Both the position numbers and the translations under genes were made by a program. 35,715 nucleotides of DNA from a virus. The first letter of the stretch is position 1; each line of letters starts with the position of its first letter. The notes beneath the pieces are model-generated. The model did not search any database. It saw only the letters and a program-made list of their open reading frames with translations, and had not been told where the DNA came from. Shown one piece after another: positions 1 to 35,715 of this stretch. Where the stretch lies: IMG/VR virus record IMGVR_UViG_3300042691_014743, positions 1 through 35,715 of that record, one strand, 5' to 3'.

Positions 1-2
1 AG

Positions 3-209
3 GGCGAATTAAAGAAAGATGGCAAGCCAAAGTGGCATTGCCCATATAAATTTAGTTTTAATTATTACGCTCTAAGAGATAAGGATAATAAAATTATAAA
101 AAGCTTTTTTGAGGACGATAAGGAAGAGGCTTTTAAAATGGCAAAAGATGGACACAAGATCACAAAAGAACACTATGCTGGGTGCCCAAAACACTTGACA
201 CAGGATTGA
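3..209 (+). CDS. 3' end of an unrecognised phage gene (partial)
   Basis: An open frame enters from the left edge and ends at TGA 207-209, giving the last 68 residues of a protein. The visible part is lysine- and acid-rich, with an aromatic stretch near the start (WHCPYKFSFNYYAL) and two cysteines (in WHCP and AGCPKH). I do not recognise the family. The stop codon lies inside the spacer of the promoter that serves the next gene, so this gene probably ends its transcription unit here. No terminator hairpin is visible between it and the next gene. Confidence 0.6.
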   Translation, partial: GELKKDGKPKWHCPYKFSFNYYALRDKDNKIIKSFFEDDKEEAFKMAKDGHKITKEHYAGCPKHLTQD

Positions 210-222
210 AAGTCTGTAAGAT
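195..222 (+). promoter_or_regulatory. sigma70-type promoter of the polymerase operon
   Basis: TTGACA (195-200), a 16-base spacer and TAAGAT (217-222). The ATG of the PHP-domain gene begins at 229, only six bases after the -10 box, so transcription would begin at or next to the start codon and the mRNA would be nearly leaderless. No Shine-Dalgarno sequence is seen. The same spacing recurs at other genes in the window. Confidence 0.6.
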
Positions 223-228
223 AGTGGT

Positions 229-963
229 ATGATCCCACTATTCAAGTCTAGCTTTTCTGTAGGGAAAAGCATTCTGACTCTGGCCGAGCCAGAGAAGCAG
301 AAAAAAGACGGTCCAGACAGCATTGTCCAGATTGCGCTAGAGAATAATCTGAAGACGCTGCATTTGGTAGAAGATTCTCTGACAGGGTTCTTGACGGCGT
401 TCAAGACCTGTGCAAAGCACGACATTCATCTTAGATTCGGATTGAGGATGGATATTTGCAACTCTTACGAGTCTATCGACACTTCTAAAAGCAAAGTGAT
501 TCTTTTCGCTAAGAATGATTCCGGCTTTAAAAGCGTAAGCAAAATATTCACTTACGCGAATACAGAGAAAGACGGCATCATCTCTAATGATGACCTAGCA
601 TCACGCTTGAGTGATGACATCTTGCTAACTATTCCATTCTACGACAGTTTTGTTTGGCAGAACTGGCAGCACTTTAGAAACTGCATGCCTACATTTTTGA
701 AAGATTTCGATCACATATTTTTTACGGAAAATAATAAACTTCCTTTTGATTCTGTAATTGGAGAGGCTGTAAAGTCAATGACCGCTACCCCAGTAATGGT
801 TAAGTCAATCTATTACAAAAATAGAGATGACTATGAGGCTTGGTTAACTTATAAAATTGCTTGCAACAGAAGAATGGGAAAGCATCAGACGCTTTCGGCT
901 CCAGAGGTTAATGGTTGTGCGAGCAAAGAGTTCTGTTTCCAATCTTGGAAGGAGGCATCGTGA
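229..963 (+). CDS. PHP-like N-terminal domain of a family-C DNA polymerase, as a separate protein
   Basis: This 244-residue protein matches the usual extent of the PHP domain at the N-terminus of DnaE/PolC alpha subunits. It keeps the domain's layout: a short beta start, a segment like LKTLHLVEDSLTGFLTAF where family-C enzymes have 'ALTDHGNMFGA..F', a region like 'ILFAKNDSGFKSVSKIFTYA', and an end resembling the '...YLHPEDAEAHDALLCIGTGKTLSD' boundary (here DDYEAWLTYKIACNRR). The N-terminal metal-binding H-x-H of active PHP domains is missing (PLFKSSFSVGKS in its place), so metal-dependent phosphoesterase or proofreading activity is unlikely. It probably serves as a structural partner of the polymerase core encoded two genes downstream. 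It overlaps the next gene by four bases (GTGA). Assignment rests on domain order and weak similarity. Confidence 0.6.
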   Translation: MIPLFKSSFSVGKSILTLAEPEKQKKDGPDSIVQIALENNLKTLHLVEDSLTGFLTAFKTCAKHDIHLRFGLRMDICNSYESIDTSKSKVILFAKNDSGFKSVSKIFTYANTEKDGIISNDDLASRLSDDILLTIPFYDSFVWQNWQHFRNCMPTFLKDFDHIFFTENNKLPFDSVIGEAVKSMTATPVMVKSIYYKNRDDYEAWLTYKIACNRRMGKHQTLSAPEVNGCASKEFCFQSWKEAS

Positions 964-1586
964 ATACACTTTTAAAACAAAATCTTAATCAGAAGTTTGT
1001 AGTATTTGATACTGAGACCGAAGGCTTGTCTCTTACCTCTTCTCGTCCTTGGCAGCTTTCTTGGATTGTTTGCCAAGGGGAAAAAATCCTTGAGTCGCAC
1101 GACGAATTTGTTTTGTACTCTGATCTGAATGTTTCAGATGAAGCGGCGAGAATAACTGGGTTTGACAAGTCCTCTTATCTTTCAAAGGCTAAACCACCAA
1201 TCGATGTGTGGCAGAAATTCGCGCCGTATCTTTATGACTCCAGCAACCTTCTTGTTGGCCAGAATATTTTGAATTATGACATTTATATTCTGAACACAAT
1301 GATGGGCACAATTGGAATCCAGAATAACTGGAGCTTTATGAATCGTTGCATTGACACGCGCGCGCTATCAACGGCAATGTTCAAGGGCATCCAGCCATCT
1401 GGCGACTTACTACCTTGGCAGATGAAGCTGATGAACTTTCATGAAAAGGGTTTAAAGACCAGCCAAGCTTTTATGCTGAAGCACTTTGCAATTGATCACG
1501 ACCCCAGTAAGCTACACAATGCGCTATACGATATCACAATGAATTATAAGATTTTCCGCAAGCTTATTATGGAGGTAAACGTATGA
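960..1586 (+). CDS. DEDDh 3'-5' exonuclease (DnaQ/epsilon-like proofreader)
   Basis: A 208-residue 3'-5' exonuclease that most likely proofreads for the polymerase encoded next. Exo I is FDTET (D17, E19), Exo II is in VGQNILNYD (D107), and Exo III has H186-x4-D191 (HNALYD), which is the DEDDh arrangement. I chose GTG 960 as start because GGAAGGAGG (947-955) sits four bases upstream and the GTG overlaps the preceding TGA. An ATG at 915 in the same frame would add 15 residues from inside the PHP gene and has no such site. It ends in an ATGA overlap with the polymerase core gene, so the three are probably translated together. In PolC the exonuclease is part of the same chain as the polymerase; here it is separate but sits in a similar order. 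Confidence 0.8.
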   Translation: MNTLLKQNLNQKFVVFDTETEGLSLTSSRPWQLSWIVCQGEKILESHDEFVLYSDLNVSDEAARITGFDKSSYLSKAKPPIDVWQKFAPYLYDSSNLLVGQNILNYDIYILNTMMGTIGIQNNWSFMNRCIDTRALSTAMFKGIQPSGDLLPWQMKLMNFHEKGLKTSQAFMLKHFAIDHDPSKLHNALYDITMNYKIFRKLIMEVNV

Positions 1587-4147
1587 TCGATTTTAACGCC
1601 TGCTTTCAAAAGTATGAGCATCCGGTTCCTCCGGGCGTACGACTTCCAGAGATCAAGATAGATGCCCGCCACTACGAGAGTCTCGGCATCTCACCTTCTG
1701 TTTCAAACTATGAGTTCCTCCGCCAACTCTGCCTCAAGGCAGTCAAGGAAAAAGGCATCGACAAACTTAACAATAAAAAAGAATATTATGAACGAGCAAA
1801 ATACGAGCTTTCAGTTTTTGAAGAACTGGGCTTCACTGACTATATCCTGCTTAATTGGGACATTCTTAATTACGCTCATGAGCATAGCATTCCTACTGGC
1901 TATGGGCGTGGCTCTGCTGCTGGTTCTCTTATTCTCTTTCTTATTGGGGTTACCAATGTAGACCCGATTAAGAACGGACTGTTCTTTGAGCGTTTCGTCT
2001 CAAAGAGCCGTGCAAAGAAGATTGTGGTGGACGGAGTCACTTATCTCGATGGCTCACTGATGCCTGACGTAGACAATGATATTGAGTTCTCTCGCCGTCA
2101 GGACGTAATCAATTACATCAAGACTAAGTATTCAGGCAAGACTTGTAAGATCTTGACTATGAATACTTTGACAGGAAAACTCTGCATTAAAGAGTGTGGC
2201 AAGATCGTCGGAGAGATGACAGAGGACGAGGTTAATGCGGTAAGTGACTCTATCCCAAAGCAGTTTGGAAAAGTGTTTGCCTTGAAGGACGCTTACGATG
2301 AAAGCGAAATCTTCAGAGCGTTCTGCGATAAGAATCCTAAAGTATTCAAGATCGCCAAGAAAATTGAGGGATTGAACAAGAATACTGGCGTTCACCCATC
2401 CGGCATCTCAATCTCTTATTATAATAACGAGGATATTATGCCGCTTCAGAAGACTGGAGATGGAGAGGTTGTTTCTGGATACGATATGAACAACGTATCA
2501 GAAATTACAGTTAAGTTCGATATCCTTGGGCTTCGAACACTCTCTGTCGTGTTTGATACTTGTCAGAGGCTTGGACTTGATTTTAAAACAGTTAATTTTG
2601 ACCAGCCTTCAACCTATGGATTTCTGCAAGACCTAAAGAATCCAAAGGGCTTGTTCCAAATTGAAGCCAACACAAACTTCCACGTTTGCAAAAAAGTCAA
2701 GCCGCGAAATATGCTTGAGCTTGCCTGCGTACTATCTCTTGCCCGACCCGGAGCATTGGACTTCCTAGACCAGTATGCTAGGTACGTCGAGACCGGAGAT
2801 TTTCAATCTGTTCACCCGTTCTTCGACGACATCCTTAGCATTACTGGCGGCATCCCAATCTTCCAAGAGCAGCTAATGAAGATGATTGTCAAGGTTGGAT
2901 TTACCCTTGATGAAGCCGAAACTGTCCGGCGCATCATTGGCAAGAAGAAAGTTAGTGAGATGCCAGCTTGGAAAGAGAAGATTGTAAACAAGGTAAGGGA
3001 AAATAATCTTGATTCGCAAATTGCAGATGTCCTTTGGAAGGTGGCCGAGGACAGTGCAAACTATTCGTTTAATCTTTCTCACGCAGCAAGTTATGCCACA
3101 CTTTCTGCCCTCACGACTTATTTAAAGTTTAATTATCCCAAGGAGTTCTTCTTGGCTCTACTCAAGTCTTCTAGACACGAACCAGATCCGCACGAAGAGA
3201 TCGAGACAATCTCTCAAGAACTTCCTTTCTTTGGAATCAGATTGCTTGCCCCAGATTTGGTTAAGTCTAAGCCGGATTTTGAAATCGAAGATAATAATAT
3301 TCGCTTTGGCTTAAATGCCATTAAGGGCGTTTCAGACAAGATTCTTTCCAAGCTACTTGAGTTTCGCCAAGGAGAGTTTTCAAATAAAATTGATTGTTTC
3401 GACGGAGCCAAAGAAGCTAGCTTGAATATCGGAGTTCTTTCTGCGCTGATTCAAGCCGGAACCCTATCCAGCTTTTCGGAAAAGCGTTGCAGACTTGTGC
3501 TTGAAGCCCAGACTTATAATGTTCTTACTGATCGCGAGAAGAGAAATGTAAAACTTCTGGCGCCAAAATATGGCTACGATGTCTTGACAACTATCTCTGA
3601 AGCGATGAAGAATAAACAAGTTGCAGATGATGGCAAAGCCCTGATGTCCGAAAAACGCTACAATACTTTCAAAGCTAAGTACGAACCATTCAAGCGTATT
3701 TACGAAATGAATAAGAAATACGAGAAGTTCGCTAATTGGTTTTTTGAGAAGCGGCTTCTTGGATACAGCTATACTTACAAGCTGAAGGAAGTGTTCCAAG
3801 ATACCGACTCTGACGCTTTGCTAACCAGCTATGAAGTTCTGCAATCAGAACCAAGACAAGCAGTGAAGATGGTTGGGATTGTTAAGGAAGCTCGCAAAAA
3901 GACTAGCAGAAATGGTAATAACTATTTGTTCATCAAACTGTCCGATGAGTATGGCCAGATCTCTTGCCGGTTAATGGATGGTCGCCAAGATAATATGACA
4001 AGGTATTATGAAGGCGAAGGTCGCACCCCAAAGGAAGATGAGATTGTAATTGTGTATGGAAATAAATCTGACGATTCTATATTTTTAAATACACTGTCAA
4101 TCTTGAACGAGAAAATTTATACAAAGCTTTCTGATTTAGAATCTTAA
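1583..4147 (+). CDS. family-C DNA polymerase core (DNA polymerase III alpha-like, no PHP domain)
   Basis: Replicative DNA polymerase core of 854 residues, shorter than E. coli DnaE (1160) because the PHP domain is encoded separately and the tail is short. In order: a short linker; palm with GRGSAAGSL (108-116); catalytic MPDVDND (D162, D164); HPSG (271-274); third catalytic Asp in KFDILGLRTL (D313); fingers with SLARPGALDF and FNLSHA (496-501); a region like 'LLAPDLVKS..IRFGLNAIKGV' with the helix-hairpin-helix part; and an OB fold near 765-835 (VKMVGIVKEARKK...). All three catalytic aspartates are present. I see no clear QLxLF-type clamp-binding motif. It starts in an ATGA overlap with the exonuclease gene and is followed nine bases later by the Clp-like gene. 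Confidence 0.9.
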   Translation: MIDFNACFQKYEHPVPPGVRLPEIKIDARHYESLGISPSVSNYEFLRQLCLKAVKEKGIDKLNNKKEYYERAKYELSVFEELGFTDYILLNWDILNYAHEHSIPTGYGRGSAAGSLILFLIGVTNVDPIKNGLFFERFVSKSRAKKIVVDGVTYLDGSLMPDVDNDIEFSRRQDVINYIKTKYSGKTCKILTMNTLTGKLCIKECGKIVGEMTEDEVNAVSDSIPKQFGKVFALKDAYDESEIFRAFCDKNPKVFKIAKKIEGLNKNTGVHPSGISISYYNNEDIMPLQKTGDGEVVSGYDMNNVSEITVKFDILGLRTLSVVFDTCQRLGLDFKTVNFDQPSTYGFLQDLKNPKGLFQIEANTNFHVCKKVKPRNMLELACVLSLARPGALDFLDQYARYVETGDFQSVHPFFDDILSITGGIPIFQEQLMKMIVKVGFTLDEAETVRRIIGKKKVSEMPAWKEKIVNKVRENNLDSQIADVLWKVAEDSANYSFNLSHAASYATLSALTTYLKFNYPKEFFLALLKSSRHEPDPHEEIETISQELPFFGIRLLAPDLVKSKPDFEIEDNNIRFGLNAIKGVSDKILSKLLEFRQGEFSNKIDCFDGAKEASLNIGVLSALIQAGTLSSFSEKRCRLVLEAQTYNVLTDREKRNVKLLAPKYGYDVLTTISEAMKNKQVADDGKALMSEKRYNTFKAKYEPFKRIYEMNKKYEKFANWFFEKRLLGYSYTYKLKEVFQDTDSDALLTSYEVLQSEPRQAVKMVGIVKEARKKTSRNGNNYLFIKLSDEYGQISCRLMDGRQDNMTRYYEGEGRTPKEDEIVIVYGNKSDDSIFLNTLSILNEKIYTKLSDLES

Positions 4148-4149
4148 AC

Positions 4150-4158
4150 AGTGTAAAT
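4150..4158 (+). promoter_or_regulatory. AGTGTAAAT motif, copy 1 (role unknown)
   Basis: AGTGTAAAT lies in the nine-base gap between the polymerase and Clp-like genes and runs into the Clp ATG at 4157. The same nine bases occur before two other genes (7783-7791 and 9586-9594). It may be a phage-specific promoter element or a translation signal. A second ACAGTG follows directly after it. Confidence 0.3.
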
Positions 4159-6577
4159 GAATACAGTGCAAGAAATCAATTTCACGCCAAAGGCCAAAAG
4201 AGTCTTAGACGTTGCCAAACAAGCTTGCATAGAGAAAAAAATCGCTGAAATAAGCGATGGCTTCCTGTTTTATGCCCTGCTAAAATCGGACTCGATGATT
4301 GTGAACTCGGCTTTTAGCGGAATAAAGATTTCTCCACAAGAGCTTGCCGATGTTGTATGGAAAGCGCTTCCGTCAACTGTCAAAGGATCTTCAAAAGAAA
4401 ACGCGGAATTTGATCAGATTTCTAATAAGATTATCTCCGAATCTCTTACGTACTCAAAGCAGTACAGCCAAAACTATACCGGAGTAGAACATATCTTTAG
4501 ATCAGCGTTAACTCACTCTCCGTTTATTAAAAAATTCTTTAAAAAGAATGGTATTGATATTGGATACATTGCCGAAAAGATTGATTCTGGGTGTAAAAAT
4601 ATTTCTAACCCAAAGAAAAAGGTTTCTGCTCCAACTCAAGGATCTGAGCCTAATTTAAAATCTGCCTCAATCAAAAGCTATTGTATTAATTACAATGAGA
4701 AGGCAGCTAAGGGAGATTTTGACCTCATCTGCTTTAGAGAAAAAGAAGTCGAGCAGATGTCAGAAATCCTTTGCCGCAAACAAAAGAAGAATCCAATCAT
4801 TGTTGGAGAAGCTGGTGTAGGCAAGAGCGCTATCGTAGGGCTATTGGCAAAACATATTGTTGCTGGAGATTGTACCGAGTTTCTTCTTGGCAAGGTTATT
4901 TTGCAGCTTGATATGACCGCTCTTGTCGCTGGCACAAACCTTCGCGGCCAGTTTGAGGAGCGTCTCCATAAGATCCTAAATGAAGTTAAGGCGCAAAAGA
5001 ATATCATTCTGTTTATCGATGAGATTCATACAATTACTGGAATGGGTAATGACGAGGGGTCTCTTGATGCATCAAATATCTTAAAGCCTTATCTTGCTGG
5101 TGATGAGATCAGTTGTATTGGCGCAACAACCCAGAAAGAATACGAGAAATACTTCCAGAACGACTCGGCAATGAATCGCCGCTTTGAGCCTTTGTTCATC
5201 AAGGAACCCTCAAAGAAGGATACGTTAAAAATACTTAAAAACATAAAGAATCACTACGAGTTGTTTCACGCCGTACATTACCCAGATAAAATCTTGGAAG
5301 GCGTTGTTGATCTTTGCGAAAAGTATATTACTAATAGAAGATTCCCAGACAAGGCGATAGACTTGATGGATCACGTAGGCTCAAAGTCAAAGATTAAAAT
5401 CTACGCCAGACCAGAGCTATTTAAGGACTTGGAAAAAAAGCTTGCTGGTACAACAGAAGAGGACGAAATTTCTTTTATAGTAAAGGAATACGAGGACAGG
5501 TACAATCAATGGTTTTCGTCGCTCAAGGACTCTAAAAAAGAAGTAAGCAAGCAGGATCTTTATGCCGCTTTATCCGATAAGATTGGTGTATTCATAGATG
5601 CCAACGTCTCTGATTCAAAGTTCAAAAACATTTTTACAAATCTGCAAAAGCACGTATTTGGACAGGATGAAGCTTTGAGAAAAATTTCTAACTGCGTTGT
5701 TAGGTCTTCGTTTGGTCTTTCATCATCCAATAGACCTCTTGGCAGTTTTATGTTTTTGGGGCCGACAGGATCTGGGAAAACGTATCTTGCTAAGACTTTA
5801 GCAATGGAGGCTTTTGGCAGCGAGTCTAGTTTAGTTAGACTTGATATGTCAGAGTTTATGGAGCAGGCTTCGGTATCAAAGCTTATCGGTTCACCTCCTG
5901 GTTACATTGGATTTGGCGAATCCAATATTCTTTCTGAGCAGCTTCAGAAGTTCCCATCTAGTATCTTTTTGTTTGATGAGGTTGAGAAGGCTCATCCAGA
6001 TGTTATAAATGTATTACTGCAAATTATGGACAATGGCCAACTGACAACCTCAGTTGGGCGCAAGCTTGATTTTAAAAACTCCATCATCATTTTGACTGGC
6101 AATGTCGGCTTCCAATTTGCAGATAACAAAAGAATGGGATTCTTCCAAGCAGCCGCGAAAGCCTTGACTAAGGACGTTGTCAAAGAAAACTTGCAAAAGT
6201 TTTTCCGTCCAGAGTTCTTAGCTCGACTCAATGATATTGTTATATTTAACTCCTTGACAGATGACGCTTTACGAAAGATTGCTGACAAAGAAATTTCCAA
6301 GATCAAAGAGAGCCTTAAAGACAAACAAATAACATTTAACGTTTCAGAAGAAGTTTATGGATTTATTCTTAACGAGACAAAAAGCTCAAGCGATGGAGCG
6401 AGAAAAATTATCTTCTTTATAGAGAACGAATTAAAAACAAAGATCGTTGACGTTTTAGCTTCCGGCTCATATAATGATATTGTCGTATCATTAGATAACG
6501 GGACAATAAAAGTTGATGGAAAATCAAAAAAATTTCGTTCGACACGTAATACAGAGCACCGATATTCTCCCAATTGA
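4157..6577 (+). CDS. ClpA/ClpC-like double AAA+ protein unfoldase
   Basis: An 806-residue Hsp100 ATPase with the full ClpA/ClpC layout. The N-domain (about 1-145) resembles Clp_N (TPKAKRVLDVAKQ, GVEHIFRSAL). AAA-1 has Walker A GEAGVGKS (217-224), Walker B ILFIDE (284-289) and arginines 341-342. AAA-2 has Walker A GPTGSGKT (535-542) and Walker B IFLFDE (603-608), followed by the C-terminal D2 small domain. The linker between the AAA domains is short, as in ClpA, with no long coiled-coil as in ClpB. A tripeptide MGF (660-662) sits where ClpA has IGL and B. subtilis ClpC has VGF, the ClpP-docking loop, so it could feed substrates to a host or phage ClpP. No ClpP gene is in the window. It lies directly downstream of the polymerase, so a role in replication-protein turnover or remodelling is possible but only inferred. 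Confidence 0.9.
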   Translation: MNTVQEINFTPKAKRVLDVAKQACIEKKIAEISDGFLFYALLKSDSMIVNSAFSGIKISPQELADVVWKALPSTVKGSSKENAEFDQISNKIISESLTYSKQYSQNYTGVEHIFRSALTHSPFIKKFFKKNGIDIGYIAEKIDSGCKNISNPKKKVSAPTQGSEPNLKSASIKSYCINYNEKAAKGDFDLICFREKEVEQMSEILCRKQKKNPIIVGEAGVGKSAIVGLLAKHIVAGDCTEFLLGKVILQLDMTALVAGTNLRGQFEERLHKILNEVKAQKNIILFIDEIHTITGMGNDEGSLDASNILKPYLAGDEISCIGATTQKEYEKYFQNDSAMNRRFEPLFIKEPSKKDTLKILKNIKNHYELFHAVHYPDKILEGVVDLCEKYITNRRFPDKAIDLMDHVGSKSKIKIYARPELFKDLEKKLAGTTEEDEISFIVKEYEDRYNQWFSSLKDSKKEVSKQDLYAALSDKIGVFIDANVSDSKFKNIFTNLQKHVFGQDEALRKISNCVVRSSFGLSSSNRPLGSFMFLGPTGSGKTYLAKTLAMEAFGSESSLVRLDMSEFMEQASVSKLIGSPPGYIGFGESNILSEQLQKFPSSIFLFDEVEKAHPDVINVLLQIMDNGQLTTSVGRKLDFKNSIIILTGNVGFQFADNKRMGFFQAAAKALTKDVVKENLQKFFRPEFLARLNDIVIFNSLTDDALRKIADKEISKIKESLKDKQITFNVSEEVYGFILNETKSSSDGARKIIFFIENELKTKIVDVLASGSYNDIVVSLDNGTIKVDGKSKKFRSTRNTEHRYSPN

Positions 6578-6584
6578 GAATGAA

Positions 6585-7502
6585 ATGCTTGAAGAAATCA
6601 AGCGCTTGATAAAATCAGCCCTCGGTACAGATGTAGTAAAATTAGAAAAAAAATCTTCAGAAGTTTTATACGATTGCTATACTGCGATAAGTGGTAAAAA
6701 AGCTTTAACGATAAAGCTTAATTTATCTCCAGATCTTCCAAATTTTTGGAAAGAGCTAATAGAAAATAATTTTTCTTTTCACCCTCAAATTATTTGCTCT
6801 TCAAAAGAGAATGATATTCTTAAATTTATTTGTTTTGAAGGACCAAATGGAATTTTGCTTTCAGATGTTTCAAATTATCCACTAAGCTCTAAATTTAATT
6901 TTATTAATTCTTTTGCTAGAGATTTGAAAAAAATGCATCAGATTAAGATAAAAAATGAAGACGATACTTTAAAAATTTTTAATGGAATGTGTCCACTTGA
7001 GGCTACGATGATATATGACCCTTTTCCAGTTTCACAATTAATTTTATCGCTTAAAACTTTATTTAAAAATACTTATCAATCCAATCTTGAAGATTGTGGA
7101 GTTTGCCATTTTGACATATGCCCAGAAAATATTATTTTTTCAAATAAAGAATTTAAATTTTTAAATTTTGAATACGCAGCCAATGCTAATATTTATATTG
7201 ACTTATGGAACGCGCGAGAGGCGATGAATATTTCTGATGAAAGCTTTTCAGCTTTTGTAAATTCTTATGGCTTAAACAAAACAAAACTTCACTCGTACAG
7301 ACAGGCAGCTGATATTTTTACCTTTGTATATTTTAATTCAAAAATAATTGCAGAATATATGACATTTGGAGTCAGAAATCATATCAAATTGAGATACTGG
7401 ATAAATAAATCAGAAGCTTATTACTATAAAATGGCTCATAAACTTTTTGTAGAAAAAAAACTTGACAATAAGATCCGCGAGTTCTATAATCTCTGGAAAT
7501 AG
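6585..7502 (+). CDS. choline kinase/aminoglycoside phosphotransferase-fold protein
   Basis: A 305-residue protein with the small-molecule kinase (APH/choline kinase) catalytic signature CHFDICPEN (H175, D177, N182), followed about a dozen residues later by FLNFEYA, where the family normally has (I/F)D(W/Y/F)E. The metal-binding Asp there is Asn (N194), so activity may be altered or lost. The region between (SKFNFINSFARDLKKMHQI) matches the helical part before the catalytic loop in this fold. I chose ATG 6585, eight bases after the Clp stop; ATG 6516 is in frame and would overlap the Clp gene by 62 bases. The gene is clearly more AT-rich than its upstream neighbours. The substrate cannot be told; phosphorylation of a choline- or sugar-type compound for surface modification is possible. 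A promoter for the next gene lies inside its 3' end. Confidence 0.6.
   Translation: MLEEIKRLIKSALGTDVVKLEKKSSEVLYDCYTAISGKKALTIKLNLSPDLPNFWKELIENNFSFHPQIICSSKENDILKFICFEGPNGILLSDVSNYPLSSKFNFINSFARDLKKMHQIKIKNEDDTLKIFNGMCPLEATMIYDPFPVSQLILSLKTLFKNTYQSNLEDCGVCHFDICPENIIFSNKEFKFLNFEYAANANIYIDLWNAREAMNISDESFSAFVNSYGLNKTKLHSYRQAADIFTFVYFNSKIIAEYMTFGVRNHIKLRYWINKSEAYYYKMAHKLFVEKKLDNKIREFYNLWK
7462..7490 (+). promoter_or_regulatory. consensus sigma70 promoter for the 72-residue gene
   Basis: TTGACA (7462-7467), a spacer of exactly 17 bases and TATAAT (7485-7490). Both boxes are perfect consensus. The expected start of transcription is near 7497, giving a leader of about 13 bases before ATG 7510. 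It lies within the last codons of the kinase-like gene. Confidence 0.85.
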
Positions 7503-7509
7503 AAAAACT

Positions 7510-7728
7510 ATGAATACTAAGAATAATCGCGCACTCACTACTATCCTAAATACCGCAGGTCGCTTTTTCGGCCTTGAGACCGCTACCGAGACTATTAATG
7601 CTCGTCTGGTAGAGTTTGGCCCATCTCTTATTACTGTAGAGGACCGTAACTCTGGCCGTAATCGTCGCTTCGCAAAGAGCAAGGTCACTGCCGTGACATT
7701 TCAAGGTCGAAGAATCACCGCTCGCTGA
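7510..7728 (+). CDS. small basic protein of unknown function, strongly expressed by layout
   Basis: A 72-residue protein rich in Arg and Thr. After a helical start (RALTTILNTAGRFFGLE) come short alternating strands (INARLVEF, SLITVEDR, KVTAVTF, RRITAR), which could make a small SH3- or Sm-like barrel; this is only a guess from pattern. I do not recognise the family. The start at 7510 is preferred because an in-frame ATG further upstream (7462) overlaps the promoter and would begin inside the kinase-like gene. It has a consensus promoter immediately before it and a strong terminator immediately after, so it forms its own transcription unit. Codons are more GC-rich and regular than in the kinase-like gene. 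A nucleic-acid-binding or host-takeover role would fit a small, basic, strongly transcribed phage protein, but there is no direct evidence. Confidence 0.75.
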   Translation: MNTKNNRALTTILNTAGRFFGLETATETINARLVEFGPSLITVEDRNSGRNRRFAKSKVTAVTFQGRRITAR

Positions 7729-7753
7729 CAAAAACTTAAGCCCTAAAACCACT

Positions 7754-7782
7754 GAGCCGAATGCAGATTCGGCTCTTTTTTT
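7754..7782 (+). terminator. rho-independent terminator
   Basis: Perfect nine-base-pair stem GAGCCGAAT (7754-7762) / ATTCGGCTC (7767-7775) with a GCAG loop and seven T residues (7776-7782). It closes the 72-residue gene's transcription unit and separates it from the virion-type genes. Confidence 0.95.
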
Positions 7783-7791
7783 AGTGTAAAT
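7783..7791 (+). promoter_or_regulatory. AGTGTAAAT motif, copy 2
   Basis: AGTGTAAAT directly abuts the T-tract of the terminator and lies eight bases before ATG 7800. Because it follows a strong terminator and leads a set of virion-type genes, a late-promoter role is attractive; its TAAATA part recalls the TATAAATA late promoter of T4-type phages. No TTGACA-like box is at the right distance. Confidence 0.4.
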
Positions 7792-7799
7792 AATAGGGT

Positions 7800-7934
7800 A
7801 TGAATCTTTCTACTGTAATTCCTGCTGGATTAGTTGGCCCTCAAGGCGCCGCTGGCACATCAGGCACCAGTGGAACCAGCGGCACCGCCCCAGATAGCGA
7901 TCAAAACGTCATCGCAAACCAAGTCTTTAGCTAA
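7800..7934 (+). CDS. 44-residue collagen-like peptide
   Basis: A short reading frame between the terminator and the next gene. It encodes GPQGAAGTSGTSGTSGTAP, i.e. Gly-X-Y triplets of the kind found in phage tail fibres and neck appendages, flanked by short non-collagen ends. It is the first gene after an AGTGTAAAT motif, and the next start codon follows after eight bases. It may be a genuine mini-protein of the virion or the remnant of a longer fibre protein. No frameshifted continuation of the collagen repeat is seen downstream. Confidence 0.5.
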   Translation: MNLSTVIPAGLVGPQGAAGTSGTSGTSGTAPDSDQNVIANQVFS

Positions 7935-7942
7935 TTTAAAAA

Positions 7943-8305
7943 ATGGCAACATTCTCAAAAGTACTCTTATCGGGCTCAACCCAAGGCAAAGCCATTAAAG
8001 TTGCAGCCACAACATCAACTGGAACCACAATCCACGCGACTGGAACATCGTCTTCAGTTATTGATGAGGTATGGTTGTATGCATATAATTCATCAGCTAG
8101 CGCAGTTACCCTTACTATTCAGTATGGTGGAACCACTGCGGTTGATAATGATATAAAAATATCAATTCCAGCAACTTCTGGATTGACCTTAATTGTTCCC
8201 GGATTAGTATTAACTGGCACAGGTTCAGCGGCGAATACAATTTACGCTTATGCTGGGACAACAAACGTTATTACGATTTCTGGCTACGTTAATAGAATTT
8301 CATAA
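7943..8305 (+). CDS. small beta-rich virion-type protein
   Basis: A 120-residue protein made almost entirely of Thr, Ser, Gly, Ala and short hydrophobic strands (AIKVAATTSTGTTIHATG, EVWLYAYNSSASAVTLTIQYGG, SGLTLIVPGLVL, NTIYAYAGTTNVITISGY). The pattern is that of a beta-sandwich. Similar small proteins are common beside tail-fibre and decoration genes of marine phages, so a virion surface role is likely. It shares its stop with the next start (TAATG). I cannot give a precise name. Confidence 0.65.
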   Translation: MATFSKVLLSGSTQGKAIKVAATTSTGTTIHATGTSSSVIDEVWLYAYNSSASAVTLTIQYGGTTAVDNDIKISIPATSGLTLIVPGLVLTGTGSAANTIYAYAGTTNVITISGYVNRIS

Positions 8306-9237
8306 TGGCTAATCCGCTAAAGAGAATGGTGTCGTCTAGTCAGGTAGCTGATTGGTTTCCAGCTAATCGTTATATTAATGTTCCTTCCAGAAGTCAGAAT
8401 ATAAATGTTGAGTATTTAGTAGTTGCGGGCGGCGGCGGTGGTGGAACAACTCGCGGTGGCGGCGGCGGCGCTGGCGCAATGCGAACTGGATCAGTGGAAT
8501 TATCCATAGGAGTTGCGTACACTTTAACTGTTGGTGCCGGTGGAAGCGGTGCGCCTGGTCAAAATGGCGATACAGCAGTTAACGGTACGACAGGCAGTGA
8601 TTCAGTCTTTAGCATAACTTCCTTGGGGGGTGGAGGCGGCGCAAGACCAAATACTGCCGGATTAAACGGTGGCTCCGGTGGTGGCGCTGGCGGTGGAGAC
8701 ACTGGCACTGCTGCTGGCGGAACTGGTTCAAACGGTGGAAATAACGGCGGCGCAATGTACTCCTCTGGTCAAGCTGGAAGAGGAGGCGGTGGTGGTGGCG
8801 CTGGAGCCGTTGGCGGTAACGCAGGCATTAGCATTGCTGGTTCTGGCGGAAATGGCTCCGCTTCCTCTATAAGCGGTTCGTCCGTAACTTATGCAGGCGG
8901 TGGCGGTGGTGGTTTTGATGCCCGAAGCATTCCCGGAACTCTCGGCAGCGGCGGCACTGGCGGTGGAGGTGCTGGTGGAACTGGTGCAACCGCTTTAACT
9001 ATAAATGGCTCAAATGGTTCAGCTAACACTGGCGGCGGCGGTGGTGGCGGTAATCTTACAACTAGCATTGGTATTGTTAGCGGCTCAGGTGGAAACGGCG
9101 GTTCTGGAATAGTTATTTTAAGATTTCCAAGTGGACTAACACCAACAATTTCAGGTGGCCTAACTCAGACAACTACAACTGTCGGTGCAGATAAAGTTTG
9201 CACATTTACGGCAGGAACCGGAACAGTTACATTCTAA
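8305..9237 (+). CDS. glycine-rich adhesin-type protein
   Basis: A 310-residue protein. After about 35 ordinary residues comes VEYLVVAGGGGGG, the hallmark start of the phage glycine-rich domain. Around 200 residues of Gly runs follow, separated by short Ser/Thr/Asn segments, closing with SGIVILRFP, and then a short beta-rich C-terminus (KVCTFTAGTGTVTF). Glycine-rich stretches of this kind form polyglycine II helix bundles in the gp38 adhesins of T-even-like phages such as S16, where the intervening loops bind the receptor. Whether this protein has that fold is inference. The Gly-coding stretches are locally GC-rich. It follows the preceding gene with a TAATG overlap and is two bases upstream of the next ATG. 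Confidence 0.75.
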   Translation: MANPLKRMVSSSQVADWFPANRYINVPSRSQNINVEYLVVAGGGGGGTTRGGGGGAGAMRTGSVELSIGVAYTLTVGAGGSGAPGQNGDTAVNGTTGSDSVFSITSLGGGGGARPNTAGLNGGSGGGAGGGDTGTAAGGTGSNGGNNGGAMYSSGQAGRGGGGGGAGAVGGNAGISIAGSGGNGSASSISGSSVTYAGGGGGGFDARSIPGTLGSGGTGGGGAGGTGATALTINGSNGSANTGGGGGGGNLTTSIGIVSGSGGNGGSGIVILRFPSGLTPTISGGLTQTTTTVGADKVCTFTAGTGTVTF

Positions 9238-9239
9238 CA

Positions 9240-9581
9240 ATGGCACATTACGCATTTTTAAATGGCAATAATATAGTTACCGAGGTAATTGTCGGTATTG
9301 ATGAAAATCAACTTATTGACGGCCTATCTCCCGAAGAGTGGTATGGCAACTTCCGTAATCAGAAATGTGTTCGCACATCCTATAATAATAATATCCGCGT
9401 GCGCTATGCTGGAATTGGTTACCGCTATGACGCCGTGCGCGACGCTTTTATTGCCCCCCAACCTTACATATCTTGGACTTTTAACGAAACAACTTTAGAC
9501 TGGCAACCTCCAATTCCATACCCAAATGACGGTAAAGTTTATCAGTGGAATGAAGCCAATCTTCGGTGGATAGAAGCGTAA
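9240..9581 (+). CDS. conserved marine-phage structural-type protein
   Basis: A 113-residue protein of a type I recognise from cyanophages and other marine phages: start MAHYAFLNGNNIVTEVIVG, middle 'TSYNNNIRVRYAGIGYRYD..RDAFI', then 'PQPYISWTFNETTLDWQPPIPYP', end 'YQWNEANLRWIEA'. In those phages it is encoded near fibre genes and is usually annotated as hypothetical. The repeated W-x(4-6)-P/W pattern at the end suggests a small folded binding module. I chose ATG 9240 (two bases after the preceding stop) over an in-frame upstream ATG at 9198 that lies inside the Gly-rich gene. No function is known to me. Confidence 0.75.
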   Translation: MAHYAFLNGNNIVTEVIVGIDENQLIDGLSPEEWYGNFRNQKCVRTSYNNNIRVRYAGIGYRYDAVRDAFIAPQPYISWTFNETTLDWQPPIPYPNDGKVYQWNEANLRWIEA

Positions 9582-9585
9582 TCTC

Positions 9586-9594
9586 AGTGTAAAT
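9586..9594 (+). promoter_or_regulatory. AGTGTAAAT motif, copy 3
   Basis: Lies in the 20-base gap before ATG 9602, seven bases upstream of it, almost the same distance as copy 2. Confidence 0.4.
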
Positions 9595-9601
9595 TTAATA
9601 T

Positions 9602-9814
9602 ATGCCACTACCAACTCCTAAGAAAAATCAAGAAGAGGACGATTTCATCTCCTCCTGCATGGGCTCTGAGACAATGAACAAAGAGTACCCCAATCAAAAG
9701 CAGCGCGCCGCTGTATGCTATTCTCAGTATCGTCGCAAGAAGAAAAAGGTGCAAGGTTCAATGGACGAAACCAAGTGGAACGAGAACGACGTTTCTCGCG
9801 TTATTATCGAATAA
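9602..9814 (+). CDS. short conserved phage protein with CMG...C motif
   Basis: A 70-residue hydrophilic protein. The start MPLPTPKKNQEEDDFISSCMGS and the segment EYPNQKQRAAVCYSQYRRKKKK match a short module seen in many tailed phages, either as a separate protein or joined to head-maturation proteases. Both cysteines of that module are present. Its biochemical role is not established to my knowledge. It is preceded by an AGTGTAAAT motif and followed by the hairpin at 9834-9873. Confidence 0.7.
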   Translation: MPLPTPKKNQEEDDFISSCMGSETMNKEYPNQKQRAAVCYSQYRRKKKKVQGSMDETKWNENDVSRVIIE

Positions 9815-9833
9815 AAGTTCTTTAAATCAGAAC

Positions 9834-9873
9834 GGGCGCATTTATCATCGTTAAACTGATGATTTATGCGCCT
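9834..9873 (+). promoter_or_regulatory. RNA hairpin covering a start codon
   Basis: GGCGCATTTATCATC (9835-9849) pairs with GATGATTTATGCGCC (9858-9872), giving 13 of 15 pairs with two adjacent T-T mismatches; G9850-T9857 and G9834-T9873 add wobble pairs. The ATG of the next gene (9866-9868) is inside the right arm, paired with 9839-9841. No Shine-Dalgarno sequence is visible. TTAATTTTTAT follows the stem, so it could also act as a terminator of the preceding unit. Confidence 0.7.
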
Positions 9874-10330
9874 TAATTTTTATAAACCCAACAAGTCGAA
9901 TACAGGTACAGCGGTATCTTTTAACGCATCTTACAAGGACAAGGATCAGACAAAAGGCGAAGCTCCAGATCTTTACGTAAGCTTCGTCAAGCAGGCAGGG
10001 TGGAATGAGCAGACCCGCAAGGGCTCATTCTCAGAAAACGCCAAGAACCCAGAGAAGACTGCGGCGCTCAAGCTTAACGAGACGGAGGCGGCATCGATTA
10101 TTCGCGCAGTAAGATGCTCGTCTAAGTTCTCTACTGTTCACGCTTATCAGGGCTCAACAACATCAATTATGTTTGGGCCGTACCAGAAGAAGAGTGGCGA
10201 AGACGCTTTCTCGTTTAGCATCAAGAAGGGCGAGCAATCCTTCCTGATCGGCTTTGAGCTTGGCGAGGCCGAGCTTATCGCCCAGTATATGGAAAATTAT
10301 CTTCGCGTATTCTTTGAAGCATCAGTATGA
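9866..10330 (+). CDS. possible ssDNA-binding protein of PC4/Whirly-like type
   Basis: A 154-residue protein starting MRLNFYKPNKSNTG. It has alternating beta strands (DLYVSFVKQAGW, KTAALKLNE, TSIMFGPYQ, AFSFSIKKG, SFLIGFELG) and ends in a long helix (EAELIAQYMENYLRVFF). Such a layout of beta sheet plus C-terminal helix resembles PC4/Whirly-type single-strand DNA-binding proteins, and proteins with a similar start occur in other large phages. This is a fold guess, not a motif-proven call. Its ATG is buried in a hairpin, which would fit autoregulated translation. It ends in an ATGA overlap with the glycosyltransferase gene. Codon choice is more GC-rich and even than in the glycosyltransferases that follow. 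Confidence 0.45.
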   Translation: MRLNFYKPNKSNTGTAVSFNASYKDKDQTKGEAPDLYVSFVKQAGWNEQTRKGSFSENAKNPEKTAALKLNETEAASIIRAVRCSSKFSTVHAYQGSTTSIMFGPYQKKSGEDAFSFSIKKGEQSFLIGFELGEAELIAQYMENYLRVFFEASV

Positions 10331-12243
10331 AAAAAACCGTAGTTCTCCATAGCAATCATAGTAGAGTCTTTACGGGGTTTGGCAAGAATATGAGAAATGT
10401 TCTTCGCTATTTACATAAGACTGGCAAGTATGATCTTGTTGAATTTGCAAACACAAAAACTAAAGACTCTGACGAATTAAAAAGTTTACCTTGGAGAGCT
10501 TATGGCACTTTACCAGATAACGCAAAAATGCAGTCTCTTGGTGGAGATCAAGTTAAAATAAGGACTGCTGCGTATGGTCTGTACGAAATTGATAATTTAA
10601 TAAAAGAAGTAAAGCCTGATTTTTACATTGGAATTGAAGATATTTGGGCGCTGTCTCCACTAGTTGACAAAAAATGGTGGAATGAAAACTGTATGATTTG
10701 GACAACATTGGACTCGCTTCCAATATATCCAGATGCTTTGAGAATTATACCAAAAGTAAAGCATTACTATGCTTGGGCTTCTTTTGTTTCTAAAGAAGTC
10801 AAGCGTCTTGGTTATGGTGACGGCGCAATCAAGACATTGCGGGGGGCCGGAGAAGTCTCCGCTTTCTACAGATTAAATGACCAAGATCGCGCTCTTCTAA
10901 GAAAAGAGTTTAATCTTTCTGATGAATTTGTTATCGGCTTCGTCTTTCGAAACCAGCTTCGTAAAAGTGTGCCGAATCTTTTGCAAGGCTTTAAAATTTT
11001 TAAAGATAAAAATCCCAAGCTAAAAACAAAACTTCTTCTTCACACTCACTGGTCAGAAGGCTGGGATATTCCTAGACTAATTAATGATTCTGGTCTTAAC
11101 AATTCTGATATTCTTACCACTTATTTTTGTAAAAGCTGTAAGCAGTTTGAAGTCAAACCTTTTGTTGGGCAAAAAATTCAGTGCAGATATTGCGGCGCTA
11201 AGGGCGCAGTTGAAACAACAAGCATTGTAGACGGAGTTTCCGAGCCTCAGTTAAATGAAGTTTATAATTTAATGGATTTGTATTGCCATCCATTTACAAG
11301 CGGTGGGCAAGAAATTCCAATTACTGAAGCAAAGTTAACTGAACTTGTGACATTAGTTACAAACTATTCCTGTGGTGAAGATTTTTGTACCGAAGAAAGC
11401 GGCGGTTTAGCTCTAAACTGGAAACCCTATTACGAGCCTGGTAGCAACTTTATCAAAGCTACTACGCTTCCAGAGTCGATTGCGGAAAAGATAGAAAGGG
11501 TATACAAGATGAATCCAACTAAACGCGCCGAAATGGGGAAAGCGGCTAGAAAGTTTGTTATCGATAACTTATCGGCTGAGATTATTGGCAGACAACTTGA
11601 AAAAATTATTGACGAAGCTCCCAAGATTGAATGGGATTTTAATACTTCTTTTGTACCTCGCGATCCAAATTATAATGGAAAAGAAGAGCTAAAAAATTTA
11701 GAGTGGGTTATTGATCTTTATCAAAATATTTTAAAAGTAAAAGTTAATTCAGACGACGACGGCGTAAAAAGCTGGATGAGTCAATTGAACAACGGCATAC
11801 CTAGGCAGCAAATTTTAAATTATTTTAAAAGCGTAGCCGTAAAAGAAAATCAAGAAAATCTTAAAATTGAATTTTCTGACATACTAGATAAAGATGACAA
11901 AGGCAAAAGAATTTTATTTGTAATGCCCGAGAGCGCTGGAGACGTATTTATGTCTACTTCTCTTTTACCATCAATTAAAAAACTTTATCCAAATTTTAAT
12001 ATTTATTTTGCAACAAAACCTGAATATTTAAATATCTTAGAAGGTAATCCATTAATCCATAAAACAATTATTTTTAGTCCATTTATGGAAAATTTGCTAA
12101 CAATGGAAGGTCACGGTGGCTACGAAGGATATTTCAATATTGCATTTTTACCACACTTTGGAACCCAAAAGCTTTTTGACTATCAGCACAATGGAGCCGA
12201 TGTTATCGAATTAAATCTTTATTCCGAAAATGCACATTCTTGA
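10327..12243 (+). CDS. GT4-type glycosyltransferase fused to the N-terminal half of a GT9 domain
   Basis: A 638-residue protein. The first part (about 1-425) is a GT-B glycosyltransferase of the GT4 type: TGFGKNMRNVLRYL near the start, FVFRNQLRKSVPNLLQGF at the second Rossmann domain, SGGQEIPITEAKLTE at the donor site, and a GKAARKFV end. A four-cysteine zinc-ribbon-like insertion (C268-x2-C271-x14-C286-x2-C289) sits between its two donor-domain segments. From about residue 520 the chain becomes the N-terminal half of a heptosyltransferase-like GT9 domain (KRILFVMPESAGDVFMSTSLLP). It stops at TGA 12241-12243, while the C-terminal GT9 half continues in another frame in the next gene. Sugar transfer to host surface glycan is the likely theme. 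The gene is AT-rich. Confidence 0.75.
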   Translation: MKKTVVLHSNHSRVFTGFGKNMRNVLRYLHKTGKYDLVEFANTKTKDSDELKSLPWRAYGTLPDNAKMQSLGGDQVKIRTAAYGLYEIDNLIKEVKPDFYIGIEDIWALSPLVDKKWWNENCMIWTTLDSLPIYPDALRIIPKVKHYYAWASFVSKEVKRLGYGDGAIKTLRGAGEVSAFYRLNDQDRALLRKEFNLSDEFVIGFVFRNQLRKSVPNLLQGFKIFKDKNPKLKTKLLLHTHWSEGWDIPRLINDSGLNNSDILTTYFCKSCKQFEVKPFVGQKIQCRYCGAKGAVETTSIVDGVSEPQLNEVYNLMDLYCHPFTSGGQEIPITEAKLTELVTLVTNYSCGEDFCTEESGGLALNWKPYYEPGSNFIKATTLPESIAEKIERVYKMNPTKRAEMGKAARKFVIDNLSAEIIGRQLEKIIDEAPKIEWDFNTSFVPRDPNYNGKEELKNLEWVIDLYQNILKVKVNSDDDGVKSWMSQLNNGIPRQQILNYFKSVAVKENQENLKIEFSDILDKDDKGKRILFVMPESAGDVFMSTSLLPSIKKLYPNFNIYFATKPEYLNILEGNPLIHKTIIFSPFMENLLTMEGHGGYEGYFNIAFLPHFGTQKLFDYQHNGADVIELNLYSENAHS

Positions 12244-13405
12244 GCGTTACGCCCTTTCTTGTGGAGTTAAAATTGATAAGCCGTTTATTTTAGAGCAGTA
12301 TTATCCAATAGCACTGGACAAATATATTGTTTTTCAAACCAGCGGCAAGGGGAACTCCAGACATTATGATTACTGGTTGAAGGTTTTCCAATACATTAGA
12401 GAATATACCAATGATTATAAAATCGTTCACGTAGGAGTAGAAAGCGATCAAAGCGTTACAGGAGTGGATCTTGATCTCAGGGGCAAGACTAGTATCAGGC
12501 AGTTAGCATATCTCATTAAAAACAGTTCCTTATACCTTGGAATCGATAGTTTATCGACCCACTTGGCCGGACACTACGACAAAAAGATCGTAGCCTTATA
12601 TTCTTACTGCTATGCCCAGAATTGTTTTCCTATCTGGGGGAAAAGAAGCAACAGATCACTCATTGAAATTGATTGGGCTAAAGAGGGCAAGCCTTCTTTT
12701 TCTATTACTGAGACTGAAAAAAATATCAACACAATTAAACCAGAAATCATTGCTAAAGCTGCGCTGGATCATCTTAATATCGCAAATGATTTGCATCTAG
12801 TTAATACTATTTTTATAGGCGCTGATTACCGCAATCCTACTATTGAAATAGTACCAGACTCAAATAGTTATCCAATCTTTATAAAAGATAAGACCTGTAA
12901 CGTTAGAATGGATTATCACTTTAACGAAGAAAATCTTATTCGACTTGCAAGTATTTGCAAGGTAAATATTATAACTTCAAAACAAATAGATTTAAATATT
13001 TTAAATTCAATAAAGTCAAAGATTTGCGCCCTAAACATCATAGCTAGTAGTGAAATTTCTGAAAAATACTTAATAAAGGTAAAAGAGTTAGGTATTAAAT
13101 TAAATCTATCTGCACCATTCAACGAACAGTGGCCGACACTAGCTGAAAAATTTTTTGATTTTAAATTAGAAAAATACGAGAATGTAAAAAGGAGCGATGT
13201 TGAAAACATCAATCAAATCGATGAGACCTGTTTCTTTAATTCAGAAAAGATTATTTTTTCTGAAAATAAAATCTATTCGTGCAAACTTTTTTGGGAAAAG
13301 AAGCAGCCAAAGCTTGACAAGTCTGCTAAAATAGTAGACGATGAGACATTCTGGCAAGAGTCAGACTACTTCTATATTTACAAAGATGAGCGACCAAACC
13401 TTTAA
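12230..13405 (+). CDS. C-terminal half of a GT9 domain plus an unknown domain
   Basis: A 391-residue protein. Residues 1-185 look like the C-terminal Rossmann half of ADP-heptose-type GT9 enzymes: YIVFQTSGKGNSRHYDYWLKV, YKIVHVGVESD, LRGKTSIRQLAYLIKNSSLYLGIDSLSTHLAGH and KIVALYS. The last is the segment where GT9 enzymes have 'D.GP.HLA.....P.v.LFG'. The remaining 200 residues (IANDLHLVN... to end) show alternating strands and helices and a Cys-containing FFNSEKIIFSENKIYSC stretch that I do not recognise. The gene overlaps the GT4/GT9-N gene by 14 bases in the +1 frame, so the GT9 domain is either made by a frameshift or assembled from two chains. It also overlaps the next gene by 20 bases. Confidence 0.7.
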   Translation: MHILERYALSCGVKIDKPFILEQYYPIALDKYIVFQTSGKGNSRHYDYWLKVFQYIREYTNDYKIVHVGVESDQSVTGVDLDLRGKTSIRQLAYLIKNSSLYLGIDSLSTHLAGHYDKKIVALYSYCYAQNCFPIWGKRSNRSLIEIDWAKEGKPSFSITETEKNINTIKPEIIAKAALDHLNIANDLHLVNTIFIGADYRNPTIEIVPDSNSYPIFIKDKTCNVRMDYHFNEENLIRLASICKVNIITSKQIDLNILNSIKSKICALNIIASSEISEKYLIKVKELGIKLNLSAPFNEQWPTLAEKFFDFKLEKYENVKRSDVENINQIDETCFFNSEKIIFSENKIYSCKLFWEKKQPKLDKSAKIVDDETFWQESDYFYIYKDERPNL

Positions 13406-14156
13406 CAAACCGACTCTCCGCGACAGTCGCGGCTTCCTTTCTAACGTCAACTACATCCTAAATAAGGATGGCACAGTTAATTGGCGTGCGATGGTTAATC
13501 CCGCACACCTGTATCCGAATAAGGATTGGTTTGAGCGCAGAAACCGCCCTGTACCAGAGGCTTATACTCCAGACCTCAGAGATGAACAGCTTCTCATTAA
13601 GCTTGGTGGAATCAAGGAGGTAGCAAAGCTTCGCGGCTACAATAGAATCACTTTTGCTTTCCCCAAGCTTGAAAAGGATTATGTCGTTGCGACTTGCACA
13701 ATCGACTGGATGACTAATCAAGAATCCACAAACCCAATGGCTGGAGAAGATGCTTGGGAATCTCTAACTACAATGGACGTAGCTAATGCTACTTACGACA
13801 ATACCGATGGCTTTGGCCAGAAGTTTCTTGAGACAATCGCAGCTAACCGAGCTTTTGTTCGGACTGTTCGCAATTTCCTTGGCATTCATATTGTTGGCGA
13901 GGATGAAATTTCTAAGAAGCCAATCACCTCCACTCCATCTTCTAGTAACAGTGATGTTTCTCCGCAGGCAATTCTCGAAAAGAAATTTGCCGCAAGCAAT
14001 AGTGAGGCTTCAGAGTTTTCTGACTTTAAAAAGTGGCTCAGACAACTTTGGACTGAAGAAACTTACCGTAATGAAGACGCTAAAAACTGGAAAGACTGGC
14101 CAGATGTTCCCGCTAAAGAAGCTCGCACTCTGATAAAGCAGCTTGCAAATGGTTAA
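13386..14156 (+). CDS. candidate recombination/annealing protein (unproven)
   Basis: A 256-residue protein starting MSDQTFNKPTLRDSRGF at 13386; an in-frame ATG at 13341 would extend it 15 residues into the GT9 gene and is less likely. Its central part contains ANRAFVRTVRNFLGI, which resembles the 'AETRALGRALRFLGI' helix of Rad52/Sak-type single-strand annealing proteins. That part is preceded by strands with a conserved look (ITFAFPKL, YVVATCTIDW). A Ser-rich linker and an acidic, Trp-rich C-terminal segment (WLRQLWTEETYRNEDAKNWKDWP) follow; an acidic tail is common in phage ssDNA-handling proteins. The resemblance is short, so it is a candidate only. Codon choice is like the polymerase and nrd genes, not like the adjacent glycosyltransferases. 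Confidence 0.4.
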   Translation: MSDQTFNKPTLRDSRGFLSNVNYILNKDGTVNWRAMVNPAHLYPNKDWFERRNRPVPEAYTPDLRDEQLLIKLGGIKEVAKLRGYNRITFAFPKLEKDYVVATCTIDWMTNQESTNPMAGEDAWESLTTMDVANATYDNTDGFGQKFLETIAANRAFVRTVRNFLGIHIVGEDEISKKPITSTPSSSNSDVSPQAILEKKFAASNSEASEFSDFKKWLRQLWTEETYRNEDAKNWKDWPDVPAKEARTLIKQLANG

Positions 14157-14622
14157 AAGAATTACGACAATTTCTGAGCTAAGAACTCTCGGTCTTCAAA
14201 TCAGAGAGCAGTCTGAAGCTATCGCTAAAATTACAAAGCACCAAAAACATGTTTTTGGCGAATGGAGTGTTGATCATATTCACGATCAAGTTGTTTCATC
14301 TTTTTTGTTAAATAAAGATAAATCGGTTATCGTTGCATATTATAAAGATAATAAACCAGCTTCACTTTTTACTGGTTTGATTTCAAAAGATTTTTCTTGT
14401 AATAAAATTGGACTTTATGAAACTCATTGGTTTACGCTTGTTCCAACGATGTTTGGGGCTATTCGTATTTTGCAAGAAGTCGAAAAAATTATTTTAGAAA
14501 AAAACATTGACTTTCTGTCAATGACTTATATGTGTAATGGTGGAGATCCGAGAATTCAAGGATTTTATATGAATAATGGATTTCGCTTAAATACACTTTC
14601 TTTTATCAAGAACTACAAATAG
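14149..14622 (+). CDS. GNAT-like acetyltransferase-fold protein
   Basis: A 157-residue protein. The core SVIVAYYKDNKPASLFTGLISK (two strands), WFTLVPTMFGAIRILQEVEKIILEKNIDFLSMTYMCN (long helix then strand) and IQGFYMNNGFRLNTLSFIKNY (the helix-turn-strand found where GNAT proteins have 'fY.k.GF') follow the GNAT fold. The acetyl-CoA-binding R/Q-x-x-G-x-G/A loop is not clear, so catalysis is uncertain. I chose ATG 14149, which overlaps the preceding gene by eight bases; TTG 14143 is also in frame. AT-rich. A second GNAT-like gene lies at 29964-30443. Confidence 0.5.
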   Translation: MVKRITTISELRTLGLQIREQSEAIAKITKHQKHVFGEWSVDHIHDQVVSSFLLNKDKSVIVAYYKDNKPASLFTGLISKDFSCNKIGLYETHWFTLVPTMFGAIRILQEVEKIILEKNIDFLSMTYMCNGGDPRIQGFYMNNGFRLNTLSFIKNYK

Positions 14623-14640
14623 TTCTTGGTAAGAGTTTTT
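14607..14640 (+). terminator. possible terminator hairpin over the stop codon
   Basis: Eight-base-pair perfect stem CAAGAACT (14607-14614) / AGTTCTTG (14621-14628) with loop ACAAAT that contains the start of the TAG stop codon. The T run (14636-14640) comes seven bases after the stem, not directly after, so termination may be weak. Confidence 0.45.
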
Positions 14641-14658
14641 AGTTCGAATACTTAATGT

Positions 14659-14686
14659 TTGATATGTAAAATATCTTACCTATTTT
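14659..14686 (+). promoter_or_regulatory. sigma70-like promoter of the ribonucleotide reductase genes
   Basis: TTGATA (14659-14664), 16 bases and TATTTT (14681-14686), with ATG 14695 eight bases after the -10 box. Weaker than the others but with the same short distance to the start codon. Confidence 0.4.
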
Positions 14687-14694
14687 TACTTTCT

Positions 14695-16998
14695 ATGAAA
14701 AAGCAAATGACTGTTAAGAAGAGAAGCGGCGAAATGGAAAAGTTTGACGCTGACAAAATCAATAGAGTTTTGGCTTGGGCCTGTCAGGGTATTCCAGATA
14801 CTTCCTTTGAGGAGGTTGGTATGAACGCCAACCTGTCTTTTTTTGACGGAATCTCGTCAAAGGATATCCATAATACAATGATCGAGACCGCAGCTAATTT
14901 GATCTCCGAGGAAAAGCCTCAGTATCAATATGTTGCGTCGCGCCTTTTAAATTACCATCTTCGTAAGGAAGTTTGGGGCGGCAAGAATGCTCCAAAGCTC
15001 ATTGACTTTGTAAAAGACAATATTAAAAATAAAGTCTACGATCCAGAGATTTTAAATTGGTACGATGAGCGTGAGTGGCATAAGCTGGACGAGGCTCTGA
15101 AGCACGACCGTGATTTTAATTTCACCTACGCTGGTATCAAGCAGCTATGTGAGAAGTATCTTGTTCAAAACAGAACCACAAAGAAGCTTTATGAGACCCC
15201 GCAGTTTGCTTATATGCTGATTGCGATGACCTTGTTCAAGGACTATAAGGGGGAGCGAATTAATTATATTAAAAAGGCTTATAATTACTTCAGTCTTCAC
15301 AAGATCAATCTGCCGACTCCAATTATGGCAGGCGTCAGAACCACTCTGAAGTCTTATGCTTCTTGTGCGCTGTTCACTGTTGATGATACTCTTGAGTCCA
15401 TCTTCGCAAACAATAGCGCTATCGGTTTTGCCACTGGCAACCGTTATGGCATTGGCATCAATGCAAGTCGTATTCGTGCCGTAAACTCGCCCGTCAAGGG
15501 CGGAATGGTCAGCCACACTGGTCCCATTCCTTTCTTGAAGATGTTTGAGTCTACTGTGAAGTCTTGCCATCAGAACGGCATTCGCGGCGGCTCTGCAACA
15601 GTCAATGTTGCTTGGTTCCATCACGACATCGAAGAAATTCTTGTCCTCAAGAACAATGCTGGTACAGATGATAATCGCGTTCGTAAGCTCGATTACTGCA
15701 TTGGTTTTGATCGCGTTTTCTATGATCGCCTGATCAAGAACGAGTCAGTTACCCTGTTCTCTTATCACGAAGTTCCCGAGCTTTGGAACTATTTCGGGAT
15801 GCCAGAGTTCAAGGATATTTATGAGGCGGCTGAAAAGACGAAGAGCATTAAGTTCAAAAAGACAGTAAATGCTCGCGAGCTTTTCTATCTCTTCTCCAAA
15901 GAGAGGGTCGAGACTGGCCGTATTTATCTGATGAATGTTGATCACGCCAACACTCACGGCTCTTGGAAGGCACAGGTCGATACTAGCAACCTTTGCCTTG
16001 AGGTAAACCATCCCCTGAAGGCGATCAAGGATCTTAACGATCCCAACGGTGAAATTGGCGTATGCATTTTGTCTGCCGTCAACCTACTTGAAGTAGACAA
16101 GAATGAGATGGAGTCTGTATGCGAAATCATTGTCCGAATGCTCGATTCTCTGATTGACCACCAGAACTACTTTGTTCCCGCTGCCGCAAACTTTGCCAAG
16201 AATCGTCGCAGTCTTGGCGTTGGCGTCACCAACCTTGCTGGTTACCTTGCTGATCTTGGCGTAAAGTATACCGACAAGGAAGCTGCCAATGAAGCCGCTA
16301 AAATTATGGAGCTTGTCAGTTTTAATCTGATCAAGGCTTCAGTAAAGATGGCAGAGGAGTTTGGCGCCTGCAAACTGTTCTCTGAAACTAAGTTCGCTGA
16401 TGGAATCCTACCAATCGATACCTACTGCAAGAATATCGATGAGTTTGTGACCGAGAAGCTCCATTGTGACTGGGAAGCTCTGCGTAAAGACATCAAGAAG
16501 CACGGGATGCGCCATAGCACCCTAACAGCGCTGATGCCTGTCGAGAGCAGTTCTGTAATCCAGTCATCTACCAACGGCATCGAGCCTCCCCGCTCGCTGA
16601 TCTCTTACAAGCGATCAAAGGCTGGCGTTATTCCAGTTGTTGTTCCTCATATGAAGAAGAACAAGGACAAGTATACCCTTGCTTTTGAAATGCCCAACAA
16701 CTCTGGTTATCTCAAGGTTGTCGCCGCTCTTCAGAAGTTCGTCGATATGAGTATCTCGACCAACCTTTACTACAATACCACTCGCTACACTAATAAAATT
16801 CCAAGTCAAGGCGAACTCGTTGGCGATTTAATGCTCGCCTACAAGTATGGAATTAAAAATCTTTATTATACAAACAGCTTTGACGGCGATACTCAGACTG
16901 CATTAAATACAGTTAAACAAGAACTAAAACAGGTAAGCCAACCAGAAGAAGCTCAAGATGATACTCAGGGCTGCGCTGGTGGAGCCTGCACTTTATAA
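14695..16998 (+). CDS. nrdA: class Ia ribonucleotide reductase, large (alpha) subunit
   Basis: A 767-residue enzyme reducing ribonucleoside diphosphates to deoxy forms, with its radical supplied by NrdB. The N-terminal ATP-cone (KKRSGEMEKFDADKINRVLAW...) shows allosteric activity control. Active-site residues are all visible: C224 (YASCALF) and the triad N432-C434-E436 (SNLCLEV), the tyrosine pair in STNLYYNTTRY for radical transfer, and the C-terminal cysteines C760 and C765 (GCAGGACTL), which accept electrons from thioredoxin or glutaredoxin. The residue numbers and length are close to E. coli NrdA (761). I chose ATG 14695; an upstream in-frame start would lie in the promoter. Codons are C-ending and regular, suggesting high expression. 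Confidence 0.97.
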   Translation: MKKQMTVKKRSGEMEKFDADKINRVLAWACQGIPDTSFEEVGMNANLSFFDGISSKDIHNTMIETAANLISEEKPQYQYVASRLLNYHLRKEVWGGKNAPKLIDFVKDNIKNKVYDPEILNWYDEREWHKLDEALKHDRDFNFTYAGIKQLCEKYLVQNRTTKKLYETPQFAYMLIAMTLFKDYKGERINYIKKAYNYFSLHKINLPTPIMAGVRTTLKSYASCALFTVDDTLESIFANNSAIGFATGNRYGIGINASRIRAVNSPVKGGMVSHTGPIPFLKMFESTVKSCHQNGIRGGSATVNVAWFHHDIEEILVLKNNAGTDDNRVRKLDYCIGFDRVFYDRLIKNESVTLFSYHEVPELWNYFGMPEFKDIYEAAEKTKSIKFKKTVNARELFYLFSKERVETGRIYLMNVDHANTHGSWKAQVDTSNLCLEVNHPLKAIKDLNDPNGEIGVCILSAVNLLEVDKNEMESVCEIIVRMLDSLIDHQNYFVPAAANFAKNRRSLGVGVTNLAGYLADLGVKYTDKEAANEAAKIMELVSFNLIKASVKMAEEFGACKLFSETKFADGILPIDTYCKNIDEFVTEKLHCDWEALRKDIKKHGMRHSTLTALMPVESSSVIQSSTNGIEPPRSLISYKRSKAGVIPVVVPHMKKNKDKYTLAFEMPNNSGYLKVVAALQKFVDMSISTNLYYNTTRYTNKIPSQGELVGDLMLAYKYGIKNLYYTNSFDGDTQTALNTVKQELKQVSQPEEAQDDTQGCAGGACTL

Positions 16999-16999
16999 T

Positions 17000-17263
17000 A
17001 TGACACATAAATTCATGAGAAATGCCAATGTCGGCCAAAAGCGTCAATGGCTTATTAAAAAGGGCTACGAGACAGCAAGAACTGCTGATAATGACTATAT
17101 AAATCAACTTTTTGATCTTCACGTTCCAGCTTGGTTTCGTGAAGCAGAAAAGCAGAAGAAAAATAAAAAGAATCCAAAAACCAAAGACTGGAAGATGTGG
17201 CAGGAAACAAATAGGCCTCATCATTTGGGTGGAAATCACGACCGTAGAAGAAACTTAATGTAA
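17000..17263 (+). CDS. small lysine-rich protein between nrdA and nrdB
   Basis: An 87-residue protein, MTHKFMRNANVGQKRQWLIKKGYETARTA..., rich in Lys, Arg, Trp and Asn, with a C-terminal NRPHHLGGNHDRRRNL segment. There is no membrane segment or cysteine. I do not recognise it. It starts one base after the nrdA stop and ends five bases before the nrdB ATG, so it is surely co-transcribed with both. It could be a regulator of the reductase, or an inserted gene unrelated to it; nothing in the sequence decides. An upstream in-frame start at 16958 lies inside nrdA and has no support. Confidence 0.7.
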   Translation: MTHKFMRNANVGQKRQWLIKKGYETARTADNDYINQLFDLHVPAWFREAEKQKKNKKNPKTKDWKMWQETNRPHHLGGNHDRRRNLM

Positions 17264-17268
17264 TAATT

Positions 17269-18324
17269 ATGAAAACCGTACTGAATACAGTCAACCTCGA
17301 CTCTCTTAAACAGCCCCTCTTTCTTGGCGAAGACTTGGCTATTCAGCGGTATGACCGCCTGAAGTATCCCAAGTTTTACGAACTGTACGACCAGCAGATT
17401 AACTTCTTCTGGCGTCCACAGGAGGTGAATCTTACTAAGGATGCCGCAGACTACAAGACACTCTCTCCCGAAGAGAAGTTTGTTTTCGATAGCAATCTGC
17501 GCTTTCAGACAATGACCGACTCTATGTTGAGTCGCAGCATCAATTCTCTCTCTAAGTACGTAAGTAACCCAGAGCTTGAGATTTGTATGAATGTCTGGTC
17601 ATTCTTTGAGACCGTTCATAGCAACAGCTATACATACATCCTGCAAAACGTTCACCCAGATGCCACTAAGTTCTTTGATTCTATTTTAGAGGATAAGGAG
17701 ATCGTTAAACGAGCGCAGGCTATTTCAAATCGCTATGACGCCCTGCTGAATACTAAGAGCGACGATCCTCGTCAGCAGATCTTTGAGGCTCTGCTGGCCA
17801 CCCAAATCACAGAAGGCGTCACATTCTATGTTTCGTTTGCTTGCTCGTTCTACTTTGGTTATCGCGGAAAGATGGAGGGTAACGCAAAGATTATCAATCT
17901 TATTTCGCGAGATGAGAATCTGCACGTTGCCATCAGCCACAATATCCTAAAGATTCTACGCGATCAACCCAAGGAAGGCTTTCAAGACATTGTCAAGAAG
18001 AATGAAGACCGTATCTACGAAGCTTATAAGATGGCGGTTGAGTCAGAAAAAGACTGGGCCGACTACTTGTTCTCTAAGGGCAACCTTGTGGGCCTTACCT
18101 CTGATTCACTCAAGCACTATGTTGAGTGGCTTGCCGACAATAGACTAACATCAATGGGTTATAAAAGAATTTATAATACTAAGTCTAATCCGCTAGCTGG
18201 TTGGCTTGACAGTTTCTATGATAGCAAGAAGATTCAAGTTGCCCCGCAGGAGACTGAGATCTCATCCTATGTTAAGGGAGTAGATAGCAAGATTGATGAA
18301 TCAGTATTTGATATAAAACTTTAA
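17269..18324 (+). CDS. nrdB: class Ia ribonucleotide reductase, small (beta) subunit
   Basis: A 351-residue radical-generating partner of NrdA. Di-iron ligands are D84 (TMTDSM), E114 and H117 (FFETVHSNSYT), E182 (TEGVTFYVSFAC), and E216 and H219 (RDENLHV). The radical tyrosine is Y121, four residues after H117 as in E. coli (Y122), so this is the tyrosyl-radical type and not the metal-only type. It starts five bases after the small unknown gene. Its TAA at 18322-18324 is directly followed by the stop codon of the tail-tip gene on the other strand, with no base between. Confidence 0.97.
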   Translation: MKTVLNTVNLDSLKQPLFLGEDLAIQRYDRLKYPKFYELYDQQINFFWRPQEVNLTKDAADYKTLSPEEKFVFDSNLRFQTMTDSMLSRSINSLSKYVSNPELEICMNVWSFFETVHSNSYTYILQNVHPDATKFFDSILEDKEIVKRAQAISNRYDALLNTKSDDPRQQIFEALLATQITEGVTFYVSFACSFYFGYRGKMEGNAKIINLISRDENLHVAISHNILKILRDQPKEGFQDIVKKNEDRIYEAYKMAVESEKDWADYLFSKGNLVGLTSDSLKHYVEWLADNRLTSMGYKRIYNTKSNPLAGWLDSFYDSKKIQVAPQETEISSYVKGVDSKIDESVFDIKL

Positions 18325-21300
18325 TTATCTTTCAAGAAATAGGCTATCGCCTCTTGGATCGTACCATTCTCCATCTGCTCTAATTATATCGCTTCTTTCA
18401 CCAGGGCGAATAACAGATATTTCTTTGCCGTCCGCATCTTGAATATAAATATCTTTGTCGCCCGCATTAATAATTGAAGCGGTTGACCCTTCATCAACTG
18501 CTGCTGGAAGACTTAATGTTGAAGCACTTGCTGTATCAGCTAAGATAGTAGTATTTAAATTTTCTTCTGTAAGTGGAGTTATTATTTCTACTCTTTTTAC
18601 TTTGCCGCCAGAGCCTGAAACAGCAGTTCCATTATAAATAAATTCTACTCCAACAGCTGGGCTTGTGTTACAGCCTATGTCGCTCCAATTTATTGATGTC
18701 CCAAGTTCAATTATTTTATATTTATAGTCTTTTGTTAAACTAGCAGTTGTTGGGACAAATTCTTCATTTTCATTTCTACCTCCATTAAATGTAGTTCTTT
18801 CTATTTGTCTGGATGCTCTTTGTATTGGAGCTTCCTCTAAATAGCCGCTAACTACATCAGAGAGGACACCTGGTCCAAAATCATCCCAAGGAATAAATCT
18901 AAAGTAGTACCAAACTCCAGTTTGTAAATCATTTGATACTCTAAGTTCGTTCATATAGGATCTAGTTTTATAGATTGGATTATATTTATATAAATTTGTA
19001 TTGTTAACTGTGTCAGCGACAAATGATCCAGAGAGTCCAGTATAAACATCAACCGACCAAACATCTTTATTTGAAAAAGGAGAATAGCAGTTAAATTTTA
19101 TTTCTCCCTTTGAAACTTCTTCTGTTAAGACCGTAAATGTAACTCCAGAAAATCCAGTTTTATTAACTGGAATTTGCGAAAGATCTGCTACACCCAAAGT
19201 ATTTACTGCTATTTTTGGCACTTCTCTTCCTTCCTTAAAGCCGTATTGGTTATAATGATCAGCGCCCCAAACTTCTATCACTGTATCTTTACCATACCTT
19301 TCGTAATTTGTGATTAAATCATTATAAGAATAAACATAACCTCTCCAGTCATCGCTGCCGCCTCCTATATATGTTATGTTTATGCCAGTCCTATAAGTAG
19401 AGCCATCTAAATATGTAGCATGCTTAAATGCTCCAGAAATATGCGAAAACATAATTTCTGTATTTGGATCTTCGCTTCTGAGGAGATTATTACTTGGCGT
19501 TCTTCTTAATCCTGAACCTAAAATACCGTCCGCTCCACTTCCCCAAACAGCTATTCCAGTCTTAGATACATTTCCATAATATCCAGAAAGAATATAGTAA
19601 GGAGAATTCTGATAAGAATCAATAACATCTATTCTAGAATATGACGGCTTAACATTATAAGCCATAAATGTTCCAGTTTTGCTCTGACTAGTGTTATCTG
19701 TTACAACGACTCTAAGCCCTAAATTTCTTGAAGGAAGGACATTTCTCAAATCCGACGCCTCTCTACTTACTAGCCTTTTATTATCTGTTTCAGAAATAGA
19801 AAGAGAGAATTTATCATAAGGCTCTATGAGGGGAGTTAATGGCTGATATGCTTCATCAAGCACCTGTACAGATACTTTAGGTGGCAAGTCAATAAATGGA
19901 TTTTCCAACATTCTTTCTACAGAATCAATAATCCCGCCAGTTGGATCAACATATTTCCATCTAAAAGTTAGATTTTTTGAAGTAAAGTTTCCATTGCCAT
20001 TACCAGAAACACCAATTCCAGCAGCATTAGATATTTTATACAAGATGCTATTTGTATCAGCAGTATCAATAGTAAATCCTGTGGGAATTGTAGATGTTAT
20101 TGGAAACAAGCCTCCAGCACCAGAGCCGCTTAGGGTTGGGCTTGGCAAAACCATAATTCCAGTATTCCCACGAGAATCTGATAAAAATTTATATATAAGA
20201 CCTTGAGCATAAACATCAATATCATATTGGCCCCAGATTCGATTTATTGGAATACTTAAAGAAGTGACACCTGACGCTGTTGTATAAGGTTCAGATATTG
20301 AATCTCCTTCTGCTGGGGTAGAGTAGTCTGGCCTAGATACATAAATCTTGTATCCTAAAATTGGGCTTGTACTTGCTGACCAAGAAATATTTATTCCAGT
20401 GGGAACCGCGCCATCATACGTGAGACCAGTTGATGTTATAGAAACTCCATTAGGCTTTATAACTTTGTCAAATGGCGATTGGACATAAACAGATGGAGAT
20501 GTATTTAAAATATCTTTTTCAATAAACTCTTCTTTATTTGGATAAAATTCTACAGCAGCGATTGAATAAAGATTAGCCTCATCTTCTTTTACCCCTATCG
20601 TTTTGTAGAGTTGAGGCTCAACGCCTGATCCACTCAAAACATAAAGACTACCGGGTGGTATTCTATCCGTATTTGTAGGATTTTTATTAATTGATAAATC
20701 ATAAAATCCCCTTGGAAATCCGGTGCCATAAACTAAACCGCTATATCCAAGACCGCTAGATTCTGGAAGCTGCGCGATATTACTCTGTCCTATAGATCCG
20801 TTTCCTACGTAGACATCAATGCCAATATCCTTAAAAGCTCCTGATATGTGGGACGCAGTTAAAGTTTGATCTATATAAACCTTACCAGTCCCATAAAAAT
20901 CTTTTGGAAAACCTACTGTTGAATAGCCTTCGTTATTTCCAATGGCCCATTTTGATGCCGCACTATTTGAAGAATTATAATCAGTAGAAAAAGTAGAAGA
21001 CGTATGAGACCTTGTACAAACATATGGGACAGAAACTCCCCCGTTGGTAACTTTTACCTTATTACCTATTGAATAAGCCGTTGCAGTTGTCCATTCTGCA
21101 AAAGCAGACTCCTGCCTATTTCCAACGTCAGCTTGCATTATTGTATAGAAAGGGCGCAGTCTAGAATAAGCTAACAAATCTCTATAGGCAAATCTGATTT
21201 TACCAGTTTCAGAACTACCTTTGGAAGCTCTTTCTAATATTCTGTAGCCGCCTTTTACAAAGGCAGCAGCGTATCCAAAACTAGATGAGGTTGAAGAAAT

Positions 21301-23985
21301 ATCGTCTCCAATTTGATAAATTTCAGTCGCTGCGGCTCCCGTAGACCATACTGAGTCTGGAGAAAAAGAATTACTTATTTGATTTCCTCTTGTATAAACA
21401 ATAAGGACATCTCCATTATTTGAACCAACTCCTGTATGAACGGTATTTGTCCAAAATTCATTTAAATTAGTTAATGTTCCAGACGCCTCGACAGCCCCCA
21501 AAGATGAAATTCTAAACATTCTAATTTCATTAGAGCTAGAAACACCAGTTAAAGTATTATTTATTCTCAGCGTGCTATTTGAAGAAGATGAAAATTCAAT
21601 ATCCGCCGTCCAATTTGGTATAGTATCTATTATTTGCCCAGTTCCACCTGAGCCTGAAAATGTAATATCTATATCATTTGCAGAGAATACATCTACAACA
21701 TTTTGGTATTTTATTGAATCTGTTATTGGATTGCCTTCAAATACTGTTTGAGGAGGAAATTTATAAACTAATCCAGTGAGCACTGTTTCTCCGGTTATAG
21801 CCCCTGCACCAGAAATTCTACCTACAACTGGATAAACTTCCGTTTTTGCAGAAAGCCCCAAAAACTCCCCTCTCACAAGAACATCTGTATAATCATGCCC
21901 ATATGATTCTGATGCTGTTATTTTGTGTATGTTATATTTTTTAACTTGCGACTGTCTTCTTGACCTTATGTGATCAAGATTTCCAGAAAAATTACCATCT
22001 GCTCCGGTTAAATTATTTAAGTCTGAAACTGAATAACTACCAGATGGAACATGAATATAAATTCCAGAAGCTAAACCATTTTCAATTTTTCCGTCAATAA
22101 CTATTCTGTCCAGCCAAACATCTTCGCCCTGTAACGATCCTGGCTGCCCTGGAATGCCTATAACCATTTCCTTAGATATATATTCTACTTGTTGTTGAAC
22201 GTTTATTACCCTCCCAAATGTTTTCCCAACATTTCTTACCTCATCGCTGACAGCAAATATATCACCAGGCTGAAGATACGCAGCTTCAAGACCGGCGGTA
22301 AAAGTAATAGCGTCAGACTCAAACATTGCCCCAAATAAAATATATCTTCCAATTCTTCTAGCTTCAGATCTTGAAGTGCAGCCAGCAGCATTTACTTTGA
22401 ATGGATTTAAGCCAAATTTTCTAATGCCATCTGGATCTTCAATCAATTCCATTTTTGTTTTAAAGTCATCATATTTGTCATTATAAACAACTTCAACACT
22501 TGTAAAACGCTTATTTTTTGCAACCTCGCTATAATTAAATATACCATCTTTTACATTAGAGTTGCCAAAAAACATAACAGGCTGTTTAGGACGATCTGCA
22601 AAGAAAGAAAATCCTTCGGTACTCCAATATATTATTCCCTTGAAAGTAGTGGCAATTTCTTGAACGACCTTAAACGCTTCGTCCTTATTGTAAAACATAA
22701 TATTACAGGTGTATCTTGGCTCAAGACCACCTTTGCCATCTGGAACTCCTACAAATTTACCATTATCATCAACAGCATCACAGTATCTGCCAATATCATA
22801 AAGCGTCCACTTATCTATAGAGTACAGATCTATGTAGTTGCCCAAACCGTAATTAACATCAGTAAGAATATCATAAAGAACCCAAGCAGGATTATCTGTC
22901 CACGCGATTTTGAAAGTTCCATCCCAATCGCCGTAATATATTCTATTGCTATCGTAAAAATTGTTCGTGCAAAACTGTTGCAGCTTAATATCAGAGTCAT
23001 GCTGCATATTAAAAGAGCCGCCACCGCTATCGTCACTAAGCTCTCTAAGTGTTCTTGTGCCAGAAAATTGTGCATCTGCGTAAAAATAATATAATTGTAT
23101 GCAGTTTTCTCTAGCGTGGTTAAGCAAAACTTGATAAGTAGATGGCTGCATTATTTCTGGGGTCGATCCAGAAAAATAAATAACTTTTCTAACTGTATTT
23201 TTCCAAATTCTTTCTAAGGTATAATCTTCTGACTTTGTTCCTACTTCATCGGTTAAACTAAATTGGCTTTTTCTTAAAAAGAAATTTGCTATAGCGGTTT
23301 CTGCGGGGTCAACAGCTGGACTCAATTGCTTGTTGTCAGCCAAAGCGTCCATTAGTCTTTTATGCAAGTTTGTCTGATTCGCGCCTGTTGAGTCTGGAAC
23401 CTCTAGTTCAAAAAACAAATCTGTTTCAAAGTATGTAAAATTTTTTATTGTTTCTTGTGTTTTTTCATTTACAATTGTATCTGTTCCTTCAGCAGCAGTT
23501 TGCCAAATTGAAGCTCTTATATTGGTATAGCCAGAAATTAATTTTGCCAAAAACTCTCTTAGGTTTCTTTTTATCAAAGACCTCATCGCAAAATTCATAT
23601 TTTGATCTATCAAAAAGATTACATCAAGCGTAGTCGGGTTACCTTGATAGTTTGGACTTGAATAAACATAACGACGATCTAATCCATTACCGCCCAAAGG
23701 AAAATAATTAGAAGGAACTTTAACCTTCTTCATCTTTACGTCGTATTCTCTTGCAGGAACATTGGCAAACGTTCTTGAATCAAACTTTAATCCAATATGG
23801 GCCGTCAGGGGATATGAAAAATTTCTATCAATAATTTCATAAATAGCATCTACGCCGATACTCTTTTTAACTAATGGGCTGACAGTTTCCGCAGAAGTTC
23901 TTTGAATAGTCAAAAAACGATCCCTACCATCAACAGATGGAGGCAAAGTAATTCCTTCCTTACTCGGTAGGTTATCAATTGACAT
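18325..23985 (-). CDS. giant tail-tip/host-specificity protein, lambda J-like C-terminal portion, with inserted vWA-like domain
   Basis: An 1886-residue central tail-tip protein. About 1-115 and 335-640 match the hub part of lambda J-type proteins: NPAWVLYDILTDVNYGLG, CDAVDDNG, YTCNIMF, VVQEIATTFKGIIYWS, and ARRIGRYILFGAMFESDAITFTAGLEAAYLQPGDIFAV. A region of about 215 residues in between (about 117-330) looks like a von Willebrand A domain, beginning TTLDVIFLIDQNMNFAM and closing TLRELSDDSGGGSF. Its MIDAS is degenerate (D127-x-N129-x-N131). Further on are a CBM5/12-like module (about 960-1010, YSIGNKVKV...YVCTRSHTSS), an FN3 domain (about 1178-1270), and near 1750-1800 a short module shared with the I-like protein. 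It should contact the host receptor during adsorption. It is last in the tail-tip operon, and the J N-terminal part is encoded separately two genes upstream. Confidence 0.85.
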   Translation of the reverse strand: MSIDNLPSKEGITLPPSVDGRDRFLTIQRTSAETVSPLVKKSIGVDAIYEIIDRNFSYPLTAHIGLKFDSRTFANVPAREYDVKMKKVKVPSNYFPLGGNGLDRRYVYSSPNYQGNPTTLDVIFLIDQNMNFAMRSLIKRNLREFLAKLISGYTNIRASIWQTAAEGTDTIVNEKTQETIKNFTYFETDLFFELEVPDSTGANQTNLHKRLMDALADNKQLSPAVDPAETAIANFFLRKSQFSLTDEVGTKSEDYTLERIWKNTVRKVIYFSGSTPEIMQPSTYQVLLNHARENCIQLYYFYADAQFSGTRTLRELSDDSGGGSFNMQHDSDIKLQQFCTNNFYDSNRIYYGDWDGTFKIAWTDNPAWVLYDILTDVNYGLGNYIDLYSIDKWTLYDIGRYCDAVDDNGKFVGVPDGKGGLEPRYTCNIMFYNKDEAFKVVQEIATTFKGIIYWSTEGFSFFADRPKQPVMFFGNSNVKDGIFNYSEVAKNKRFTSVEVVYNDKYDDFKTKMELIEDPDGIRKFGLNPFKVNAAGCTSRSEARRIGRYILFGAMFESDAITFTAGLEAAYLQPGDIFAVSDEVRNVGKTFGRVINVQQQVEYISKEMVIGIPGQPGSLQGEDVWLDRIVIDGKIENGLASGIYIHVPSGSYSVSDLNNLTGADGNFSGNLDHIRSRRQSQVKKYNIHKITASESYGHDYTDVLVRGEFLGLSAKTEVYPVVGRISGAGAITGETVLTGLVYKFPPQTVFEGNPITDSIKYQNVVDVFSANDIDITFSGSGGTGQIIDTIPNWTADIEFSSSSNSTLRINNTLTGVSSSNEIRMFRISSLGAVEASGTLTNLNEFWTNTVHTGVGSNNGDVLIVYTRGNQISNSFSPDSVWSTGAAATEIYQIGDDISSTSSSFGYAAAFVKGGYRILERASKGSSETGKIRFAYRDLLAYSRLRPFYTIMQADVGNRQESAFAEWTTATAYSIGNKVKVTNGGVSVPYVCTRSHTSSTFSTDYNSSNSAASKWAIGNNEGYSTVGFPKDFYGTGKVYIDQTLTASHISGAFKDIGIDVYVGNGSIGQSNIAQLPESSGLGYSGLVYGTGFPRGFYDLSINKNPTNTDRIPPGSLYVLSGSGVEPQLYKTIGVKEDEANLYSIAAVEFYPNKEEFIEKDILNTSPSVYVQSPFDKVIKPNGVSITSTGLTYDGAVPTGINISWSASTSPILGYKIYVSRPDYSTPAEGDSISEPYTTASGVTSLSIPINRIWGQYDIDVYAQGLIYKFLSDSRGNTGIMVLPSPTLSGSGAGGLFPITSTIPTGFTIDTADTNSILYKISNAAGIGVSGNGNGNFTSKNLTFRWKYVDPTGGIIDSVERMLENPFIDLPPKVSVQVLDEAYQPLTPLIEPYDKFSLSISETDNKRLVSREASDLRNVLPSRNLGLRVVVTDNTSQSKTGTFMAYNVKPSYSRIDVIDSYQNSPYYILSGYYGNVSKTGIAVWGSGADGILGSGLRRTPSNNLLRSEDPNTEIMFSHISGAFKHATYLDGSTYRTGINITYIGGGSDDWRGYVYSYNDLITNYERYGKDTVIEVWGADHYNQYGFKEGREVPKIAVNTLGVADLSQIPVNKTGFSGVTFTVLTEEVSKGEIKFNCYSPFSNKDVWSVDVYTGLSGSFVADTVNNTNLYKYNPIYKTRSYMNELRVSNDLQTGVWYYFRFIPWDDFGPGVLSDVVSGYLEEAPIQRASRQIERTTFNGGRNENEEFVPTTASLTKDYKYKIIELGTSINWSDIGCNTSPAVGVEFIYNGTAVSGSGGKVKRVEIITPLTEENLNTTILADTASASTLSLPAAVDEGSTASIINAGDKDIYIQDADGKEISVIRPGERSDIIRADGEWYDPRGDSLFLER

Positions 23986-24001
23986 ATAATTATATTAAAT
24001 T

Positions 24002-24553
24002 CTAAGCTATTATTGTAAACTCTCTTTCGTCATTAGTAGCGCCAGATGCAGTTAGACGAACTGATGGATTATCTGGAGAATGAGCGTCTATGTAAACTCG
24101 ATGCACACCAAGAGAAAGCCTTGAAGTAATTTCAGCTGGAATCGCAAAACTGAATGTTCCATCATCATTTATTTCAGAAGCTTTACATTCTACCTGATAT
24201 GCGGGAAGACTATCTGGAGGAGCACTTCTTGCTATATCAATTTGTGCAATAATTTTTATCGCTGGCTTTATAGCCAAAACGCTAGCTCCACTTACGAGTT
24301 TATAAGTTGCAGTTCCAGATAGAGTTATGGCTGTACCCCTGTTAAAAGTTGAACCAGATAAAGAATTAAATATCGCAGAGGTAGAACTTTGGCCTACTGG
24401 CAGAGCCGAATATACGATTCTATCAAACGCTGGCGGAATATATTCAGCATCTTGTCTTTTTCTAAGGGCGTATATAATTGGCAAAATATCAGAATAATTT
24501 CTTGAATTTATTCTTTTAGCTAAAAATTCTTCGTATGTTTGTGGTAAGGGCAT
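24002..24553 (-). CDS. tail-tip accessory protein with Ig-like half (unrecognised)
   Basis: A 183-residue protein. A helical N-terminus (TYEEFLAKRINSRNYSDILPIIYALRKRQDAEYIPPAFDRIVY) is followed by beta strands of an immunoglobulin-like type (TAITLSGTATYKLVSGASVLAIKPAIKIIAQIDIA, FSFAIPAEITSRLSLGVHRVYIDAHSPDN). It lies between the two J-like genes, 20 bases after the first and 16 bases before the second, so it probably joins them in the tail tip. I do not recognise a named family. Confidence 0.7.
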   Translation of the reverse strand: MPLPQTYEEFLAKRINSRNYSDILPIIYALRKRQDAEYIPPAFDRIVYSALPVGQSSTSAIFNSLSGSTFNRGTAITLSGTATYKLVSGASVLAIKPAIKIIAQIDIARSAPPDSLPAYQVECKASEINDDGTFSFAIPAEITSRLSLGVHRVYIDAHSPDNPSVRLTASGATNDEREFTIIA

Positions 24554-24573
24554 TGAATTATTTTAATAGAAGA

Positions 24574-25503
24574 TTAAAACGCACCTATCGCAACCGGATT
24601 TTCTGGGACTGGTAATGGATTGAATATCCACAAGTCATTAAATGGACCGCCTGGAGCGGGGAAACCGCTGCCAACATTTCTGTTAGGTGGCGGTGTACCT
24701 CCTGGGGTGCCATTAGTTGGAGGTCTTGAGCCTGCATTCGCATAGCTGAAGCTTGAAGAGCTTTCATCAATCATATAAGCATAAGGAGATGTTACAATCC
24801 CGTCTATAATTACCCGCTTTTCGAAAACTTGAGAAGATCCTTCAACTCCATATTTTAACAATAATTCAACGGCAGCCCTTTTTTGATGGCCCATTTTTCC
24901 AGCCTCACCTTTAGCAGATCCTTCTGATACAGTGTCAAACAACTGATCGATCATAAGCCCTACTTTTAATTTTGATACATCTGCATTTCTAATATGATGA
25001 ACAAATACGAACGGATCTTGCGGCATATCTGGCCAGCCAGATCCTTTTGCCCATTTAGTAAAATTTTCAGGTGTTACATTTGGATTTGAAAGTTCGCTGC
25101 CATTAGGTCTAATATCTTGATCATTTGGATCTACCGGACCTAAAAGCTTGAAATTAGAATTTTTAGAAATATAAACGTGATTAAAATTACTCAATGGTTT
25201 TTGATTTTCCGTTCCCAAATTTATTTCCATCAAAATATTTCTATAATTATATTGTCCGATATTATTCATAACGGGCACTTTATTTAAATAAACTCCTTTT
25301 AACATATCTAATCCATAGACTTTTCTTCCAAATTGATCAACAAGTCCGTAAATCGGGCCTTCGCATAGGGCGTCAACGGCATCAGAAATAGATATAGATT
25401 TTAAAAAATTTTGACTATCTGGAGGTGGAGTTAGTCTTGGAATTGGAGCGTCCCCACCTTTTCCTTTACCTCTAATGAATCTATATTTATTTAAAATTTT
25501 CAT
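24574..25503 (-). CDS. lambda J-like N-terminal portion of the tail-tip protein
   Basis: A 309-residue protein. The stretch ISISDAVDALCEGPIYGLVDQFGRKVYGLDMLKGVYLNKVPVMN is the typical beginning of lambda J-like proteins ('SlaealgEGPI.Gl......ifLn.tP'). The later part (FVHHIRNADVSKLKVGLMIDQLF, AVELLLKYGVEGSSQ, FEKRVIIDGIVTSPYAY) continues that hub domain. It ends in a Gly/Pro-rich, probably flexible tail (GTPGGTPPPNRNVGSGFPAP). In lambda these regions belong to one chain, so J is split here. It starts in a TAATG overlap with the I-like gene. Confidence 0.75.
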   Translation of the reverse strand: MKILNKYRFIRGKGKGGDAPIPRLTPPPDSQNFLKSISISDAVDALCEGPIYGLVDQFGRKVYGLDMLKGVYLNKVPVMNNIGQYNYRNILMEINLGTENQKPLSNFNHVYISKNSNFKLLGPVDPNDQDIRPNGSELSNPNVTPENFTKWAKGSGWPDMPQDPFVFVHHIRNADVSKLKVGLMIDQLFDTVSEGSAKGEAGKMGHQKRAAVELLLKYGVEGSSQVFEKRVIIDGIVTSPYAYMIDESSSSFSYANAGSRPPTNGTPGGTPPPNRNVGSGFPAPGGPFNDLWIFNPLPVPENPVAIGAF

Positions 25504-28061
25504 TATGTTTTATAGTTTTCGATAGGCAAGGTAGCTGTCGTCAGATTAGCAAAAGACATATCCGTTTCTAACATTTTAATTTTAATTCTCACTGGAGAAG
25601 TTGTTAGCGTTATCCCGTCTAGTGTTACTTTACAGTTATAATTAGCTGAAAAAGAAGAATAACCATTACTGTATATTCCATTTATTTTCGGTCTTTCGGC
25701 TGAAAACTGCACCACCCTGTTTGCTTCTGAAGACTTTGACTCTGCATAATTATACAAATCTTCAAACACAAAACCATTTCCATTTGCAGGAGTGTTATTT
25801 GTTTTTGTAAAAACTGTTCCGATTCTAGGAGAACTTGCGCCAAAACTTCCCCAGTTTGTTGTTGTGCCGATATTTACTATCTTATACTGCTGTCCACTTT
25901 TCATATTAGCTACTGGAATCTGCCAAGATCTGGGCATAAACTTACTTTCGGCATAATTCATATCAGAAATTGGACGATATTTTAATGATTCACTTGGTAT
26001 AGTGACAAAATCAGAATAAGATCCATCCCAGTTAGTGTCGTATTGATAATAAAAGCTTATGCCATCTCCACCAATTACATCTTGAAATCTTCCATATATA
26101 TGGTGATAACCAGCAGTTAATAAGATCTCTCCGCTGGTAGATGGCATTCCGGTAATTTGTGCATTAGTTGTTGGATTAACAAAACCGTGATTCCCATACC
26201 AAGTGCTAGCAGATTGCCCATCAATATATAAATCAGCCGCATCATCAGAATCTATTTTAAAATTATATTTAACAACGGGATAAACAACACCGTCTCCAGT
26301 GCTTTGAGTAGAATTTTTTACAAATGTGACCCCTCTTTTTGGAGGAATCGCGATTCCTCCAGCCCCCGTTAATCCTATGCCGCTCCACTGACCAGTATCT
26401 CCTACTTTTAAAATTTCATACATTACACCGTTTGAAGCGTCTGGAACTTGTCTCTTTAAACCTTCAACAACTGGAATATACAAGTAACCCATAAATTCCA
26501 TCGCATAGTTATCAACATTTGTATTACTACGAATTGCGCGCTGCTCATTAGCCGCTTCAATTATCCCCTGATAAACGCCCTCTTTTTTATAGTTAGGCAT
26601 TCCACTCAACAACTCATCAAATTGTATTTTTGTGTCTATTGATGAGATTCCAGTCCAGTAAGGCAGATTGCCGGAAAAGTTAACTCCAGTGGATGGAAGC
26701 TGTCCAGAATTATTCTGCAAAACCTTGTAGATGCGCTCTTCTAATGGGACAGTTATTTTTTTCCAAAACTGTTCTCTAACCGCTCCATTTGAACCCGTTG
26801 GATTAGTTAATACTGCTTCATTTAAGCCGTCAAAACCTAAAAATAAACCACCTGTTCCTGTAACAAATGTTTGAAAATATACATCTGTTTGGGTTCCAGT
26901 AGTATATTTGACCACCTGACCACTATAATATCTCTCTGAAAAATCCCAATCTCCAATTCGCAATTGCTCAAATTGAGATGGGCCAAATTTTACTAGCTCT
27001 CCAGATCTATATGATACAAAGTATCCAGCGCCAGTGCTTGCAACATTTTCGTAATAAGTTCTTAGTCCATAATCTTTTGGATGGTAAGTCCTAAAAACTA
27101 AACCATTTTCAAAAGCATAGGGTTTCTCAATCTTTATTGCTGGGGGCTGTAAAATTCTTGGACCTTCAGACTCAACAATACTCCATTCATACTCAATATC
27201 TTCATCATAAGAATCCAAATTAACATTCGAAACTATTTCTCCATCTCTTTTTACAACTACTTCAACTGGAGCGCTTGTGACTTTATATGCATTTTTTGAA
27301 GTTATGTCTATATAAGAGTTTACAATCGTTGCCGAGGCGAATGAAATACTTTCATCTATATTAGCCGCTTGATCAGTTGAAAAAGAATTTTGGAAAAGTC
27401 CATCAGTTGAGTCAGGAGATTCGTTTTCGAACTCCAGAAGTGTATAATCATTAATAGGCTTATCAGCTGGAGTCATAAACTGTTTAACATCCAAGTTTAG
27501 TGGATGGTGGGATATGCCAGCGCTAATCTGAGACCCCGCTATTTTCAATCTTCCATAACCAACTGGAACAGCCTGACCTTGAGCCGTGTTATTTGGTTTG
27601 TTGCCAAATAGATAAGATTTTGATCCGGCCATAACTTCTTGATTAAAGTCTGGTTTTGGTTGCGGATAAAGCATCATCATTACTCCAGCAGTAACCGCAG
27701 CGACAGCCACGTAATACATTGTTGACATTATCAGTTCTGCTGTTGCTACTTCAAGACCCAAGTCCATCAATGCATACCATATAGCTGTTTCAATACCTGT
27801 CCCAGCGCCCCACACGATTGGAACTATATGAATTTCTTTTGGAATTTTTTTAATTTCAGCTTCTTTTGGATTAATAATTATATAATCATCAACAATAACT
27901 CTATAATGAACGCCCTTTACGGCAAGCTTTTTAGTTTCGTTTAAAAATCCTCTTCTATTTGCATTGATAGCTTGCAAAGCCTCCTTTGCAGAATTTACTT
28001 TAAATTTAAATTCTGATCCAAATTTATTTCTCAGTTCTCCGTGCAGATAAATACTAGTCAT
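25503..28061 (-). CDS. lambda I-like tail assembly protein with long C-terminal extension and PA14-like domain
   Basis: An 852-residue protein. About 1-190 match lambda I: a ubiquitin-like start (TSIYLHGELRNKFG...), then hydrophobic segments (ALMDLGLEVATAELIMSTMYYVAVAAVTAGVMMML) and NNTAQGQAVPVGYGRLKIAG, very close to the 'NTTAQGNPVPV.YGR' signature. Lambda I itself is only about 220 residues. The extension holds a CBM5/12-like stretch (about 368-440), a PA14-like domain (about 585-690; FKIDSDDAADLYIDG, GYHHIYGRFQDVIGG.GISFYYQY), and near 720-760 a module shared with the giant J-like protein (QQYKIVNIGTTTNWGSFG). The preceding gene overlaps it by eight bases, and AAAGGAG lies just before its ATG. 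Confidence 0.8.
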   Translation of the reverse strand: MTSIYLHGELRNKFGSEFKFKVNSAKEALQAINANRRGFLNETKKLAVKGVHYRVIVDDYIIINPKEAEIKKIPKEIHIVPIVWGAGTGIETAIWYALMDLGLEVATAELIMSTMYYVAVAAVTAGVMMMLYPQPKPDFNQEVMAGSKSYLFGNKPNNTAQGQAVPVGYGRLKIAGSQISAGISHHPLNLDVKQFMTPADKPINDYTLLEFENESPDSTDGLFQNSFSTDQAANIDESISFASATIVNSYIDITSKNAYKVTSAPVEVVVKRDGEIVSNVNLDSYDEDIEYEWSIVESEGPRILQPPAIKIEKPYAFENGLVFRTYHPKDYGLRTYYENVASTGAGYFVSYRSGELVKFGPSQFEQLRIGDWDFSERYYSGQVVKYTTGTQTDVYFQTFVTGTGGLFLGFDGLNEAVLTNPTGSNGAVREQFWKKITVPLEERIYKVLQNNSGQLPSTGVNFSGNLPYWTGISSIDTKIQFDELLSGMPNYKKEGVYQGIIEAANEQRAIRSNTNVDNYAMEFMGYLYIPVVEGLKRQVPDASNGVMYEILKVGDTGQWSGIGLTGAGGIAIPPKRGVTFVKNSTQSTGDGVVYPVVKYNFKIDSDDAADLYIDGQSASTWYGNHGFVNPTTNAQITGMPSTSGEILLTAGYHHIYGRFQDVIGGDGISFYYQYDTNWDGSYSDFVTIPSESLKYRPISDMNYAESKFMPRSWQIPVANMKSGQQYKIVNIGTTTNWGSFGASSPRIGTVFTKTNNTPANGNGFVFEDLYNYAESKSSEANRVVQFSAERPKINGIYSNGYSSFSANYNCKVTLDGITLTTSPVRIKIKMLETDMSFANLTTATLPIENYKT

Positions 28062-28416
28062 AACGCTCCTTTAACATTGCCGCATATTCTTTTTTAACTT
28101 GAATTGTTTTTGGAAGTAATAAATTAAATTTTTGACTCTGTTTGCTATAGATTACAAATGGAATACAGGAATTTTCACAGTTGAATCTATCAAATTTAGA
28201 TTCTTTTTCAGTCGAAATTGGATGAGTGTGATAAATTGCCGCTAATTTACCGCTTTTTATTTTTTGTACAATTTCCAATGGATGAATTTCAAATATATCA
28301 TTTTTAAAAATTGAAATATTTTGCGCTGGTTCTGATTTCAGCACCCCATCCTCTACAATTACAAAGCCACAAACCTCTTGCTCTGATGAGTTAGCGTGTT
28401 CAATTATCGAGTTCAT
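28054..28416 (-). CDS. lambda K-like JAMM metallopeptidase of the tail tip
   Basis: A 120-residue protein with a complete JAMM/MPN+ zinc peptidase motif: E14 (EVCGF), H63-T-H65-P, S73 and D76, in the spacing H-x-H-x7-S-x2-D. In lambda the corresponding protein K has this domain plus an NlpC/P60 peptidase; only the JAMM domain is here. It would act in tail assembly or in opening the cell wall during entry. I chose ATG at 28416 (complement), which overlaps the stop of the L-like gene by one base (TAATG). A longer frame to 28533 would run inside the L-like gene. Confidence 0.85.
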   Translation of the reverse strand: MNSIIEHANSSEQEVCGFVIVEDGVLKSEPAQNISIFKNDIFEIHPLEIVQKIKSGKLAAIYHTHPISTEKESKFDRFNCENSCIPFVIYSKQSQKFNLLLPKTIQVKKEYAAMLKERYD

Positions 28417-29933
28417 TACATAGAAATTGGATACTCTTCTGTTCCAGGGAATCCGCCGAAAGGCAAATAGCCGCTTCTCCCAAATCTTAATCTGCATCCT
28501 TTCAAGGTTCTTGAGCATTGGTCTGCAACCCAATGCTCTTTACTTAAAGTTGGAAACCTAGACATTGACGAAGAGTGGTTCTTAATACAAAAGTAAAATA
28601 CCGATAAGGGTTGCCAATTTGGAGAGGCATTACAGTCTCTTTTTGAAACTTTGACATTTTGATTATCTATGTATACATAATCTCCAGTTTTATAGGCCTT
28701 GTTATTTTCCCATCTTCCTTGGAAAGTTTCACCTTGAACAGTTGAATTGTCTAAAGCGGTAGATTTTGTTATAGACAATGTTGTAAAAAATCTTTGACCA
28801 GAACCCAAAGATCGAAACTCTGTCAGATCGTAAGAAAATCTAGAAGATGGGATCACTGTCCAAGAGGTGGAGTTTGGAACTTTATAATAAGCAATCAAGC
28901 CTTGCGACCCAGCAGATTCGTGGTGCCTTATTACGATTCTATGATAACCTTCTCCCAAAGTCATCGAAGAAGAAAATCCTTTAGGGTTAAGAATCGGAGG
29001 GCTTTCATTAGCATTCATAGCTCCTCCCTGATAATTATGTGCGACAAGTTGGCCTTTCACAAAAAAATCCGCAGAGTCGTCCATATCAAGACCGAAGGAA
29101 TATTGGCCACCCTGTCCATAATCTACTTTAAAATAACCAACAAATTCTGTCGCAGTGCCATCTCCATCAGGTATGGTCGTAGTGTCGATTAGAGCTTCAG
29201 AAGAAAAACTTGAAGAGGCGATTATGCTTGTTAGCCCAGATGTATCATTTGGGTTGCTTGATCCAGCACCCGTATAGTGCCTTCTTATTAATAAACCTTG
29301 AGTAAAATCTGTTGGTAAAGATAAAGGCCTATCGTTATCATCAGCAACTGGTGGCCCCATATATCTACACCCGTTGCCTCGATAATGAAAAGAACAGTAT
29401 CTCGCCATAACTGTTCTCCTTGGAAATGTCACATTTTCAATTTCTAATGGTGAGGCTAATTCAAATTCAACCATTGCCCTATTTTCGCTCTCTCTCCTCA
29501 AGATAAAAAATACCTGATCTTCTAGTCCAGCATTAGGATCAGCTGACCCATATGGATTCTTACCTTCTGCAAAATTAATATTGTCAAGAAATTTTACAAA
29601 AGTTCGTTTTCTAACAACTTTAGCCCCAACTAGATTATTATACCTTCTAATTAAATTAGATATAAAAAAATCTTGATTAGAAACTGCCAACTTTGGTCTT
29701 GGCAAACTGCCATCACCCTTAGTTTCAAACTCTGAACTTTGAATTGGGAAAGGGAGATACTCAACCCCTTGCCAATATATTGAGCCGTTTATTCCATTAG
29801 TTCCGCCGTGAATGTAAAGTTTATCGTCCGGCCTTTCGACATAGTTGTAGTGAATAATAAAAAATTCCAAAAGAGCGGTTGGCTCTAATGAAAACAATTC
29901 AGAATTTACTTTTTGACTAGACTCCCTTGACAT
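28416..29933 (-). CDS. lambda L-like minor tail protein with inserted PA14-like domain
   Basis: A 505-residue protein; lambda L is about 230. About 1-190 and 470-500 match lambda L: LLEFFIIHYN, IYWQGVEYLPFPIQ, PRPKLAVSN, VTFPRRTVMARYC, and the end CRLRFG...LPFGGFPG. Four cysteines, C180, C189, C473 and C480, sit where lambda L binds an iron-sulfur cluster. About 255-370 is a PA14-like carbohydrate-binding domain (YFKVDYGQGGQYSFGLDMDDSADFFVKG, GYHRIVIRHHE). Residues 407-468 form a CBM5/12-like module (W..NKAYKTGDYVY...YFCIKNHSSS...W). These two modules lie between the Cys pairs. AAAGGAA precedes the ATG. It is the first gene of the tail-tip operon seen here. Confidence 0.8.
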   Translation of the reverse strand: MSRESSQKVNSELFSLEPTALLEFFIIHYNYVERPDDKLYIHGGTNGINGSIYWQGVEYLPFPIQSSEFETKGDGSLPRPKLAVSNQDFFISNLIRRYNNLVGAKVVRKRTFVKFLDNINFAEGKNPYGSADPNAGLEDQVFFILRRESENRAMVEFELASPLEIENVTFPRRTVMARYCSFHYRGNGCRYMGPPVADDNDRPLSLPTDFTQGLLIRRHYTGAGSSNPNDTSGLTSIIASSSFSSEALIDTTTIPDGDGTATEFVGYFKVDYGQGGQYSFGLDMDDSADFFVKGQLVAHNYQGGAMNANESPPILNPKGFSSSMTLGEGYHRIVIRHHESAGSQGLIAYYKVPNSTSWTVIPSSRFSYDLTEFRSLGSGQRFFTTLSITKSTALDNSTVQGETFQGRWENNKAYKTGDYVYIDNQNVKVSKRDCNASPNWQPLSVFYFCIKNHSSSMSRFPTLSKEHWVADQCSRTLKGCRLRFGRSGYLPFGGFPGTEEYPISM

Positions 29934-29957
29934 TTCCTTTTACCTTTAGATTATATT
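29927..29957 (+). promoter_or_regulatory. candidate promoter for the plus-strand GNAT-like gene
   Basis: TTGACA (29927-29932) followed by an AT-rich -10 region in ATTATATT (29950-29957); the spacer is 17 to 19 bases depending on the register. ATG 29964 follows six bases after. The -35 box overlaps the first codons of the L-like gene on the other strand. Confidence 0.45.
29950..29955 (-). promoter_or_regulatory. -10 box of the tail-tip operon
   Basis: TATAAT on the minus strand, 16 bases before the L-like ATG. The -35 region (GGTTTT/GTTTTT) is poor. It shares bases with the plus-strand -10 box, so the two divergent promoters overlap. Confidence 0.4.
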
Positions 29958-29963
29958 ACACCA

Positions 29964-30443
29964 ATGGACCCCAAAAACCAGATAAAAATAGATTCTTTTG
30001 AGGTCACTAGAATGTATCTAGCAGACATTCCAGAGGTATTAAAAATGGCAGTTGAAGCACAGTCTTCTTTTGGAGTCAGCCTTTTTTCCTCTCCATCGAC
30101 CTTTTTACAAGAAGTTAGCAAAAATTTACAAGAAAATACTAGATTTTCTTTTGTCTTTCGTTCTAATAATAAAATATTTGCAGCCTTTATCTTTAAGGCT
30201 AAAACCAGTAAAAGCGCTGATTTTCTATACGCTTTTTCAAATCCTAGAGTTATTCAAACTCAAGAAATGTACGATACATTTTTAAATAAATTAAAACAAA
30301 TGCCATTTGAAATTATTTATGCTCACGTTTTGAAAAAAAGAAAAAAATTTGGAGCCTATGTTAGATTTTTAAAATTAGTTGGATTTGAAAAAATTTGTAA
30401 CGAAAATTACCTTTATTTAGTAATTTCAAACGAAAAGGCTTGA
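29964..30443 (+). CDS. GNAT-like acetyltransferase-fold protein
   Basis: A 159-residue protein with the GNAT layout: an N-terminal strand and helix (FEVTRMYLADIPEVLKMAVEAQ), two strands (FSFVFRSNNKIFAAFIFKA), strand DFLYAFSNPRVI, a helix (EMYDTFLNKLKQ) and a terminal strand-helix-strand (IIYAHVLKKRKK, FLKLVGFEKICNENYLYLVIS). The 'GFEK' and last strand fit the end of GNAT proteins, but the acetyl-CoA loop is not clear. Very AT-rich. It is divergent from the tail-tip operon, with 30 bases between, and is followed directly by the promoter of the deaminase. Confidence 0.5.
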   Translation: MDPKNQIKIDSFEVTRMYLADIPEVLKMAVEAQSSFGVSLFSSPSTFLQEVSKNLQENTRFSFVFRSNNKIFAAFIFKAKTSKSADFLYAFSNPRVIQTQEMYDTFLNKLKQMPFEIIYAHVLKKRKKFGAYVRFLKLVGFEKICNENYLYLVISNEKA

Positions 30444-30468
30444 CAAACATTTGCTGATCGCTTAAATT
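30440..30468 (+). promoter_or_regulatory. sigma70-type promoter for the deaminase gene
   Basis: TTGACA (30440-30445), exactly 17 bases and TAAATT (30463-30468), with ATG 30476 seven bases after the -10 box. The mRNA would begin at or next to the ATG. The -35 box overlaps the stop codon of the preceding gene. Confidence 0.7.
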
Positions 30469-30475
30469 CATAGCA

Positions 30476-30850
30476 ATGAATTTAAACAGACTGGTGAGTC
30501 TTGCCAGAAACCTTATCATCTATGACGATATCGAGTTGCGGTGTAGGCACTTTGCGTTCATTTTAAATAAAAGCAAAATAGTTTCTATCGGGCGCAACTC
30601 TAAAAAATCGCACCCGATCAATCAAAAGTATGGTTATTTTGACGGAAGTGGTTTACACGCAGAGGCTTGCGCGGTGATTAAGTCTGGAAATATCGACCAT
30701 TCAAGGCACACGCTAGTTACGTTTCGTATTGACAGGAACGATAAGGTTGCTATGGGTAAACCGTGCAGACACTGCCAAAAGCTTCTCAATGACGTTAACT
30801 TTAAGGAGATTTATTATTCTGATGAACAAGGACAATTCCAAAAAGCCTGA
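30476..30850 (+). CDS. zinc-dependent cytidine/deoxycytidylate deaminase-like protein
   Basis: A 124-residue protein with the deaminase zinc site: H61-A-E63 (GLHAEACAVI) and P96-C97-x2-C100 (KPCRHCQKLL), E63 being the proton shuttle. It is short; dCMP deaminases are usually 150-190 residues, so it is nearer in size to cytidine deaminases or tRNA-type deaminases. Substrate is uncertain. With ribonucleotide reductase nearby, a role in pyrimidine nucleotide balance fits best. It overlaps the next gene by 29 bases. Confidence 0.75.
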   Translation: MNLNRLVSLARNLIIYDDIELRCRHFAFILNKSKIVSIGRNSKKSHPINQKYGYFDGSGLHAEACAVIKSGNIDHSRHTLVTFRIDRNDKVAMGKPCRHCQKLLNDVNFKEIYYSDEQGQFQKA

Positions 30851-31133
30851 AAATATCATTTCTGACGGATTCGGCAGCAGTTGGGCAAAGTGCGAGATGG
30901 GAGAACATTGTGGACTAGAAGTCGTTCGCCCCGGTAAGTGCCAGTGCTGGTGCGATTCTACGACTGCTTTCCTTTATGAAGACAGCTTTGAATGCAAAGA
31001 CGCGGCGCGTGCTGCGGGTTGGGGTGGTATCGGCTGGTACTTCTGGGGTGAAGGCAAAGTGCTTTGCTATGGACCCTACAGAACTGAATTACAATCCAAG
31101 CAAGACTATCTCAGATACTTAAACTCAATCTAA
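30822..31133 (+). CDS. small cysteine- and tryptophan-rich protein
   Basis: A 103-residue protein. Seven cysteines are spread through it: KCEMGEHC, GKCQCWC, FEC and KVLCYG, with aromatic stretches (GWGGIGWYFWGEG). The first five could form a metal-binding site or disulfides. Not recognised. I chose ATG 30822 because the upstream start would overlap the deaminase gene by 120 bases; an AAGGAG lies 15 bases before, a long distance for a ribosome site. It ends in a TAATG overlap with the next gene. Confidence 0.55.
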   Translation: MNKDNSKKPENIISDGFGSSWAKCEMGEHCGLEVVRPGKCQCWCDSTTAFLYEDSFECKDAARAAGWGGIGWYFWGEGKVLCYGPYRTELQSKQDYLRYLNSI

Positions 31134-32125
31134 TGAATATTTTAATTATTGAAGCTACCAGCAAGCGAAAACCGCTTGCAGAAGATTACAGTGACACTTC
31201 GATTGTCCATTGCCGTAATAGTCTTATTTTAAAGAAAGCTCTGGGCGCCGATCTTCTTGACGGCGAGTACTTCCTACCAGAAGTACTAAAGAAGCAGTAC
31301 GACATCATCATCTGCTGCTACGCTTCGCCGTATATGCCGCACGTACCTTATCGTCAGGTTCTTGAGAAGAACCCCAAGGCAAGGTATATCTGGCTTGTAA
31401 ACGATCACGATATCGAGGATAACCAGCTTCTGCGCTGGGGCATCATCAATATGGGCCTGACCTACGATATGATTTGCAACAATCCCAGAGAAGGCTACCG
31501 TCACTGGATTTTGAACAAGAACATTGCAAATAAGAAACTTAATGACTTTATCAATAAGTGGCTGACTGTTAATTTGAACTCGTTGATTATGGACGAGAAC
31601 AGAACTCCTGTTGACCACTCACAAAAGAATGGTATTATTTATTACGGCACCTACCGCAAGTGGCGAGCCGAGTCATTCAAGAAGTTCCTGACCGAGGGAG
31701 TGTTTCTTTCTGCTTCAAATAAGAATTGGAAAAAATTCCAAGCCCTTGGCTGCAACTGCAACTATATGCCCAAGCTTGAGTGGCAAAAGAATAACGAGGA
31801 TCTTCGTAAGTTCAAATACTCCATTTATATGGAGGACGAGCATACCCACAAGAACTATGCATTTCTTGCGAATCGCTTTTACGAGGCTTTGATGGCGGAT
31901 GTGGTTATGCTTTTTGACGCTGACTGCGCCAATACTATTCAAAAGTGCGGCTATACCATTCCCGAGCGCCTGATCATCGACAACGAAAAACTGAAGGATG
32001 GCGTAGTTAAGTACGCAGAATCTCTTGCTTTTCAAGCAAACCTGATGTATCAACAAACATTCTTTGATCAGGCAATAGATGAAAAACGAACAGCAATTAA
32101 GCAAATAAAAGATTTTCTCGTATGA
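31133..32125 (+). CDS. T4 beta-glucosyltransferase-like (GT63-type) protein, possible DNA or glycan glucosyltransferase
   Basis: A 330-residue protein of GT-B type; T4 beta-glucosyltransferase (BGT) is 351 residues. The C-terminal half matches BGT in segments: IIYYGTYRKWRAESFKKFL (172-186) where BGT has 'VIYGGSFRSGQRESKMVEFL', and ANRFYEALMADVVMLFD (246-262) where BGT has 'LRVWETMASDAVMLID'. The BGT donor-site residues R191, R269 and E272 therefore correspond to R175, R248 and E251. In the N-terminal half, ARYIWLVNDHDIEDNQL (D91) is in the place of BGT 'KIYYLFTDIRLPFSQ' with its catalytic D100. BGT adds glucose to hydroxymethylcytosine in phage DNA. No dCMP hydroxymethylase is in the window, so the acceptor is open. 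It follows the previous gene with a TAATG overlap. Confidence 0.55.
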   Translation: MNILIIEATSKRKPLAEDYSDTSIVHCRNSLILKKALGADLLDGEYFLPEVLKKQYDIIICCYASPYMPHVPYRQVLEKNPKARYIWLVNDHDIEDNQLLRWGIINMGLTYDMICNNPREGYRHWILNKNIANKKLNDFINKWLTVNLNSLIMDENRTPVDHSQKNGIIYYGTYRKWRAESFKKFLTEGVFLSASNKNWKKFQALGCNCNYMPKLEWQKNNEDLRKFKYSIYMEDEHTHKNYAFLANRFYEALMADVVMLFDADCANTIQKCGYTIPERLIIDNEKLKDGVVKYAESLAFQANLMYQQTFFDQAIDEKRTAIKQIKDFLV

Positions 32126-32394
32126 AATTTAAAGGAAGAATAGAACTGACCCCAAAGTCAGCAAAGCATCTCGGAGTCGATGTCAAAAAGCAGTATGAGA
32201 TCGATCTCTTGTCAAAGGCAAAGGTTATTACAAATAATAATTATATTTTAATCTCAGTGCCGGAAATGGGTATTGAAGGAGAAATCCAAGTCAACGAAAC
32301 TAATTTCTTTACGCAAGAGCTTGAAATCAAAGGCTGGTTGTCCGTTAATCCAGAAGCCTACCTTTGCCAAGTCAGACTTATTTTACAACAATGA
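32122..32394 (+). CDS. hypothetical protein of 90 residues, beta-rich
   Basis: A small protein with alternating strands (FKGRIELTPKSAK, YEIDLLSKAKVI, YILISVPEMGIEGEIQVNE, ELEIKGWLSV, YLCQVRLIL), suggesting a compact beta-barrel. Not recognised. It overlaps the BGT-like gene by four bases (ATGA) and the next gene by four bases, so the three are translated as one coupled array. Confidence 0.65.
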   Translation: MKFKGRIELTPKSAKHLGVDVKKQYEIDLLSKAKVITNNNYILISVPEMGIEGEIQVNETNFFTQELEIKGWLSVNPEAYLCQVRLILQQ

Positions 32395-32618
32395 GATACA
32401 AAATAAATACCACCGTCAATGTCTTTGGCGATCAGTTGATCTATGGCGCCAGCGGACAGCAAATTATTCTCTACAAGGATGATTCCATTCGGATTGTCAG
32501 CCGAATGAAGGATATGTGGAGCAGTGACATCGAACACTGGCAAACTTCTTGTGGATGGCTGTTAAAAATCACCAAAGATATTTTACCATATTTTGATAAG
32601 CACGAAGACCAACAATGA
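32391..32618 (+). CDS. hypothetical protein of 75 residues
   Basis: A small protein, MRYKINTTVNVFGDQLIYGASGQQ..., with two or three strands and a Trp-rich middle (MWSSDIEHWQTSCGWLLKI). Not recognised. I chose ATG 32391 in the ATGA overlap; a start at 32364 would add nine residues from inside the previous gene. It ends in an ATGATG double start of the following gene. Confidence 0.65.
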   Translation: MRYKINTTVNVFGDQLIYGASGQQIILYKDDSIRIVSRMKDMWSSDIEHWQTSCGWLLKITKDILPYFDKHEDQQ

Positions 32619-33268
32619 TGACGTTAAAAGAGCAGGAAGACAAGGTTTACGAAGAGTTTTTGAAAGTCAAAAGCGACTTTGAAGCACTTCTTGATCGCAA
32701 GATCACTCGAAAAAACTTCAAAAAGGCGATAATCGACACGACGAGAATTGCCGCCAGTGAAATGTCAAAGCTAGAAGCGGACGATGCAATCCGAGATAAC
32801 ATCGCAGAATTCTTTAAGGTTTGCCACAGTTATCTTGGAGAAGTTGTCTGGGCCGAGATCAAAGAAAAGAATATTAAAATCTTTATTCACTACGAGGATA
32901 CCCCAATGCTAGCTTGGAATATCCCAATCGATATGTTCTTTTCCCAACAGGAGCAGTACGAAGTTGGAGTCAAGATGATCACCAACAGCTTACAGGAGTG
33001 CTTTATTTCTTTCTTCCTCTCTCCAGAGCTTCGTCAGTCCGTGATCAAAGGGGACGAGTCAGCGATTAGAATTCTTTACAATTCATTTAATCGTCCCTCA
33101 ATGGACTCTAGCGTCGTTAACCTCAAGATGCTAAAGGAATGCTTCCCTGACTTTTACAAGTACATTACGACCGAACTCGACATTATGACTGTTGAGCAGA
33201 TGGAAACCTTTGTTAAAAACAAGAATCCAAAAAAGGCAAATAAGTCTAAAAATATCAACCTTAAATGA
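32615..33268 (+). CDS. hypothetical protein of 217 residues, helical
   Basis: The N-terminal 60 residues are helical and charged (KEQEDKVYEEFLKVKSDFEALLDRKI..., MSKLEADDAIRDNIAEFF). The middle is a mixed alpha/beta region (VVWAEIKEKNIKIFIHYEDTPMLAWNIP), and the C-terminus is lysine/asparagine-rich (KNKNPKKANKSKN). There is no signal or membrane segment. Not recognised. ATG 32615 and 32618 are both possible. It is in an ATGA-coupled array with its neighbours. Confidence 0.65.
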   Translation: MMTLKEQEDKVYEEFLKVKSDFEALLDRKITRKNFKKAIIDTTRIAASEMSKLEADDAIRDNIAEFFKVCHSYLGEVVWAEIKEKNIKIFIHYEDTPMLAWNIPIDMFFSQQEQYEVGVKMITNSLQECFISFFLSPELRQSVIKGDESAIRILYNSFNRPSMDSSVVNLKMLKECFPDFYKYITTELDIMTVEQMETFVKNKNPKKANKSKNINLK

Positions 33269-33924
33269 GAAAGAGCTTCTACTCCAAGGATAATAAGCTA
33301 GTAGATATAAGCCAATGGGACACTTCTGGTTCTGCGTTAGACCTTTACTCAAGGTACGGCTGGGAAGGCGCTATGGCTTGGGGAAATTTAATACACAACG
33401 AATTAAATCAATTTGGACCAGGAGTAGAATATGGCGACATTTTCTTAGATATTGGAGCAAATATTGGAATGTCTTCTATTAGGGCTGAGTCGTGCGGGGC
33501 GCATAAAATATATGCAATTGAACCAGATCCAGATGTGTTTCAAGCACTAGAAAAAAATAAACGGTCTAACTGGACACTAGAGAACGTTGCTATTGCCTGC
33601 GAGGCTGGAGAGATAATGATTTCTAAATGGCCCAGCAACAACGAGTTTAGACCTATAAAATCTATTACATTGGATGATTTCTTTAAAGATAATAAAATAG
33701 TTAAAATAGATTATATGAAAGTCGATATAGAAGGAGCAGAAAGGTCTGCTTTTAAGAATGTCAGCAATGAAGTTTGGGCTAAGATATCAAAAGTTTTTTT
33801 TGAGCTTCACGGCTTTAGCCAAAAAGAAAGGGTTGCATTCGTGCAGTTTGTAAGATCTAAAAATTTTATCAATACTCATATAAAACTGGGCCGTGGACAA
33901 GATTTCTTGTGGGGTTGGAAGTGA
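33265..33924 (+). CDS. FkbM-family SAM-dependent methyltransferase
   Basis: A 219-residue Rossmann-fold methyltransferase. Motif I is IFLDIGANIGMSSI, motif II is IYAIEPDPDVFQALEKN, followed by NVAIACEAGEI and, at the fold end, IDYMKVDIEGAERSAFKN, the 'D.lKiDvEGaE' signature of FkbM proteins. These often O-methylate sugars or polyketides. With the glycosyltransferases in this window, methylation of a surface or DNA sugar is a reasonable guess. It overlaps the preceding gene by four bases. Confidence 0.85.
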   Translation: MRKSFYSKDNKLVDISQWDTSGSALDLYSRYGWEGAMAWGNLIHNELNQFGPGVEYGDIFLDIGANIGMSSIRAESCGAHKIYAIEPDPDVFQALEKNKRSNWTLENVAIACEAGEIMISKWPSNNEFRPIKSITLDDFFKDNKIVKIDYMKVDIEGAERSAFKNVSNEVWAKISKVFFELHGFSQKERVAFVQFVRSKNFINTHIKLGRGQDFLWGWK

Positions 33925-33927
33925 CAA

Positions 33928-34578
33928 ATGCCGTATCTTAACTCAAACATCCCAACTTTCTTCGCTTACCTCAAAAGCGACTTCCTGTACAATAATACTA
34001 ATAAAAATACAGAATACATTCCCTGCGAAGTATTCGGCATCACTTCCTTAACCAGAAGATGCCTAATGTTCCAGATTATGACGGAGCTTGGGTCAAGACA
34101 CGACAGAGTGCCGATTCATTATCTGGTTAAAGACCCAGAACACTCCAAGTTTGAGCTTGATTGGTTACAGCTTTGGGACTGCTACTCCAACACCCTTTCT
34201 GTTACCAGATACGAGTACCACAAGAACGCTTCTGTTGAAGTGCAGTTGAAGAATCGTGAATGGATTGAGGGCAAATATCTATTCACAATAGACTGGCACG
34301 ATAACCCCGACGCAGCTTACGGTTATTCTGAAATGGCTGGAGGTCACAAGTGCGGACATTTAATTTGGGGGCTACAGAACAAGAAAGGTGATCCGGTTAA
34401 TCAGTTATTCCTACAGCCAAACAACCGACTGACTTGGAAAGATGGCGGCGCTTTTATTTCTAAAAAGCTTGACAAACCTGACTGGAAGGTATTTACAAAG
34501 GAATTCTCCTGCGAAGGAGAGGGTAAATGGGTCGCAGAAGACAACTGGGACTACTTTTACCAATTCAAAAAGGAATGA
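33928..34578 (+). CDS. conserved phage hypothetical protein of 216 residues
   Basis: MPYLNSNIPTFFAYLKSDFLYNN... with a segment ITSLTRRCLMFQIMTELGSRHDRVPIHYLV that I recall from hypothetical proteins of large marine phages. It has a Trp-rich middle and end (FELDWLQLWDCYSN, YLFTIDWHDN, HLIWGLQNKKGD, EDNWDYFYQF). It looks like a soluble beta-rich protein. I do not know a function. It starts three bases after the FkbM stop and ends in an ATGA overlap with the next gene. Confidence 0.7.
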   Translation: MPYLNSNIPTFFAYLKSDFLYNNTNKNTEYIPCEVFGITSLTRRCLMFQIMTELGSRHDRVPIHYLVKDPEHSKFELDWLQLWDCYSNTLSVTRYEYHKNASVEVQLKNREWIEGKYLFTIDWHDNPDAAYGYSEMAGGHKCGHLIWGLQNKKGDPVNQLFLQPNNRLTWKDGGAFISKKLDKPDWKVFTKEFSCEGEGKWVAEDNWDYFYQFKKE

Positions 34579-35060
34579 TCGAGGTTCAAATAAGTAATGA
34601 TATGATTAGCGAGGCTTTGGAAAGAGCCGCGCAAGTTCCAATTTTGAACAATTCGGACACAAATAATCACGGAACCAAGATAGCCGCGCTCTCTGATCTG
34701 ATGGTTCAGAAGACTTGGGGCGGGCGAATCGTATCCGATATGAGCTTCGATTTCGACTGGATCTCCCCCAAGTTATTTTTATTTGAAATTAAATCCAAGG
34801 AGCGCAACGTTGTACCGCAGCCTTGGCACAACTGCACAGTAAAAGAATACAACACCAAGCAGAAATGCGATTACTACCTGTTCACCAGCATCTTTGGCGA
34901 CTACAGCAGAGGCTGGATTCTTGGCTACATTAAGAAGAGCGATTTCTTTGAGCAGGCTACATTCTTCAAGGGCGGCGACTTTGATCCCGATCCAAGAGGA
35001 GACCGATACAAGTTCCCATCTAATTGTTTTAATTTGAAAATCGAGCAGTTGCACTGTTGA
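34575..35060 (+). CDS. PD-(D/E)XK nuclease-fold candidate, conserved in large phages
   Basis: A 161-residue protein. After a helical start comes DFDWISPKLFLFEIKSKERNVVPQPWHNCTVKEYNTKQKCDYYLFTSI, with an E-x-K (EIK) on a strand after an Asp-rich segment (MSFDFDW), the pattern of the restriction-endonuclease-like fold. The later GWILGYIKKSDFF and CFNLKIEQL match a hypothetical family I recall from cyanophages. Whether it cuts DNA is not shown. I chose ATG 34575, preceded by AAGGA and overlapping the previous gene by four bases; the upstream in-frame start at 34527 lies inside that gene. Confidence 0.55.
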   Translation: MIEVQISNDMISEALERAAQVPILNNSDTNNHGTKIAALSDLMVQKTWGGRIVSDMSFDFDWISPKLFLFEIKSKERNVVPQPWHNCTVKEYNTKQKCDYYLFTSIFGDYSRGWILGYIKKSDFFEQATFFKGGDFDPDPRGDRYKFPSNCFNLKIEQLHC

Positions 35061-35091
35061 CAAGCTGCCATTGATCTGACTCACTCACCCT

Positions 35092-35715
35092 ATGCAACTC
35101 GCACTTTGCTGCATCTCCAACGTCCTTGCCGAGCGCGGAATCAAGTTTCAGACTATGACTCTGACTCGTTTCCTTGCGCTGCCTCGCGCCGACGCTGTTC
35201 GCACCCTCAGCGAGCGCATCCTCAACAATTTTATTGTTACCAACGCAACTATCCAATACTGCGCCAATTGCGGCATTGCTGGATACCGTTTGTCATCCTC
35301 TCTTACCCCTGTCATTGACCATCCTGACGTTAACTTACGTCTGCAAGATTTACCCAATTGGTCCGACCTTCGCGCCGCTCTCGATGCCATCTCTCGCACT
35401 ATCAAGCTCACTGGCGTTCGTATCTCTGCTCACCCTTCAGAGTACATCACCTTGACCAGCAACGACGCCGCCGCAGTCAACAACAGCATCACCGACCTTG
35501 CCTCACACGCTGACCTGTTCGACTTGCTCGACTTGCCCAACGACTACCGCTCTCCCCTCAACATTCACTGCCGTCAAGACGGCGACCCTGCCGAGGTTTC
35601 GCAACGTTTCCTTACCAACTTCAATCGCCTGCCCAGCAACGTGCGTTCTCGCCTTGTGCTAGAGGTCAACGACAATGCCAACGGCACTTGGTCTATCTCC
35701 AACCTTCACAAGCAC
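35092..35715 (+). CDS. UvdE-type UV damage endonuclease (5' part, cut by window end)
   Basis: The first 208 residues of a TIM-barrel DNA repair nuclease that nicks DNA 5' to UV photoproducts. The signatures are LALCCISNVLAERGIKFQTMTLTRFLAL at the start, CGIAGYRLSSSLTPV (UvdE 'yRiSS.lfP'), GVRISAHPSEYITL ('.R.S.HPgqf..l'), INIHC-type strand LNIHCRQDG and LVLEVNDN, where UvdE enzymes have 'L.lENDd'. The frame is open to the edge. The gene uses mostly C-ending codons and is visibly more GC-rich than its left neighbours, so it may have been acquired separately. TTGACA occurs at 35057-35062, 29 bases before the ATG, but a good -10 box is missing. Confidence 0.85.
   Translation, partial: MQLALCCISNVLAERGIKFQTMTLTRFLALPRADAVRTLSERILNNFIVTNATIQYCANCGIAGYRLSSSLTPVIDHPDVNLRLQDLPNWSDLRAALDAISRTIKLTGVRISAHPSEYITLTSNDAAAVNNSITDLASHADLFDLLDLPNDYRSPLNIHCRQDGDPAEVSQRFLTNFNRLPSNVRSRLVLEVNDNANGTWSISNLHKH

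Follow-up and report, generated by a model that had tools for sequence, protein, structure and literature searches.

A conserved promoter–terminator unit for a small basic protein with a predicted Sm-like/WYL-type fold in uncultured phages

Genomic context and organization of the unit

The window is the whole 35,715-base stretch of viral DNA analyzed here. Its genes include lambda-type tail genes, a DnaE-type polymerase, a Clp-type ATPase, and the large and small subunits of ribonucleotide reductase; matches of the polymerase, Clp, and NrdB proteins in named phages all fall below 60% identity and do not point to a host. The DnaE-type polymerase seems to be split, with 229-963 and 1583-4147 matching different parts of phrog_405 and a polymerase exonuclease-subunit ORF (915-1586) lying between them. 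Scans of the window against Rfam and for tRNAs returned nothing. Downstream of a kinase-like ORF lies a compact transcription unit that runs in the same direction as its neighbors and comprises the following parts:

7462..7467, + strand: -35 hexamer TTGACA, lying in the 3'-terminal part of the preceding ORF; 72 of 74 family members carry it exactly
7485..7490, + strand: -10 hexamer TATAAT, after a spacer of 17 bases; spacer of 17 in 71 of 74 members
7497..7509, + strand: predicted leader of 13 bases, without a Shine-Dalgarno-like sequence; start site placed from the -10 position
7510..7728, + strand: gene for a 72-amino-acid basic protein (ATG 7510, stop 7726-7728), predicted to form an Sm-like/WYL-type barrel
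7754..7782, + strand: intrinsic terminator, with a nine-pair stem (7754-7775), a 4-base loop, and seven T (7776-7782)

A sequence-only reading of this DNA had described a perfect promoter, a 13-base leader, a single small basic protein of 72 residues, and a nine-pair terminator followed by seven T, and each of these parts is borne out. The sigma70-type promoter at 7462-7490 matches the consensus TTGACA-N17-TATAAT at 12 of 12 positions and is its only exact copy on either strand of the 35,715 bases, where 0.01 are expected (100 shuffles). It falls within the 3' end of the kinase-like ORF, whose stop codon occupies 7500-7502. Transcription conventionally starts seven bases past the -10 box, which would be position 7497, so the leader length follows from this spacing convention. 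The terminator has a predicted energy of -15.1 kcal/mol (z -4.1).

Two further features flank the unit. Ahead of the kinase-like ORF, whose ATG is at 6585, a near-consensus TTGACG-N17-TATAAT (11/12) occupies 6447-6475 within the Clp gene's 3' end. In five relative records, TTGACA..TATAAT is found in a comparable position, roughly 1 kb upstream of the unit. Downstream, 8305-9237 encodes a glycine-rich protein (Pfam Gly_rich_2, E 4.7e-22) that is probably related to tail fibres.

A family of small, single-copy phage proteins

Three pattern scans of viral contigs yielded 14, 38, and 46 confirmed loci, and two further scans added none. After removal of duplicate contigs, the family comprises 75 further members on public viral contigs, or 76 with the window, representing 56 distinct proteins including the window's own. 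All 76 are 69-80 amino acids long. The possibility that the gene is only a fragment of a larger protein, which would have refuted the sequence-only reading, is excluded because every member falls within this length range. A profile search found one copy per record in 17 of 17 family records; a second match in one of them (G011; E 0.02, within a 2955-codon frame) was left out of this count.

Outside uncultured viral contigs, the family was not encountered in the collections searched. With three members as tblastn queries, 50,697 isolated-phage records gave no match, and none of the 32 stretches of genome contigs that fit the pattern was confirmed as family. An alignment of the Clp ATPase led to 80 further loci, with the gene inside the fetched flank in six (two on contigs already known). 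The search thereby contributed the loci L173, L218, L151, and L152, which stand outside the 76-member counts. Since the gene is absent from the flank of most of these loci, it does not always accompany that ATPase.

No convincing match was found in Pfam, PHROGs, NCBIfam, or the sequences of the PDB, and those returned were judged to be chance. The Pfam family DUF5128 matched 7 of 27 members (best E 0.004) and was set aside because it is a beta-propeller family, and phrog_23292 matched 8 of 56 (best E 0.0034) and gave no match when followed in 12 records. The earlier statement that the family is not recognised thus holds for Pfam, PHROGs, and NCBIfam. No paper on the family was found in literature searches, which covered few subscription journals.

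The protein itself is under purifying selection. Of 14 listed pairs of family genes, 13 yielded rates (the remaining pair is unequal in length), with dN of 0.02-0.11 against dS of 0.36-1.99. Synonymous change far exceeds amino-acid change in all 13, so the protein is what selection keeps, and a non-coding unit is ruled out. Nine columns are invariant across the 56 sequences (G17, R18, F20, G21, N30, A31, D45, N47, and K56), and basic residues are conserved at R18, R46, R52, and K56. Net charge ranges from +5 to +13, with a median of +10. Codon bias is modest, with a C-ending fraction of 0.43 versus 0.34 and values above those of the neighbors in 41 of 56 loci.

Conservation of the promoter and terminator

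Promoter counts cover 74 of the 76 members, two having no upstream sequence, and terminator counts cover 75, one having no downstream sequence. The two exceptions to an exact -35 box are L018, which reads TAGACA, and L138, which has no such box. Among the loci added through the Clp search, L173 and L218 keep TTGACA, and L151 and L152, read by eye, have TTGACT and no clear -10 box. Over 54 distinct regions with a spacer of 17, the -35 box averages 1.98 bits, compared with 0.60 for the spacer. Because the 74-member scan accepted only -10 boxes with A in second and T in final position, these two columns are fixed by construction; in an earlier scan without that constraint, TAnnnT was present in 39 of 39. 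Promoters scoring at least 10/12 precede 72 of 74 members but only 43 of 227 control ORFs, a set that includes kinase-like genes with promoters of their own. A terminator-like site follows 62 of 75 members, versus 28 of 227 control ORFs, leaving 13 of 75 without one by the criterion used.

The -35 box falls within the open frame of the upstream gene in 72 of 74 members, and the identity of that gene varies. In a gene-order survey of 25 loci, with at least one per close group, 12 show Clp ATPase, kinase-like gene, unit and another 12 show Clp ATPase, unit, kinase-like gene; in the remaining locus (L049), no kinase-like gene was seen and the promoter lies outside the upstream gene frame. The upstream gene therefore differs between two lineages, and the unit keeps its promoter whichever gene precedes it. 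The promoter is under selection as DNA. The arrangement of the unit is not a product of chance, because it is conserved in relatives; a chance promoter is ruled out by the 0.01 expected copies together with conservation in the 54 distinct regions.

Conservation around the promoter also extends beyond its boxes. The pattern AA-N4-TTGACAA-N4-AT (7456-7475 in the window, and in relatives) is shared by both lineages and, in our own reading, falls in one and the same frame in two upstream genes that are unrelated, as though the unit moved and brought with it the final codons of any gene it comes to follow. On the other side of the unit, GTGTAAATA occurs at 7784-7792, immediately behind the terminator and shortly ahead of the following gene. 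It recurs at a similar place in 20 of 38 relatives from one scan, with 0.3 expected per window, and is possibly a phage-specific promoter element for the downstream genes.

The tail-type genes downstream of the unit (7943-9581) bear on one alternative, in which the protein is a minor virion or packaging component, or uses its barrel only for protein contacts. Small barrels serve many roles, which fits such an assignment. However, the host-type promoter and the terminator set the unit apart from the structural genes, and the next genes differ in relatives; we give this alternative only a slim chance.

Leader and translation start

In 45 members, the -10 box ends 6-9 bases before the ATG, at exactly 6 in 12 of these. 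With the usual textbook spacing between -10 box and start site, transcription in this lineage would begin on the ATG or within three bases of it, and the mRNA is probably leaderless. The window belongs to the other lineage, in which the leader is longer, at about 13 bases. Shine-Dalgarno-like sequences precede 2 of 57 family genes versus 16 of 212 neighbors. Since they are rare all round, their absence before family genes says little, and a missing Shine-Dalgarno sequence is ruled out as a special trait of the family. The predicted leaderless message of the first lineage offers a clean test case.

Predicted fold and nearest structures

The structure prediction and fold search proposed in the sequence-only reading were carried out and point to an Sm-like barrel with WYL domains and Hfq as its nearest relatives in structure. 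AlphaFold models reached a pLDDT of 88.9 with 27 sequences and 91.4 with 56, and the fold, predicted with confidence, consists of one helix and a five-strand Sm-like barrel with a short last strand:

Residues 7-13: helix (predicted model)
Residues 19-24, 28-36, 40-45, 50-55, 59-64, and 67-70: strands (predicted model)

In a comparison with the PDB, a designed barrel tops the list (Z 8.9), and the nearest natural entries are WYL domains and Hfq: the WYL domains of PafBC (Z 8.6, 2.3 Å over 66 residues), CapW (Z 8.3, 2.0 Å over 65), and BrxR (Z 8.2, 2.0 Å over 65), and Hfq (Z 7.6, 2.2 Å over 58). Many entries lie within Z 1 of each other and are effectively tied, with Hfq about 1 from the WYL domains. 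Foldseek gave no E-value below 0.001; among the BFVD viral models, the best matches include phage proteins named WYL domain. The predicted model thus qualifies as a WYL-type Sm-like barrel, with Hfq entries within about Z 1. Small barrels are very widespread among protein folds, and Z values below 9 prove no shared function.

Two alternatives arise from this comparison. In the first, the protein would be a phage version of Hfq, forming rings and acting as an RNA chaperone in the pairing or stabilisation of RNAs. Hfq chains make up many of the PDB matches, and Hfq has a similar length and the same helix-plus-five-strand order. Against this, the family profile scores 10.6 with the single E. coli Hfq sequence, about what shuffled controls reach against a different target, and the Sm2 motif of Hfq (KHA, read from the Hfq sequence) is absent from the members listed. 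We regard a phage Hfq as unlikely, if the strongest of the alternatives.

YaeO also appears in the same list, at Z 7.8, as does Rho-bound Rof at Z 7.2, both within 1 of the Hfq entries. A Rof/YaeO-like protein might bind and inhibit Rho and so spare phage transcripts from termination. Rof is acidic, and the net charge of +5 to +13 across the family counts against this reading; the shared fold is also common to many proteins. We regard a Rho inhibitor as very unlikely.

Proposed function and significance

The interpretation we favor, with moderate confidence, is a self-contained unit for the early, abundant production of a stand-alone Sm/WYL-type protein with single-stranded nucleic acid as its ligand. 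Host RNA polymerase would read the unit at once from its consensus promoter, the terminator would insulate it from its neighbors, and, with a short leader or none, ribosomes could begin translation at the 5' end or close to it. The resulting protein of 69-80 amino acids, with a charge of about +10, may then bind phage or host RNA, or ssDNA, through R18, R46, R52, and K56. Of these four conserved basic positions, K56 falls in the strand 4/5 loop of the predicted model. This loop of WYL domains is described as corresponding to the RNA-contact loop of Hfq (PMC6789036), and its two arginines are reported to be needed for ssDNA binding in PafBC, with DriD also binding ssDNA (PMC11804915). Together, the predicted fold, the basic charge, and these published roles make single-strand binding the best reading. 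The earlier suggestions are thus borne out in part: nucleic-acid binding is supported by the predicted Sm-like/WYL fold and the basic charge, and a role as an early takeover protein is a conjecture. The host-type promoter suggests early expression that would need no phage factors, and we infer early and abundant expression from it and from the modest codon bias; the ligand and any ring formation are likewise putative.

The resemblance to WYL regulators also raises the possibility of an anti-defence decoy, in which a free WYL-like domain would sequester ssDNA or attach to the WYL regulators of the host, thereby blinding damage and immune sensing. The WYL domains of CapW, BrxR, PafBC, and DriD are among the nearest solved folds; PafBC and DriD are described as binding ssDNA at this domain (PMC11804915), CapW and BrxR as controlling anti-phage systems, and a strong host-type promoter would suit the role. 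On the other hand, no defence or anti-defence gene was recognised among the neighbors scanned. We consider a decoy quite unlikely. In its most specific form, a free domain made in quantity at the start of infection would act as an ssDNA sponge or dominant-negative partner, which is a long shot. If true, the infection would go unnoticed by the host WYL sensors that activate CBASS, BREX, or the damage response, and the family would represent a class of anti-defence protein not recognised before, directed against the sensor rather than the effector.

The family adds an unrecognised group of stand-alone proteins with a predicted Sm/WYL-type fold to uncultured phages, and the constancy of its regulatory unit marks the gene as important in them. 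WYL domains are reported to sense ssDNA in the damage response, a recent finding, and WYL regulators to control anti-phage immunity. A phage that makes a bare WYL-type domain early would therefore provide a testable link to host sensing.

Comparison with known systems

Hfq resembles the family in size, in predicted fold, and in carrying a basic residue in the strand 4/5 loop. Gp39 of mycobacteriophage Adephagia is likewise a small phage protein likened to Hfq by its predicted fold, the assignment resting on AlphaFold, DALI, and Foldseek; the available text of its description mentions no comparable promoter unit.

The WYL domains of PafBC, CapW, BrxR, and DriD have the Sm fold with helix and five strands that is predicted here, and would also share a basic strand 4/5 loop. 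Unlike the regulators that contain them, the protein here has 72 amino acids and no DNA-binding HTH, WCX domain, or W-Y-L triplet; the N-terminal wHTH and C-terminal WCX are absent from all 76 members, which consist of the barrel only.

A further comparison is with WYL_2/DUF2693 (PF10902), which includes T4 gp31.1 and also consists of small stand-alone phage proteins, with a weak profile similarity over strands 3-5. DUF2693 has been placed in the WYL superfamily, with conserved basic residues predicted to line a groove (Makarova 2014, PMC4012209). The Pfam model (cut-off 26.7 bits) matched none of 12 family records at E<=1 and detected positive controls from KVP40 (77.2 bits) and phiM12 (41.1 bits); WYL_2 was also absent among the Pfam families for all 27 members tried. 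With hhalign, a profile of only ten gp31.1-type sequences gave a probability of 22%, E 0.00097, and a score of 24.0. This exceeds all 150 column shuffles (mean 10.4, sd 2.0, max 19.0), which also destroy strand periodicity; the reversed profile, which keeps it, scores 12.8. The invariant D and R of WYL_2 have the same spacing as D45 and R52, and D-x6-R-x-F/I/L occurs in 52 of 56 family sequences and in 10 of 10 of the gp31.1-type set. We read these similarities as a weak link of distant kinship, rather than membership. The family described here is shorter and more basic than WYL_2, has its own G-R-F-F-G and N-A signatures, and carries its own promoter and terminator, whereas the gp31.1-type gene lies beside gp31 in most of the T4-like records viewed.

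Follow-up and report, generated by a model that had tools for sequence, protein, structure and literature searches.

A predicted von Willebrand A domain in the hub region of a gpJ-type tail-tip protein from a lineage of uncultured phages

The tail-tip genes and the inserted domain

The window analyzed here is the whole of a 35,715-nucleotide stretch of virus DNA (IMG/VR record IMGVR_UViG_3300042691_014743, positions 1 to 35,715). Its tail-tip genes follow the lambda order L-K-I-J (L at 28416, a K-like gene at 28054, an I-like gene at 25503, and then the J pieces), and the ORF at 18325-23985, P0001, matches the J hub domain in sequence (Table 1). The initial annotation had called this protein a J-type tail-tip protein, and the PHROG 31, PF13550, and lambda gpJ matches agree. 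Lambda J is one chain, whereas in this family it is split, P0003 carrying the N-terminal part and P0001 the remainder, with P0002 encoded between them; the arrangement is the same in the window and in two related stretches, L014 and L015. No known relative of P0002 was found outside the family.

When the family profile was compared with solved J proteins, it aligned in only two stretches, profile positions ~30-103 with lambda gpJ residues 179-252 and positions 352-614 with residues 254-512 (PDB 8iyk, 8xcg), so that the same hub region lies on both flanks of an insert. The site corresponds to a tight turn at lambda gpJ residues 252-254, where solved J proteins have 2-3 residues and the P0001 family has ~235. 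An insertion inside the J hub domain had been proposed from the sequence, and the peptides on which that proposal relied are present in the minus-strand ORF: the first residue of TTLDVIFLIDQNMNFAM is residue 117 (window 23637), and the C-terminal peptide, with its GGGSF, ends near residue 325. The domain lies where the initial annotation placed it, at 22990-23640, with its borders corrected to those in Table 1. The peptide TLRELSDDSGGGSF, previously read as the last helix, is in fact the penultimate helix together with the last strand, and the last helix spans residues 332-342.

Table 1. Features of the tail-tip locus (residue numbers refer to P0001 unless another protein is named)
Feature	Window position	Strand	Evidence or conservation
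gpJ-type tail-tip hub and central-fibre protein, P0001, 1886 aa, without the N-terminal part of J	18325..23985	-	PHROG 31 E=7e-109, PF13550 E=3e-18; lambda gpJ 8iyk E=5e-65
J hub segment preceding the insert, residues 1-90	23716..23985	-	aligns with lambda gpJ 179-252
N-terminal linker PSNYFPLGGNGLDRRYVY..., residues 91-118, near-invariant	23632..23715	-	start also kept in insert-free L278/L304
vWA-fold domain (predicted), residues 119-343	22957..23631	-	AlphaFold2 models and Foldseek
Loop 1, DQNMN (127-131), in place of MIDAS DxSxS	23593..23607	-	D in 23/23, N129 in 21/23, residue 131 N/D/S/G/T
Loop 2, PDSTGANQTN (197-206)	23368..23397	-	P, D, G, N invariant; T205 in 21/23
Loop 3, SGSTPE (272-277), canonical Asp absent	23155..23172	-	
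C-terminal linker YDSNRIYYG, residues 344-352, back into the J hub	22930..22956	-	
J hub core after the insert, residues 353-605	22171..22929	-	aligns with lambda gpJ 254-512
Small 183-aa protein P0002 between the two J pieces	24002..24553	-	family-conserved, unrelated to J
Separate gene for the N-terminal J part (HDII-insertion region), P0003, 309 aa	24574..25503	-	PHROG 1727 E=3e-16; lambda gpJ 10-82
PA14-like insertion in the iron-sulphur domain of the gpL homologue, residues 206-469 of ORF 28416-29933	28527..29318	-	flanks align with lambda gpL 43-198 and 202-224

The gpL homologue is also enlarged, with ~265 extra residues placed between positions equivalent to lambda gpL 198 and 202, between the two cysteine pairs of the iron-sulphur domain; this insertion gives a weak, below-cut-off match to PA14, and the match occurs in L014 too. 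In L278, a relative without the J insert, the gpL homologue has almost nothing at that site (tblastn pieces 1413-2000 and 2040-2396), and in L278 and a second insert-free relative, L304, J and the P0003-like part are fused. The split J and the gpL insertion thus indicate that the whole tip has been rebuilt in this lineage. The gpI homologue (25503-28061, minus strand) has 852 aa versus 223 in lambda and resembles PA14 over residues 598-654 (E=5e-4, below the cut-off), and the gpK-like protein (28054-28533, minus strand; 159 aa) matches the JAB part only. Elsewhere on the plus strand, the window encodes an 806-aa Clp-type ATPase/protease-like protein (4157-6577; PHROG 4871 E=9e-202), which has relatives with at least 80% coverage in 53 phage records, and a ferredoxin-family protein (33928-34578; PHROG 3704 E=1e-45), a candidate auxiliary metabolic gene.

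Fold and top face of the insert

The insert was modelled with AlphaFold2 using a family alignment with 25 relatives. Modelled alone, it gave a pTM of 0.78 and a core pLDDT of 80-93; modelled within residues 1-620, positions 118-345 were again predicted well and the J core had a pLDDT below 50. The predicted order is b1(119-126)-a1(132-150)-b2(155-163)-b-hairpin-b3-a2-a3-b4(265-271)-a4(281-293)-b5(296-302)-a5(313-319)-b6(323-326)-a6(332-342), that is, a mainly parallel, helix-flanked central sheet with the b1-a1-b2-b3-a2-a3-b4-a4-b5-a5-b6-a6 succession of a von Willebrand A (vWA) domain. The vWA sheet, whose absence from a predicted structure would have counted against the initial annotation, is therefore present in the model. 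Two Foldseek searches of the PDB gave best E values of 3.5e-06 and 5e-06, and the matches listed, which we take to be vWA-fold proteins, were TFIIH p34/p44, Ku, Rpn10, Sec24, integrin beta I-like, inter-alpha-inhibitor, BatA-like, and von Willebrand factor (vWF) A1 and A3 domains, the A3 domain 1ao3 matching at 2.7e-05. In a viral structure library, most of the named top matches were VWFA proteins. The structural agreement is moderate (TM-scores of 0.43-0.59, normalized to target length for single-domain targets, with an rmsd of 5-9 A), and the insert is 8-15% identical in sequence to known vWA domains.

No VWA match resulted from a Pfam search with the insert alone, and family members reached only E=0.064 for VWA_3 (3/25 members) and E=0.086 for VWA (1/25), short of the cut-off; sequence alone could therefore not reveal the vWA fold. 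A PDB sequence search with the insert returned only chance matches (haemagglutinin HA2 and 2vn2).

Loop residues were counted in 23 representatives at the 90% level. None of the family sequences has DxSxS, the motif at that position being D-(Q/K)-(N/K)-(M/L)-(N/D/G/S/T); loop 3 reads FSGSTPE versus the canonical xTDGxP and lacks its Asp; and T205 is replaced by Gln in the two representatives that lack it. Since both DxSxS and the loop-3 Asp are missing, a canonical MIDAS (DxSxS ... T ... D) is excluded. The replacement of the MIDAS Ser residues by Asn (D127-x-N129-x-N131) had already been seen in the initial annotation, to which the loss of loop 3 and the absence of the loop-2 Thr from some members can be added. 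D127, N129, T205, D198, or E277 might still contribute to an unusual metal site. Conservation nevertheless extends to all three top loops, in which D127, P197, D198, G201, N206, and P276 are invariant; the top face therefore remains constrained.

The insert shares its fold with vWF A1/A3 and integrin I-like domains, from which it differs in having no canonical metal site. It shares the fold also with its top Foldseek matches, the vWA domains of TFIIH p34/p44, Ku70/80, Rpn10, and Sec23/24, in which MIDAS has a weak role or none and which are protein-protein scaffolds; those proteins are eukaryotic and not part of virions, and are only 8-15% identical to the insert.

Distribution of the insert and its empty site

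A profile search found relatives of the insert encoded in at least 116 IMG/VR stretches. A flank pattern was found in 91 stretches, all 91 of which read into the same insert, and a second pattern search recovered 108; the three sets overlap. The 58 distinct full-length inserts, which reduce to 23 at the 90% level, all lie at the same site, and loss of the insert was seen in none of these 58 sequences, down to ~48% insert identity. Because the 58 inserts share one site and solved J proteins align on both of its flanks, the insertion is not a chance arrangement. On the strength of the models and alignments, the insert is almost certainly a real vWA domain that lacks the canonical metal site and interrupts the hub of a gpJ-type tail-tip protein between strands.

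A tblastn search of 50,697 phage isolate records with the insert found no relative (one match at E=6), and no prophage or bacterial copy emerged when genome contigs were scanned with alignments of the insert. The J protein itself matched ~1,500 isolate records by tblastn, none covering most of the query, and the best isolate matches consisted of two pieces flanking the insert. Outside the family, 114 J loci among the matches listed were compared, 113 of them assessable, and none of the 113 has such an insert, the site holding at most 43 residues. An apparent distance of 437 residues at the site in L258 was a pattern miss, the site there reading VPNNYDP. Our literature search on vWA domains and phage tails found no description of one in a J hub; the matches for von Willebrand and phage tail concern other proteins, the cobaltochelatase CobT and a Kuttervirus VWA protein. 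The domain, which the initial annotation had called unexpected in this place, was thus found in no isolate, solved structure, or publication recovered here, and the same insertion, sought in other J proteins, proves to be a trait of one lineage.

L278 and L304, the closest insert-free relatives among the matches listed (39-51% identity), retain the start of the N-terminal linker (PSNYFPLKANGIDKRF and PSNYYPLDSQGMDRRKI, respectively) without the vWA domain, and so represent an empty site. Judged from these sequences, the linker start is older than the insert, and the vWA domain most likely entered a long loop that was already present. In another J group (L203, L206, L211, L230, L270, and L288), the loop is 43 residues long and contains two cysteines (VPSNYT.YD.G.C...YRR.D.C); insertion at this turn is thus a general phenomenon.

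Few phage receptor machines have been studied as thoroughly as J hubs, and insertions into these hubs have been described before: lambda and Salmonella phage Jersey carry other inserted domains in this part of the hub (PMC10721106, PMC11101478, PMC13243795). Lambda HDII-ins1/2 and Jersey HDII-ins3 resemble the present case in that the HDII region of a siphophage J protein accommodates an extra domain (PMC11101478, PMC13243795), but those with a named fold are Ig-like/FNIII, unlike the vWA domain of P0001, and lambda HDII-ins2 occupies residues 72-215 rather than the vWA site at lambda 252-254. To judge from the isolates, solved structures, and publications covered, a vWA domain in a J hub is new, whereas domain insertion in a siphophage hub is not.

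Possible roles of the domain in the tail tip

In lambda, the tail-tip channel has a width of 3 nm, decreasing to 2 nm (PMC11101478). A channel of 2-3 nm is too narrow for three 25-kDa domains, and we infer that the vWA domains lie outside the tip cone. There would be three copies, one per J chain. Their conserved top-face loops would dock with a fixed partner, for which another component of the tip, such as P0002 or the PA14-like insertion of gpL, is the likeliest candidate. Docking of this kind would brace or space the unusually large, multi-piece tip, and host recognition would be left to the long C-terminal fibre. We give this docking and bracing mechanism an even chance of being correct.

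Of the two roles suggested in the initial annotation, binding to the host surface and stabilization of the tip, conservation favors the latter. The mean identity of the insert to the window is 0.64, compared with 0.60-0.80 in the hub core (0.80 just after the insert) and 0.43-0.58 in the J regions beyond residue 620. Because the insert has diverged less than the fibre that follows it, docking or bracing is favored over host-range recognition, and the rebuilding of the tip makes it the preferred reading, with auxiliary adhesion second. Under that second reading, which we rate as less likely, the domain would recognize a conserved surface component shared by all hosts of the lineage, so that attachment is reversible until the C-terminal fibre binds the main receptor. 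The vWA fold mediates partner binding in blood and cell-adhesion proteins and is a classic adhesion fold, the conserved top loops would suit a conserved host ligand equally well, and the PA14-like regions of the gpL and gpI homologues also speak for adhesion, the PA14 fold being often sugar-binding. Set against this are the loss of the canonical MIDAS in all members and a divergence lower than that of the fibre, unlike that of typical host-range parts.

It is unlikely that the domain is a moving part of the trigger that shifts upon fibre binding and helps the hub to open, as the hub insertions of lambda gpJ might suggest: HDII-ins1, HDII-ins2, and HDII of lambda rotate on opening (PMC11101478), and near-invariant linkers join the insert to the HDII region, but most J proteins open without a vWA domain. 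Quite unlikely, too, is an integrin-like lever in which the conserved top face of the metal-free domain would, upon contact, bind a host-surface or tip ligand and the near-invariant linkers would relay a signal opening the hub. The decayed metal site might be taken to mark a passive relic kept by descent without specific function; the conservation of all three top loops and the absence of any loss among the 58 distinct inserts, even at ~48% identity, make this very improbable.

The growth of hub proteins is illustrated in this one lineage by a vWA domain in J, a PA14-like insertion in L, and the division of J into three genes. More than 100 contigs of this uncultured lineage keep the vWA domain, and the insert-free relatives provide a natural control; together, this lineage-wide retention and these relatives make a role of the domain in tip architecture or adsorption testable.
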